This document shows positions 1 through 64,000 of a stretch of 64,000 nucleotides of DNA, piece after piece (the stretch's first letter is position 1; each line of letters opens with the position of its first letter). The position numbers and the translations under genes are program-made. Origin of the DNA: Erinaceus europaeus (Eukaryota; Chordata; Mammalia; Eulipotyphla; Erinaceidae); assembly GCF_950295315.1 (NCBI RefSeq), contig NC_080179.1:71236615-71300614 (forward strand). Reading direction: 5' to 3'. The notes under the pieces were generated by a model, which did not search any database, was not told where the DNA came from, and saw nothing but the letters and a program-made list of their open reading frames with translations.

Positions 1-133
1 GAGCCGTCTCATGACAGGACCTTTTATGTCAACCAGATAGCAGTGTTTCTAAGGCGCCTTTCTCCCCTCCAGCTGACCCATAGGCTTTTATAGATCCTGA
101 ACCCCAGATGCAGAGGAATGTAGCTCTCTGAAA

Positions 134-444
134 CACGACTGCCATTTTCTTTACTTTTTTTTTTTTTAATATTCATCTATTTATTCCTTTTGGTTGCCCT
201 TGTTGTTTATCATTGTTGCTGTTACTGATGTCGTCGTTGGATAGGACAGAGCGAAATGGAGAGAGGAGGGGAAGACAGGGGGAGAGAAAGAGAGACACCT
301 GTAGACCTGCTTCACTGCCTGTGAAGAGACTCCCCTGCAGGTGGGGAGCCGGGGGCTCGAACCGGGATCCTTACGCCGGTGCTTTGCGCCATGTGTGCTC
401 CACCCGCTGTGCTACCGCCCAACTCCCACGACTGCCATTTTCTT
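134..444 (-). mobile_element. SA SINE with 18-bp TSD
   Basis: Complete minus-strand SA copy at 152-426: oligo-T and the AAC/AAT-type tail on the left, the tRNA-like head on the right, ending at the acceptor-like arm. It is bounded by an exact 18-bp duplication, cacgactgccattttctt, at 134-151 and 427-444, so L1-type insertion is well supported. Confidence 0.93.
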
Positions 445-589
445 AGGTTCGCTAGCACCTGATTAAATCTGCTTTTCTCACACCAACTCATGTCTCTGTT
501 AACTGGCTTCCTGAGTGGGGAACAATCTGAAACTTGAGTTTGGCAAGACCATCAGTTGTCACTAAGTTTTACATGTCTATTTTTTATTC

Positions 590-645
590 TTTTATTTTTA
601 TCTATCTATCTATCTATCTATCTATCATCTATCTATCTATCTATC

Positions 646-686
<41 letters not shown>
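590..686. repeat. (TCTA)n microsatellite
   Basis: Tetranucleotide array of TCTA/ATCT interrupted twice by ATC. It lies directly at the A-tail side of the following minus-strand SB copy and probably grew from that tail. Confidence 0.95.
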
Positions 687-795
687 CTAGAAAACTGATG
701 AGCTCTGGTCTATGGTGGTGCAGGGGATTGAATCTGGGACTTTGGAGCCTCAGGCGAGTCCCTTTAAATAATCATTATGCCATCCACCTCACCCT
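687..795 (-). mobile_element. SB SINE
   Basis: Minus-strand SB; the inverted B box appears as ggattgaatctgggac and the head as aataatcattatgcc. Its 3' tail is replaced by the TCTA array. Confidence 0.8.
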
Positions 796-899
796 TCATT
801 TATTTATTTATTTTCTTAGTATGGAATGAACCCAGGGTCTCATGTATGTGAGATATTATCGGTCTCCTCAGTCCAATTTTCTATTACTGTCACCATCAT

Positions 900-1088
900 C
901 ATCATTTAGAGAGGAGAGGTATAGTAGCCCACAAGGAGAGAGAAAAGACTACTACACAGCACCATTGCGCCATCCATGATGCTCCCCTAGTATTAGTCAC
1001 AGTGCTCCTATGTAGTGCCAGGGCTTGAACCCAAAGCCTCACATACAGGAGTGTGTATTTTCTACCTCCTGAACTATTTTCTGGCCCC
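900..1088 (-). mobile_element. SF-type SINE-like repeat
   Basis: Diverged minus-strand unit with GA-rich body, inverted B box (gggcttgaacccaaagcc) and terminal ctggcccc. It is old; exact ends are uncertain. Confidence 0.6.
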
Positions 1089-1193
1089 AGCCAGTGTTTC
1101 CTCTTAGATCATGACTTTGTAGTTTAAGATAATGGAAGTTTCTCTACCATGGTAGAGCAGTTGTAAGCTAGTGAGCTGAAATTCTCCTCTTCT

Positions 1194-1390
1194 GAGGAGA
1201 CAGCATAATGGTTATGCAAAAGATTTTCATACCTGAGACTCTGAGGTTCCAGGTTCAATCCCCAGAACCAACACAAGTCAGAGCTGAGCAGTTCCCTGGT
1301 CTTTCTTGCTCTGTATCTGTATTTCTCACTGTCTTTCACTTAAAAAATAAACAAGTAAACATAATTTTTAAAATAACAATAATAAAATAA
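1194..1390 (+). mobile_element. SB SINE
   Basis: Plus-strand SB with head gcataatggttatgcaaaag, B box ggttcaatcccc and a CT-rich extension before an A-rich tail. Confidence 0.85.
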
Positions 1391-1589
1391 CCAGGAGACA
1401 TTGCAACATAACAGAGAACAAGTAGATTTAGTAAGCAGTAGAACAAGTCCTGTAAGTCCATGAAAGTTAGCAGGCATAGACTTTAAAGCTTTTTGTTGTT
1501 GTTGTTGTTACGTAAGAAAGTAGAAGCCCATATTGAGAATTTTTAGAGATTTAGAACATAAATGACTTGCAAATGTTACCAAGAAAGGG

Positions 1590-1735
1590 GAAAACAACAT
1601 AATGGCCATGCAAAAGGACTTTCATGCCTGAGGTCCCAAAATCCCAGTTTCAATTCCTCCTCATACCATCACAAGCCAGAGTTGAGCAGTGCTTTAGAAA
1701 AAAAAAAAAAAAAAGTTAAAAAATAAAACCCAAAA
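1590..1735 (+). mobile_element. SB SINE, diverged
   Basis: Head cataatggccatgcaaaa, decayed B box (gtttcaattcc), end gagcagtgctttag and an oligo-A tract. Confidence 0.8.
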
Positions 1736-1782
1736 GATGAAAATCAAACAACTAGAATTAAAACAACTAGAATTAAAAACAC

Positions 1783-2528
1783 AGATTATGTGGGATTGTG
1801 TGAGAGCTTGGTAGAGTTTAGGGGAGCTCTCCCATCCTTGGATGAAGATCTGGAAAGACACCCCTCTTGTTAGCCAAGAGGGAAAAGTCTCCCAGACTCA
1901 GTTTCTCCTTGTTAGTCTCTCAAGCTCACAGAAAGCCTACAGTCCACACTTAATTTCTCCCTGCTAACAGGCCAAATGGCTGCTTGCTATAAGGTTCACT
2001 CAAAGTTTATGAAGTCACTCAAAGTTCACACATCCACTTCACCTTTTGATCATAAAGGAGAACACACTCTATCAGACACCCCTAACACCAGACAGAGAAA
2101 CCCCCAAAATCTTATTTCCTTGTGCCCTTTGATATCTATGATTCACATCAAGTTTTGTTTTTCTTTACCTCACCTTACTGGTTTAACCCCTATGCTTCTC
2201 TCAAATGCCTTTGTATAATTAACCTGGCCTGCATCATGGAGAATAACTGTCTTGACCTTTATGTATCTCATCAATTCTTGTCATACCAGCCCCCTACCAT
2301 AGGGGCAAGCTGACCTTAAAGAAACCTGTAATTTCTGACATATTTGAAAAATGTTCTTTGTTTAAATCTCTGTATAACCCAAAGCCACCCCCAAGTAAAA
2401 CGAGTGTTTGTACCAGAATGCTCCCTGAGTCTTCTTTTTTGTATCACACGGTCCCTGAGAACCGGTGAGAGAGGATTGGTGACTTACCTCCTGGCTGGAG
2501 CCACTCCACTGGAGTGCCAGCAAGATTA
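1783..2528 (+). mobile_element. Solo LTR, class II-like
   Basis: A 734-bp segment (1789-2522) starting TGTGGGATT and ending CCAGCA, bounded by an exact 6-bp duplication AGATTA at 1783-1788 and 2523-2528. TG...CA ends plus a 6-bp TSD fit class II (ERVK-like) integration. A TATA-like ctgtataaccc lies near 2370. I saw no internal retroviral sequence, so this is a solo LTR. Strand was chosen from the TATA-like site and is less certain than the boundaries. Confidence 0.65.
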
Positions 2529-2771
2529 GATACATCAGTGTAAAAGAAGGTACTGAAATGAACACATATAATCAAAAGGTACAACAATTACTCTAAATGT
2601 TAACCAACAGGAAACTTTTCAAAAGTACCAGTGGAAGCATGGAAAGAATGGAATGGTATCTTCAAGACACAGAGAGACAACATTAAACAAACTAGAATTG
2701 CAAATGCAGGGGGCAGGAGATAGCTCCCTTTAAGCTCACATTACCATGGAGTCGCTAATTGGAAATCAATC

Positions 2772-2983
2772 GGGACTGGGTAGTGGTATACCTGGTTGAG
2801 CGCACATGTTACCATGAGCAAGGACCCAGGTTCAAGATCCTCATCCCCACCTGCAGAGGGTAAGCTTTGCAAGTGGTGAAGTAGTGCTGCAAGTGTCTCT
2901 GTCTCTCTCTATCAATCCCTATCCTCTTGATTTCTGGCTGTCTGTAGCCAACAAATAAATAAATATAATAAATTTTAAAAAAT
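2772..2983 (+). mobile_element. SC SINE
   Basis: Head cctggttgagcgcacatgtt, B box-like ggttcaagatcc, body ending atttctggctgtctg, AAAT tail. Confidence 0.85.
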
Positions 2984-3380
2984 CAGAATGCTACTCAGCT
3001 ATTAAAAATGTTGATTTCACCGTTTTCAGCCCATCTTGGATGAAGAAATCATGTTAAGTGAAATAAGTCAGAAACGGAAGGAGGAATATGGGATGATCTC
3101 ACTCCCAGGCAGAAGTTGAAAAACAAGGTCAGAAGAGAAAACACTCAGCAGAACCTGGACTGGAGCTGGTGTATTGCTTCAAAGTCAAAGACTCTGGGGT
3201 GTGTGTGTGGGGGAGAATACAGATCCAAAAAGGATGACAGAGGACCTAGTGGGGGTTGTATTATGTGAAAAACTGAAAAATGTTATGCATGTACAAACTA
3301 TTGTATTTACTGTCAAATGTAAAACATTAATCCCCCAATAAAGGGAAAAGAAGAAAAAATAAAAACAAACAAACAAACAA
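2984..3380 (+). mobile_element. LINE-1 3' end, 5'-truncated
   Basis: Matches the end of ORF2 and the 3' UTR of the L1s elsewhere in this window: codons for ISQKRKEEYGMISLPGRS followed by a UTR ending in cccccaataaag and an A-rich tail. Only the last part of ORF2 is kept, a typical truncated insertion. Confidence 0.88.
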
Positions 3381-3427
3381 AAGAAATACCTGTGCAAACT
3401 GCAACTTGGAGAAAACTTTTGTTGGGC

Positions 3428-3608
3428 TTGGGATAATCGTTATGCAAAAAGCATAATCATTATGCAAAAAGACTTTCATGCCTGAGATTACAAGGCTCCA
3501 GGTTCAGTCCTCGGCACCACCATAAGCTACAACAGAGCAGTGCTCTGGCAAAAAAAAAAAAAAAAAAAAAAACAAAGAAAGAGAGAAAGAAGGAGGAAAA
3601 AAGAAAAA
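3428..3608 (+). mobile_element. SB SINE with duplicated head
   Basis: SB copy whose head segment (aatcgttatgcaaaaagc) is present twice in tandem; B box ggttcagtcctc; A-rich tail. Confidence 0.8.
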
Positions 3609-3616
3609 AAATCTTT

Positions 3617-3755
3617 TGTGGCCTGAGAACTGGTACAGTGGATACAATGTTGGACTTTCAAGTGTGAGGTCCTGAGTTTGATCCCCACCACATGTGCTTT
3701 CTGATAAATAAATAATATTTTGCTTCAAAATAAAATCAGTCAATCAATAAGCAAA
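3617..3755 (+). mobile_element. SD SINE
   Basis: Head tacagtggatacaatg, B box gtttgatcccc, AAAT tail followed by cagtcaatcaataagc. The 94 bp at 3659-3752 recur inverted at 4865-4958. Confidence 0.8.
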
Positions 3756-3784
3756 TCATCTGGTTATTCATTCACATGACCTGC

Positions 3785-3960
3785 CCCTCACTACCTTGGA
3801 GGAAGCTTCAGTGCTGTGGTATCTTTTTTTCTCTGTCACCCACTGTATCTCTACTTCGGTCTCTATCTAAAAATATCTATACCTGAAAAAGTGAATTCCT
3901 AGCAGAAAAACAAATGACTAAATATAAATGTAAGTAAGTGAATAAAAACATGGAGTTTTT
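3785..3960 (+). mobile_element. Degraded SINE-like segment
   Basis: Short cttcagtgctgtggtatc motif, CT-rich tract and AAAT-type tail resemble the 3' half of several SINEs here. The head is not recognisable. Confidence 0.4.
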
Positions 3961-4075
3961 TTTTTTTTTTTAATCCCAATTGGAGATATGGATAGGAAAG
4001 CAATGAGATTTAACTATCTGGGGAAATGTAACCGAGTACTTATTTAATAAACAGTAATGATAATTACTTTGGGTC

Positions 4076-5380
4076 TTAAAAATATGGGGCATTAATACAG
4101 GATAACAGTGGTAGAAACTGCCCCACTCTCTGAAGAGAGGCTGGGTCAAAAGTCTCTGCCACTCGAGGAAGACTGGTCCTGAAATGAGTGCAGCCTAGAA
4201 TGTTCCTAGCTGTGACCATGGAATGTGAGCTCAGACCTACAGGGATGCAGAGGTTACATTACACAGGCTCCTGTGCTAAGTAGAGATAGACATGACCCCT
4301 AGGTCAGATCGATGAGGTTTGCAGTTAGCGGTATTTATATACTTCCCCCATATTTGATAACTTCTCCCTGCCCTGATCCGACTTACTAGTTAGTTATATT
4401 TCCAACTCTGACGCCATCTTCCCAGATAATACTCTCAGCCCACCTGCATGTTAGCTGTGAGGCTTAGGCAAAAGTTACTAAAGTCACAGGCCCCTTGGAA
4501 TAGACCTAAAATATACTTCTAACATGAAGACCTCAAATTTCATCTGCTATACTCTTACCCTTAGGTTCCTGCTTACTTAACAATTTGTCCTATTTTATGT
4601 TTTAATGCTTTTCAGCCACCAAATTGAAGGTGCTACAATGACAGTAACCTGACTTCCCTTGGCAGACCTCATCACTGTGTCCCGAACCCCATCTCCCCAG
4701 AGCCCTACCTCACTAGGGAAAGATAGAGACAGGCTGGGAGTATAGATTGGTCTGCTAAATGCCTATGTTCAATGGGGAAGCAATTACAGAAGCCAGGCCT
4801 TCCATCTTCTGCACCCCATAAGGATCCTGGGTCCATACTCCCAGAGGGATAAAGAATGGGGAAGGCTTATTGATTGACTGATTTTTTTTTGAAGCAAAAT
4901 GTTATTTATTTATCAGAAAGCACATGTGGTAGGGATCAAACTCAGGACCTCACACTTGGAATTCCAATGGAAGGGATTGGGATGTGGAACTCTGGTGGTG
5001 GGATTGTGTGGAACTGTACCCCTCTTAGCTCACAGTCTTGTCAGTCACTATTAAATCACTAATAAAAAATAGGGGGCCGGGGGTCGGGCAGTAGCGCAGC
5101 AGGTTAAGCGCATGTGGCGCAAAGCACAAGGACCAGCATAAGGATCCCGGTTTGAGCCCCCAGCTCCCCACCTGCAGGGAAGTCGCTTCATAGGCGGTGA
5201 AGCAGGTCTGCAGGTGTCTGTCTTTCTCTCTCCCCCTCTGTCTTCCCTTCCTCTCTCCATTTCTCTGTGTCCTGTCTAATAATGATGACATCAATAACAA
5301 CAATAATAATACAACAATAAAAAAACAAGGGCAACAAAAGGGAAAATAAATACATTAAAAAAAATTTAAAAATATGGGGC
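4076..5380 (+). mobile_element. Family R retroposon plus SA, shared 15-bp TSD
   Basis: Family R occupies 4091-5073, the longest copy here, and ends in aataaaaaatag. An SA copy follows at once. The pair is bounded by an exact 15-bp duplication, ttaaaaatatggggc, at 4076-4090 and 5366-5380. Its 5' half is the reverse complement of the segment at 38480-38900, and its 3' half matches 23034-23299. It has no coding frame. A 94-bp piece inside it (4865-4958) is an inverted copy of nearby SD sequence. Confidence 0.75.
5077..5362 (+). mobile_element. SA SINE in family R tail
   Basis: Nearly complete SA: head gggtcgggcagtagcgcagc, B box ggtttgagcccc, AAC/AAT tail ending in AAATA. It sits in or directly after the family R A-tail. 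Confidence 0.9.
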
Positions 5381-6210
5381 CATGCACAACAACAGCATAT
5401 TTATTCGGGGAGATAAAATTTTGTTAATGTATTGGAAGATTCTAGCATTTTCTGGAAAAAGAAAAAAACTCATAAATGGATGTGATAATTATGGTGACTA
5501 CTGAGAGATGAATAAAATTGTAGATGATTTTCTAGCTAATTATGGGTCAAGAACAGGGCAATGGAGTACGTCTAATAAGATCAGAAATTTGACCAAGGAA
5601 GAGAAATGTTAATGAGATATTTATTTTAGGATGCATGTCCATTTTAGCCAGGCATTTGGTATTTATTTAGGATTCTTTCATGTATGGAGATTTTTTGCCT
5701 CTTCATTACAAAATTTCTAAAAAGTCAGTTTCTCAAATGATCTGTTTAAAATTTTTAAATTTTATGTATTCTATTCTTAGCCAAAAGTAAAATAGAATTA
5801 AACATGTACAAAATAAACTGAATGTCAGGCAACTAGTTATACAGCCAGCTCATTTACGCTGAATTAGTAATTTGCTGAAATAGTCTGCAATTTATGTTAA
5901 TTAAGGAAAGATTGGTTTATGTTATACATTTACATAATGACAGAAATGTCTCATTCTCTTTTCTGTAAATGTTATTATTATCTTAAGTTTCAGTTCTTTT
6001 CTGCTATTAGCCTCTTAGAGTAAGTCCATATAAGGGTGTTATTTTCATTATAGCTTTGCTGGTACTGTGTAATTGAGAGACGAGTCAACATAAAAATTCA
6101 ATAAGCATTGAAAAGACATTGGATTCTCTTGACTTCAACAGGCTGTGTGGTACTCTCTGAAAAATCCTATGACAACCACTATGTTTTAAAATATCCATAG
6201 ACTCTGTGGT
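5381..6210. other. AT-rich single-copy spacer
   Basis: I see no open frame, tRNA-like head or A-tail repeat here. It looks like unique AT-rich DNA. Confidence 0.5.
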
Positions 6211-6266
6211 ACACACACACACAGGCACACGCACACACGCACACACACACACGGGGGGGGGGGGGG
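6211..6266. repeat. (CA)n followed by poly-G
   Basis: Interrupted CA/CACG dinucleotide tract running directly into about 14 consecutive G. Confidence 0.95.
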
Positions 6267-6405
6267 TTCAGGTCCTGGAGCATGGTGGTAGGGAGTGACC
6301 TAAGTAAAGGGTTAGAGTGTTATGCAGAAAACTGAGAAATGTTACACATGTACCAACTACTGTATTTACTGTAAGCTATTAATCCCCTTGATAAAAAATT
6401 GAAAA
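6267..6405 (+). mobile_element. LINE-1 3' UTR remnant
   Basis: Resembles the L1 3' UTR at 3200-3340 (ggtcctggagcatgg, actgagaaatgttacacatg, attaatccccttgataaa) but is more diverged, so it is an older copy. Confidence 0.7.
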
Positions 6406-6418
6406 ATAGTATCCAAGA

Positions 6419-6565
6419 GGGTGGGGGAGATAGCATCATGGTTATGCTAAGAGACTCTCGTGCCTTAGGTTTCAAAGTACCAGGTTCAATTCCCTGCATC
6501 ACCATAAGCCAGAGCTGTGCAGTGACAGTAATTAGTTAATTATAATTAATTAATTAATTGATTTA
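6419..6565 (+). mobile_element. SB SINE
   Basis: Head gagatagcatcatggttatg, B box ggttcaattccc, TAAT-rich tail. Confidence 0.85.
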
Positions 6566-6690
6566 AAAATGTGTGAGAGAAGAGAAAGGAAACCACAGCA
6601 CCAAAGTTTCCTTCATTGAGGTAGGAACTGGTCTGGAACCTGGGTTCACAATGACAAATCATAATCAGAGGTGAGCTATTTTGTCAGCCC
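6566..6690 (-). mobile_element. SE-type SINE-like repeat
   Basis: GA-rich body, aagtttccttcattgagg module, inverted B box ggaacctgggtt and end tttgtcagccc. Confidence 0.6.
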
Positions 6691-6700
6691 ATATATATTC

Positions 6701-6986
6701 TTTTTTTAATATTAATTTTATTTATTTTCCCTTATTTTTGTTGACCTTGTTGTAGTTATTATTGTTGTTGTTATTGATGTCGTCGTTGTTGAATAGGACA
6801 TAGAGAAAATGGAGAGAGGAGGGGGAGACGGGGTGTGGGAAGAAAGACAGACACCTGCAGACCCGTTTCACCGCCTGTGAAGTGACTCCCCTGCAGATGG
6901 GGAGCCGGGGCTCGAACCAGGATCCTCCCGCGGGTCCTTGTGCTTTGCACCACCTGCGCTTAACCCGCTGCGCTACCTCCCAACTC
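6701..6986 (-). mobile_element. SA SINE
   Basis: Complete minus-strand SA with intact head and gctcgaaccaggatcc B-box region. An imperfect TSD around catatatattctt / cataaatattctt flanks it. Confidence 0.9.
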
Positions 6987-7071
6987 CCCATAAATATTCT
7001 TAATGTGGTGCCATGGCCTTCCTCAGGCATGTAAGATACGCTGCCCTGGAGCCATTTTTCCTTTTTGTATT

Positions 7072-7302
7072 TTAGAAAGAAATAAAGAAATAAATAAAGA
7101 AATAAAGAAAGAAATCACCCTGGAGGTGATGCAAGAGACAGGAGAGAGGAGAGGCACTGCAGTTCTGCTCCACTATCCTTAGCACTCCCCAGGGTCACCT
7201 TAAAGTAAATACCTTTGGTATCTCCATAAAGTGCCAGGGCTTAAATTTGGGGTGTCACATGTAGAAGGCATGTGTTCTACCAGTGAGCTATTTCCCAGTC
7301 CT
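7072..7302 (-). mobile_element. SF-type SINE-like repeat
   Basis: AAATAAAG-rich tail on the left, GA-rich middle, inverted B box region gggcttaaatttggggtg and end tttcccagtcc. Confidence 0.55.
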
Positions 7303-7555
7303 GATTTATAAACTTTTGTATAATTATGCTTTTATGTTTCCTTAAAAATCTAAGTAGTAAATCAAATCAATAAATGAATAAAATATATTCTTCTCCCCTA
7401 TATAACAGAAATTCAACAGCAACTTCATTATATGTTGTCGTGACACGGAGGAGATTTCCCAGCACATTTTCCCAGCAATATGTAAATTTTCCTTTCTTTC
7501 TCCCCTTCCTTCCTTCCAACATCCTTCCTTCTTTCTTTCAGTCTCTCTCTCTTCC

Positions 7556-7733
7556 TTTGTTGTCATTGTTTGGGCTTCACTCCTCAGGGGTGACTTTTTC
7601 TGAGAGAGAGGGGGGGGGCAAAGAGAGGAAGTGAGAGACAAGTGCAGCATAGCCCCTCAACTTCCAATGAGGTGGGAGCTAGACTTGAACCCGGGTCACA
7701 TGTATGGTCTAGCAGGAGCTATTTTGCCAGCCC
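7556..7733 (-). mobile_element. SE-type SINE-like repeat
   Basis: Inverted head tttgccagccc on the right, B box gacttgaacccgggtc, GA-rich body on the left. Confidence 0.6.
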
Positions 7734-7839
7734 TGCGTTTGTGTGTTTTGCCATCAGTGAGGTTCAGTGCCTGTGTGGTGTCACAGCTCCAGGCAGCCAT
7801 GTTCATCTGTTTGCTTGTCTTTACTCTTTTTGCTACTGG

Positions 7840-7995
7840 GTGAGCGGCAGAAAGAAGGGGCGACATATGCAGCATTGATGCACTGCTGTGAAGCTCCCCC
7901 ACCCCCACAGGTGGATACCAGGAGCTCAAACCCGGGTCCTCATGCATATTAACATGTGCACTCTACCTGGTGAGCAAAGCCTGACCCTGGTAGTC
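7840..7995 (-). mobile_element. SC-like SINE
   Basis: Inverted B box gctcaaacccgggtcc, then gtgcactctacctggtgagc. The 3' body is degraded. Confidence 0.6.
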
Positions 7996-8113
7996 TTTTT
8001 TCCTACCAGAGCACTACTCTGGTTTATGGCGGTGTGGGGACTTGAATCAGGCACTTTAGAGCCTCAGGCAATGAGAGTCTCTTTACATAACCATTATGCT
8101 ATCTCCCCTCCCC
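7996..8113 (-). mobile_element. SB SINE
   Basis: Inverted SB from accagagcactactctgg to cataaccattatgctatctc. Confidence 0.85.
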
Positions 8114-8262
8114 CAACCCCCTGGTATTGTTCTTAATGTCTATCTCATCTACGAATTTTGTGAGCACAGTTTATGATCCTAGTCACTAGCGAGGATGATC
8201 TGGGGAAGAAGGTACTAGTGGTTGTGTGTACATGGACACTCACCAAATAAAACATTGTCAAC

Positions 8263-8510
8263 TGTTGTTTTCGACGGGTTATGTTGTTTTCACCGGGCTG
8301 GCTTCATGGGCGGGTAACAGACAACCAGGGACTCATGGTTGAGCTGTAGGCAGTATCTCTTTATTCATGCAGGACGCAGCACAATCTAAGCAGAGCTAAG
8401 CTAAATTCAAGTACCCTAAAACTCACAATGCTGTCTTTATATATACTTGCCAAGTAGGGTGGAAACAGGATGTGACATAGAGAGGGTGGAGAGAAAAGTG
8501 ACTGGTTCTT
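8263..8510 (-). mobile_element. LTR remnant with TATA box and poly(A) signal
   Basis: Read on the minus strand it carries a TATA box (tatatataaag), AATAAA and an end resembling the R-U5 of the 14277 LTR (gttacccgcccatgaagcc, then aaaacaaca). The aaaacaaca end is duplicated 20 bp apart. I could not define its 5' terminus or a TSD. It directly abuts the 3' end of the reverse-transcriptase fragment at 8511-8797. Confidence 0.6.
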
Positions 8511-8797
8511 CTTCTAGCATTTGCCCTTCTTCCGTAGCCAGTCAACAGCATCAGGTTGAGCCTGATGTAAAGTTTCGAGACCTCCTTTGAATCTGGAGAG
8601 GTGGCAGTCGTTGACTATGTGGGTCATAGTCTGTCTGCAGCCACAGGGGCAGTTCGGGTCTTCTCTGGCTCCCCAGCGATGGAACATAGCGGTGCACCCG
8701 CCATGGCCTTTTGGATAACGATTGAGGAGGGCCCAATCCTAACGTGCTAGGTCAAAGCCGGGTTGACGCTCGCAGGGGTCTGTGATGAGGTGTTTAC
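8511..8797 (-). pseudogene. Non-LTR reverse-transcriptase C-terminal fragment, copy 1
   Basis: Reading the minus strand, this is one of three copies of a segment coding the C-terminal tail of a non-LTR retrotransposon polyprotein, with a C-x-C-x7-H-x4-C zinc-knuckle-like motif (CPCG...H...C) and the ending DWLRKKGK. Copy 1 has an in-frame TAG where the others have Tyr codon TAT, after LAR, so it is broken. The 3' end is ctagaagaagaa, shared with the other copies. It starts near aacacctcatcacag, the same place as copy 2. It contains no RT core or endonuclease. Family clade not determined. Confidence 0.75.
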
Positions 8798-8937
8798 TTT
8801 AATTTAAAAAGATTAATCTACTTACTACTGAGAAAGAAAAAGAATCAGAACATCAATGAGGCTCATGTGATGCCAGAGATTGAACTCAGGACCTCATGCT
8901 TAAATGTCAATACTTTATCTACAGTGCTATCTCCTAG
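8798..8937 (-). mobile_element. SD SINE
   Basis: Inverted SD with B box gattgaactcaggacc and head ctttatctacagtgctat. Confidence 0.75.
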
Positions 8938-8944
8938 GGCACTC

Positions 8945-9320
8945 GATTTTTAAGTTTGTTTGTTTTTAACCAGAGCACTGCACAGCTCTGGTTTATGGTG
9001 GTGCTGGTAATTGAAACTGGGGCCTCAGAGCCCCAGTCTTTCCATAAAAGCATAGAAGTATTGGACCCAGGTGGTGGCACAACTGGTTAAGTGCACATAT
9101 TATAGTGCACAAGGACCCAAGTTCAAGCCCTTGGTCCTGCCTGCAGGGGTAAAGCTTCACGAGTGGTGAAGTAGGGCTGCAGATGTCTTTCTGTCTCTTT
9201 TCCTCTCTATCTGACCTTTCCTCTCTAAATTTTCACTGTCTTTATCTAATAATATTATATATATGTATGTATATATCATAGATGTTTTTGCATAGCATTA
9301 TGCTAACTCCCTAACCCATC
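8945..9320 (-). mobile_element. SB SINE split by SC
   Basis: Inverted SB at 8945-9059 resumes at 9282-9320 (tttttgcatagcattatgc). A plus-strand SC lies between. Short flanking repeats catagaagt / catagatgt mark the insertion. Confidence 0.8.
9062..9281 (+). mobile_element. SC SINE nested in SB
   Basis: Head ggtggcacaactggttaagt, B box gttcaagccc, CT-rich body and a TATATA-rich tail; inserted in the inverted SB. Confidence 0.85.
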
Positions 9321-9699
9321 ACAATCCTTAATTTTGAAAACATGTAGTTTTTCAGCAAGAAAAGAGAAGCTGTTGGAAGGTCAGAATGATAAAGAAAGTC
9401 ACTGAAATAATACTATGAACGGCACAAATAAAGAAAAAAGAGACTTATCTACTGGGCCCAGGGAAAAGTCAGATTTGTAGCCTACAAGTGTATGTAGCAT
9501 GTACGAAAATGTCCTGCAAGTGGGGCTTTACTTTGATTAATGTTTCTGGTTAGAAAGTGCCATGGTAAGAAATATTGTATGTACCATTATAGGGTCAGAC
9601 TGGGAAAAGTACTGTAATAATAAGAATAGAGAGGAGTGTTTAAGGACAAAGAAAACAGAATCAATTGACACAGTGTAAAGAAAGGAAAAAAAAAAGGAA
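9321..9699. other. Single-copy spacer
   Basis: No repeat structure or open frame I can name, apart from a short A/G-rich tract near 9685. Confidence 0.45.
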
Positions 9700-9895
9700 G
9701 GATGGAAGATAGCATAAGGGTTATGCAAAAAGACTCACATGCCTGAGGCTTTGAGGTCCCAGATTCAATCTCCCTCACCTCCATAAACCAGAGTTTAGCA
9801 GTCCTCTGTTATCTTTCTTCCCATCTCCCTATGCCTCTCTGTATCTCTCTCATTAAAATAAAAAACAAATAAATTATGTTTTAAAAAGGAAAGTA
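9700..9895 (+). mobile_element. SB SINE
   Basis: Head gatagcataagggttatgc, B-box region agattcaatctc, CT extension and A-rich tail. Confidence 0.85.
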
Positions 9896-9907
9896 AGTAA
9901 GTATATT

Positions 9908-10038
9908 TAATTTTTATTTTTACACCAGAGCATTATTCAATTCTGGCTTATGGTAGTGTGGGGTATTGAACCTGGGACCTTGGGACCTCAGGCATAAGTG
10001 ACTGCTAGCATAACCATTATGCTATCTCTCCCACCCCA
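9908..10038 (-). mobile_element. SB SINE
   Basis: Inverted SB with B box gtattgaacctgggacc and head cataaccattatgctatctc. Confidence 0.88.
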
Positions 10039-10344
10039 AAAGTAAAGTCACAAGACACTGTGGACCATGATCAGGTCCCTCCATTTTACCAGCTCTAGTG
10101 TCTATTTGTGGAAAGGTCTGTCTGCTTGAGGCTTGCTAAGAAATCAGGACTCTTCAAAGTTAAGAGTGTTCACAAGATTCAGCTTCAAGCCAGAAACACT
10201 TTGGTCTGGAAGAAACCAAGGTGAAGGGCTCTCCTCTTGGGGTGACTACCCTAATTATCAGAGAACCATTATTACTCCCTACTCCTGGGCCTTCAGTAGG
10301 ATGACCCTCCTCATCTTCAAACTGAGAGTATTTACCAACAGCGG

Positions 10345-10369
10345 TTTTTTTTTTTTTTTTTTTTTTTTC
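10345..10369. repeat. Poly-T tract
   Basis: About 24 consecutive T after gcgg, in otherwise single-copy sequence. Confidence 0.9.
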
Positions 10370-10464
10370 TGGCTCTGTGTTTGTCTCCAAAGCCAAAGGC
10401 ATTTGGCGGGAATCCAGGGCTTAGTGTTACCATCCTGGGTACATTTCCTTCAGCACTGAACTTT

Positions 10465-10467
<3 letters not shown>

Positions 10468-10509
<42 letters not shown>

Positions 10510-10512
10510 ACT
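10468..10512. repeat. (CA)n with CG core
   Basis: CACACG/CGCG start passing into pure CA repeats. Confidence 0.95.
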
Positions 10513-10626
10513 ATAAAAACTTAAAAAAATGTTTTCTAGTATTCTTTTAATGATAGTCTGTTGCCACAAAACTATCAATATCTTATAGGTGAAGCCTCTT
10601 TATAAAAGTCTTTAAAAATAGAAGAT

Positions 10627-10660
10627 ATATATATATATATGTGTGTGTATATATATATAA
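10627..10660. repeat. (TA)n-(TG)n
   Basis: Alternating TA and TG dinucleotides at the tail side of the following inverted SB. Confidence 0.9.
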
Positions 10661-10786
10661 TTTTAATGAGTGAGACATCAGAGCTCTGCTCAGTTTTGGC
10701 TTATGGGGTACTGGGAATTGAACCTAGGACCTCAGAGCCTCAGGCATGAAAGTCTTTTTGCATAACTATTGTTCTGTCTCCCCACT
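10661..10786 (-). mobile_element. SB SINE
   Basis: Inverted SB with B box ggaattgaacctaggacc and head gcataactattgttctgtc. Confidence 0.85.
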
Positions 10787-10789
10787 ACA

Positions 10790-11640
10790 TTAAAAACGGA
10801 GATCATTAAGTTGTATCTCTAAGTATAAAGAAGCCCCCAAATAATTCACTTTCAAGAAAATCACATTATTTCAAAACATGGATGTTTAAGCATATTGTTG
10901 TTCACCAAATCTCCTTCAAAACAGACCTTTATAAAACAGACCTCTAATAGTCAGTCAGATTTCAAATAATCCTAGTAAGGTGATAGGAGGGTACAGTATG
11001 TATTTTCTTTGGCTTGAAAGGAACCTACCTCAATTTCTTTGTTCTCTCTTCTTCCAAGCTAAATCATGAAAAAGAGAGGTACAGTTCTAGATATTTGCCT
11101 CTTGGGGATAGAATTGTCTCCACTCCTGGCAGATTTGAATTTTATAATTTTGGTCATTTATTTATGACTGGCTTTGTTTTTCTTCTTAGCCCAGCTGTTT
11201 TCCCTCCACACCCAAGTATGGGCTGAGTCCTGATTCACAAGAGAAAAGAAACTAACCTCATTATGGCAGTTGTCTGACCAAAGCATTTCTCCAGTACCAG
11301 TCTCCACCCTTCTCCAGGATCAGGGGTCATTTTCAGAGCAGTGAAGAGGAACAAAGAATGTGTTAGAAATCTAGTCTGCTGATGAGACCAACAGGCGATG
11401 TTATCTAATTCAGGCCAGCCACATGTGCAGGTTTAGAATAATGAGGTTAAACAATTTGTCTTCTAACATCTCATCCCCTTCTAAATTCTTTGCTTTCTGG
11501 TTCCACTTCTCTGAAAAGGGGGAGAGATTCAAAATTCTCTAAAATGTCTAGTTGAAAGTTGTCCGTGTAGTAGGAGGACTCTGGCCTTATTTATTCACCT
11601 CTTGTCTGACATTTATTAGATGCTGCTATGATCCAGGCAG
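10790..11640. other. Single-copy spacer
   Basis: About 850 bp without any repeat I recognise. Longest frame is 70 codons and unconvincing. Confidence 0.5.
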
Positions 11641-11779
11641 TGTACTGACTCGGTTTTACTTATTTATTTATTCTAATAGTGGCTTACAAGGCCATTATCT
11701 GTCTGTCTCCCCAGCCACTCTCAGTTCCTGATGGGCCTTTACACTGCATGAGGCTACCATCCCCAGTGGGAATTTCTGC

Positions 11780-12150
11780 TTGTTTGTTTTTAGATAGAGA
11801 GTAAAGACAAAAAGGAAGAGAGAGAGAGAGAGAGAGAGAATACCACAGTATTTCTCCAACAGTTTTTTTTTTTTTTTAATTAGAAACAGAGAGACAAAGA
11901 GAAAACGAAAGAGCACTGAAGCACTGAGCATTGAAGCTTCCTTCAGTGAGATGGGGCCCAGATTTGAATCGGGGCTGCCCACACGACAAACAGCACACTA
12001 ACCAAGTCTGCTATTGCCGCAGCCTCGCTCTATCACTTTGAAGCTTCCTTCCTCTTTGTATGGCGTTGCCACTTGGATGCCAAGGACTCAAACCCTGGTC
12101 CTTGTGCACGGTAAAATATACCAGTTCTACAAGAGCCATATCCTGGCCCC
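11780..12150 (-). mobile_element. SF SINE split by SE SINE
   Basis: An SF-type unit (11780-11868 and 12023-12150, ending tcctggcccc) is interrupted by an inverted SE unit at 11869-12022 with poly-T tail, tgaagcttccttcagtgag module and degraded B box. A (GA)n tract lies at 11818-11840. Confidence 0.6.
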
Positions 12151-12174
12151 AAGACATCTTACTACTTTTTAAAT

Positions 12175-12457
12175 TATATACATATATATATATATTCCCT
12201 TTTGTTGTCTTTTTATTGTTGTTGTAGTTACTATTGTTGTTATTGTTGTCATCATTGTTAGATAGGACAGAGAGAAATGGAGAGAGGAGGGGAAGACAGA
12301 GGGGGGAGAGAAAGACAGACATCTGCAGACCTGCTTCACCGCCTGTGAAACAACTCCCCTACAGATGGGGAGCCCGGGTCTCCAACCTGGATCCCTACTC
12401 CAGTCTGTGTGCTTCACACCATGTGCGCTTAACCCGCTGCGCTATCACCTGGGCCCC
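12175..12457 (-). mobile_element. SA SINE
   Basis: Complete inverted SA. The B-box region is altered (gggtctccaacctgg). An (AT)n tract marks the tail. Confidence 0.88.
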
Positions 12458-12643
12458 CTTTTCCTTTATTTTTTGACAGAAGGTGAGAGACAGAGAGGGA
12501 GAGGAAGAAAGACAGAGAGAAGGAGAGAGACATGCGGCACCACTCGGTAAGTTTCCCCTTAGAGGTGTGAACCAGGGACTTGAGCATGGGTCCTCGATCA
12601 TGGTAACCTGGATGCTTTATTGGGTAAGCCACTGTCTGGCCCC
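12458..12643 (-). mobile_element. SC-like SINE
   Basis: Inverted GA-rich body, gacttgagcatgggtcc B-box region and end gtctggcccc. It abuts the SA copy directly. Confidence 0.65.
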
Positions 12644-12945
12644 TTCCATTGATTGATTTAGTTCAGTGAGTATCATTAGGATTGTTGCCTGGAAGTCTCC
12701 AGGAAACTTACATGGCTCTACTGTATTTAGGTCCTTTCTCACATTGCGGGATTCTTAGAGACGGTACACCAAGGCGGTTAAATAGGAAACAGCGATCGGT
12801 AGTTAGTGCCAGCACGGCTCAGCACATTCACATGCAAAAGCTGAGCCTTGAACAAAGCAGGGATTTTACTTTTATACATTTTAAAAAGATAGCAAGAAAA
12901 AAATAGATAGCAACAAGCTTAAAAGGTTATTTTTCTTTTTATGTA
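12644..12945. other. Single-copy spacer
   Basis: No repeat or gene signal that I can support. Confidence 0.45.
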
Positions 12946-13187
12946 AAGAGAGTACATTTTAGCATTTTTTAAATTATCTTTATTTTGTTTGATAGAAACA
13001 GCCAGAAATCAAGAGGAAAGGAAGGGGGTGATAGAGAGGGAGAGAAGCAGAGAGACACCTGCAACACTACTTCACCACTTGCAAAGCTTTCCCCCTGCAA
13101 GAGGGACCAGGAACTTGAACCCTGGTCCTTGCACACTGTAATGCGTGGGCTCAACCAGGTACCTGGCCACACAAGAGAGTACATTTT
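12946..13187 (-). mobile_element. SC SINE with 15-bp TSD
   Basis: Inverted SC (12961-13172) with B box gaacttgaaccctggtcc. Exact duplication aagagagtacatttt at 12946-12960 and 13173-13187. Confidence 0.92.
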
Positions 13188-14270
13188 GACTGACTTAGAA
13201 GCAGGGTCTGCTAATTGACTCTTGGTAGCTGGCTCAGGTCTTGCTGGTTACAGAAATATAAAGTCCATTTATGTTGAGGGGAAGCAAAGATTGCCAACTA
13301 GTTGCATAACTAAGAAATTAACCCTAGATTCTCTGCCTCATTGAAGCAGTGAACTCTAACATCCCTGCCTCACTGTCAAGCATTTGTATTGATCCTTCAG
13401 TGTGTGAAATATCCTCTGACTTCTCACTATCCTTGATACTTCATGAAGCCTGGGCCAGGGATCCGTGTGTGAGAGGCCTTGGGCAGTGACTGGAGGATCA
13501 AGGTCTCAAGGCCCCATAATGACGACAGCACTGGGGCAGTCATTAGGGTGCCAAGATCACACAGACCTGGGCAGAGGGACCTGGCTGGGGAACCAGTGCT
13601 GGGTCAGATCTGAAACAACCCTGAGTTCTCAGCTGCAGCTGTCCAGGAACAGAACCTGGTAGACAGACTGTGCTCATTATCTTCCGGGAGCAGAGACACT
13701 GGGAAAGTGTATTTTTGTTCCCATCTATTGTTAATTTATTTACTTGTCCTCAGGAATTTGCCTGCAGGGCCTGTTACTCGGGAGAGTTAATTCCAATACG
13801 GTGTCCATCAGCGCTGCTCTCAGCAAGCTTACATTTACTGGCTACTTGGACCCAGTTTATAGCTTACAAATTCTTGCCTCCTGCTTTAGTGTTGTAAATA
13901 TCAGATCATAGGACTGGGGTTTCAGGGCTTCAGATACCCCATCCCCACTCCTCACAGTAAAATACAGTAAAATACTGTACCCTGGAAGTCTCTTCCTGAT
14001 TGAGGCTTGATGCTGTGCTATAGACTTTCTTTCTTGGTGAGGGCATGTCCCTGTCTCCTTTCCACCTGAATACTATCCCTTTGTCCCTTGCTATGGAAGC
14101 TCTGTTTCTCGGGGTTTCAGGTAGATGTCTGTGCAATTTGTTCTGTTTTGGGTGTATCTTTATTGTGACTGGAAAAGGAGGTAATCACAGCTTTTCCCTA
14201 TTTGCCATCCTCCCGACTAGACTTTGAGTGTTAACCACACCTACTTTTGTTCGTTCTCAAACTCTTTTTC
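13188..14270. other. Longest single-copy stretch
   Basis: About 1.1 kb without recognisable transposon sequence. The interval 13440-13880 is richer in GC and CpG than its surroundings. Short frames (65-77 codons) lack any family resemblance. A conservation test would be worthwhile here. Confidence 0.45.
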
Positions 14271-14606
14271 ACAAGCTGTTGTATGCTTTACATTGGGTTG
14301 TTCTAGCTCTCTCCTGCCAAGAAAATTGGATCAGTCCAGTTAGTTTCACGGCCCGCTTGGCCCCGCCCCTGGGAACCGGGAGAGAGTTGGAGAGTGGCAG
14401 AGTTCGAGAGAGTGCTTGGCGCCGCTGGGGGGGGAAGAGGCAGCAGAGTTCTGTTTGGTGATTAGTTTGGTTTAGTTTATGAATTGTTGTTCCTGAATAA
14501 AGAAATACATCTTCCCTGCCCAGCCGTATGTCTCTGGTCGTCTCTGTTACCCGCCCGTGAAGCTAGCCCAGCCAGCTGGAGCCTCCGAATTTTAACAACA
14601 ACAAGC
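14271..14606 (+). mobile_element. Solo LTR, same family as ERV at 34586
   Basis: A 324-bp LTR (14277-14600), TGTTGTATGC...TTTTAACAACA, with AATAAA near 14499. An exact 6-bp TSD, ACAAGC, lies at 14271-14276 and 14601-14606. Sequence and length match the two LTRs of the minus-strand ERV at 34586-36941, except that the triplicated ctggaactct motif of that ERV is absent. It is the product of LTR-LTR recombination after a class II-like integration. Confidence 0.95.
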
Positions 14607-14867
14607 AATGGTTAAAATTACCCATTTTTAAGACGAACAATTTAGTGTATTTCATAAATTCACAGTTTTGTGCAACCTCTGTCTTTATTTATGTTTTCAC
14701 AACCAAACTATCTTACTAACTATACCTATGTGACTATCAGTCCCCGCTATCTCCTTTCCCTAGCCCTATTCACTACCATATGATTCCTGTGCTTATTAAA
14801 TTATCTTTTTTGGACATTTCATATAAAGAGCCATTAATCTGTGACCTTTCTTTCTTTCTTTCTTCTT

Positions 14868-15004
14868 AAAGCATTTTATTTATTCAGAAAGATAGGAAGA
14901 GAGAAAGAACCAGACATCACTCCGGTACATGTGCTGCCGAGGATTGAACTCAGGACTTCATGCTTGAGAGTCAGTGCTTTATCCACTGCCCCACCTCCTG
15001 GACC
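14868..15004 (-). mobile_element. SD SINE
   Basis: Inverted SD with ggattgaactcaggac B box and ttatccactgccccacc head. Confidence 0.85.
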
Positions 15005-15481
15005 ACTTTTTTTTCTTTCTTTCTAACTTCTTTCACTTAGGATAATGCTTTCTGAGATTCACACACATTGTAGTATGTATCAGAATTCCATTCCGTTATA
15101 TTGACTCATTATATATGTTTCACATATAGATTACTACCAGGACTCTTAGAAATCCTTCTGGAAGTAGTTAACTGTGAACTGGATTCAGTCAGTCATTACA
15201 TTGTCATCTAATGTCTGATTTATCTTGTTTCTTTGTTCTTGATTTTACTACTCAATAAACCGAGAAAGTGTACAGAGTATCTGCTAATCCTTGCTGTGTT
15301 TCTATAAATGTGTAAGTATAAAACTAGAATCCAACAAATGTCTTTATAATCAATGCCATATATTGTCATGTAAACAAGGATCCATTAACATCAGGAAAAA
15401 AAAAAAGAACTTGCTTTAAATGTTTCCAACATGTCTATTACTTGCTGGGAAGAAGAGTAGAATGAATGTGCTAAATTACTT
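15005..15481. other. Single-copy AT-rich spacer
   Basis: Nothing recognisable, apart from an oligo-A tract near 15395. Confidence 0.45.
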
Positions 15482-15546
15482 TATTCAGATCAAGCAGATT
15501 AAGATGTATATATTATTCAGATCAAGTAGATTAAGATGTATATATT
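15482..15546. repeat. 33-bp tandem duplication
   Basis: Two adjacent copies of a unit beginning attcagatcaag and ending atgtatatatt, differing at one base, directly before an SA insertion. Confidence 0.85.
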
Positions 15547-15549
15547 TTT

Positions 15550-15846
15550 GGGGGTCGGGCAGTGGCACACAGGGCTAAGCACACATAAAATGAAGCGCAA
15601 GGACCTGCTCAAGGATCCTGGTCCGAATCCCCAGATCCCCACCTGCAGAAGGGTCGCCTCACAATCAGTGAAGCAGGTCTGCCGGTGCCTATCTCTCTCT
15701 CTCCCTCTCTATCCTCAATTTCTCTCTGTCCTACCCCCCCCCCGCCACACACCCCCCAAAAGATGAAAAAATGGCCACAGGAGCAGTAGATTCATCATGC
15801 AGGCCCTGAGCCCCAGCAATAACTCTGGAGGCAAGAAAAAAAAAAG
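15550..15846 (+). mobile_element. SA-x SINE
   Basis: SA with degraded head, poly-C interruption near 15735 and the extra end module (agcagtagattcatcatgc...ctctggaggc). Confidence 0.85.
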
Positions 15847-15883
15847 AAGTATATATTTTTCTTCATTAAATTACAGCTTGCTG

Positions 15884-16165
15884 GAGTCGGGTGGTAGCGC
15901 AGTGGGTTAAGCGCACATGGCATGAAGCGAAAGGGCCAGTATGAGGATTCGGGTTCGAGCCCCTGGCTCTCCACCTGCAGTGGCGTCGCTTCACAGGCGG
16001 TGAAGCAGGTCTGCTGGTGTCTGTCTTTCTCTGCCCCTCTCTGTCTTCCCCTCCTCTCTCCATTTCTCTCTGCCTTATCTAACAACGATGACATCAATAA
16101 CAACAATGATAACTACAACAATAAAACAAGGGCAACAAAAGGGAATAAATAAAGAAATAAATATT
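15884..16165 (+). mobile_element. SA SINE
   Basis: Head ggagtcgggtggtagcgcag, B box gggttcgagcccc, AAC/AAT tail. Confidence 0.93.
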
Positions 16166-16167
16166 AA

Positions 16168-16440
16168 GGGAGTTGGGAGGTAGCACAGCGGGTTAAGTGC
16201 AAGTGGCTCAAAGCTCAAGGACCTGGTTCCAGTCCCCAGATCCTCACCTGCAGGGGAGTCACTTCACAGGCGGTGAAGCAGGTCTGCAGGTGTCTGTCTT
16301 TCTCTCCCCCTCTCTGTCTTCCCCTCCTCTCTCCATTTCTCTCTGTCCTATCTAACGACGACATCAATAGCAACAATAACTACAACAATACAACAACAAG
16401 GGCAACAAAAGGAAATAAATAAATAAATAAATATTTTAAA
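16168..16440 (+). mobile_element. SA SINE in tail of previous SA
   Basis: Starts three bases after the previous tail. Head gggagttgggaggtagcac; the B box is degraded (ggttccagtcccc). Confidence 0.92.
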
Positions 16441-16530
16441 ATGTTGAAATAAAGAAATGAATATTTTAAAATATTGAAATAAAGAAATAAATATTTTAAA
16501 ATATTGAAATAAAGAAATAAATATTTAAAA
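16428..16530. repeat. About 31-bp tandem repeat in SINE tail
   Basis: Unit aaataaagaaataaatattt plus taaaatattg, repeated about three times, apparently expanded from the SA tail. Confidence 0.85.
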
Positions 16531-16859
16531 AGTTACAGCTTGTGTGAATTGTTTCTTTTCTTCACTCTGTACTTAATAGGAACTGATTTTTTTTTTACAA
16601 CCTTTATTTTTGTCTTTTTTTTGTCCTTAGGCTAAATTGCAAAGTCATTTGAATTGAAGTTGTAACTTTTAGATACAACTTAATAACCACTTTGTGCCAA
16701 CTCCTGGTCCTCAGTATACAAGACATCTGTGACTTCTTTCACTTCATCTGCGTACTAGTCTTAACGAGACCTGTACTGTTTCTGTGGGTAAGTTTATTGG
16801 CTCTATGTAGATTTGTAAGAGCTATTGTGGTTGGCCAAAACCAGATGTCCTGCTACACA

Positions 16860-17040
16860 CACACACACACACACACTCAAAACTTTCTTTTTCTCTTCAT
16901 CGATTTAAATTTCCTCCTTCTAGCGGTTATCTTTGGGAAGGGGGAGGGTAGAGGATACAGAATTTTGGTGGTGGGTGTTTGGTGGAACTAAACATTGTAA
17001 TCTTACAATCTTGTAACCTGAATTCAATAAAATACAAAAA
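16860..17040 (+). mobile_element. Old L1-like 3' end after (CA)n
   Basis: After a CA tract, the segment with ttttggtggtgggtgtttgg, cttacaatcttgtaacctg and an A-rich end resembles 58740-58870. It is likely an older L1 3' UTR remnant. Confidence 0.5.
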
Positions 17041-17078
17041 TAAAAAAAGATCAAGGCAAAATATATTTTTAGCACTCA

Positions 17079-17365
17079 AAAGTAATAAAATAGGAAGTCA
17101 GGTGGTAGCGCAGCTGGTTAAGCGCAGGTGGCGCAAAGCACAAGGACCCTCGTAAGGATCCAGGTTCAAGGCCCCCAGCAGGGGAGTCGTTTCACAGGCG
17201 GTGAAGCAGGTCTGCAGGTGTCTGTCTTGCTCTCCCCTCTCTGTCTTCCCCATCTCTCTCCATGTCTCTCTGTCCTATCCAACAACGATAACATCAATAA
17301 TAACAACAATAAAGCAACAAGGGCAACAAAAGGGAAAATAAATAAATATTAAAAAGTAATAAAAT
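17079..17365 (+). mobile_element. SA SINE with TSD
   Basis: SA at 17094-17351 lacking part of the region after the B box (deletion gcccccagcaggggag). Flanked by aaaagtaataaaat on both sides. Confidence 0.9.
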
Positions 17366-17554
17366 AAAATAAATTTCTTGCTTTATTGAATCCACCGCCT
17401 TAAAGGTAATTATTTTGAACATCTCGTCATAACTCTCTGTTGGACGAGGCTCAGGTTTTAAAATAATATAAAGAAAATTTGCAGACTAATAGAGATCTTG
17501 CCTCTATGGGTCACTGAAATGGTTCTTACTTTTTCTAACATGGTACATTACTTC

Positions 17555-17601
17555 TTTTCTTTTTAAAAATATTGTATTTATTAAGTAATGAGATGGAAGG
17601 A

Positions 17602-17633
<32 letters not shown>

Positions 17634-17740
17634 ACCAGACATCACTCTGGTACAGGAATACATCACACTGCCAGGAATTGCACTCAGGACCCCAGACTTG
17701 AGAGCCCAACACTTTATCCACAGCACCACCTCCCAAACCA
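17555..17740 (-). mobile_element. SD SINE
   Basis: Inverted SD with (GA)n expansion at 17606-17632 and ggaattgcactcaggacc B-box region. Confidence 0.85.
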
Positions 17741-17827
17741 TCCTTATTTCTGGTATGTTATATACACTATTCTTGCCAATATTTATTGCTTTTTCAATGT
17801 AATCAATGTGTTCTCTCTCCCTCTCTA

Positions 17828-18041
17828 TATTTTTATTATCTTTATTTATTTATTGGATAGAGACAGTCTGAAATCGAGAGGGAAGGGAAGTGATAGAGAG
17901 GGAGAGAGACCGAGAGACACCTGCAACACTGCTTCACCACTTGCAAAGCTTTCCTTTTGCAGGTGGGGACCAGGGGCTTGAACCTGGATCCTTATGCATT
18001 GGAACATATGTGCTCAACCAGGTGGACCACTATCTGGCCCC
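17828..18041 (-). mobile_element. SC SINE
   Basis: Complete inverted SC: attggatagagacagtctga tail side, B box ggcttgaacctggatcc, end tctggcccc. Confidence 0.92.
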
Positions 18042-18337
18042 TTTCTCTCTCTCTCTTTTCTGTTGTGTGCTCTTTCTACATACACAAAATACAGCAGCTA
18101 TCATTCACCCACACAATAGAGGGGGGGATTCAAATTAGTTTTTATTTTATTTTTTTAATTGGGGTATCACTGCATTGTGTAGTAAAAAAAATTAATTTGA
18201 TTTTTTGATAGTGGCTTTGGACATTTTTCATGTCTGTTGGTCATCTGAATATCTTCTTTGGTGTAGAGTCTGTCTCCAGTGAACCTATTAGATTTACTCC
18301 ACATTAAGAAATATTGAATGGTTTGTCTTGATTTTTA

Positions 18338-18457
18338 AAAAGGATTATTTATTTATGAGAGAGAGAGAGAAATCAGAGCACAGTTCAGCTCTGGCATATG
18401 TACTGGGGATTGAACCTGGGACCTCAGGCAGGCAAGTCTGACTATCTATTCAGCCCT
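18338..18457 (-). mobile_element. SB SINE
   Basis: Inverted SB with B box gattgaacctgggacc; the head is degraded. Confidence 0.75.
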
Positions 18458-18545
18458 CACCTGTGCTTTGAAACAGCAAGTCTAAGATAGAAACTCAGAT
18501 AATTACAAACATAGTTTTGTTGAAATGCATGTATTTCTTTTTGTT

Positions 18546-18588
18546 TGTTTCTCCCTTTTGTTGCCCTTGTTTTATTGCTGTTGTAAAA

Positions 18589-18636
<48 letters not shown>
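18546..18636 (-). mobile_element. SA tail fragment replaced by (GAAA)n
   Basis: Only the inverted SA tail (cccttttgttgcccttg...gctgttgt) remains, then a (GAAA)n array of about 50 bp. The rest of the SINE is absent. Confidence 0.75.
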
Positions 18637-18955
18637 ATAAGCCCAGATATTCTACTCAGAAGTCTGTCACTTGGATATTCAGAATGATAATTAGCAAATA
18701 ACGTAAATAAGTGAATATGCTTCCAAAAAGACTCAGTGTGGCTTTTCTGTTATGCTAGTGATAACAGCCATCAGTGGCATCACACAAGAAAATGTTTAAG
18801 ATCCAGAAAATAAGTCCTGGCTGTGTAGTCTGAGATTTGATGGATCTGGAGGATTGTCAGCACTGAGTTTATCAGCATATAGACTAGCTCTGTGTTCTTA
18901 ATAAAATAATAGGAATTGTACTGTCAACCAGAAGTTTAAAAAGGAATTGCAGGCA
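18637..18955. other. Single-copy spacer
   Basis: I see nothing recognisable. Confidence 0.45.
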
Positions 18956-19156
18956 TCAGCCAGGGAGGTGGTACAGTGACAGAGAACAGGACATGGGTGC
19001 AGAAGCTCTGTGGTCTGGTGTCCTGCAACACACAGGCGGGGTGACTTGCATTTCTCTCTTAAGAAAGAAAGCATTAGCGTCTATATGTTTCTTCTCATAG
19101 TGTGAAGGCCTTGTGATGTGTGATTCTACTCCCAGGACTACTTTTTTTATTTTCCA

Positions 19157-19311
19157 CACTTTTTAAATTTTTCAGATAGAGGCAGAGAGAGGAGGAGCTT
19201 TGTAGAGCTTCCCTCATCCCATCCATCCTGGTTCCCGGAGATGCCAGGGCTAAAACGCAGGTCCTGAGGTGTGGAAGGAATGCACCCTACCAGATGAGCT
19301 ATTTCCCAGTC
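19157..19311 (-). mobile_element. SF-type SINE-like repeat
   Basis: GA-rich left part, gggctaaaacgcaggtcc B-box region and end gagctatttcccagtc. Confidence 0.55.
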
Positions 19312-19342
19312 AATGTGATATTTTGTTTAAAAAAAAAAAATC

Positions 19343-19663
19343 TGGGGCTGGGTGGTGGCCCAGTGGGTTAAGCACATGTGGCACTAGGATCTGGTTCGAA
19401 CCCCTGTCTCCACACCTGCAGGGGTGTTGCTTCACAAGCGGTGAAGCAGGTCTTCAGGTGTCTATCTTTCCTCTCCTCTCCTCTGTCTTCCCCTCCTCTC
19501 TCCATTTCTCTCTGTCCTATCCAACAACAACAGCAATAACAACAACAACAACAGTAAATAACAAGGGCAACAAAAGGGAAAAAAGAGCTTCTAGGGGCAG
19601 AGGATTCGTAGTGCAAGCACTGAGCCCCAGCGATACCCTGGGGGGCAAAAAAGGAAAAAAAAA
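19343..19663 (+). mobile_element. SA-x SINE, internal deletion
   Basis: SA lacking about 20 bp of the anticodon-arm-equivalent region, with B box ggttcgaacccc and the full end module. Confidence 0.9.
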
Positions 19664-19671
19664 ATAGCTTT

Positions 19672-19815
19672 AAGGTTCGGAGGTCCCTGGTTCATTCCCA
19701 GGCACGACCACAAGCCAGAGCGGAACAGTGCTCTGGTCTGTCTTTCTCTATGCATCTCTCTCAGTAAATTTATTCAATCATAAATAATTAATTTAAAAAG
19801 AAACAATTAAAAAAA
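19672..19815 (+). mobile_element. SB SINE, 5'-truncated
   Basis: Starts within the SB head; B box ggttcattccc, then gaacagtgctctggtctg and AAAT tail. Confidence 0.75.
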
Positions 19816-19999
19816 AAAGGAAGAAAAGAAAATAATCTGCTTATTCAAGGGCACTCGGCCCTAGCATGCTGGTCTGGGAGGACTTTGCTAGAACACTGGT
19901 AGTGTGTTCACTTAGGCAGATCCATTATGGTGGTGCTCGGTGATTGTACCTGAAGCCTCAGAGCCGCAGATGTGGAAGCGGCCCACATAACCATTCACT

Positions 20000-20474
20000 T
20001 CCTTCCTTGAGAGATAGATCCATTTCCTAGTGCACCATTTAGGCTGGTTTTCAATCTCCATTTGACTTTTTTTTTTTGCAGGGGGTGGGGTGGGGGAGGA
20101 CATATCTCACTATTAAACAACTTTGACTCCTAGAAGTCAGGCTTCCTATAGTTTCCCATTCTGTTTGCCTCATGACTTGTTAAGGCGCCATAGTAAGCAA
20201 AGCCTCTCCCAGTATAGCACTGTGAAATAAGCGTGATTGTATTTTCTCAAAGCTCCGTAAGGCCTTCCGTTGTATTCTGCTTCAGTGTTTTACCTGCAAG
20301 CTCTCCTGGTTCCAATGATTACATCCAACTTAGCACAATATGGGAGCTCACTGCTTCACACAGATGAACGTTTGTAAATGTACCCTTGAATATCTTTGGA
20401 AGTATTGGTGTTGTAAAGGAGGGGCACATGTTTTATTTTGTTGTTCTGGTGAATTTCAACCCTTTAAAATTGCT
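20000..20474. other. Single-copy spacer
   Basis: No repeat or gene signal that I can support, apart from a poly-T at 20068. Confidence 0.45.
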
Positions 20475-20605
20475 AGCAGAGGGCTAATGTTTATTCAAGA
20501 AGACTTTCATTCCAGATGTTTGGAGGTCTCTGATTCAGTCCCTTGATTTTTACCAGAATTGAGCAGTGCTCTGGTAAAAATTTAAAATAAAATAAAAATA
20601 AATAA
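20475..20605 (+). mobile_element. SB SINE, diverged
   Basis: Ends in gagcagtgctctgg plus TAAAA-type tail; head and B box are decayed. Confidence 0.65.
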
Positions 20606-20627
20606 GAAAACTAAAATGCTAGCAAAA

Positions 20628-20905
20628 GGGCTGGACTCATCCAGTTCATCGGGTAGAACTCACTCATTCCATGTACAAGGACCTGGGTTCAAGCCCCTTA
20701 AAGTGGGAGAAGGTTCATGAGAAGTGGAGCTGTGGTTTATGTGTGTCTCTTCTCTCTCTCTCTCTCTCCCTCTCTTTCTCTCTCCCTTCTTTCTGTCTCA
20801 TCTTCTATTTAAAAAAATAAAGAATGGTCATCTGAAACAATGGAGTCATTCAGGCATTGAGTCCTAGCAATAACCATGATGACAATAAAATAAAATAAAA
20901 TAAAA
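20628..20905 (+). mobile_element. SC-like SINE with end module
   Basis: Degraded head, B box gggttcaagcccc, long CT tract, then tcaggcattgagtcctagc and a (TAAAA)n tail. Confidence 0.7.
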
Positions 20906-20912
20906 TAGCTAG

Positions 20913-21065
20913 GGCAGGGGTAGATAGCATACTGGTTATGCAAAGAGTCTCTCATACCTGAGTCTCCCAAGTCCCAGTGGGGCCCCCGCACCACCATCAG
21001 GCAGAGCTGATCAGCAGTCTCCTAAGAAAGAAGAAAGAAAGAGAGAGAGAGAGAGAAAGGGAGAG
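20913..21065 (+). mobile_element. SB SINE
   Basis: Head gatagcatactggttatgc; B box destroyed (cccagtggggccc); GA-rich tail. Confidence 0.8.
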
Positions 21066-21349
21066 AAAATACCTAAAATAAAACAGCTAACAGTAACACA
21101 GCAACAATAACAAGTCTTCACAACAAGAAAAGCACCAGTGGCTACTGTTTCACTTTTATAATCTTTCTTTCCCATACCTTCAATTCAAATGTAGCCAATG
21201 CAATTTTCACGGTATTTTGAAAAATATTTTCTTTCTTTATTTTTATTATTTTTTTATATTTTATTTATTTTCTCTTTTGTTGTCCTATTTTCTTTATTTT
21301 TTAATGAGAGGAGAAGAGAGAGAGAAAAAAGAGAAGCAGAACATAACTG

Positions 21350-21613
21350 TTTTTTAATATTTATTTTCTCTTTTGTTGCCCTTGTTTTTTTATTGTTGTT
21401 GTTATTGATGTCGTCGTTGTTAGATAGGACAGAGAGAAATGGAGCAAGGAGGGGAACACAGAGAGGGATAGAGAAAAGACACCTGCAGACCTCCTTCACC
21501 ACCTCTGAAGCGACTCCCCTGCAAATGGGGAGCTGGGGGCTTGAACCGACATCCTTACACTGGTCCTTGCGCTTTGCGACACGTGCGCTTAACCCGCTGC
21601 CGCCTGACTCCCC
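21350..21613 (-). mobile_element. SA SINE
   Basis: Inverted SA with gcttgaaccgacatcc B box and a short deletion in the head (cccgctgccgcctgactcc). Another tail-like fragment precedes it at 21245-21295. Confidence 0.9.
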
Positions 21614-22069
21614 ACTAACTAAAGTCTAAGTTCAAAATACAAGAGACAATATCTTCTTCCAGGCACCAAAAAAAAAAAAAAATCATCTATTCTCTAAAAC
21701 ATGTTAACTCATTATCAAGGCTTGAAAGCCAGCCAATTACTCAATAAAGCTTTCTGCTCTAAAGACTCAATCAAGGAGTGCTGAGTTGCTGACTCTGCAA
21801 GAGATTCTGTCAAGGTGGGCAGCCATCTGCACCATCTGCCCCAGCAGGTAAGCTCTCTAAGTGAATCCCTGGCAGTCCGTGTGTATCATTGCTGTCCATC
21901 CACATGGGTGGTGGTGGATGATGCTGAGCTAAGTCCTGGGGAAGGGACAAGGTGACTGAGTGAATAGGCACTTGTCTCAGCTTGGATGTTTTTCAGATCA
22001 AGTCAAAGGGCCACTTGCACTGAACCTGCTTAGTGGGCTCCACTCCTGGCTGACATTGTTGCTTTTTTC

Positions 22070-22115
<46 letters not shown>

Positions 22116-22499
22116 TAGGAATCTGTATTTTTAAAACAAGGGGCATTTTGAAACAGGTTTTTGGAGGTCCTTTGGAGCACTAAATTTGAGAGCCATTGAG
22201 CCAGCACTAGTGGGAGGATGTTTAATGCATACAGACAAACACATTGCTTTTTGGAATTTGAAGTAAGTACAAAGGCCCATCTATCTGTCCTTTGGCATAG
22301 CCACAAGCAGACAGTGACCACATGGTGAGCCACAGTTTTCTCTAGCCCCTGCCGCTTTTTTCCCAATAATGAAGTCCCTTAGAATTTACGTATGTGCAGT
22401 GCAACTTATGGCAACTATACAGTTCGGGTTTTCTATGGCATTTCCATTTTCATTGTCTTATTTTTTCCCCCTTGTGTGGCAAGAGCGTCAATTCTTAGG
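21614..22499. other. Mostly single-copy, with (GA)n
   Basis: No gene-like content. A (GA)n array lies at 22075-22112. The 122-codon frame over it owes much of its length to that array. Confidence 0.5.
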
Positions 22500-22660
22500 G
22501 TTGACTTTCTCAGATGGAAAGAGAGAGACAGAGATGCAGGGAGGGAATACACCACAGCAATGAAGCTTCTCCCCCGTGAGGGTAAGTCAGGCACAAACCT
22601 GGTTTGCACTGATGGCAAAGCAGGTAAGCAGGTGCGCTATGCAGGTGAGCTATCTTACTG
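22500..22660 (-). mobile_element. SE-type SINE-like repeat
   Basis: Inverted aatgaagcttctcccccgtg module, decayed B box and end gagctatcttactgac. Confidence 0.55.
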
Positions 22661-22925
22661 ACTATTATTATCTTCTTTTAGTGTGTTAAAGAAATTTATT
22701 ATTAAAAGCATTAAAGGTTTAAAATATAGTACACACACCCCCAAAGGAGGGGTTTGCATATGGTTAGAGGGGAAAAAATAGTGGCCCCTCCTTTTTCTCA
22801 AAAAACAAAACAAAACAAAAACAAAAACAACTTATCTAAACGAATCTATTTTTTTTCCAGCTAGGGTTATCAGTGGGCTCTGTGCCTGCTCTACAAACCC
22901 ACTGCTCCTGGCAGCCATTTTCTTT

Positions 22926-23460
22926 TTCTTTTTTATTTCTTTATGGGGGGATTAATATTTTACATTCGAGAGTAAATACAATAGTTTGTACATGCATAAC
23001 ATTTCTCAGTTTTCCACATAACAATACAGCCCCTCAGACTGGGAGTATGGACCGACCAGTCAACGCCCATGTTCAGCGAGGAAGCAATTACAGAAGCCAG
23101 ACCTTCTACCTTCTACAACCCTCAATGACCCTGGGTCCATGCTCCCAGAGGGATAGAGAATGGGAAAGCTATCGGGGGAGGGGGTGGGATATGGAGATTG
23201 GGCGGTGGGAATTGTGTGGAGTTGTACCCCTCCTACCCTATGGTTTTGTTAATTAATCCTTTCTTTAATAAAAAAAATAAAAAAATAAAAAAATAAAAAA
23301 ACAATACAGCCCCGACTAGGTCCTCTGTCATCCTTCTTGGACCTGTACTCTCCCCCCCAACCCACCTACCCCAGAGTCTTTTACTTGGGTGCGATACGCC
23401 AATTCCAGTTCAGGTTCCACTTGTGTTTTCTCTTCTGATCTTGTTTTTCAATTTCTCTGA
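22926..23460 (-). mobile_element. LINE-1 3' UTR fragment, nested
   Basis: Minus-strand L1 3' UTR (gggggattaatattttacat...gatcttgtttttcaat), split by a family R insertion at 23034-23299. About 270 bp of L1 in total. Confidence 0.88.
23020..23313 (+). mobile_element. Family R retroposon with 14-bp TSD
   Basis: Plus-strand 3' end of family R (23034-23299), from gactgggagtatggaccgac to an AATAAAAAA tail. Exact TSD aacaatacagcccc at 23020-23033 and 23300-23313. This copy fixes the retroposed orientation of the family. Confidence 0.92.
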
Positions 23461-23673
23461 CAGCCATTTTCTTTCCTTTTTTTTTTTTCTTTCTCTTTTT
23501 GTTGAACGAGACAGAAATTGAGAGAGGAGAGGGAGATAAAGAGGGAGAGAGAAAGACAGATACGTGCAGATCTGCTTCACCACTTGTGAGCTGTCCCACC
23601 TGCAGTTGGGGAGCAGAGACTCAAAGCCAGGTCCTTGCTCCCAGTGCGTTTAACCAAATGTGCCACCTTCTGA

Positions 23674-24174
23674 CCTCCTTAATTTTTTTCTTCTTTTTTT
23701 ATTTATTTAAAAAAGGAGACATTAACAAAACCATAGGATAAGAGGGGTACAACTCCACACAATTCCACCACCAGAACTCCGTATCCCATCCCCTCCCCTG
23801 ATAGCTTTCCTATTCTTTATCCCTCTGGGAGCATGGACCCAAGGTCATTGTGGGATGCAGAAGGTGGAAGGTCTGACTTCTGGAATTGCTTCCCCACTGA
23901 ACATGGGCATTGACAGGTGGATCCATACTCCTGGTCTGCCTCTCTCTTTCCCTAGTGGGAAAGGGCTCTGGGGAAGCGGAGCTCCAGGACACATTGGTGG
24001 GGTCGTCAGTCCAGGGAAGTCTGGTCGGCATCATGCTAGCTTCTGGAACCTGGTGGCTGAAAAGAGAGTTAACATACAAAGCCAAACAAATTGTTGAACA
24101 ATTATTCCAACAATACTGGAATAATGCAGATGAAGTGCTGGGGGGTCCTCCATTTTGTCCTCCTTAAATTTTTT
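23674..24174 (-). mobile_element. Family R retroposon
   Basis: Inverted copy at 23690-24158 with A-tail on the left. TSD cctccttaattttttt versus cctccttaaatttttt. Confidence 0.88.
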
Positions 24175-24202
24175 CTAATTGACTGATTTATGTACTGACC
24201 AC

Positions 24203-24467
24203 TAGGGTTACTGCTGAGGGCTCGTGCTTATACCATGAGTCTTCTGCTCTGAACTTTCAGTGGCCTTTTTTATTTCTTTTCTGATGGAAAGAGAAACAGT
24301 GAGGAAAAAGAGACAGCGTGTGAAAGGGAAAGCCACCTGCAGCACCGTTCTACCGCTCATGAAACAGCCCCCCCCACACACACACACACGGGAGCTGGGG
24401 GCTTGAACCCAGATCATTTCACATGGTAACATATGTACTCTATATGGTATGCCACTACCTGGACCCA
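24203..24467 (-). mobile_element. SC-like SINE with end module
   Basis: Inverted end module (actagggttactgctgaggg...tcagtggcc), GA-rich body, (CA)n insertion at 24375 and B box gcttgaacccagatc. Confidence 0.7.
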
Positions 24468-24477
24468 AAAAAAAAAT

Positions 24478-24650
24478 TTTTTTTTAATGTACTATGGGGA
24501 AATGAAGTCAGTACCTCTCATGCTTGATACTACTGACTCCTCTCCCCACTGATTTTTCTTTATTTTTGTGCTCTGTGCAGTGCCGACTGTGATACTCTCT
24601 TGGGGTGCTAGAATCAAACCCTGAGCCCTGAGCATGCTTCCAGCCCTTGA
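24478..24650 (-). mobile_element. Two SINE-like fragments
   Basis: Fragments resembling SB/SD (acctctcatgcttgatac) and SF (tagaatcaaaccctgagccc). Boundaries uncertain. Confidence 0.4.
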
Positions 24651-24659
24651 ATTAGTCGC

Positions 24660-25045
24660 TTACAACAGAGTCCTGCAATAGAAAATAATTTTTGTATCCA
24701 ATCATGTATTTGGAAAAAAAAAATTCATTTACCTCTGCCCTTTCTGAATTGATTTTTGTTGATAATTATGTCTGTTTTCTCATTTTTTTCCTTCAGTGTC
24801 ACTTTATTGAGGGAATGATAATTTGTAGGATTATTGTTGTCATGAAAGTATGTTTCCGCTTTTTCCCAGCATAAGTGTTGGTTCAGCACACCCTCCACAA
24901 AACCCTCATCCTGTTCCACCATAGGGACCTAGGTCTCTAATCGTCTCCCAAACACCACCAAAAAGACTCTGCACACACTTTCCTCCAGCTTGAAAGGTTA
25001 CAGAGAGAGAGCAATTAGTGAAATTTCTGGTTTTTTAAAAAGAAC
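24660..25045. other. Single-copy AT-rich spacer
   Basis: Nothing recognisable. Confidence 0.45.
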
Positions 25046-25049
25046 CCTT

Positions 25050-25305
25050 GAAGCCAGGCAGTGACACAAGTGCTAAGACCCAAGTTTAAGACCCAAATTT
25101 GATCCCCCAACCCCCCACCTTCGGGGGGGGGAAGTTTCATGGATAGTGAAGCAATGCTTCAGGCATTCTCTTTCTCTCTCCTCTTTCTTATTCTATTTCT
25201 CTCTGTCTCTATCATTATATTAAACAAACAAACAAAGGCACTGGGAGTGGTGTATTTGTAATGAAGGCATCAAGCCCTACAGATAGTCCTGGTGAGAAAA
25301 ATAAA
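25050..25305 (+). mobile_element. SC-like SINE with end module
   Basis: Degraded head, oligo-G at 25126, CT body, then gcactgggagtggtgtatttg module. Confidence 0.65.
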
Positions 25306-25357
25306 GTTGTTTATGTAGAGAAAGAGAGAGAGAGAGAGAGAGAGAGGGAAAGAAAGG

Positions 25358-25389
<32 letters not shown>

Positions 25390-25500
25390 CTAGAGAAGTG
25401 CTTGCCTCTGGCATAAGGCTGTACAGAAAGTCAAACCCGGGACTTCAGGAGTGTCCGGCATGTAAACCCTATGCTTGAATACTGAGTTATCTCTCCAGTC
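25306..25500 (-). mobile_element. SINE-like repeat with (GA)n
   Basis: Long GA tract 25320-25390, then agtcaaacccgggacttcag and gagttatctctccagtc. Confidence 0.6.
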
Positions 25501-25587
25501 TGCTTTGATGTTTTAAGAAGACTTACACTGAACTTCTCTGTTCCAGACTCTTGGAAACAGAGTTGGCAGTCAGCTGAGGTAAAGAAC

Positions 25588-25879
25588 AAACACCTCATCA
25601 CAGACCCCTGCGAGCGTCAACCTGGCTTTGACCTAGCACGTTATGATCGGGCCCTCCACAATCGCTATGGAACAGGCCATGGCCGGTGCGCCGCTATGTT
25701 CCATCGCTGGGGAGCCAGAGACGACCCGAACTGCCCCTGCGGCTGCAGACAGACTATGACCCACATAGTCAACAACTGCCACCTCTCCAGATTCAAAGGA
25801 GGTCTCGAAACTTTACATCAGGCTCAACCTGACGCTGTTGACTGGCTACGGAAGAAGGGCAAACGCTAGAAGAAGAAGA
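25588..25879 (+). pseudogene. Non-LTR reverse-transcriptase C-terminal fragment, copy 2
   Basis: Open in one frame from about 25596 to the TAG at 25867-25869. The frame reads DPCERQPGFDLARYD, then a short linker, FHRWGARDDPNCPCG, QTMTHIVNNCHLSRFKGGL and ends DWLRKKGKR. The C-x-C-x7-H-x4-C spacing and the QPGFDL / HRWG / GGLETLH signatures are those I know from C-terminal tails of metazoan non-LTR retrotransposon polyproteins. The 3' end is gaagaagaag, not poly-A. About 14 mismatches separate it from copy 3, most of them amino-acid changing, so it is not under selection. No start codon in frame; not an independent gene. Confidence 0.8.
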
Positions 25880-26486
25880 CTTAAAGAATATACAAGAAAG
25901 GTTACAGTCTAAATGACAAAACACTTCTGAATTGTACGACTCAGAGGTGGACAGAAGGAAGCATTTCTCATGGATTGTTTTTCATTCTGATAAAATTTGA
26001 TTTTGAATATCAAAGGCAATGTGTGAGTGAGATGGAAGTTGTGTGAAAACCCATCACAGACTGTGAGAACTGCAAATTTGTAAATCAACATTTCCTCTCA
26101 TTTTGGGACTGAAACTGAGAGAAGAGAGAGAGAGAGGCAGAGAGGAAGAAATAAGAGTGGAAAAGAAGGTGGCATGATGGTAAGAACAATCTTTTTAGAA
26201 TAAGAACAGGAAGTTGTGTTGTGTTTTTTTTTTTTTCTGTTTGTTTTCCCTGCTGATGGTGGGGAAGAAGCTGAGTGAATGTGACTAAAGGTTGCTGTGG
26301 ACTGTCTTTGAAAAAGAACCCAGTGTCCCAGGCCAAGCAAGTCCTGAAATGTGCAGTGAGGATGCTTGTCTAAAGGAGAGGAAATGAATAAATTGAGCAA
26401 GAACTGAATCTCAGAGTGGGAGGAACCATGACATCGCTTCCTAGGCTCTAACCTGGGAGTCTGCAAATTTACCTTTTTTATTTGTT
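25880..26486. other. Single-copy spacer
   Basis: A GA-rich tract near 26120 and poly-T near 26227 produce long but meaningless frames. No recognisable gene. Confidence 0.5.
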
Positions 26487-26673
26487 TTGTCATCTCTGGG
26501 GCTTCAGTGCTCCCAGCTGACTTATTCATATAAAGACAGGGGAGGGAGAGGGAGGGAGAGGGACCAGGGAACAGCACTGAAGCTCCATTCAGTGCTTTAG
26601 AGACCAGACTTTAACCTGGGTCACTCACATGGTAAAGCAGCACACTATCCAGATGAGCTGTTCTTGCCAGCCT
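26487..26673 (-). mobile_element. SE SINE-like repeat
   Basis: Well-preserved SE: tctggggcttcagtgctccc, GA-rich body, ctgaagctccattcagtgc, degraded B box, end ttcttgccagcc. Confidence 0.65.
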
Positions 26674-26857
26674 GAATCCACAAATCTTATAGCAAAACCC
26701 CCTACGCTAGTGAGCAGCAAGGAAACTTAAAACGGGTGGGGTGAGGACACCATTCAGTGCTGGAGGCTGGGTCACCTCGCTGGACCTAGAAGCCAAAAGG
26801 AAAAGACTCACTCAACTCAAAAGGAGAACTGTGACAAGCACACCCGCCGTCTTTCTG

Positions 26858-26910
26858 ACAGCTCATGCTGTGCTCATGCTGACAGCTCATGCTGACAGCT
26901 CATCTGCTGT
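26858..26910. repeat. Short tandem repeat (cagctcatgctga)n
   Basis: About four imperfect copies of a 13-bp unit. Confidence 0.85.
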
Positions 26911-27012
26911 GCAGCCTAAGGATTTCTTTTATCTCTTCTCTTCTCCTTTCTTTTTCTCTCTCCTCTTCTTCCTTTCTCTTTTTTTCCCCTTTATTACTTT
27001 TGAAATGTGATT

Positions 27013-27182
27013 TGATTTTATTTTTTGTCCTTACTGGGCTTTCACTGCTCCAGGATGACTTTTTTAGGCAGAGACAGAGATAAAGACACTACAGAGAGAT
27101 TACGGTATCAAAGCTTCCTTCAGCACCTTGGAAACCAGGTTAAAGTCTGGGCTGCACACATGTTGAGCTATTTTGCTGGCCT
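27013..27182 (-). mobile_element. SE SINE-like repeat
   Basis: ttactgggctttcactgctcc, GA body, aaagcttccttcagcacc, end ttttgctggcc. Confidence 0.6.
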
Positions 27183-27503
27183 GCAGCTTGAATTTAAAAA
27201 AAAAAAAATTATTATTCATTTCCCCTTTTTGTTGCCCTTGTTTTTTTATTGTTGTAGTTATTATTGTTGTTGTTATTGATGTCTTCCTTGCTGGATAGGA
27301 CAGAGAGAAATGGAGAGAGGAGGGGAAGGCAGAGATGGGGAGAGAAAGATAGACACCTGCAGACCTGCTTCAACGCCTGTGAAGTGACTCCACTGCAGGT
27401 GGGGAACCGGGGCTTGAACTGCGATCCTTAAGCGGGTCCTTGGGCTTTGCGCCACCTGCGCTTAACCGCTGCGCTACCACCCGACTCCCTGCAGCTTGAA
27501 TTT
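27181..27503 (-). mobile_element. SA SINE with TSD, diagnostic variants
   Basis: Inverted SA at 27199-27488 with TSD ctgcagcttgaattt at 27181-27195 and 27489-27503. Its head has uncommon variants: cttgggctttgcgcc and taaccgctgcg lacking one C. The same variants and the same flank recur at 56985-57066. Confidence 0.92.
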
Positions 27504-27618
27504 TAAAGATCATATTCAAGGATGTAGAAATGGGGTAGGAGCATTTCAAAAAGATACTGCAAGTCACTGTCATGTGGTCAGTGAAATGCCACATCCAATT
27601 TCAAGTAAGACTTCATTT

Positions 27619-27810
27619 GAAAAGTTCACAGGTGGCCGGGAGGTAGCACAGTGGCTAAGGCACTAGATTCTCAAATGTGAGGTCCTGAGTTCAATCCCCA
27701 GCAGCACATGTACCAGAGTAATGTCTGGTTCTTTCTCTTTCTCTCTCTCCTATCTTTCTCATTAATACATAAATAAAATCTTTAAAAAAAGAGAGAGAAA
27801 AAGTTCACAG
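27619..27810 (+). mobile_element. SD SINE with TSD
   Basis: SD at 27632-27797, B box gttcaatcccc, tail AAATAAAATCTTTAAA. Flanked by aaaagttcacag on both sides. Confidence 0.92.
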
Positions 27811-27892
27811 ACTAATGTTAGAAAAATTTGTCAGATTAGACAATAACAATCTATCAGAGCCTGTCAGAGTTTGGTAATAATAGTCAGTTAAA

Positions 27893-28025
27893 GGGTGGGG
27901 GAGATAGCATAATGGTTATGCAAAGAGACTCTCTTGCCTGGGGCTGCAAGGTCTCAAATTCAATCCTCTGTACCACCATAAACCAGGGCTGAGCAGTCCT
28001 CTGGTAAAAACAAAACAAAACAACA
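27893..28025 (+). mobile_element. SB SINE
   Basis: Head gagatagcataatggttatg, decayed B box (aaattcaatcc), end tgagcagtcctctgg, AAAAC tail; short flanking repeats gttaaag. Confidence 0.88.
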
Positions 28026-28313
28026 GTGAGTTAAAGCTTCTCATCTACATCTTGAACAACAATATTCTTTTCTTTGAAAAACATTGCATGTTGTGATTTT
28101 TGCCAAGATAATATGGGTGTCATATCTGCACCAGACTGTTCCGTTCTACCTTATGCTTCCTTTGAATCATTCTCCAGACATTTTAGGCTGTGGAACTCTC
28201 AGCTCTCCGATTTGTTTAAAAGTCAACTGTCCCCTGGTTCTGCATATGACCCAGTTTTGAGCCCAATCCTCACTGCACTGGAAGAAGTTTGTGCTATGGT
28301 GTCTTTTAATGTC
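28026..28313. other. Single-copy spacer
   Basis: The open frame from 28074 runs into the following SINE and has no recognisable domain. Confidence 0.45.
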
Positions 28314-28497
28314 TCCATTTTGTCTCCTTTTTTCTATTTTATTTTATTAATGAGAAAGACAGAAGAAGAGAGAAAGAATCAGACATCACTCTGGCACATG
28401 TGCTGCGGGGGATCGAACTCTAGACTTCATGATTAAGAGTCCAAAGCTTTATCAATGCACCACCTCCTGGACCACCATTTTGTCTCCTTTTTTCTGA
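28314..28497 (-). mobile_element. SD SINE with TSD
   Basis: Inverted SD at about 28336-28474, flanked by tgtctccttttttct on both sides. Confidence 0.9.
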
Positions 28498-28887
28498 AAA
28501 AGTCAACTCAGAGCAGTGAAACCCTACTGCCCTACTGACAACTTCCCCCTCCCCCCATAATAATAATGATAAAGGAGAGAGATTGAAATACCCTCGACTC
28601 TTTTACTTATTCTGCTGATATCGCTGGGTATACAAAAATTACTAAATGAATGAATGAGCCTCCTCCTCCTACTCAGATATGCTTGATAGTAAATCAACTA
28701 CCAAGAAAGCATACCAATGAACAGGACAAACTAAAAATGTAATTTTTTCCTGTGAAAACTTAGGTGATCCTTAGCATGGGTATTTGTATAATGTATTAAA
28801 CATCTGAACAGAAATAGATGTTATTAAAACAATTAGTTGTTGAGGGTGTCACTTGTCTCTTTCTGTGCTGGGAACCACCAGAATCTT
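28498..28887. other. Single-copy spacer
   Basis: Nothing recognisable. Confidence 0.45.
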
Positions 28888-29270
28888 AATAATAATCATC
28901 ATCTAGGGGGTCGGGTGGTAGTGCAGCTGGTTAGGCTCATGTGGCGTAGGATGCAGGGACCTGCATATAGATCCCGGTTTGAGCCCCCAGCTCTCCATCT
29001 GCAGAGGAGTTGCTTCACGGGTAGTGAAGCAGGTCTGCAGGTGTCTATCTTTCTCTTCCCCTCTCTGTCTTCCCCTCCTCTCTCTATTTCTCTCTGTCCT
29101 ACCCAACAATGAACAACATCAACAACAAAAATAATAACCACAACAAAGCTATAATAACAAGGTCAACAAAGGGGGAAATAAAATGGCCTCTAGGAGTGGT
29201 GGATTCATGGTGCAGGCACTAAGCCCCAGCAATAACCCTGGAGGCAAAAAAAAATAATAATCATCAGCTA
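28888..29270 (+). mobile_element. SA-x SINE with TSD
   Basis: SA-x at 28907-29250: B box ggtttgagcccc and end module ending taaccctggaggc plus A tail. TSD aataataatcatcatct / aataataatcatcagct. Confidence 0.92.
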
Positions 29271-29453
29271 ATGTCCACAAGTAGCTACATCTTGAATTAA
29301 AGGATTCTTTACACTGAAAAGAAAACCTGGCACTAGTAGAGGGTGGTTGAAGACCCATCAGAAAGAAAAAAAAAACAAACTGCACATTTTGCCACAAGAC
29401 ATATTGCCAGGCTAGCGTGGGGGTGCCTCTTCCAGAGCACATACTCTCTGGGC

Positions 29454-29882
29454 TGTAGATAACACGACTGGAGCCAGCCTGGGGTGCTACTCACTCAGCG
29501 ACATGAGGGAGATGACTCAGGAACCAAACATGTGGTGCGAGGCAATGCAAAACCTTTATTGATCAGAGAGCCAAGGCTTTCAAAAGGTAGACCCAGAAGT
29601 GGCAAGTCAGAAATGAAAATGGCTAGGGGTAGAGAAAGGCAAAGGGGGCTGGGAAGGTAGAAAGTTCCATAGCGACTGTTGCAAGGGATTTAACTGGTAG
29701 GATTAATGATACCCTGTAGGCAGGGAGGGTCTCCAGGGTAGAAAGAAGATAGATCAAAGGAATGGAATGGGTGGGGATCTTTCAGGCAAAACAGTGATTA
29801 TGCAGATAGGCCATAGTATCAGGAATGCAGGGTGCTTTGTGAGCCCTGCTGAGCTCAACCACATCCACACAATTTCCTGACA
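29454..29882 (-). mobile_element. 3' LTR of a second ERV family
   Basis: On the minus strand this 429-bp unit starts TGTCAGGAAATTG, has AATAAAGG near its 3' part and ends TTATCTACA. It is preceded on that strand by a purine tract, so it is the 3' LTR of a minus-strand ERV. No matching 5' LTR was found here. Confidence 0.75.
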
Positions 29883-29905
29883 TCTCCCCCTTTATTTTTA
29901 TCTAA
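29883..29905 (-). other. Polypurine tract of ERV 3' end
   Basis: The minus strand reads AAAATAAAGGGGGAGA directly before the LTR TG, the classical plus-strand primer position. Confidence 0.8.
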
Positions 29906-30370
29906 TGGCCATAGTATCAGGAATGCAGGGTGCTTTGGGAGGCAGGGAGTTTGATAAGACGAGGCAAACCTTTGGGGTTACTCCTGTCCTCCTTGCTCAA
30001 TTTCTTGGTAGAGAGAGAGACTGACAGGATAGACACACTCCTCAGGTCAAGCCCTGCCAAGCTCAAGCACATCCTTACAATTGCCCAACAATATATTTTC
30101 TCTTGTTGTTTATAATATCATTTGTCATTTTGCCTCTGTACTTTGTTAGAGAGAGACTCTGTCATAATGACCACAATTCCTGGACTCTTGGCTGGGTTAC
30201 TCACTCCCTTGCAGGCAGGTTTCATCATCTGTCTGATTTTTAGTCCATGGAATGTTAGTACAGGTGATACAGGCTTTTCCAAACCTGCTTCCTTGAAGCT
30301 TCTCATATGCCTATCTTTTTTATCCTGTGCCCTTGGGGGTGATGCAATGACTACAATGATGCACTTATAC
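29906..30370 (-). mobile_element. ERV internal 3' remnant
   Basis: Non-coding remnant upstream of the PPT. It contains ggccatagtatcaggaatgc, also present in the LTR at about 29811, and a stretch near 30046-30082 resembling the LTR's first bases. That suggests a partial duplication of LTR start sequence. No gag, pol or env frame is visible. Confidence 0.5.
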
Positions 30371-30377
30371 ACATAAG

Positions 30378-30443
30378 GTTTTAAGTTTGATTCTTCATGT
30401 GCCAGAGTGATGGCTTAGTTCTCTTTCTCACTAACAAGTAAAT
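30378..30443 (+). mobile_element. SD SINE hit by retrotransposon fragment
   Basis: SD 3' part (gtgccagagtgatggc, ttctctttctcactaac). It continues at 31144 after the inserted unit. Confidence 0.6.
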
Positions 30444-30452
30444 CTTCTTCTT

Positions 30453-30876
30453 CTAGTGTGTTGTTGAGGTGGTCTGGTGTCGGGCTGCACCGCGGAGAAG
30501 AGAGCGGACGTCCAGAGCAAAGGGGTACACAGATCTTCATTATAGGATGGGGGGGGAGGTTTGGTTCAGACCACGTGGAGCCAGCCAGCAATGGCCGACC
30601 ACGGGGGGAGAGCAGGGAGCAAGACCTCAGAGAGGGAGAGCGAGAGCCCAGAGAGAGAGAAGGGAGGGGTGAGGGGGCTTTTTATTGGGCGACAACCAGG
30701 GGTGACGTGTAGGGCCAGGATTGGTTGAAAGGGGGCACTCTAGGATTTAGCGGGGCATAGAAAAACCTGGGGGCGGAGCCAGGATTGGTTGAAAGGGGGC
30801 ACTCTAGGATTTAGCGGAGCATAGAAAAACCTGGGGGCGGAGACTGCATCAGAATAAGTCCTCAGCAACACTAGTG
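30453..30876 (-). mobile_element. Solo LTR, GC-rich, nested
   Basis: A 412-bp LTR (30459-30870), minus-strand TGTTGCTGAGG...CTCAACAACA, with exact 6-bp TSD CTAGTG at 30453-30458 and 30871-30876. It carries a 62-bp tandem duplication (30718-30841) with CCAATCC and GC-rich ccgccccc motifs, followed by caataaaaagcc. The duplication looks like a U3 enhancer repeat. This LTR is not the 14277/34586 family. Confidence 0.93.
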
Positions 30877-31143
30877 TTTGCCCTTCTTCCGTAGCCAGTC
30901 AACAGCGTCAGGTTGAGCCTGATGTAAAGTTTCGAGACCTCCTTTGAATCTGGAGAGGTGGCAGTCGTTGACTATGTGGGTCATAGTCTGTCTGGAGCCA
31001 CAGGGGCAGTTCGGGTCATCTCTGGCTCCCCAGCGATGGAACATAGCAGCGCACCCGCCATGGCCTGTTCGATAGCGATTGAGGAGGGCCCAATCATAAC
31101 GTGCTAGGTCAAAGCTGGGTTGACGCCTGCAGGGGTCTGTGAG
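30871..31143 (-). pseudogene. Non-LTR reverse-transcriptase C-terminal fragment, copy 3
   Basis: Open in frame on the minus strand from the 5' junction to the stop at 30871-30873. It has the CPCG...H...C motif and ends DWLRKKGKH. Like copies 1 and 2 it holds only about 90 residues of polyprotein, starting within 20 bp of the same position. Differences from copy 2 are mostly amino-acid changing, several at CpG. It is a fossil fragment, not a host gene. Confidence 0.8.
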
Positions 31144-31155
31144 TAACAAGTAAAT

Positions 31156-31500
31156 GCATCTTTAAAAAGAATATTCTATTATATTTCCTTATATGCTTCT
31201 ACCTAAGTGAATATGGTGCCCTTGAAAAATCATTAAAGATGGCAAAGTCATAAAGAGGAGCAAGTCTAGGTCGTTGAAATAGTGCTTTGGGAAGAGTTTG
31301 TTCACCTATAAGAAGCAGCCATCTTGGACATTGAATGAGCATGAAATAAACTATTAAGTCACTGAAACCTCAGGGATTTCTTATTTCTGGAATACTCACA
31401 TAGTTATGTGTACACATGAAATTAAACATAATATCACTTTACAGTCTATAGATGTTCTACAGTGAAACTGTGATGCATACTTTCAGTTACTTCTCAGTGA
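31156..31500. other. Single-copy spacer
   Basis: Nothing recognisable. Confidence 0.45.
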
Positions 31501-31765
31501 GGAATGGGTGATGGGAGTGTTGGCAGATAACTCACTTATTGGGGTAGTTGCTTTACCACGAGTGAGACCCGGGGTATGAGTCCTGGCTTCACGTAGGAGC
31601 AGCTCCATGAATGAATAGTGCTTCTCTGCTGTAGTGCTTCTCCTTTTTCTGGATATCTCCTTCCTTTCTCTCCCTCTCCTTGTCTGTCTAAAATAATGAC
31701 AACACTGACCTGGAAACAGTGGCATCAAGCATGTTCAAAGTTATTGAGTTGCATTCAAAAAATAA
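31500..31765 (+). mobile_element. SC-like SINE, diverged
   Basis: Degraded head and B box, CT body, aacagtggcatcaagcatg end module. Confidence 0.55.
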
Positions 31766-31777
31766 AGAACACATGAA

Positions 31778-31967
31778 TGACCAGAGGACAGTTCATTCAG
31801 TAGAATGCAGGCCGTACCATACCGGAGGCCCTGGATTCAAGGTCTGGATTGCCACAGCATGGATAATAACCTGAGAACACCATGGGTGATGGAGTGGTGC
31901 TGTGGTATCTCATCTCTCTCCATTCTCCTGTCGCCCTCTCCCTAAGTAAAAAAAAAAAAAAAAAAAG
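31778..31967 (+). mobile_element. SINE-like repeat with poly-A
   Basis: B-box-like ggattcaaggtctgg, gtggtgctgtggtatctc, CT body and 18 A. Confidence 0.6.
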
Positions 31968-32017
31968 GCCTGGGGAGGCCACTTAAGCAGTGGTTTTGCA
32001 TGTGTGAAGGACTATTA

Positions 32018-32321
32018 AAAAATTTGTGTAGGGGAGTCAGGGCAGGTAGTGCAGTGGGTTAAACGCAGGTGGCACAAAGCGCAAGGACTGGCATAAAATC
32101 CCAGTTCAAGCCCCCGGCTCCCCACCTGCAGGGGAGTCCATTCACAGGCGGTGAAGCAGGTCTGCAGGTGTCTATCTTTCTCTCTCCTTCTCTGTCTCCT
32201 CCTCCTCTCTCAATTTCTGTCTATCCAACAACAATGACATCAATAACAACAACATCAATAAAATAATAAGGGCAACAAAAGGGAATAAGTAAATAAATAA
32301 ATATCATAAAAAATTTACGTA
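32018..32321 (+). mobile_element. SA SINE with TSD
   Basis: SA at 32033-32306; TSD aaaaaatttgtgtag / aaaaaatttacgtag. Confidence 0.93.
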
Positions 32322-32334
32322 GATGATCAGACTC

Positions 32335-32700
32335 TTTTAAATATTTATTTATTCATGAGAAAAAGAGGAGAGAACCAGAACATCACTCTAGCACATATGA
32401 TGCTGGAGACTAAACTCATTGCTGAAGAATCCAAGGTTTTTTAAAAAAATTATTATTATTGTTATCTTTGTTTATTGCATAGAGACAGCCAGAAATCTAG
32501 AGGGAAGAGGGAGATAGAGTGGGAGAGACAGAGAGACACCTGCAGCACTGCTTCACCACTTGTGAAACTTTTCCCCTGCAGGTGGAGACCGAGGACTTGA
32601 ACCTAGGTCCTTGCGCATTGTAATATGTGTGCTCAACCAGATGTGCCACCACCAGGCCACCAGAATCCAAGGTTTTATCTACTGCACCATCTCCTGGGTC
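32335..32700 (-). mobile_element. SD SINE split by SC
   Basis: Inverted SD 32335-32439 and 32663-32700; an inverted SC at 32440-32662 lies between, with TSD agaatccaaggtttt on both sides. Confidence 0.9.
32440..32662 (-). mobile_element. SC SINE nested in SD
   Basis: Complete inverted SC: gcatagagacagccagaaat, B box gacttgaacctaggtcc, gctcaaccagatgtgccacc. Confidence 0.92.
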
Positions 32701-33360
32701 AAAACTCTTACAATATTCAAGCAAAAACGAAACCCAAAACATCTTAGAACCATTAGAGGGTAATACCATTGTATTATTATCATTACTATTAAAGTCTCAT
32801 TTTACAGGTATGTTGTCTTATGGGTATGGTTTCACACCTCCTCCAAATATGGGCCAACAAATTCCACACCTGGAAACCACAACTGGAAAGTGACATCTCC
32901 GCTACACAACACAGGGGCTCCTACGCCCTTCTCAGCCGTTTCCACCTTCCCCCAAGTAACCTCAGGTCTACAAACAGAAGTCTGGAGCACATCTATTTCA
33001 CTCCATTCCCTTGCTTCATCTCTTAAACCCAACATGAATGTGATCAATCATCTTATATTCAACTACTCCTTTAGATCTACCATGCTCTGGGCATGGCAAT
33101 AGGTATTTGACCTGTATCCTTTCATTTAATACACATTTACGATAGTACGAACATCCATATAAGTTCAGGGAAGTTCACTTACTAAGGAGTGATGAAATTC
33201 AAACTCAGATCTTTGATTCTAATATTTCAGCTCATGAACTTGATGTTATACTTCACATTTTCTTTTGCTGGCTTGCAGTTCCAGCATGGTCTATGTGTGA
33301 CCAGGTATTCTTTCCTTATGTCCGTCTTTCCGTCTTTTTTTCAGAATGATAGTTTTTTTA
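32701..33360. other. Single-copy spacer
   Basis: Several 65-88 codon frames overlap on both strands, none with recognisable features. No SINE head seen. Confidence 0.5.
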
Positions 33361-33363
33361 TTT

Positions 33364-33483
33364 GTTTTAAATTTATTTATTTATTTATTTATCATTTAGC
33401 CAGAGCACTACTTTAGCTCTGACATACGGTGATGCTGGGGATTGAACTTGGGGCCTTCAAGTTTGAGGCATGAAAGTTAATAC
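33364..33483 (-). mobile_element. SB SINE
   Basis: Inverted SB with (ATTT)n tail and B box ggattgaacttggggcc. Confidence 0.8.
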
Positions 33484-33640
33484 CCAAGGCTGGCAAATAG
33501 CTTATTTGGAAAGTGTATTGCAGTGCTATGTGTGTGACCCAGGTCACACATACAAACTCTCCACGTCTCTCTCTCTTTCTCTCTCTCCCTTCCTCTCTGC
33601 CTCTCTGTCTCTAAAAGTGAGACACAGAGAGAGGAGAGAA
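33484..33640 (+). mobile_element. Degraded SINE
   Basis: CT-rich tract after gtgtgacccaggtcacac. Probably an SD/SC relic. Confidence 0.4.
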
Positions 33641-34464
33641 GTGATTCCTATATACTAACACTCTTTCTGTAGAGTGACCATTTCTTTCTTTCTTTTTTTT
33701 TTTTACTCTTAAAATATACTTATGAGAGGGAAGTGAAGGGAGAGAGAGAGAGAGATCCTTTGGGAAACAAAGTAAAAAATCCCCACCATCGATGCTGATC
33801 GAAGACTCCCCAAACCTGCAGTCTATCACAGCTTAAGAAGGTCAGGAAACTCTCCTATCATTACAGCAACAAAGGAAGACCTTGGGCAGTAATGCCAAGG
33901 TCAAGCTCTGTAGTACAGAAAGCAGCTTCTAATGGAAATAGCCAGATGGCAGAACACTGCGTGAGGAGTCAAAACAGGAAAGCTCGAACAGCTTCTGGGA
34001 GCCAGCCAAGGGATTCAAGACATTTGGAAAAATCACCGCTGAGTGTTTTAGAAGGTTTAGCCCTGTCCCTGTTTGTCTTCCTCCTTCAGTTTGGGTGATC
34101 CAAAGGAAAGCACAGTAGCTTTAGTCTGTGTGGTACCTATTGTCCAGGAAAGAAATCTTGAATGTGTGCCCCAGGACTTGCGGCCATGTGCACACCCCTC
34201 TCTTGTTGGTCACGGACTCAGTAGAATGCAGTTTGAGAGATGCTGTTTGCCTTCCAAGGTTAGGTCAAAAGAAGTCTGGCAGCTTGATCTCTTGAAATCA
34301 CACATGACCCAGGAAGTGAAACAGTGGAGAAGACATAGTCTCAGACGTGAAGTCCAGAGTTCTCTTGCCAGCATTGCATGTACCAGAGTGACTCTTGGTT
34401 CCCCTCTTCTCTCTCTCTCTCTGTTATACAGTTCCTTCAATTTCTTTCAATTTCTTTTCTTTTT
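33641..34464. other. Mostly single-copy spacer
   Basis: The 151-codon frame at 34073-34528 runs partly through CT-rich and SINE sequence and shows no domain. Confidence 0.5.
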
Positions 34465-34585
34465 TTCTTTTTTTTTTTCTCCACCAGAGCATGGCTCAGT
34501 TCTGGCTTATGATGGTGTAGGGGATTGAACCTGGGACTTTGGAACCTCAGCCATGAGAGTCTTTTTGCATAACCATTATGCTATC
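34465..34585 (-). mobile_element. SB SINE, target of ERV insertion
   Basis: Inverted SB whose 5' end (ttatgctatc) is cut by the ERV; the duplicated GCTATC continues after the ERV at 36942. Confidence 0.9.
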
Positions 34586-34910
34586 TGTTGTTAAAATTCG
34601 GAGGCTCTAGCTGGCCAGGCTAGCTTCACAGGCGGGTAACAGAGACTACCAGAGACATACGGCTGGGTAGGGAAGCTGTATTTTTTTATTCAAGAACAAC
34701 GATTCATAAACTAACCCAAACTAATGACCAAACAAAACTCTCCTGCCTCTTTCCCCCGCAGCAACGCCAAACACTCTGGAACTCTGGAACTCTGGAACTC
34801 TCTCGGGGTTCCTTGGGGCGGGGACAAGTGGGCCCGCAAAAACTAGCAGGACTGAACCAATTTTCTTGGCAGGGGGAGAGCTAGAACAACCCAATGTAAA
34901 GCATACAACA
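34586..34910 (-). mobile_element. 3' LTR of the ERV
   Basis: TGTTGTATGC...TTAACAACA on the minus strand, with AATAAA and a triplicated ggaactct motif. Same family as 14277-14600. Confidence 0.95.
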
Positions 34911-34930
34911 ATTCCCCCTTTTCTTTTTAA
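34911..34930 (-). other. Polypurine tract
   Basis: Minus strand reads AAAAAGAAAAGGGGGAAT immediately before the 3' LTR. Confidence 0.92.
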
Positions 34931-35261
34931 CTAAATGACTACAGTATCAAGGGTGTGGGGTGAACAGAAACCTATATCGTACAGGCATTTTTTTTAAAAA
35001 AGAAACTGGCACAAACATGGAGAAACATGTAAACAAGTAACAAGAATCAGTGTGCTGCCAAGGGAAGACCTGAGGGGGCCATTTTTTTTGCCTCTGTGAG
35101 CAAAACTTTATCAGCTTAAAAAAAAACATTTCTTGCCTCTGGGGGGCGTACATGTCTCGACGGGCATTTGTATGGGGACGGGGAATGGCCTAGAGTCCCA
35201 AAGGCATCTGGCTGCAATTTACTTACTATGAAACAAAACTTGTTATTAGCATCACCACAGC

Positions 35262-35489
35262 ACAATCTAAAATTTCTAATAGAGAAGGAATTTGAGACTT
35301 TCACATATCAACAACGTCTTTTTAACCTTTTGTTACACCCATTCAAGATGGAGACACACCCTAGGTGTGCGCAGGAAAGGAAACCTCAGGCATGAGAATC
35401 ATTAGCATAGCCATTGTGTAATCTACCATTTCTAACAGAGAAGGTAACAGAGAGTTTTACATATCAACAAGTCTATTTAACCTTTTGTT
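35262..35489. repeat. Direct repeat around an SB fragment inside ERV
   Basis: Segments 35262-35334 and 35420-35489 are imperfect direct copies (tctaa[t/c]agagaagg...ttaaccttttgtt). The DNA between carries an SB-like fragment (cctcaggcatgagaatc). Confidence 0.7.
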
Positions 35490-35656
35490 TAGACCAACTT
35501 AGTTAAAATATATTGATTGTTAACTAATTTTTACCTTAGACTTTAAATGTAAGTTAATTTTATCTTTATGAGAATTACGTTGAAAACCTTTTTCATTTAA
35601 CTTTGTCTAGTAAGAATTTAGCCTTAGAGTTACATTCTTAACCTTAAAGTTACTGT

Positions 35657-36547
35657 TTACCAAACTTTAAACATACACATAAACATGGTCATTAATACAC
35701 AAGGAGAGAAACCTTTGTTACGAAGACATGTCATTTCAAACACAAATTTAGATGTGTACTGTCTTAGTTGTTGGGGGGGTGCGTTGTCCAGTGGTGGTCT
35801 CTTGGGCAGCTTCACTTCTAGGAATTGCAGGTTGCGATCTCTGGATGAATCTCTGCGTATTTTAGCTCGTCTGCCTTCAGACGCAAGCTGGAGATCTCGG
35901 CCAGGATGTCCAGTTTCAGCAGGGAGCCCGGGAGGTTCGGGATCTGTCCAGAATTCATAGCACGAGGGCAGGCGGGCCAGCCTTGTAGAAGGCGCGGGCC
36001 GAGGTGCCCAGGGGTGGCAGCCATGATAGGCCGCTGCGGCCCTGCCCCATGGCCCTGTCATGTCTGCTGCCCTGTTCGCAGTGGCCGAGCAGCATGGAGG
36101 GATCACGTGTCTAGTGCCCTGCGCCACGCAGTGGAGAGCCGGCTCTTGTGGGCTGGCCTCGGGCTCCTGCGTGTTGGCATCAGGCTCCTGCATGTTGGCA
36201 TCAGGCTCTAGCATGTTGGCACTGGGCTCCTGTGTGGTGGCATCGGGCTCCTGTGTGCTGGTGTCGGCCTCGTGTGGGCTGCGGGGCTGTGGGGCTGCGG
36301 GCGTGGTGTGCGGGGTTGTCTGGGCACAGCCAGCTGGCTGGCTGCTCCACCAGGTGGAAAAGGCAGCTCCGCACCTCGCCTCTTGCCCGCTGGCTCCTCC
36401 TGACTCCGCTGGCTGTTCTGAGTGCGCCCGAGCGAGTGGAAACCACAGAGTTGTCCAGAGATAAATGTTCCAGAAACAGCAAAACAGTCTCGTGAAGAAA
36501 GGGCAGAGGCCTTTGGAGATCTCTTCACAAGCAGAAGAGAAGGCCAT
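35657..36547 (-). CDS. 296-codon sense ORF inside the ERV, unknown function
   Basis: An uninterrupted frame in the sense direction of the ERV, starting about 50 nt after the PBS-like site, where gag would begin. I do not recognise it as Gag or any known family. Visible features: a hydrophobic stretch near residues 20-42 (LFCCFWNIYLWTTLWF) that could be a signal or anchor; a run of heptapeptide repeats near residues 95-135 (DANMQEP, DANTQEP, EASPQEP) encoded by 21-bp tandem repeats; a Pro/Ala/Arg-rich middle; and a basic C-terminal part. The region is GC- and CpG-rich and other frames are also open for 90-134 codons, so low stop density explains part of the length. It may be a captured or chance frame; expression is untested. 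Confidence 0.4.
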   Translation of the reverse strand: MAFSSACEEISKGLCPFFTRLFCCFWNIYLWTTLWFPLARAHSEQPAESGGASGQEARCGAAFSTWWSSQPAGCAQTTPHTTPAAPQPRSPHEADTSTQEPDATTQEPSANMLEPDANMQEPDANTQEPEASPQEPALHCVAQGTRHVIPPCCSATANRAADMTGPWGRAAAAYHGCHPWAPRPAPSTRLARLPSCYEFWTDPEPPGLPAETGHPGRDLQLASEGRRAKIRRDSSRDRNLQFLEVKLPKRPPLDNAPPQQLRQYTSKFVFEMTCLRNKGFSPCVLMTMFMCMFKVW

Positions 36548-36597
36548 AGTGCATAGGTAGCCAAATTGTCTTCACTTATCTGAGAGATGCGCAGGTC

Positions 36598-36615
36598 AGG
36601 TCCACGTGGGCACCA
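36598..36615 (-). other. Primer-binding-site-like sequence
   Basis: After the 5' LTR and two A, the minus strand reads TGGTGCCCACGTGGACCT. It resembles the tRNA-Lys(1,2) PBS (TGGCGCCCAACGTGGGGC) with one base missing and mismatches. Position is right; the tRNA assignment is uncertain. Confidence 0.6.
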
Positions 36616-36617
36616 TT

Positions 36618-36941
36618 TGTTGTTAAAATTCGGAGGCTCTAGCTGGCCAGGCTAGCTTCACGGGTGGGTAACAGAGACAACCAGAGACATACGGCTGGGC
36701 AGGGAAGCTGTATTTTTTATTCAAGAACAACGATTCATAAACTAACCCAAACTAATCACCAAACAGAACTCTCCTGCCTCTTTCCCCAGCAGCGGCGCCA
36801 AACACTCTGGAACTCTGGAACTCTGGAACTCTCTCGGGGTTCCTTGGGGCGGGGACAAGCGGGCCCGTGAAAACTAGCAGGACTGAACCAATTTTCTTGG
36901 CAGGGGGAGAGTTAGGACAACCCAATGTAAAGCATACAACA
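36618..36941 (-). mobile_element. 5' LTR of the ERV
   Basis: Same ends and signals as the 3' LTR; followed by duplicated GCTATC and the remaining SB target. Confidence 0.95.
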
Positions 36942-36989
36942 GCTATCTTCCCTCCCTCCCCCCCATCTCACCCTGCTACAGTACTTTCA

Positions 36990-37486
36990 CTTTTTTAGAA
37001 AGAAGCTCTTTGGTGAGTGATGCTCCATGACAGAATTATTGGAGATGACAGGAAGCATCAAATGTACAGTTTTTATAATCCTAATTGATCATTCTTCCAT
37101 GTTGGGCATTTTAGAGGTCAGAACTGAGATTGCTGAGTTCAAGCAAGAAATAAAAGCTCTGAAGCTTCCTCCCATGTGGTGGGGGCTGGGCTCCAAGCAA
37201 TGTAAGAATAGAAGGCAGAGATAAATAGGTAGACTGAAATGCCAGTTTCATTATGAAATATCAGCTTCATTGTTGATTTGCAGCTCAGGAATTAGTTACA
37301 TGGCTACTCCTATGCTCCATTTTTCCCAGAGTTCGAACATATCTCTGCAAAGGTTATCGCCCCATGAAGAACAAACCAGATTGAAAGGGTCACATGGCCA
37401 GTCTAGCTCCCCAGTCCAGTCAGTGTTTTCTTCAAGGCTAATCGACCAAGCAAGTCATTCCTTTTAGTTTGGATGTTTTTTTCTCC
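36990..37486. other. Single-copy spacer
   Basis: No repeat or gene signal that I can support. Confidence 0.45.
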
Positions 37487-37755
37487 CTGGCCACTAGGGT
37501 TATCACTGGGGCTTCGGTGTCAGCACAATGGTTCTGTCATTCTTGGTGGCCTTTTTTCTTTTTTCTTTTTCTTATAGAGACAGAGAGAAGGAGGGAGAGA
37601 GAGAGAAGGGGAGACAAAGAGAGAATATGAGACACCTACAACACTGCTCCATTACTGGTGAAGACTCCCCCCATAAATGGGGACCAGGGTCTTGAACTCA
37701 GGTTCTCACGCATGGTAACTAATAGAATACAGTATGAGAGATGCCCCTTGGCACC
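37487..37755 (-). mobile_element. SC-like SINE with end module
   Basis: Inverted module cactagggttatcactgggg, GA body, B box gtcttgaactcaggttc. A (CTTT)n tract follows at 37758-37803. Confidence 0.7.
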
Positions 37756-37759
37756 TTTT

Positions 37760-37794
<35 letters not shown>

Positions 37795-37804
37795 CTCTTT
37801 CTTT

Positions 37805-37875
37805 TTTTTAAAAAAAGTATTTTATTTATTAATGAGGAAGGAGGAGAGAGAGAAAGAACCAGACATCACTCTACA
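37805..37875 (-). mobile_element. SD SINE fragment
   Basis: Only the 3' half (ttatttattaatgaggaagg...ccagacatcactcta) remains. Confidence 0.7.
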
Positions 37876-37979
37876 AGACTATCTCCAGAGGTATTAAGAA
37901 GAAGCACAGAGCACTATGAAAGTCCTGACAGTCACACAGTCTCCTTGTGAAAATGAGTGGCCAGCAGTGGTCTGCAAAG

Positions 37980-38968
37980 AGTGCCTGAACCAGGTATGAG
38001 GGCGACAGCATGACAGCTATGCGAACAGAGTTTTATGTCTGAGGCTTTAAAGTCCCAGGTTCAGTCCTCAGTAACGCCATCAACCAGAGCTGAGCAGTAC
38101 TCTGGTGTCTCTCTCTCTATATATATCTTTCTCTCTTTTTATTTAGCAGATTGTTTCTTTTTTATTGATTTATTTTATTCAGAAGGAAAGGTCTGACTTA
38201 CGTTGGCTTTAGGGATTAAACAATTCAACATGGGAACATAGAGCCTCAAGTATGAAGTCATGAACCTAAAGGCTGAAATAGTTCATATGAGGAGTTGGGG
38301 GGTCTCCATTTTGTAGATAGTTAGTAGGCCTATTTTAGTTATATTCCAAAGGGCCCAGGACTATACTGCTTTGTTTTGTTTTGTTTTGTTTTGTTTTATT
38401 TTTCAGAGCCTGACATCTGATATGCAGGTGGATCCAAGTTATTGTCTGGGGAGACCATATCATGGCTGGAAAAAGGACCAAAAAGCTGCATCAGGGAAGA
38501 GAGTAGCTCCCTAATATGGGAAAGGAGTATAGATATTGTTGACTGTAAACCCCATCAATTTAATGTGGTCTGGGACCCATATTCAGCTTAGGAGCCTATG
38601 TGACCTCTGCATCCCTGTAGATCTGAGCTCACATTCTGTGGTCATGAGTAGGAACGTTCCAAGCTGCCCCAATTTTAGAACCCATCTTCCTCAGGTGGAA
38701 GATAGAATATGTTGTCCAGCCTCCTTTCACAGGATGGAACATTTTCTACCATTGTTGATCCAAGTTGAGGGCAAGGTCCTATGGCGGCCCACAAAGGGGT
38801 CTATTGTGTTGTTCCTGATAGAGATGACCAGTAACAATGGAGAGAGGGATTTATTAGAGGTCTAGGCCCATCATGTATCCAAAATTTCTCTGCTTGTATC
38901 CAATAAACAGATAAATAAATATTTAAAAATAAAAATTATTTAAAAAAAAAAAAAGTGCCTGAACCAGG
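37980..38968 (+). mobile_element. SINE-headed composite retroposon, 15-bp TSD
   Basis: The unit 37995-38953 is bounded by the exact duplication agtgcctgaaccagg (37980-37994, 38954-38968) and ends in AATAAA plus an A-rich tract, so it was inserted as one plus-strand retroposon. It starts within about 4 nt of an SB head (37999-38150), continues through a degraded SINE-like stretch (38151-38262), then through family R sequence in antisense (38263-38900). It looks like a transcript begun at or just before the SB copy that ran through its flank. Confidence 0.75.
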
Positions 38969-39300
38969 CTTATATATGTCCCCTCATTACCTCTGAAGCT
39001 TTTCTCTATGTTTTCAAAGAGACCATGACTGTCACCAAATGAAACCACACTGACTTAGGTGAGATAGGCAGATAAAGAGAATCACAATGTGGCATTAAGA
39101 CTTGTGATCCAGAGTCTGATTAAAATGGTCTGTTATGAACCAATGATTTCACAGAGTTTCCTTGTTATATTTCACTCAAAGGATGATCTGTCATTGCATG
39201 ACACAAACAAAATAGAGCTCAGTCATATGTTTGATACAGAGAGCGGAATGTGTGAGAATTGCCAGTCCTTGGTAAAATATTCACATATAAATAGAATGTC
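38969..39300. other. Single-copy spacer
   Basis: Nothing recognisable. Confidence 0.45.
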
Positions 39301-39303
39301 TTG

Positions 39304-39520
39304 TGGCAGGGTGGTGGTGCACCTGGTTGAGCACACATATTACCACACACAGAGACCTAAGTTCAAGCCCCTGGTCTCCACCTGCAGGGGAAAAGCTTCA
39401 CAAGTGGTAAAGCAGTGTTGCAGCTGTCTCTCTTCTCTCTTCCTCTTTATCATCCCCTTCTTTTTTAATTTCTGGCTGTCTCTGTCCAATAAAAAATATA
39501 TATATTTTCCAAAAAATTGA
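39304..39520 (+). mobile_element. SC SINE
   Basis: Head cacctggttgagcacacata, B box gttcaagcccc, tail TATATAT then A-rich; flanks aaatagaatgt / aaatacaatgt. Confidence 0.9.
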
Positions 39521-39575
39521 AAAAATAAATACAATGTATCTTCCTTCCTAGCATACTTATTTCTTCAGTTTCTTG

Positions 39576-39715
39576 TGTGTGAGTTATTATTACTACTTGT
39601 TTTAATCAGAGTACTGCTCAGCTCTGGCTTATGGTGGTGTTGTGGATTGAACCTGGGACCCCAGAGCTTCAGGCATGAAACTATTTTTGCATGACAATTA
39701 TATTGTCTTCTTGGC
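39576..39715 (-). mobile_element. SB SINE
   Basis: Inverted SB preceded by gtgagttattattactacttg, a flank that recurs at 40516. Confidence 0.85.
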
Positions 39716-39837
39716 CTGTTATGAAGTTTGAAACTGGAAGTTCTGGCCCCTGTGTGCTGCCAATGAATTGGTTTGCACATACAATTTGTGCATTAGACAC
39801 ATGTTTCTTTATATCTCTGTAACTGTCCCACCTGTAC

Positions 39838-39968
39838 TGGGAAGATAGCATAAGGGTTATGCAAAAAGGTTCTCAGGCCTGAGATACCAAGGACCCCAGG
39901 TTCAATTCTCAGCACCACCATAAGCCAGAGTTCAGTAGTGCTCTGGGAAAAATAAAATAAAATAATTA
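39838..39968 (+). mobile_element. SB SINE
   Basis: Complete SB, B box ggttcaattctc; flanks tcccacctgta / tcccacctgca. Confidence 0.9.
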
Positions 39969-40084
39969 TCCCACCTGCATAATATCTGTGGTAAATAGCC
40001 AAAGTGTTTGATTTCCTTTGGGATTAAAATGTCAAAGCTCTGAAAGGTAAAGCACTGGTCAAAGGAGGTAATGGTACTCATCAG

Positions 40085-40600
40085 TACTGTCATGAGAATA
40101 GCTTAGTGGTTATGCAGTAGACTTTCTTTTTTTGCCTCCAGGGTTATTGGTGGGGCTCAGTGCCTGCACCATGAATCCACTGCTCCTGGAGGCCATTTTC
40201 CCCCCTTTTGTTGACCTTATTGCTGTAGCCTTGTTGCGGTTATTACTGTTGTTGTTGATGTCATTCGTTGTTGGATAGGACAGAGAGAAATGGGGAGAGG
40301 AGGTGGAGAGAAAGACAGACACCTGCAGACCTGCTTCACCGCCTGTGAAGCGACTTCCCTGCAGGTGGGGAGCCGGGGGCTCGAACCGGGATCCTTCCGC
40401 CGGTCCTTGTGCTTTGCGCCACGTGCATAGTAAAGCGTGTGCTCTGCTGATAAGCTAGCTCCTGGTGCCCTCCATGGTGTTTTGTTTTTGTTTTTGCCAC
40501 CAGAGTTACTGCTGGATGTGAGTTATCATGCCTACTTGTTTTAATCAGAGCACTGCTCAGCTCTGGCTTATGGTGGTGTAGTGGATTGAACCTGGGACCC
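40085..40600 (-). mobile_element. Chimeric SA-x within other SINE pieces
   Basis: A short SB head (40085-40124), then an inverted SA-x (40126-40425) whose last 35 bp of head are replaced by the end of another SINE (taaagcgtgtgctctgctga...agctcctgg). Then follow an end-module fragment (40478-40517) and an SB fragment (40518-40600). Confidence 0.75.
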
Positions 40601-40706
40601 CACAATGCCTGCACAGTGCCTGCACAATGACTTCACTGTTTCCAGTGCACTTTTATTTTTATTCTTCTTGGTAAGATTTTGATTTAATTTCTTTTTAAGA
40701 GGTTAT

Positions 40707-40899
40707 TTTCTATTTTATTTGACTTACTTATTGGATAGAGACAGAGAGAAGTGAAGAGGGAAGGGGAAGATAGAGAGGAGAGACACAGAGAGAGAGATGC
40801 TGTTGCAGCACTTGTGAAGCTTCCCCCCTGCAGGTAGGGACTGGGGGCTTGAACCCTGGTCCTTTGCATTGTGTAACATGTGTGCTCCACCGGGTGTGC
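40707..40899 (-). mobile_element. SC SINE
   Basis: Inverted SC: tattggatagagacagagag, B box gcttgaaccctggtcc. Confidence 0.88.
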
Positions 40900-40926
40900 A
40901 TCTATTTCTTTTTTTCTTTCTTTCTT

Positions 40927-41470
40927 TTTTTTTTTTTTTTTAAGAAAGGATTAATTAACAGAACCATAGGGTAGGAGGGGTACAACTCCACACATTTCCC
41001 ACCACCCAATCTCCATATCCCACCCCCTCCCCTGATAGCTTTCCTATTCTCTATCCCTCTGGGAGCATGGACCCAGGGTCATTGAGGGTTGCAGAAGGTG
41101 GAAGGTCTGGCTTCTGCAATTGCTTCCCCGCTGAACATGGGCGTTGACTGGTCGGTCCATACTCCCAGTCTGCCTCTCTCTTTCCCTAGTAGGGTGGGGC
41201 TCTAGGGAAGCTGAGCTCCAGGACACATTGGTGGGGTCTTCAATCCAGGGAAGTCTGGCCGGCATCCTGATGGCATCTGGAACCTGGTGACTGAAAAGAG
41301 AGTTAACATACAAAGCCAAACAAATTGTTGAGCAATCTGGACCCAAAGCTTGGAAAAGTGGAGAAGAAGTATTAGGGAGGTACTCACTGCAAACTCTAGT
41401 GTACTTCTGCTTTCTTACTTTGGTGCCATACTCCAAACTCAGTCAATTTCTGCTTTGCGTTTCTACTTCT
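40927..41470 (-). mobile_element. Family R retroposon beside L1
   Basis: Inverted family R with T-rich end on the left. Its outer 130 bp (41340-41470) differ from the other copies. It abuts the L1 tail directly. Confidence 0.8.
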
Positions 41471-41661
41471 TTTTTTTTTTTTTACATGCATAACAATCCC
41501 CAGATTCCCATTTAACAATACAACCCCCACTATTTAATTCATCATTTTTCATGGACCTGTATTCTCCCCACCCACCCACCCACCCCAGAGTCTTTTACTT
41601 TGGTGTAATACTCCAATTCCATTTCAGGTTCGACTTGTGTTTTCTTTTCTAATCTTGTTTT

Positions 41662-44600
41662 TCAACTTCGGCCTGAGAGTGAGATCATCCTATATTCATC
41701 CTTCTGTTTCTGGAGTCAGACGCGCTACCGTTGCGCTACGAGGTCCTCATCCTTCTGTTTCTGACTTATTTCACTCAACATGATTTTTTCAAGGTCCATC
41801 CAAGATCGGCTGAAAACGGTGAAGTCACCATTTTTTACAGCTGAGTAGTATTCCATTGTGTATATATACCACAACTTGCTCAGCCACTCATCTGTTGTTG
41901 GACACCTGGGTTGCTTCCAAGTTTTGGCTATTACAAATTGTGCTGCCAAGAACATATGTGTACACAGATCTTTTTGGATGAATGTGTTGGGTTCCTTAGG
42001 ATATATCCCCAGGAGGGGAATTGCAGGGTCATAGGGTAGGTCCATTTCTAGCCTTCTGAGAGTTCTCCAGACTGTTCTCCACAGAGGTTGGACCAATTGA
42101 CATTCCCACCAGCAGTGCAGGAGGGTTCCTTTGACCCCACACCCTCTCCAGCATTTGCTGCTGTTACCTTTTCTGATGTATGACATTCTCACAGGAGTGA
42201 AGTGATATCTCATTGTTGTCTTGATTTGCATTTCTCTGACAATCAGAGACTTGGAGCATTTTTTCATGTGTTTCTCGGCCTTTTGGATCTCTTCTGTGGT
42301 GAATATTCTGTCCAAGTCCTCCCCCCATTTTTGGATGGGGTTATTTGTTGTCTTGTTGTTGAGTCTGGCAAGCTCTTTATATATGTTGGTTATTAAACTC
42401 TTATCTGATGTATGACATGTAAAGATCTTCTCCCATTCTGTGAGGGGTCTCTTGATTTGGGTAGTGGTTTCTTTTGCTGTGAAGAAGCTTTTTAATTTGA
42501 TGTAGTCCCATAGGTTTATACTTGCCTTAGTCTTCCTTGTAATTGGATTCGTTTCATTGAAAATGTCTTTAAAATTTATGCGGAAAAAAGTTCTTCCAAT
42601 ATTTTCCTCTAAGTATCTGATAGTTTCTGGTCTAACATCCAAGTCCTTGATCCACTTGGAATTTACTTTTGTATTTGGTGAAATACAGTGATTCAGTTTC
42701 ATTCTTCTGCATGTTTCAACCCATTGTTTCCAACACCATTTGTTGAAGAGACTCTGCTTTCCCCATGTAATAGTCTGAGCCCCTTTGTCAAAGATTAGAT
42801 GTCCATACATGTGGGGCCTCATTTCTGGGCTCTCAATTCTATTCCACTGGTCAGTGTGTCTGTTCATGTTCCAGTACCAAGCGGTTTTGATGACAATGGC
42901 CCTATAATACAGTTTGAGATCTGGCAGTGTGATGCCTCCGGTTCTGTTCTTTTTTCTCAAGATTGTTTTGGCAATTCTAGGTCTTTTCTGGTTCCAGATA
43001 AACATTTGTAGCATTTTTTCTATTCTCCTAAAAAATGTGCTTGGGATCTTGATGGGGATAGCATTAAATTTGTAGATGGCTCTGGGTAATATATTCATTT
43101 TGATGATGTTAATTCTTCCAACCCATGAACATGGAATGTCTTTCCACTTCTTTGTGTCTTTTTCAATTTCTTTGAGTAGTGACTCATAATTTTCAGTATA
43201 CAAGTCTTTCACTTCTTTGGTTAGGTGTACTCCTAGATATTTTATAGTTTTTGTTGCTATAGAAAAAGGAACTGATTTCTGGATTTCAATTTCTTCTAAC
43301 TTAGTGTTTGCATAGAGGAATGCCACTGACTTTTGAATGTTAATTTTATAGCCTGACACATTACTGTATTGCCTGATGATTTCCAAAAGCTTCTTGCTGG
43401 ATTCCTTAGGTTTTTCCATGTATACTATCATGTCATCTGCAAATAAGGAGAGTTTGACTTCTTCTCTTCCAATCTGTATGCCTTTAATTCCTTGCTCCTG
43501 CCTGATTGCTATGGCAAGAACTTCCAACACTATGTTGAATAGTAATGGTGATAGTGGGCAGCCCTGTCTAGTACCTGATCTGAGGGGAAATGCTTCCAGT
43601 TTTTCACCATTGAGTATGATGTTGGCTATAGGTTTGCTATATATAGACTCCACTATCTTCAGGAATTTTCCATCTATTCCCATTTTTTGTAGTGTTTTGA
43701 TCATAAAGGGATGTTGTATTTTGTCAAAGGCTTTCTCTGCATCTATTGATATGACCATGTGGTTTTTGGTCTTGCTTTTGTTGATGTGGTGGATCACATT
43801 GATTGATTTACGTATATTAAACCAACCTTGCATGCCTGGGATAAACCCCACTTGGTCATGATGAACAATTTTTTTGATATACTGCTGTATCCGGTTGGCT
43901 AGAATTTTGTTCAATATTTTCGCATCTATGTTCATCAGAGATATTGGTCTGTAGTTTTCTTTTTTGGTTGTGTCCCTGTCTGCTTTTGGTATCAGGGTGA
44001 TGTTGGCTTCATAGAAGCTGGCAGGGAGTATTCCAGTGTCTTCAATCTTCTGGAAGACTTTTAAAAGTAGAGGTATTAGTTCTTCTTTGAAAGTTTTGTA
44101 GAATTCATTTGTAAAACCATCTGGTCCAGGACTTTTATTTTTGGGAAGATTTTTGATAACTGTTTCAATTTCATTAGCTGTGATGGGCCTGTTCATGTTA
44201 TCCACTTCCTCTTTACTTAGTTTTGGAAGTTGGTAGGTATCTAGGAAATCATTCATTTCTTCCAGATTCTCTAGCTTGGTGGCATATAGTTGTTCATAGA
44301 AGCCTCGCATGATATGTTGAATTTCTGCAGTGTCTGTTGTGATTTCTCCTCTTTCATTTACTATCCGATTTATTTGGGTCTTTTCCCTTTTTTGTTTTGT
44401 GAGTCTGGCTAAAGGTTTGTCGATTTTATTTACTCTTTCGAAGAACCAACATTTACTTTCATTGATCTTTTGTATGGTTTTCCTATTCTCAATGTTATTT
44501 ATTTCTGCCCTAACTTTAGTAATTTCTGTCCTTCTGGTTGCTTTAGGATTCCTTTGTTGTTCTTCTTCTAGGTCTTTAAGATGTGCAATCAGGCTGTTTA

Positions 44601-45537
44601 TTTGTGCCTTTTCTTGTTTCCTAATGTGTGCTTGTATAGCTATGAACTTCCCTCTTAGGACTGCTTTAGCTGTGTCCCAAATATTTTGATAGCTTGTGTC
44701 TTCATTTTCATTGAACTCTCAAAACATTTTGATTTCTTCCTTGATTTCCTCTTTGACCCAGAAGTTGTTAAGAAGTGTACTGTTGAGCTTCCACATTTTG
44801 GCACTGTTACTAATCTTTTGTTGATTGTTAAGTGTTAGTTTAATTCCACTGTGGTCTGAGAAGATGCTTGGGATGATTTCAGTGCTCTTGAATAGGCTGA
44901 TGCTGTCTTTGTGGCCTAACAAATGGTCTATCCTTGAGAATGATCCATGTGGATTTGAGTAAAATGTGTATTCCAGTTTTTTGGGATGAATGACTCTGAA
45001 AATGTCCAATAGTTCTAGTTTATCTATCTCTTCATTTAGCTCCCTTATGTCTTTACTGATTTTCTTCCTGGATGATCTGTCAAGTTGAGATAGTGGGGTG
45101 TTGAAGTCCCCTACTATTATTGTGTTACTGTTAATATATTGCTGTAGCTCTTTCAGTAGAAGTTTGATGTATTTAGATGGCTTCTCATTGGGTGCATAGA
45201 TATTAATAATTGTTAAGTCCTCTTGATTGACTGATCCTCTGAGCATTAAGTAGTGTCCATTCCTATCTTTTTTAATCTTATCTATTTTAAAGTCTATCAT
45301 GTCAGATATGAGAATAGCTGTTCCTGCCCTTTTTTGTGGGCCATTGGCTTGAATGATAGTTTTCCATCCTTTCACTTTAAGTCTGTGTTTGTCTTGTTGC
45401 GTTAGGTGAGTTTCCTGTAGACAACATATTGTTGGGTTGTGTTTTCTGATCCATCTTCCTACTCTGTGTCTTTTAATAGGTGAATTCAGGCCATTGACAT
45501 TTATTGATATCAAAGATTGAAGATATTTTAACTCCAT
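41662..45537 (-). pseudogene. L1 ORF2: LINE-1 ORF2 (endonuclease-reverse transcriptase), two lesions
   Basis: ORF2 protein nicks target DNA and copies L1 RNA into it in the nucleus. The frame starts at 45537 (MELKYLQSL). Endonuclease residues visible: N13, E42 (QETH), D144 (VGDFN), D204 (SRIDH), D228-H229 (SDH). Reverse-transcriptase core contains [10 protein letters not shown] and FADD near residues 699-702; the C-terminal CCHC-like cluster (CWRGC...H...C) is near 1129-1146. Without the 51-bp insertion the length would be about 1274 codons, normal for L1. Lesion 1: TGA at 44719-44721, codon 273. Lesion 2: the tRNA-Trp half replaces the last 14 residues by DLVAQR and a stop at 41725; the native stop is at 41662-41664. 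No frameshift between 45537 and 41725. Confidence 0.95.
41696..41763 (-). pseudogene. tRNA-Trp 5'-half insertion in L1 ORF2, 17-bp TSD
   Basis: The 34-bp insert at 41713-41746 reads, on the minus strand, G followed by bases 1-33 of tRNA-Trp(CCA), ending at the anticodon loop (starts GACCTCGTAGCG, ends CGTCTGACTC). It matches the human tRNA-Trp I know except one base. Exact 17-bp TSD tcatccttctgtttctg lies at 41696-41712 and 41747-41763. The next tRNA bases (CAGA) equal the first TSD bases, so priming by 4-nt microhomology is plausible. No A-tail. This fits the class called tailless retropseudogenes (Schmitz, Brosius and colleagues). Confidence 0.93.
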
Positions 45538-45593
45538 TCTTGTAGAGTTTTAGAGTGTTTTGATATATGTCTTATTTGTGGTGGTCTGACTAT

Positions 45594-46568
45594 TTATAGG
45601 AGACCTTTCAGAACTTCTTTCAGGGCAGGCTTGGTGATGGTTGCTTCCTTCAACTGTTGCTTGTCTGAGAAGGTTTTGATGCTTCCATCTAGTCTGAATG
45701 ACAATCTAGCAGGATATAGTATTCTTGGCTGAAAGCCTTTCTCATTGAGCACTCAATAGATATCTTGCCATTCTCTTCTGGCCTGTAGTGTTTGTATGGA
45801 GAAGTCTGCTGCTAATCTTATGGGTTTTCCTTTGTAGGTGACTCTTTGTTTTTCTCTTGCAGCCTTGAGGATCCTTTCTTTATCCTTATTCCTTTCCAAT
45901 CTAAGTATGACATGTCTTGGTGTCTTTAGGTCTGGGTTAGTTCTGTTTGGGACCCTCTGGGCTTCTTGAATCTTTATGTCTTTGGTGTTGTCTAGACTAG
46001 AGAAATTTTCAGCTATTATGGTCTGGAGAATGCTTTCTTCCTCCCCTTCTCTTTCTTCCTCTGGTAAGCCAATAATGCGTATATTGTTTCTTTTGAAGTC
46101 ATCCCATAGGACTCTGTTGTTGTTTTCAGCATCTCTTAATCTCTTTTTGAGATCTCTTACTTCTTTTTTAGTTGTCTCTAATTCATCCTCAATCTTGCTA
46201 ATTCTGTCTTCAGCCTCATTGATTCTATTCTCTCTGCCCTCTACTGCTTTCTGGAGTTCATCTATTTTGTTGCCCTGCTCTGATACTGTTTTAGCTTGTT
46301 CAGCTAGTTGCCTTCTTAGCTCAGCGATTTCAGCTTTCAGCTCTCTAATAACCATGCGATTATTAGAATTTTCTTCCATATTCTCATTTGTTGTTCCTGC
46401 ATTTCTGATTACAATTTTTTCAAATTCTTTACTCACTCCTGTTATTATTTCCTTGGCTAATGTTTGGATGTTGAACTCGTTGTTTTGTGCTTCACCCTCT
46501 GGAGGACTTTTAGCTGGACTCTTGTCCTGGTTCGAGTCTCCAATATTTTTTCTTGTTGTTTTAACCAT
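45594..46568 (-). pseudogene. L1 ORF1: LINE-1 ORF1, one premature stop
   Basis: ORF1p is the RNA-binding, trimer-forming chaperone of the L1 particle. The frame starts MVKTTRKNIG at 46568. A basic, polar N-terminus is followed by a heptad-rich coiled coil (about residues 60-160), an RRM-like part (NNIRIIGLPEEE) and the C-terminal domain. TGA at 45753-45755 (codon 272) cuts it; the same frame continues for 52 codons to TAA at 45594-45596. Full length would be about 324 residues, close to other mammalian ORF1p. A CGA-to-TGA change is the likely cause, inferred. Confidence 0.93.
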
Positions 46569-47215
46569 TTTATATAAGTTAACAGTTTTTTCAATCCCTG
46601 AGTTGGAGTTCAGTGGTGTAAAAGCCTTTTTTTTTCCCCCTGTAGGCTATGGGAGCCTGAGGGCTTTTAAACTATCAATAGGCTTCTTAGCTTAATCACT
46701 GACTCCTGACCAAGAGATAAAGCAGGGTGTGGCAGAGATAATCCAGTGGTTATGCAAAGAGACTTTCACAGCCCTTCAGCTATGCCACCGAGGTATAGGT
46801 CTTCTCCTGAGTTTCCCGGTTAGATCTCTGTACCCTGGTGTCCCTCCCTGTTGCTGCTCCAGATTCTGAGGGTAGTAGCAATGGAGACTCAGAGTTGCAC
46901 TTGGTGAGTCTCTGGGGAGTCCTTTCCTCCCTTCAGCTGTCCCCTTGTTGGTGGAGCAGACTGGAGGTGGTGTCTCCACTGACAAACTGTTGAACTGTTA
47001 GCAGTCACTTAATCTCTCCTTAGGCCCCTCTCTCCTCTCTGTCACCAGCCACACGTGTTTGTACTCACGGGTGATTTACTGGGTTTCTGTGGTCATTCTA
47101 GTCCTGTCTTGTTTCGGTCCGGGTGGTCTCCTTTGGTATTCCTAGTTGATCCGGGAGAGGAGAGGAGAGGAGAGAAAGCGATCTGCTGCTCGTAGCTCCG
47201 CCTCCGGAAGTCGAA
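46569..47215 (-). promoter_or_regulatory. LINE-1 5' UTR
   Basis: About 650 bp upstream of ORF1, GC-richer than surroundings, with CpG and GGAGGCGG near its start at 47205-47215 (gggattcgacttccgg). The internal L1 promoter is expected here from family knowledge. A stretch at 46731-46768 (plus strand ccagtggttatgcaaagaga) resembles the SB head in antisense. Confidence 0.7.
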
Positions 47216-47219
47216 TCCC

Positions 47220-47416
47220 TTTTTTTCTAATAGAGGCAGAGAGAGCTAAAAAGGAGAAGAGGGAGGAAGATAAAGACAGACACCTGTAGCAAAGGTATAT
47301 AGCAATGCTCTGCTTTCCATGAAGCTTTCTCTCTGCAGATGGAGATGGGAGTTTGAACCCAGGTCCTTGTGCTTGGTAACATGTGTCTACTGCCAGGTGA
47401 GTGACTACTAGCCCTC
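47220..47416 (-). mobile_element. SC-like SINE at L1 5' junction
   Basis: Inverted body taatagaggcagagagagc, B box gtttgaacccaggtcc; its tail is cut at the L1 start, so L1 may have landed in it. Confidence 0.7.
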
Positions 47417-47549
47417 CATTTATTAGTTTTTTTTACTGTAGTGCTGCAAGTGGAGCTCAGAGTAGCACCATATCCTGGTGGCAAAAGGGAGACGTGAAAT
47501 GAACTTGGAACTGCTCAGAAATTTCACCCTGATGCAGTGCAGACTGTTA

Positions 47550-47558
47550 AATGTGAAG

Positions 47559-47596
<38 letters not shown>

Positions 47597-47600
47597 AGGC
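47550..47600. repeat. (GA)n
   Basis: GA dinucleotide array, next to a GGA-rich stretch. Confidence 0.9.
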
Positions 47601-47635
47601 GGAAGAGCAGGAGGAGGAGAAGGAGAAAAAGAGAG

Positions 47636-47750
47636 AGAATAATGATTATGCAAAAAGACTTTAATATGTGAGGTCTCAAAGTTTCCAGGTCTCGGCACCA
47701 CCATAAGCCAGAACTGAGTAAAACATAAATACATAAATAAATAAAATTGA
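47636..47750 (+). mobile_element. SB SINE
   Basis: Head aataatgattatgcaaaaag; B box region shortened (ccaggtctcgg); AAAT tail. Confidence 0.8.
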
Positions 47751-48394
47751 AGAAAGAATGGGAAGTATCTGCTGCTGAAAATGTCTAAGCAAACGCCTGG
47801 TCTTGTGATGTTTTCCCCATTGTAACAAATAGGATTGGAGGTAAATCAGCCGCAATCTGAAAAGACTTTGAGAAAGTTGACAAACTTGACCTCAGCCTTC
47901 CCCCAAGGCTATTATTCCACCTTGTCAAGGATCCCCTCTAGGTTCTCAGGTTTTTTGGGTTTTTTTTTTTTTTTTTTTTTTTTTTTGGGAGCAAATTGGC
48001 CTTAAAGTGAATCCACCTCCTCAGCTGTGAGCTGGGGCACAGACCTTAAACTCCTGTGGCAATTATAAGCTCTAATTGGTAGGCTTAGCAGAGAGTCTAA
48101 GGCCTGAATGAGGGCCAGGGACAAAAGTGGGTTCTCTCCTTAGAGCCATGTGAATGGAAAGGGTGGGAAAGGTCAGCTGGCTACTGCCGGCCCTAGGTCC
48201 ACTCTGGAAGAAAAAAGACTGCAGCCTGGCACCCCTCCCAGCCTGCACCATTCAAAAGGCATCCCAGCAGGCAATATTCTCTGTCCAGAGCTGATCAGAT
48301 TATAGAAATCCTTGTTATGGTGCAACACGCACAAAAGGAACCAATCAGTTTTCTACCTCTGGGCCCAAACAAGATGGTGTTTAGACAGTGATTT
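47751..48394. other. Single-copy spacer with poly-T
   Basis: About 25 T at 47962-47987; otherwise unique sequence, slightly GC-rich, no frame of note. Confidence 0.5.
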
Positions 48395-48763
48395 GATGGC
48401 CTGCTGGTGGCTCACTTGGTAGGAATGACAATGACAACGTGCAAGGACCTAGATTCGAGCCCCACTCCCCCTCTGTAGGGGGAAGCTTCACAGTGGCACA
48501 CCTGGTTAAGTGCACATAGTACCAACCTCAAGGGCCTAGGTTTGAACCCTCACTCCCCATCTGCAGAGGGGCCGATTCATGAGGAGTAAAGCACGTCTGT
48601 GGTTAGCGGCTATCTTTCTCTCCCTCTACCTTCCTGCCCTCTCTCAATTTCTATCTGTCCTTTCTAAGAAAAATTAGTTGGAAAAAAAAAAAAAAAAAAG
48701 GTCACTGGGAGCAGTGGATTCATAGTGCTGACACAAAGCCCTAGAAATAACCTTGGTGGCAAT

Positions 48764-48765
<2 letters not shown>
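48395..48765 (+). mobile_element. Partial SC plus SC with end module
   Basis: A truncated SC head (48395-48490) is followed by a second SC (48491-48765) with B box ggtttgaaccctc and the module gagcagtggattcatagtgc. Confidence 0.75.
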
Positions 48766-48823
<58 letters not shown>

Positions 48824-48860
48824 AGGGAAAGAGAGAAAGGAAGAAAGAAAAGAAAGAAAG
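48763..48860. repeat. (GAAA)n
   Basis: GAAA array between two SINEs, grading into GGAAAG; it grew from the preceding A-tail. Confidence 0.93.
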
Positions 48861-49195
48861 GGGGGTCGGGTGGTAGGCAGCGGGTTAAGTGCACATGGCT
48901 CAAAGCGCAAGGACCGGCAGGAGGATCCCGGTTGGAGCCCCCGGCTCCCCACCTGCAGGGGAGTCGCTTCACAGGCGGTGAAGCAGGTCTGCAGGTGTCT
49001 GTCTTTCTCTCCCCCTCTCTGTCTTCCCCTCCTCTCTCCATTTCTCTCTGTCCTATCCAACAACAACAATGATAACAATAATGATGACAACAAGGGCAAC
49101 AAAGGGGGGGGCGGGATGGCCTCCAGGAGCAGTGGTTTTGTAGTGCAGGCACCCAGCCCCAGCAATAACCCTGGAGGCAAAAAAAAAAAAAAAAG
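48861..49195 (+). mobile_element. SA-x SINE
   Basis: Head lacks two bases in the A-box region (ggtaggcagcggg); full end module and A tail. Confidence 0.92.
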
Positions 49196-49273
49196 GAAGG
49201 AAAAGAAAGGAGGGAAAGAAAGGAAGGAAGGAAGAAAGAAAGAAAGAAAAGATGGCCACCAAGTGCTGGCAGA

Positions 49274-49605
49274 AAACTAACAACAAGGGAGTCGGGCTGT
49301 AGCGCAGCGGGTTAAGCGCAGGTGGCGCAAAGCACAAGGACCGGCATAAGAATCCCGGTTCGAACCCCGGTTCCCCACCTGCAGGGGAGTCGCTTCACAG
49401 GCGGTGAGGCAGGTCTGCAGGTGTCTGTCTTTCTCTCCTCCTCTCTGTCTTCCCCTCCTCTCTCCATTTCTCTCTGTCCTATCCAACAATGACAACAACA
49501 ATAATAACTACAACAATAAAACAACAAGGGCAACAAAAGGGAATCAATCAATAAAATAAATATTTAAAAAAATTAAAAAAAAAAAAGAAAAGAAAACTAA
49601 CAACA
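49274..49605 (+). mobile_element. SA SINE with TSD
   Basis: Well-preserved SA at 49289-49590; aaaactaacaaca flanks both ends. Confidence 0.94.
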
Positions 49606-50105
49606 AAAGACTTTTCATTGCCCAGAGTCTTGATCTATATTTGTACTTGTATCCGGCACTTCTTTTACTGTTCCAGGAAGCCTACGATTTACCCCAGGAT
49701 TTTAGGGAGGCGTAGCTGTCTTGATTCTAGAACATTCTATGCCCAAGATGCCAAAGAAACCAGGGCAGAAAGGGCAGGAGGACTCTTCAGATTTGATGGA
49801 ACAAACAGGAAAGGCTCTCAGCAATGGTACCAATGGAAAAAAAAATTACACTCGACTTTCCTTTTGTCTCATCGGTGATGAGACAAAACCACACAGATAA
49901 ACCACACAGATTTATAAACCACATGAGATGATAAACCACACAGATCTTTATTGGCATGTAAAAATGGGAGAAATACTCGGGGGGTTTCTGCTCAGGGATT
50001 TGGCCAGCAGTGCGTGGTATGGCTGTAGGTCAGAGTTGGAAAGCAGATACTAAATGAAGTCCTTAGCAGGTCTTTAGAAGATTGTCCCCCAAGTATGGAT
50101 AATTT
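49606..50105. other. Single-copy interval with splice-acceptor-like site
   Basis: A pyrimidine tract ending ttactgttccag at 49676 is followed by an ATG frame of 53 codons (49739-49900, MPKMPKKPGQKGQ...). I do not recognise the peptide. A 15-bp motif ataaaccacacagat repeats about three times at 49896-49950. An AATAAAG on the minus strand lies near 49952. Confidence 0.35.
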
Positions 50106-50107
50106 GG

Positions 50108-50285
50108 GTCAGAGAGATAGTCCACGGGTAAGATGCCCACCTTCTCATGCACATGGCCCAAATTTGGGGCCCAGCACCACATAGGAGCTACTGATGCTGT
50201 TCATGGTGAGCCCATGTGGAACCTGGGCTCAAACCCAGGGCCTTGAGCATGGTAAGGCATGTACTCTTATCAGGTCAGCTATCTC
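50108..50285 (+). mobile_element. SF-type SINE-like pair
   Basis: A plus-strand head-like half (gggtcagagagatagtccac) abuts an inverted half (gggctcaaacccagggcc...gctatctctt), giving a near-palindromic unit. Confidence 0.5.
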
Positions 50286-50289
50286 TTAA

Positions 50290-50744
50290 CCAAAGGAGTG
50301 ACTTGCTTTGAATTCATCTATAGGAATGTATATAAGTGGTGATATAATCAGTATTATGAGAAGTCCTCTTTATCCTTTAGTTCACAGATAACAAAGGTCA
50401 CACAAATACAACACGAAGGGATTTTCTGGAAATGGTTTCAGTTAACCGACTAGATCAGTATCATTTTCCTGCAGAACTACCTCTTCCTAGGAGAATTTCA
50501 TAGCCTGTCACAGTTATCTTAGAACCTTTGCTCAGCAAACTGACAGTTGAAGTCCCAATGAATTAAGGCCAAGGGAAGGGAGACTCACTTTGAAAGCTGT
50601 ATGGTGTGGTTGGTGACCTGTCAAAATGACCCCGCATGGAAAAAGCTTTCACTTCTCCGGAAGAACATGACCTATTTGGAGGCAACACAGTTTGACTTTC
50701 AGACCTCTTATGGAGACTGTATTCACCAGTGACAGAAAAAGGCA
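50290..50744. other. Single-copy spacer
   Basis: Nothing recognisable. Confidence 0.45.
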
Positions 50745-50928
50745 CGTTTGTTTGTGGGATGGAGACAGAGAAATTGAGAAGAAAGAGGAGATAGAGAGGG
50801 AGAGACGCACCTGCAGAACTGTTTCATCGCTCGTGAAGCTTCCCCTGCAGGTGGGGGCCAGGGACTTGAACCAGGCCCCTGTGTACTGTAATGTGTGTGC
50901 TTAAAGAGGTGTGCCACCGTCCAGCCCC
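50745..50928 (-). mobile_element. SC SINE
   Basis: Inverted SC with B box gacttgaaccaggccc. Confidence 0.88.
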
Positions 50929-51024
50929 CAGTAACATTTTTTCTTACCTAATGAGCAATTGTGCAACAGTTCTTTTCATTTGTTTCTTAGCTTAACATTT
51001 TATAATTTAAAACATGTACATTGA

Positions 51025-51340
51025 GTCAAGCGCACTTCGTGCAAACAGCGGAGACTGGTGCAGGGATCTCGGTTCAAGCCCCCAGCTCCCCTCCTGCAGG
51101 GAGGTTGGTTCACAAAAAATGGAGCAGATTTGCAGGTGTCTATTTTTCTCTCCCCCTCTCTGTTTTCCTTCCTCTCTCGATTTCTTTCTGTCCTATCCAA
51201 AGACAACAGCAAAAAAAAGAAACAAAGAAAAGAAAAGAAAAAAAAACAGAAAAATGGCTGCTAGGCATAGTGGATTCATGATGCAATGCAAGCGCCAAGC
51301 CCAGCAATAACCCTAGAGACAAAAAAAAAAAAAAAAAAGG
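51025..51340 (+). mobile_element. SA-x SINE, 5'-truncated
   Basis: Starts inside the head; B box ggttcaagcccc, GAAAA-rich tail, decayed end module. Confidence 0.85.
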
Positions 51341-51645
51341 TTTGTTTGTTTGTGGGATAGAGACAGAGAAATTGAGAGGGGAGGGGAGATAGAGAGGGAG
51401 ATAGATAGTGTAGCTCTACTTCTGCACTTGTAAAGGCTCCCCCTGCAGGTAGGGACCACCACAGATGGGAACCAAGGGCTTGAACTTAGTCCGTTTACAT
51501 GGTGATATGTACAGTCTGCTAGGTTACCCAAAAAGACTTTCATACCTGGGGTACCAAGAGTCTCAGGTTCAATTTCCAACTACCCCATAGACGAGAGCTG
51601 AATAGTGCTTTTGGAAAAATAAAATCAGTAAATAAATAAATACAT
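51341..51645 (-). mobile_element. SC SINE followed by SB fragment
   Basis: Inverted SC at 51341-51530 with a small duplication around aggtagggaccaccacagatg, then a plus-strand 5'-truncated SB (51530-51645). Confidence 0.75.
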
Positions 51646-51908
51646 TTTCCTGGTGATCATACAAAAAAAGGTAACCAGTATAATCAGTTTCAGTAGCAAT
51701 TTTAATTTAACTCAATATTTCCAAGATAGTCTGCAGTTCACATTCAAATTTCACCAAGTGCCCCACTAACAAAACTTCTAGTTCCAAATTAGAGTCTCCT
51801 TTAACGAGGAACCACTTCATAATCCTTGACTTTCCTGATTTTGAAATTTCTAAAAGGCCCCACTCATTTTGCAAACATCCCTTGATCTGGGGTTCCTGTG
51901 ATATATAT

Positions 51909-52165
51909 ATTTTTTTCCACCTGTGCTATTGATAGGGTTTGGTGCTAACACTATGAATCCACTGTTCCAAGCAGCCATTTCTTTCTTTCTATTTTATTTG
52001 ACAGGACAGAGAGAAACTGAGAGGGGAGGGGAAGACAGAGAGGCAGAGAGAAAGAGAGACACCTGCAGACCTGCTTCATCAGCAGGTGAGGAACTGAGGC
52101 TCGAATCTGGGTCCTTGCATGTGGTAATGTGCACACTTTACCGTGTGTGCCACTGCCTGGCCTCT
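51909..52165 (-). mobile_element. SA-x/SC hybrid SINE
   Basis: Inverted end module (ttgatagggtttggtgc...), SA-like body, but an SC-like head end (gtgccactgcctggcc). Confidence 0.75.
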
Positions 52166-52369
52166 CCAGTGAGATTTTGTGATGATTAGAACCTGGCTAG
52201 ATGTAGTTGAGGTATTTTGAGCCAAAGTACGGCAGAAATCATGTGCTTTTCATCTTGTTGCACCGTATCAGAGGCTCATAATGTTGATTTGCCCCTTAAC
52301 TAGTTACTTTGACTTAAACACACGCACACACCCTTCTCCCTTCCCCCTTTCCGCACCCCCCTCCCCACA

Positions 52370-52436
52370 GCATCACTCTGGAGATTGAACTCCTGACCTC
52401 ATTCTATCAAGTCCAGTGTTTTATCTTAGTTACCTC
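52370..52436 (-). mobile_element. SD SINE fragment
   Basis: catcactctggagattgaac...agtgttttatctta. Confidence 0.6.
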
Positions 52437-52463
52437 TTAGTTACACTTTTTTTTTCTTTAGTT

Positions 52464-52830
52464 AAAAACAAACAAACAGGGAGTCGGGAGATAGTGCAGC
52501 GGGTTAAAGCACAAGACAGGCGTAAAGATACCAGTTCGAGCCCCCGGCTCCCCACCTGCAGGGCAGTCACTTCACAAGTGGTGAAGCAGGTCTGCAGGTG
52601 TCTGTCTTTCTCTCCCCCTTTCTGTCTTCCTCTCCTCTCTCCGTTTCTCTCTCTCCTATCCAACAACAACAATAACTACAACAATAAAACAACAAGGGGA
52701 ATAAATAAATAATAAAAAAAATCTTTAAAAAAGAAAGAAAAAACAAACAAACACAATACTACTCAGTTCTGTCTTGTGGTAGTGCTGGGGATTGAATTTG
52801 GGATCTGGTGCTTCAGGCATGAAAGTAGAT
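52464..52830 (+). mobile_element. SA SINE inserted in inverted SB
   Basis: SA at 52478-52736 with flanks aaaacaaacaaaca; the rest of an inverted SB continues at 52750-52830 (tactactcagttctgtcttg). Confidence 0.88.
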
Positions 52831-52869
52831 TCAGAGGGAATGGGTACTTGAGTATAAAGACAACAATTT

Positions 52870-53025
52870 GATTATTTAGTTAGTTATTGATTTTGATCAG
52901 ACAGAAGGAAATTGAGAGGGTAAGGGCGAGTGGAGAGGAAGAGAGAAAGAAAGACAACCTGAAATTCTTTGAATTACTTCATCTCCCTGGTGCTGGTGAT
53001 CTTGACTTTATTAACCACTAGGTTC
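52870..53025 (-). mobile_element. SC-like SINE, degraded
   Basis: tttgatcagacagaaggaaattg and GA-rich body; head not preserved. Confidence 0.55.
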
Positions 53026-53139
53026 AGGTAATGTTTACCAGATTTTCTGACTGTAGTATTTATTATTCAGTAGCTAACGTATGCGGAGACACTTTGATAC
53101 TGGGCAGGCAAAAAGTCTACAGTATTTTTGTCCTTCAAT

Positions 53140-53370
53140 TTTTTAAAATTTATTTATTTTCCCTTTTGTTGCCTTTGTCTTTTTTTATTGTTGTTGTTGT
53201 TGTAGTTATTATTGTTGTTGTTATTGACGTCGTTGCTGTTAGGACAGAGAGAAATGGAGAGAGATGGGGAAGACAGAGAGGGGGAGAGAAAGACAGACAC
53301 CTGCAGACCTGCTTCACCGCCTGTGAAGCGACTCCCCTGCAGGTGGGGAGCCGGGGGCTCAAACAGGGAT
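53140..53370 (-). mobile_element. SA SINE, head lost to microsatellite
   Basis: Inverted SA intact up to gggatccttcc, where a (CCTCT)n array replaces the 5' part of the head. Confidence 0.9.
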
Positions 53371-53600
53371 CCTTCCCCTCTCCTCTCCTCTCCTCTCCTC
53401 TCCTCTCCTCTCCTCTCCTCTCCTCTCCTCTCCTCTCCTCTCCTCTCCTCTCCTCTCCTCTCCTCTCCTCTCCCTTCCCTTCTTCCCTCCCCTTCCTTCC
53501 CCTCCTCTCCTCTCCTCTCTCTCTTCCTCTCCATTCCCTATATTTTCTTTCTTTCCTCCTTCCTTCCTCCCTCTCCCCCTCCCTCCCTCCTTTCCTTCCT
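53367..53600. repeat. (CCTCT)n and CT-rich low complexity
   Basis: Pure pentamer array 53367-53472, then imperfect CT-rich DNA. It gives long but meaningless Leu/Ser frames. Confidence 0.95.
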
Positions 53601-54184
53601 CTTATCTTTAGATGTCAGATTGTTCTTTTCCTCTAAACATTTCTCTCAGCTCCTCCCTGGGTGATAGGCAGTGGCAGTGGCTCCAGCCATGTGATAGAAC
53701 CACACAGCCTCCAGATTCCAGCAGGAAAGATTTAGCAGTGCCATAATCCCTTAATCTTTTCTTCAGCCAATGACTCCATTTCACTTGAAGCAGTTGACAT
53801 GAATCATTTTTGTCATTTGGAATCTCATCACATCTGAAAGAAATTTTCTTTCAAAAAAAAAAAAATCAGGTCACAAAACTGATACCAATATTCCTCATTT
53901 TGAAGACAAATATGATTTCATTATTAATATGAATATTATTATTATTCATATTAATCAGACGCATGTTGGGGTTGAGTTCACTCTTACCCCTTCATCCTTA
54001 GGAGGTTGACAAAGATAGCTGAGCAACTACTTTGCCTCACACCAATGTGCTAAGGAAGGAATTCTGAAAGCACCCCAGGTGTGGTTTGACCTTAAGTAGC
54101 ATTAGGAGGTCTGATAAGCAGAAAGCAAAGGAAGCTTCAGCAGATGATTAGACAAAATCACTAGACATTTATTTATTTATTTAT
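53601..54184. other. Single-copy spacer
   Basis: A short inverted repeat attaatatgaatatt/aatattattcatattaat at 53925-53958 is the only structure seen. Confidence 0.45.
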
Positions 54185-55529
54185 TTGTACCTCTTTTATT
54201 ATTGGGGAATTAATGTTTTGCATTCAACAGTAAGTACAATAGTTTGTACATGCATAAATTCCCCAGTTTCCCATATGACAATATAACCCCCACTAGGTCG
54301 TCTGAATCCTTCTTGGACCTGTATTTTCCCCACCCACCCCCTCCCCAGAGTCTTTTACTTTGGTGAGATACGCCAATTCCAGTTCAGGTTCTACTTGTAT
54401 TTTCTCTTCTGATCTTGTTTTTCAACTTCTGCCTGAGAGTGAGATCATCCCATATACATCCTTCTGTTTCTGACTTATTTCACTCAACACGATTTTTTTC
54501 AAGGTTCATCCAAGATCAGCTGAAAATGGTGAAGTCACCATTTTTTACAGCTGAGTAGTATTCCATTGTATATATAGACCACAACTTGTTCAGCCACTCA
54601 TCTGTTGTTGGACACCTGGGTTGCTTCCAGGTTTTGGCTATTACAAATTGTGCTGCCAAGAACATATGTGTACACAGATCTTTTTGGAGGGGTGTGTTGG
54701 GTTCCTTAGGATCTATCCCCAGGAGAGGAATTGCAAGATCATAGGGTAGGTCCATTTCTAGCCTTCTGAGAGTTCTCCAGACTGCTTTCCACAGAGGTTG
54801 GACCAATTGACATTCCCATCAGCAGTGTAGGAGGGTTCCTTTGACCCCACACCCTCTCCAGCATTTGCTGCTGTTAACTTTTCTGATGTAGGACATTCTC
54901 ACAGGAGTGAAGTGGTATCTCATTGTCTTGATTTGCATTTCTCTGACAATCAGAGACTTGGAGCATTTTTTCATGTGTTTCTCGGCCTTTTGGATCTCTT
55001 CTGTGATGAATATTCTGTCCAAGTCCTCCCCCCATTTTTGGATGGGGTTATTTGTTGTTTTGTTATTGAGTTTGACAAGCTCTTTATATATGTTGGTTAT
55101 TAAACTCTTATCTGATGTATGGCATGTAAAGATCTTCTCCCATTCTGTGAGGGGTCTCTTGGTTTGGGTAGTGGTTTCTTTTGCTGTGAAGAAGCTTTTT
55201 AATTTGATGTAGTCCCATAGGTTTATACTTGTCTTAGTCTTCTTTGTAGTTGGATTCGTTTCATTGAAGATGTCTTTGAAATTTATGCAGAAAAGAGTTC
55301 TGCCAATATTTTCCTCTAAGTATCTGATAGTTTCTGGTCTAACATCCAAGTCCTTGATCCACTTGGAATTTACTTTTGTATTTGGTGAGATACAGTGGTT
55401 CAGTTTCATTCTTCTGCATGTTTCAACCCATTGTTTCCACCACCATTTGTTGAAGAGACTCTGCTTTCCCCATTTAATAGTCTGGGCCCCTTTGTCAAAG
55501 ATTAGATGTCCATAGGTGTGGGGGAGGCA
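54185..55529 (-). pseudogene. L1 ORF2: LINE-1 3' fragment
   Basis: Minus-strand, 5'-truncated L1: C-terminal ORF2 frames 55547-54819 and 54806-54516 separated by a frameshift, then the remaining ORF2 tail to about 54437 and 3' UTR. The CCHC-like cluster ([14 protein letters not shown]) spans the frameshift. Imperfect catttattt flanks suggest its TSD. It parallels the ORF2 of the 41-47 kb L1 at high identity. Confidence 0.92.
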
Positions 55530-55591
55530 TTTATTTTTCATTATCATAAAGAGAATAGCAAATACATTTAGACCTTATAAAATACAGTTTG

Positions 55592-55812
55592 GATTTGTAG
55601 TGCTGGCATCAAGCCCCAGCAATAATCCTGGTAGCAAAAGAGAGAGGGAGAGAGAGAGAGAGAGAGAGGAGAAGGACACTACAGCATTTCTTCACTACTT
55701 GTGAAACCCCCCACCCATGAAGGTGCTTCATGTGACGCGGTGCATTCACACCGTGGTCCTCATGCATGGTAAGGTGTGCTCTTTACCTAGTGAGCCATCA
55801 TCTCCAGGCTCT
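55592..55812 (-). mobile_element. SINE end module, (GA)n and inverted SINE
   Basis: Plus-strand module ggatttgtagtgctggcatc (55592-55640), GA array (55642-55668), then inverted SC-like sequence ending tctccaggctct. Confidence 0.55.
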
Positions 55813-56142
55813 CTGGTCACTTTTTTTTTTTTTTTACAAGCTTTGAAATGTATGTTGAATCTCTCCTTCAGTCAACTGTGACTGCGTTAAGTTATTCAAC
55901 AGGGAACATTATAAGGCAGACACAAGAATTCACCATATGGAGCCAATAAAAGGTGCTGGGGTTGGGGGCAGGTTACTGATAAAATGTGACAAGATTTTCA
56001 GACAGGGGTAACAGTACTGATTTAAATTGTTCACACTCACTGGCAAACAAAGGAAACAAAAGTTACAGATGTATTTAGGAATATTTGGAGGAGAAGGGTC
56101 CTTGTATTGCCTGTATCTGAGACATCATCTAGAAACACTTAT
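55813..56142. other. Single-copy spacer
   Basis: Poly-T near 55823; nothing else recognised. Confidence 0.45.
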
Positions 56143-56393
56143 TATGAAGGCAACTGCAGTCACTCAGCGGGTGGAAGGCACGTGCTACCATGCCTGAGGG
56201 CTCGGGTTCAAGCTTCGGGCTACTACACGGGAGCACCCCAGGAGAGAAACTTTCCTTGAAAAGTAATAGTGCTCCATGTGTCTCTGTCTCCTTCTTTATC
56301 TCTCTGTCTCTCATGCTCTATGAAAGAGAGATAAAATGGCTACTGTAAATGGGGCCATTTAATCCCAGTGATAATTCTTGTAGAGGAAAAAAA
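56143..56393 (+). mobile_element. SINE-like repeat with end module
   Basis: gggttcaagcttcgggc B-box region, agtgctccatgtgtctctg, CT body, tttaatcccagtgataattc module. Confidence 0.6.
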
Positions 56394-56431
56394 CATACAA
56401 GTGACTTACCGGTCTGAATTTTAAGTCCTAA

Positions 56432-56551
56432 TAATGATTTATTTATTTACACTGGATAGAGCCAGAGGTACGCTCTGACACATGTGATACTGGGGACTGA
56501 ACCTCTCACACTTGAGAGGCTAGTGCTTTCTGCACTCTACCACTTCCTGGG
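56432..56551 (-). mobile_element. SD SINE
   Basis: Inverted SD: ggggactgaacctctcacac, tctgcactctaccac. Confidence 0.7.
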
Positions 56552-56751
56552 AAAAGTAAGCCTCTCCCCCCAGAACACCCCCCACGAAAGGCATGAAGGT
56601 TCTATGCTCTTGCTCATATAGGCCCCCAATCTGGAATATTTTATCTCCTATTCTTTGTCAGATCAACTTGAATTTTTCTCTGTTCCTTATTCTCAATCTT
56701 ACCACCTTCAGAAAACCTTTCCCTACCATTCTGGTCCACAGGAATCATACA

Positions 56752-57681
56752 GCCTTACCACCTTTCCTTCCCCCCCCCCCCCAACAATTTGTTGTCCTTG
56801 CTGTTGTAGCCTTGTTGTGGTTATTATTGTTGTTGATGTCGTTTGTTGTTGGGTAAGACAGAAAGAAATGGAGAGAGGAGGGTAAGACAGAGAGGGGGAG
56901 AGAAAGACAGACACCTGCAGACCTGCTTCACCGCCTGTGAAGCGACTCCCCTGCAGGTGGGGAGCCGGGAGCTCGAACCACGATCCTTAAGCGGGTCCTT
57001 GGGCTTTGCGCCACCTGCGCTTAACCGCTGTGCTACCGCCCGACTCCGTGCAGCTTGAATTTTAAAGGATCCTTCCACCTGTCCTTGCACTTTGTACCAA
57101 AGATAATCATCACCACAGTTCTCACAAGTCTTACAGTTTGCTTGCTTCTGTTTTTTTGGGTTTTTTTTTTTAAAGTTCATGTGCATCTGTTCTCTAGATT
57201 CCACCTGTAAGTGAAACCATCTGGTAGTTGTCTTTGACTCTTTCATCTCTTTACTTTAACAAATACTTTTTAATGTTTATTCTTTTTTTAAAAAAGGAAA
57301 TTAAGATTAGTGATTTTTTTTTTTTTTGGCCTCCAGGGTTATCGTTGGGACTCGGTGCCTGCACTACAGTAAATCCACTGCTCCTGGAGGTTATTTTCCT
57401 TTTTCGTTGCCCTTGTTTTTTATCATTGTTGTCACTGCTGTTGTTGCTTTTGGATAGGACAGAGAGAAATCGAGAGAGGAAGGGAAGATAGAAGAGGGAG
57501 AGAAAGGTAGACACCTACAGACCTGCTTCACTGCTTGCGAAGCGACCCCCCATCCCCTGCAGATGGGGAGCTGGGGACTCGAACCAGGATCCTTATGCGG
57601 GTCCTTGCGCTTTGTACCACGTGCGCTTAACCCGCTGCGCTACCGCCTGACCCCCACACCACCCCTGCCTTACCACCTTTC
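56752..57681 (-). mobile_element. Mosaic SINE-headed retroposon, exact 15-bp TSD
   Basis: The 900-bp unit 56767-57666 is bounded by gccttaccacctttc at 56752-56766 and 57667-57681. Read on the minus strand: an SA-x copy (57656-57330), its 3' flank of old L1 DNA (57329-57100), a 33-bp SA fragment (57098-57066), 18 bp identical to the target flank of the 27.2-kb SA, then a second SA head sharing that SINE's rare variants, a different SA body and a G-rich end. The first 557 bp are an inverted copy of 58186-58756. Confidence 0.85.
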
Positions 57682-57898
57682 ATTGATTGTCTGCAGTCCT
57701 CACGTACCTCCTCCTCTCACACCTTGCTGCATTCCCGTTGGGACCCATGATTGGTGGGGAGCGTCTCACTGTCCCCACACCTCTCAGCTCGACCCTGGCA
57801 TAACACCCTCAGTGGAACATTAGAATCATTCCCTTTAGTGTGTCTTCAACAATTGAGATGTTTGCTGAGAAAAACCACAATCCAAGAATTTTTATCTT

Positions 57899-58068
57899 TG
57901 ATTTCATCTGTATTTATTTATTTGATAGGAGGGAGAAATTGAGAAGCAAAAGAAGACAGAGAAGGAAAGAGAAGCTTTCACCTGGGGATGGGCACCGGGG
58001 GCTAAAACCAGGGTCCTTCTGCATTGCCATGTGTGTGCTCAGGCGGGCATGCCACCACCCAGATCCCC
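57899..58068 (-). mobile_element. SC SINE
   Basis: Inverted SC with gctaaaaccagggtcc B-box region. Confidence 0.75.
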
Positions 58069-58171
58069 AGCTACAGTTCTAATCTCTATCGATAACTGCC
58101 ATGGCACTTAGATATCTGATCACATCTGGAAGAAAATGCGCGGTACCGAGTGGTCTCGTTTTGAATGTAAG

Positions 58172-58545
58172 ATCGCTAATCTTAGGGGTCGGGCAGTAGC
58201 GCAGCGGGTTAAGCCCACATGGTGCCAAGCGCAAGGACCCGCATAAGGATCCCAGTTCGAGTCCCCAGCTCCCCAGCTGCAGGGGATGGGATGGGATGGG
58301 GGTCGCTTCGCAAGCAGTGAAGCAGGTCTGTAGGTGTCTGTCTTTCTCTCCCTCTATCTTCCCTTCCTCTCTCGATTTCTCTCTGTCCTATCCAAAAGCA
58401 ACGACAGCAGTGACAACAACGATAAAAAACAAGGGCAACAAAAAAGGAAAAATAACCTCCAGGAGCAGTGGATTTGTAGTGCAGGCACCGAGTCCCAACG
58501 ATAACCCTGGAGGCAAAAAAAAAAAAAAAAAAATCACTAATCTTA
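58172..58545 (+). mobile_element. SA-x SINE with TSD, presumed source locus
   Basis: SA-x at 58186-58531 with a (gggat)n expansion near 58275. TSD atcgctaatctta / atcactaatctta shows it inserted here in older L1 DNA. Confidence 0.92.
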
Positions 58546-58870
58546 ATTTCCTTTTTTTAAAAAAAAAAAGAATAAACATTAAAAAGTATTTGTTAAAGTA
58601 AAGAGATGAAAGAGTCAAAGACAACTACCAGATGGTTTCACTTATATGTGGAATCTAGAGAACAGATACACATGAACTTAAAAATATATATATATAAAAA
58701 AAACCAGAAGCAAGCAAACTGTAAGACTTGTGAGAACTGTGGTGATGATTATCTTAGGGAGGATGGAGGGTGGGACACAGAACTGTGGTGGTGGGTGTGG
58801 TGTGGAGCTAGACACTGTGATCTTACAGCCTTGTAACCTACTATTTATCACAAATATAAACAATGAGAAA
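58546..58870 (+). mobile_element. Older LINE-1 3' UTR
   Basis: Contains tttcacttatatgtggaatc, a motif I know from mammalian L1 3' UTRs, then gtggtggtgggtgtggtgtg and ttacagccttgtaacc. Shares its end with 16936-17035. Confidence 0.7.
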
Positions 58871-58872
58871 AA

Positions 58873-59020
58873 AACTTTTTATGTATTGCCAGAACTCTGC
58901 TTAGCTCTGGCTCATAACAGTACTGGGTATTGAACCTGGGAACTCGAAACCTCAGGTTTGGACATGTGTTGTTGCTGTTGTTGTTGTTGTTGTTAAATAA
59001 TCACTATGCTATCTCCTTAC
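58873..59020 (-). mobile_element. SB SINE with (GTT)n
   Basis: Inverted SB in which a GTT array (58967-58995) has expanded within the head. Confidence 0.85.
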
Positions 59021-59072
59021 TCTTGAGTAAATTCTCAAAACTGCTCAGTAAATTCTCATTATCTGCTCAATG

Positions 59073-59225
59073 AAGTCAGATAATGGCACACCTACTTGAC
59101 AACACACATTGCCATGTTTAAGGACCAGGGTTCAAGCCCCTGGTCCTCACCTGCAGGATGAAAGCCTCATAAGCAATGAAGCAGCGCTGCAGGTGTCTCC
59201 ATTTCCTTGTGAATAAAATAAAAAT
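59073..59225 (+). mobile_element. SC SINE, short
   Basis: B box ggttcaagcccc; the CT body is cut after tgtctccatttcc. Confidence 0.8.
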
Positions 59226-59230
59226 ATTTT

Positions 59231-59573
59231 TTCTTTTTTGCCTCCAGGGTTGTTGCTGGGGCTCAGTGCCTGCACCATGAATCCACTGCTCCTGGAGGCC
59301 TTTTTTTTTTTTCTCCTTTTGTTTGTTGCCCTTGTTGTAGCCTTGTTGTAGTTATTATTGTTGTTGTTGATGTTGTTCATTGTTGGATAGGACAGAGAGA
59401 AATGGAGAGAGGAGGGGAAGACAGAGAGTGAGAGAGAAAGACAGACACCAGCTTCACCACCTGTGAAGAGACTCCTCTGCAGGTGAGGAGCTGGTGGCTC
59501 GAACCGGGATCCTTATGCCAGTCCCTGCGCTTTGCGCCACGTGTGCTTAACCCGCTGTGCTACCACCCGACTT
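59231..59573 (-). mobile_element. SA-x SINE
   Basis: Inverted SA-x with full module and head; flanked by aaaatattttttc / aaaatattttttaa. Confidence 0.93.
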
Positions 59574-59739
59574 CCAAAATAAAATATTTTTTAAAACTCT
59601 TCTGCAGTCATTATAGTCCCTTATTTTATATTCTCCCAGGTTCTCCTAGACACTGTTGGTTTCAATTCCAGTTATATGAAGAACTTGGTTTTTGCAAGGC
59701 TATATGCAACCTGAAGGCAGGAGCCCATTGTTAGAGGCC

Positions 59740-60390
59740 CCTTTTATTTATTTAATTAACTAATTTATTTTTATTTATAAAATAGAAACATTGACAAAAC
59801 CATAGGATAAGAGGGGTACATTTCCACACAATGCCCACCCCCAGAGCTCCATATCCCCTCCACTCCCCTGATAGCTTTCCTAGTCTTTATCCCTCTGGGA
59901 ATATAGACCCAGGGTCGTTGTGGGATGCAGAAGGTGGAAGGTCTGGCTTCTGCAATTGCTTCCCCGCTGAACATGGGCGTTGACAGGTCCATCGATACTC
60001 CCAGCCTGTCTTTCTCTTTTTCTAGTGGGGCAGAGCTCTGGGGAAGCGGGACTCCAGGACACATTGGTGGGGTTGTCTGCCCAGGGAAGTCTGTTTGGCA
60101 TCATGGTAGCATCTGGAACCTGGTGGCTGAAAAAGAGTTAAGATATAAAGCAGAACAAATTGTTGACTAATCATGAAACTAGAAGCAAGAATATTGTATA
60201 TGAAGATTTAGGGTCTCCGTTTTGGAATAAGCTAGTAGGTCTATTTTAGGTATATTCCAGAGAGTCCATGACTATACTAGTTTTTGCTTGAGCCTGACAT
60301 CTAATATGCAGGTGGACTCAGGTTACTGTCCGGGGAGATGGTGTCAGAGTGATCTTGGAGCCCCGCACATGGTGACGTGTCCAGAGACCT
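59740..60390 (-). mobile_element. Family R retroposon
   Basis: Inverted family R from an A-tail side at 59760 to about 60390. It contains a 49-bp segment repeated exactly at 60569-60617. Confidence 0.8.
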
Positions 60391-60620
60391 CCTCTCTACA
60401 GAGCTCTACCCTACTAGGGAAATATTAGGGACAGCACAAGTCTGTCTAGGAGTATGGACTGACCAGACAACTGTCCACATGTCAGCAGGAAGCAGCTACA
60501 GATGTGTGCAAAACTCCCTCCTTCAACATCCCCAAAAAGAATCTTGGCTCCGGGACACTTTGGTATGTTTGTCTGCCCAGGGAAGTCTGTTTGGCATCAT
60601 GGTAGCATCTGGAACCTAGA
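60391..60620. mobile_element. Rearranged family R-like segment
   Basis: Plus-strand family R sequence (agagctctaccctactaggg) lies beside family R sequence in the opposite sense (60569-60617). Origin unclear. Confidence 0.5.
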
Positions 60621-60960
60621 AGGAGGAATGTTGAGGGAGAGAAGGACCACCCTGAAATGGGAGTGGTTGCAGGTGTAGGTGGGGCCTTTGGCTTTAAAGG
60701 GGTGAACCTTTGGGACTCACTCTCTTTTTTCTGGACTGCCATGTGACTATCAAGGCTATAAGTTAGTTCTCAGTCCCCTTTCTGTGCTCCTTTCCCGCCC
60801 CCCCCAACTCACTCTCTCTTTCATGTCCTTAACATGTTTTTGTGTCCAATAAAGTTTAATTTACCTGAAAAAAACAAACAAAAACACACAAAAAACCTCA
60901 GGGTGTCCCCTCTGTCTGCCTGAGAACCCAATAACGGTGTTATTGTTGAGGTTCTAAGTC
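60621..60960 (+). mobile_element. Probable LTR-like segment
   Basis: Has ccaataaagtttaatttacc, an A-rich stretch, then ctcagggtgtcccctctgtc and gagaacccaataacgg, an arrangement like R-U5. Ends are uncertain and no TSD was found. Confidence 0.4.
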
Positions 60961-60989
60961 TACATGATTTCACCTCTCCTGTAAGTCTC

Positions 60990-61200
60990 TTTTATTATTA
61001 TTATTTTTAAGTAGAGGGTGGAAGACAGAGAGGGAAAGAAAGAGAGAGATGCAGAGAGAAAGGAAAGATATTACCATGCTGCCCTGTCACTCATCAAGTT
61101 CTTTCTTTGCATGATTTCCCGTCATGGTGGCCAGGCTCAAACTTAAGTCCTTGCACATGGTAAAGTTTGCATTCTACCAGGTAAGCTATCTCTTAGCCCT
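60990..61200 (-). mobile_element. SF-type SINE-like repeat
   Basis: GA body, ggccaggctcaaacttaagtcc, end gctatctcttagccc. Confidence 0.55.
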
Positions 61201-61247
61201 GAAGTCATCATCATCATCTTATTATTATTGTTGTTGTTATATTTAGA

Positions 61248-61678
61248 GGGTTAAGGAATAGTTCACTAGGTAGAGTATATGCTTTACCCTGCCTGAAGCA
61301 AACTTTTCCCACTGCAAGTGGGGACTGAGGATTTGAATCTGCGTCCTTGTGCATTGTAACACGTGTGCTCAACCAGGTGTACCACCCCCTGCCACGCCCC
61401 CTTCATTGCCACCAGGCTTATTGCTGGGGCTCGGGTACCTGCATTGCACTATGAATCCACCACTCCCAGGGGCCTTTTCTTCCCCCCCCCTTTTTTTCTT
61501 TCTATTTTACTGGTTTAGACAGAAATAAATTGAGAGAGGAGAAGGATATAGAGAGGGAGAGAGGAAGAGACACCGCAGATCTGCTTTACTGCCCCTGCAG
61601 GTGTAGAGTGGGACCCCAAACCCTGGTCTTTGCTTATGGTAATATGTGAACTTCACTAGGTGCACACTTCCCAGGCAT
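61248..61678 (-). mobile_element. SINE fragments and SC with end module
   Basis: A plus-strand head piece (61248-61298), inverted SC half (61300-61395), then inverted SC with end module (61405-61678). Confidence 0.65.
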
Positions 61679-61695
61679 GCTCCCCCCCACCCCCC

Positions 61696-61800
61696 CGTGC
61701 ATCTATTTCTTTTTTTTTTTCCAGCCCCGTGCATCTATTTCTTTTTTTTTCCAGCCCCGTGCATCTATTTTTTTTTCCAGCCCCGTGCATCTATTTCTTT
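61696..61800. repeat. About 30-bp tandem repeat
   Basis: Four copies of a unit ccccgtgcatctatttc plus a T run and ccag; T-run length varies. Confidence 0.92.
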
Positions 61801-62092
61801 ACTCATTCTTTCTTTTCCTTCAGCCACTGACTCTGTAGCCTTTTAAATGTGGAGCTGGGATATGTGCTTGGACTGAGAGGGAAGGAAAAAATGACATCAA
61901 TAGTTAAAAATGAACTGTAGGGAGAGGCAGTCTCATTAGACACATTGTCCTTATAAGAACATTCTTATAAAAACATGCCAACTGCAGCTTCTGACTGAAG
62001 TCACTCATTTCAGGAGGGTTTTTCCTTCCCTATTAACTCTGCCAGCTGGGATCTGATGTAAACCAGTCCACAGTAAATTTTATGAGATTTCT
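61801..62092. other. Single-copy spacer
   Basis: Nothing recognisable. Confidence 0.45.
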
Positions 62093-62285
62093 TTACAAAG
62101 AAAGGGAGAGAGGAAAGAAAGGAAGAAAGGAAAGAAAGGGAACAAGGAAGGAAGGAAGGAAGGAAATAGAGGAGAGGAGAGGAGAGGAGAGGAGAGGAGA
62201 GGAGAGGAGAGGAGAGGAGAGGAGAGGAGAGGAGAGGAGAGGAGAGGAGAGGAGAGGAGAGGAAGAAAGGAAAAAAGAAAAGGAA
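62093..62285. repeat. GAAAG / (GGAGA)n array
   Basis: GAAAG and GGAA blocks, then a long pure AGAGG pentamer array (62166-62260). Confidence 0.95.
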
Positions 62286-62607
62286 ATAGTTTTCCTGGAC
62301 TTTGGTACTAGTACTAGCTGAGAGAAGTCAGTGAGCCTGTTAGCATCATCATTTCTTATTTTATTTTTTGGCAAGAATCAGAAATCCTCATCTTGCTTGA
62401 ATTCATTTGGGTTTTTGGATTGGGTAATAGTTGTCACTTGATATTTATTTGTCAAAGCCAAATCCTAGCAGTAATTAGTCATAGTTTATATCAAATATGA
62501 AATATGAAAATAATAATTGGTGTTTGGGGACTGTCAATACACACCAGTTACTTGTTAAACATCTAAGCATGGACTTTGGAATTTCATTTTATTCATTATT
62601 AACGGTT
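62286..62607. other. Single-copy AT-rich spacer
   Basis: Nothing recognisable. Confidence 0.45.
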
Positions 62608-62742
62608 ATTTTTATTTATTTATTTTTAATCACAGCACTGCTCAGCTCTGGCTTATATTGGTGCTGGTGATTGAACCTGGGGCTTTAGAGTATCAGGCAT
62701 GGAAGTCATTTTGCATAGCCACTATGCTGTCTCCCTTGCCCT
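62608..62742 (-). mobile_element. SB SINE
   Basis: Inverted SB: cacagcactgctcagctctg, B box gattgaacctggggc. Confidence 0.88.
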
Positions 62743-63082
62743 TAAATCTGGAACTCCTCATCTGCATGGTAAATGACAGATTTCAACTATGGTTGAGCTG
62801 GGGAAGGTTGTGAAGTAGTCGATCAAAGAGATTTGATAAAGCAGAAAATCATCAAAAAATTATACGCCTTAAAACATTTTGCCTTAATTTAAAACATAAA
62901 TTTATATCAGTCTTTTAATTTTTAGTTATCTTTGCCTTTAACTTAGGCTTACTGAATGAAGTTTCATTGCTTTTTCTTTTATAAGAAACACCCATAGGGG
63001 GAGGGAAAGAAACACCCATGATTAACAATCTACAATTTCCACATTTATATTGAAGAGACATCAGTGTTTTGTTGTTGTTGTT
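62743..63082. other. Single-copy AT-rich spacer
   Basis: A 14-bp motif gaaacacccat recurs at 62986 and 63009. Nothing else. Confidence 0.45.
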
Positions 63083-63280
63083 TTTTTAATTAATTCATTA
63101 ATTATGAATATAGAGAGATGAATTGTGAGAGAGAGAGAGAGAGAGACATGCAGCAGCACTGCTCCACCAACTGTGAAGTTTTCCCCCTGCAGGTGGGGAC
63201 TGGGGGCTTGAACTTCAGTCCTTGTGCATGGTAACATATGTGCTCAACTGAATGCACCACTACTCAGCCCCCCCCCCCCT
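63083..63280 (-). mobile_element. SC SINE
   Basis: Inverted SC with GA expansion, B box gcttgaacttcagtcc, end ctcagccccc. Confidence 0.88.
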
Positions 63281-63283
63281 TTT

Positions 63284-63437
63284 TAATCATCAATGGGCTT
63301 CACTGCACCAGGTTTACCTTTTCAGATAGAAAGAGCAAGAGAAAGAAAAGGGAGAGAGATGACAAGATGAAAAGATCACAGTATTGAAGTCACCTGAGGG
63401 CTGGGCTTCAACCTGGGCCAAAAACATGACAAAGGAA
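63284..63437 (-). mobile_element. SE SINE-like repeat
   Basis: atgggcttcactgcaccagg, GA body, gcttcaacctgggcc. Confidence 0.6.
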
Positions 63438-63444
63438 ACATCTT

Positions 63445-64000
63445 TTTTTTATTTCTTTATTGGGGAATTAATGTTTTACAGTCAACAGTAAATACAGTAG
63501 TTTGTACATGCATAACATTTTCTAGTTTTCCACATAACAATACAACCCCCACTAGGTCCTCTGTCATCCTTCTTGGACCTGTATTTTCCCCACCCACCCA
63601 CCCCAGAGTCTTTTACTTTGGTGCAATACATCAATTCCAGTTCAGGTTCTACTTGTGTTTTCTTTTCTGATCTTGTTTTTCAACTTCGGCCTGAGAGTGA
63701 GATCATCCCATATTTCTCCTTCTGTTTCTGACTTATTTCACTTAACATGAATTTTTCAAGGTCCATCCAAGATCGGCTGAAAACAGTGAAGTCGCCATTT
63801 TTTACAGCTGAGTAGTATTCCATTGTGTATATATACCACAACTTGATCAGCCACTCATCTGTTGTTGGACACCTGGGTTGCTTCCTGGTTTTGGCTATTA
63901 CAAATTGTGCTGCTAAGAACATATATGTACACAGATCTTTTTGGAGGGGTGTGTTGGGTTCCTTAGGATCTATCCCCAGGAGAGGAATTGCAGGATCATA
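63445..64000 (-). pseudogene. L1 ORF2: LINE-1 3' end, cut by window edge
   Basis: Minus-strand L1: 3' UTR from ggggaattaatgttttacag, ORF2 stop at about 63680, C-terminus ...YGMISLSGRS, open at least to 63922 and continuing in other frames. It extends beyond the window. Confidence 0.92.

What the first reader, a model, noticed from the sequence alone, without database searches (positions are those of the whole stretch)
56752..57681. Mosaic SINE-L1-SINE retroposon inserted as one unit
An exact 15-bp TSD encloses 900 bp that is a patchwork: an SA-x SINE with 230 bp of its 3' flank (copy of 58186-58756, inverted), a 33-bp SA fragment, then 18 bp of the native target flank of the 27.2-kb SA plus that SINE's variant head, then an SA body of another subtype. 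One TSD means one insertion, so the pieces were probably joined during reverse transcription by template switching, starting from a SINE read-through transcript. The left end begins about 11 nt before a SINE 5' end.
Basis: partly seen in the sequence, partly recalled or inferred. Interest (0 to 1): 0.8.

Follow-up and report, generated by a model that had tools for sequence, protein, structure and literature searches.

The report
SINE patched from two neighbouring SINEs
What looked like a composite jumping element inserted in one go is better read as one ordinary SINE copy that was later broken and patched with DNA copied from two other SINE copies nearby on the same chromosome, a small fossil of faulty DNA repair.

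Summary
The genome (2.72 Gb) could be searched. The unit appeared once, and each donor junction was found only at the unit and at its donor in this window, 29.6 kb and about 0.5 kb away. That fits copying from local DNA and is very unlikely for transcripts drawn from a whole genome. Both copied pieces carry donor flank outside the SINE: 19 nt upstream of the 27.2-kb SINE, about 222 nt downstream of the 58.2-kb SINE, past a T7 run. There is no A-tail. With both pieces taken out, the rest reads as one SINE of 267 nt, gap-free at both joins against 24 of 24 relatives. Best reading: a SINE insertion made the repeat; a later break inside it was repaired from two neighbouring SINEs, one end running out into a donor's 3' flank, the other into a donor's 5' flank, before joining with 0 and 1-2 bp of overlap. 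Reverse-transcriptase template switching is disfavoured, not excluded. A known kind of event, in an unusually legible natural example.

The parts
56752..56766 (.). left copy of the 15-bp target-site duplication
   Evidence: exact match to 57667-57681
56767..56782 (-). 3' end of the resident SINE: G13 run plus AAG (read on the minus strand), no A-tail
   Evidence: long-subtype relatives have CAACAAAAGGGGG or similar at this point, then an extension the unit lacks
56783..56980 (-). body of the resident SINE X (subtype with ACAACAAGGCTAC)
   Evidence: sites follow the 24-member panel, not the 27.2-kb donor, from 56979 on
56981..57067 (-). patch 2: copy of 27422-27508, head of the 27.2-kb SINE (56981-57048) plus 19 nt of its 5' flank (57049-57067)
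   Evidence: 3 mismatches of 87; junction found exactly only here and at the donor, plus one 3-mismatch match on another contig
57067..57099 (-). 33-bp piece of SINE head, read as resident SINE X between the two patches
   Evidence: ends at the SINE position where the body resumes at 56980; no gap near the join in 24 of 24 relatives
57100..57612 (-). patch 1: inverted copy of the 58.2-kb SINE and about 222 bp of its 3' flank; its upper edge lies somewhere in 57577-57612
   Evidence: flank found from its first base only here and at the donor
57613..57655 (-). SINE head, probably of resident SINE X rather than of the 58.2-kb donor
   Evidence: 20 of 23 sites fit one switch, p 0.018; TGGTACAAAG identical to the 33-bp piece
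57656..57666 (-). 11 extra nt between SINE 5' end and TSD
   Evidence: origin unknown
57667..57681 (.). right copy of the 15-bp target-site duplication
27182..27508 (-). donor 2: 27.2-kb SINE (27218-27489) with its own TSDs (27182-27199 and 27490-27507)
58172..58755 (+). donor 1: 58.2-kb SINE (58185-58533 with A-tail), its near-TSDs (58172-58184, 58533-58545), and the 3' flank that was copied (to 58755); T7 run at 58552-58558

Best explanation
A single SINE copy (X) inserted here by ordinary target-primed retroposition and made the 15-bp TSD (inferred from TSD and SINE ends). Later the DNA inside X was broken in its tRNA-like head. The left end found the inverted SINE 0.5 kb away by SINE homology and was extended along it, through its tail and about 222 bp of its 3' flank. 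The right end found the SINE 29.6 kb away by homology in the SINE body and was extended the other way, through its head and 19 nt of its 5' flank. The two extended ends and a 33-bp piece of X between them were joined with 0 and 1-2 bp of overlap. Shown: donors, direction of copying, no other copies found, junctions, one sharp switch in unit A. Inferred: that the template was DNA, that X was there first, that both patches arose in one repair event.
For: Donor junctions found only locally: 27.2-kb junction, 3 matches within 3 mismatches, the two exact ones = donor and unit; 58.2-kb flank, 2 of 40 scored loci cover it from base 1 (donor and unit), the other 38 start at base 64 or later at 85% identity or less (3,990 candidates, 40 scored). 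By my arithmetic a random donor falls within 29.6 kb on either side with probability 2.2e-5. Run-out directions are those that two-ended repair requires: 3' flank for the left end, 5' flank for the right end. One sharp switch in unit A at 56981/56979 (p 0.0003), the same SINE position at which the 33-bp piece ends. With the patches removed X is a continuous SINE, no gap within 4 nt of a join in 24 of 24 relatives. Control: of 27 SINE heads detected in 83.5 kb only the 27.2-kb head and the unit share 5' flank with another SINE head.
Against: The head of unit B is only weakly separated from the 58.2-kb donor (p 0.018; sites 57616, 57585 and 57425 run against the split, and most head differences are at CpG sites). 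Joined X is not clearly closer to the panel than unit A is (mean 351.4 against 350.1 bits, better in 15 of 24). Some 7 to 20 bp of X head (with TGGTAC) would be present twice, which needs a staggered break or a sister template. The join 57099/57100 has neither overlap nor added bases, whereas the mammalian cell study that I lean on reports obligatory use of microhomology and/or nucleotide addition at such joins (PMC5104497). The 11 nt at the 5' end and the missing 3' extension of X are not explained. No outgroup or empty site was available, so order and dates are not shown.
Confidence: 0.68

Rival explanations
1. One reading: one retroposition in which L1 reverse transcriptase jumped between several RNAs (SINE X RNA, an RNA holding the 27.2-kb SINE with upstream flank, a SINE fragment, a read-through RNA of the 58.2-kb SINE).
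For: One exact TSD encloses all pieces. All pieces are in the same SINE sense. Precedent: a fungal tripartite chimera with 14-bp direct repeats and mouse B2-U6-L1 chimeras with 15-16 bp repeats (PMC2104539, abstract and one section read).
Against: Two donors, neither junction found elsewhere in the genome, both within 30 kb. Flank upstream of one SINE, and about 222 nt beyond the other, past a T7 run. The donors lie in opposite orientations, so one local transcript could not supply both in SINE sense. No A-tail. The end of the 33-bp piece coincides with the resumption of the body.
Confidence: 0.12
2. Hybrid: during insertion, the unfinished SINE cDNA, still attached to the target, invaded local SINE DNA and was extended there before the second end was joined; TSD and patches from one event.
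For: Explains one TSD and local DNA donors together; the switch from X body to the 27.2-kb head lies in homologous SINE sequence and in the right direction for a growing cDNA.
Against: The last template (58.2-kb DNA) would have to be entered about 222 bp outside homology and left exactly at its SINE 5' end, though a DNA template runs on; the 5' side of the target has no SINE homology that I saw. Precedent (chimeric L1 by strand annealing) is recalled; the one search for it listed 20 of 35 papers, without the paper that I recall.
Confidence: 0.1
3. Replication-based serial template switching (FoSTeS/MMBIR) inside resident SINE X, a single strand hopping X, 58.2-kb locus, X, 27.2-kb locus, X.
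For: Same sequence evidence as the best explanation; the doubled TGGTAC stretch fits a strand returning to X slightly upstream; close inverted SINEs can fold back (the SINE parts only). Multi-template germline insertions of this class are in print (PMC8421209, passages read).
Against: Needs four jumps, against two invasions and two joins. The data do not separate the two models well; they share the main claim (local DNA templates, X resident first).
Confidence: 0.1

Closest known systems
[quoted passage not shown] passages and one section read)
   Same: an invading end is copied on past homology, may switch template by homology, and is then end-joined to the other end of the break
   Different: an engineered reporter with sister chromatid and plasmid donors, joins with microhomology and/or added nucleotides; here a natural, inherited case with two dispersed SINEs as donors and one join with neither
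MMBIR-linked templated insertions in human germline genomes (PMC8421209; passages read)
   Same: insertions copied from nearby templates, some from three templates
   Different: that survey looked for templates within 100 bp; here templates lie 0.5 and 29.6 kb away and entry is by SINE homology
Tripartite chimeric retroelements by double RNA template switch (PMC2104539; abstract and one section read)
   Same: several pieces inside one TSD of 14-16 bp
   Different: their pieces are read as copies of transcripts; here pieces hold genomic flank of two local loci, and there is no A-tail
Alu/LINE-1 chimeric insertions (PMC13174262; abstract and one section read)
   Same: SINE joined to other sequence inside one TSD
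   Different: there SINE plus L1, 452 cases, the examples shown with poly(A) tail; here SINE with SINE and donor flank, no A-tail
Templated sequence insertion polymorphisms, class 1 and 2 (PMC5110952; passages read)
   Same: sequence templated from elsewhere fills a break or site
   Different: class 1 has TSD, poly(A) and a poly(A) signal; class 2 has no TSD; here the TSD is assigned to the host SINE and the patches lie inside it
Tailless retropseudogenes (PMC5322556; abstract read)
   Same: SINE X ends without an A-tail but has a TSD
   Different: described there for truncated RNAs of many kinds; X was not tested for priming by target complementarity

Membership tests
Chimeric retroelement by RT template switching | one TSD around all pieces | tested here: met
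   exact 15 bp
Chimeric retroelement by RT template switching | A-rich tail next to the 3' TSD | tested here: not met
   G13 plus AAG
Chimeric retroelement by RT template switching | L1 endonuclease site TT/AAAA | tested here: not met
   sense strand reads CAAT/GAAAGG at the inferred nick; only 40% of 452 TSD-bounded Alu/L1 chimeras in PMC13174262 have the motif, so its absence weighs little
Chimeric retroelement by RT template switching | pieces are copies of transcripts | tested here: inconclusive
   both donor pieces hold non-SINE flank; a T7 run follows donor 1; no RNA data
Composite SINE family | many copies with the same junctions | tested here: not met
   whole unit found once, 40 of 20,458 candidates scored; donor junctions found exactly only at donor and unit
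Templated repair from local DNA (non-canonical HR termination / MMBIR) | donors nearby | tested here: met
   0.5 kb and 29.6 kb, no other copy found genome-wide
Templated repair from local DNA (non-canonical HR termination / MMBIR) | entry by homology, exit in donor flank | tested here: met
   unit A: switch inside SINE homology (p 0.0003), exit in 5' flank; donor 1: exit in 3' flank, entry weaker (p 0.018)
Templated repair from local DNA (non-canonical HR termination / MMBIR) | joins by microhomology and/or added nucleotides | tested here: inconclusive
   1-2 bp overlap at 57066-57067; none and no added base at 57099/57100, unless the 33-bp piece itself counts as filler
Templated repair from local DNA (non-canonical HR termination / MMBIR) | dependence on recombination or end-joining enzymes | not testable with these tools
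   needs experiments
Templated repair from local DNA (non-canonical HR termination / MMBIR) | unpatched precursor present in relatives | not testable with these tools
   G000 has no relatives held

The most novel reading that the evidence does not exclude
If such loci are common in SINE-dense genomes, dispersed SINEs act as local repair templates, and some chimeric retroposons inside one TSD are misfiled repair scars.
Probability: 0.5. Interest if true: 0.5.

Novelty: new member of a known kind. Interest (0 to 1): 0.4.

Why it matters
It suggests that one TSD around a mosaic is not enough to call it a product of reverse-transcriptase template switching: donor copy number and location should be checked. 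It gives a testable signature (SINE homology on one side, unique donor flank on the other, polarity fixed by which end invaded) for scanning genomes for ectopic repair seeded by SINEs.

Tried and rejected
Composite SINE family: rejected, found once. Chance similarity: rejected. Segmental duplication of the donor loci: no second copy of either junction found outside the window. Assembly chimera: thought unlikely, not tested with reads; the contig is 78.6 Mb and the copies differ by substitutions. Dating X against the patches: too few unit-private sites to tell; left open. GGTACAAAG as proof that the 33-bp piece and the unit B head share a source: dropped; within the window it occurs only in these two but it is common among the listed genome matches of the 33-mer. 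A first control by BLAST of all SINE flanks gave 484 matches, many of them to SINEs, and its output was cut; replaced. Viral-contig scans with a junction and with a SINE word found nothing. tRNA and Rfam scans found nothing. Papers: search listings; I saw no report of this locus in those listings, which is no proof that none exists. PMC7615360 (passages) and PMC12026660 (abstract and passages) were read in part and not relied on.

Full report
Setting. The window lies in a 2.72-Gb genome of 1,172 contigs (G000:C96:71236615-71300614). The SINEs look like hedgehog tRNA-derived SINEs; that is recalled and no call names the organism. All coordinates are of the window; the unit is read on the minus strand (SINE sense).

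Observation. From SINE 5' to 3': TSD 57681-57667; 11-12 nt; SINE head and body from 57655/57654 to about 57314; 3' flank of the donor down to 57100; 33 bp of SINE head (57099-57067); 19 nt of foreign flank (57067-57049, one or two bases shared with the piece before) and a SINE head (57048-56981); a body of another subtype (56980-56783); a G13 run and AAG; TSD 56766-56752. The two TSD copies are identical over 15 bp.

Donor 1. 57100-57654 aligns with 58755-58185 inverted; the BLAST match 57097-57654 has 90.5% identity over 580 columns including gaps (its last two bases match by chance past the junction), and the gap-free blocks are 91-98% but for one of 51 nt at 80%. The donor SINE has near-TSDs on both sides (12 of 13 bases alike), and the unit carries the 3' one followed by the same flank, so the 58.2-kb locus is the source. 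A genome search with 58530-58780 found the flank from its first base at two places, donor and unit; the other 38 of the 40 scored loci match from base 64 or later, at most 85% identical (3,990 candidates, 40 scored). A 3-base insertion near the end of the piece is shared by donor and unit and absent from the six of eight other loci that aligned in register.

Donor 2. 56981-57067 equals 27422-27508 with 3 mismatches of 87, two at CpG. The 27.2-kb SINE has its own TSD (CTGCAGCTTGAATTT with neighbours), so the 19 nt are native there. The pattern spanning SINE start and flank, with up to 3 mismatches, has three genome matches: donor, unit, and one with 3 mismatches on another contig. Among 27 SINE heads detected in 83.5 kb around the unit, 9 have a second place for their 19-nt 5' flank within 2 mismatches; apart from the 27.2-kb head and the unit these are places near the same SINE's 3' side or A- and T-rich stretches, none beside another detected SINE head.

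Switch in unit A. With 24 relatives (the best matches of unit A, so chosen for likeness to it), 22 sites separate the 27.2-kb donor from the panel; 21 fit a single change from donor-like to panel-like, between 56981 and 56979; the misfit is 57038, at a CpG (permutation p 0.0003). Several relatives have the same ACAACAAGGCTAC signature and a G run at the same point.

Switch in unit B. With 32 relatives, 20 of 23 sites fit a change from panel-like to 58.2-kb-like between 57613 and 57599 (p 0.018). The misfits are 57616 (donor-like before it), 57585 and 57425 (panel-like after it), and most of the head differences are at CpG positions, so I hold this only as probable.

The 33-bp piece. It is SINE head sequence of a widespread subtype (2,423 places within 3 mismatches; one exact, the unit). 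It ends at the SINE position at which the panel-like body resumes after patch 2. If both patches are removed, head (36 nt), piece (33 nt) and body (198 nt) give a 267-nt SINE; none of 24 relatives shows a gap within 4 nt of a join. The first join was placed by me; the second is set by the data to within a base or two. The joined SINE scores about the same as unit A against the panel (mean 351.4 and 350.1 bits, better in 15 of 24), so the test speaks for continuity, not for closer kinship.

Mechanism. Under reverse-transcriptase switching the donors are RNAs, and I know of nothing that would make two of them come from the same 30 kb. By my arithmetic the chance for one random donor locus is 2.2e-5 at 29.6 kb and about 1e-6 at 1.7 kb. 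RNA would also have to start upstream of one SINE and pass a T7 run after the other, and since the donors lie in opposite orientations one local transcript could not serve for both. DNA repair needs none of this. In two-ended repair the left end must run out through a donor's 3' flank and the right end through a donor's 5' flank; both are seen. The joins have 0 bp (57099/57100) and 1-2 bp (57066-57067) of overlap. Homology-led entry with end-joined exit, also with further template switches, has been shown in mammalian cells, where the authors report obligatory use of microhomology and/or nucleotide addition at such joins (PMC5104497, passages and one section); the overlap-free join here departs from that unless the 33-bp piece is itself filler. 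Multi-template germline insertions are in print (PMC8421209, passages). The double presence of a 7-20 bp stretch with TGGTAC in unit B and the 33-bp piece could be a filled-in staggered break or a return to a sister template; inferred.

What the TSD says. It dates to the insertion of SINE X. It does not bind the patches to that insertion. X lacks an A-tail and the 3' extension of its long-subtype relatives, as in tailless retropseudogenes (PMC5322556, abstract); I did not test priming.

Verdict. Observation right, nearly to the base; mosaic by template switching right in outline; reverse transcription as the step of switching is disfavoured. The kind of event is known; two run-outs of opposite polarity in one scar make this example unusually legible, in my judgement. 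The order of events rests on inference until a relative or haplotype is read.

Noticed in passing
57100-57654 and 58185-58755: The patch created long inverted repeat arms (about 560 nt) separated by 530 nt. Folded as single-stranded DNA, the stretch 57314-58529 (SINE parts of both arms and the spacer) gives one long hairpin, a likely site of later instability.
   Followed up: partly
56770-56782: A run of 13 C (G on the SINE strand) sits where relatives have a shorter G run; it looks like an expanded family feature and not a tail.
   Followed up: partly
58282-58303: The 58.2-kb donor SINE has a GGGAT-type repeat, 9 nt longer than the copy in the unit; expanded after the copying or shortened in the copy.
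   Followed up: no
57071-57086 and 56752-56769: The 33-bp piece contains CCTTCCACCTGTCCTT, close to CCTTACCACCTTTCCTT at the left TSD; probably chance, since similar letters occur in other copies of the SINE subtype.
   Followed up: partly
58534-58880: Dispersed repeat, probably an L1 3' end (recalled), interrupted by the 58.2-kb SINE; 38 other scored loci genome-wide match part of it.
   Followed up: partly
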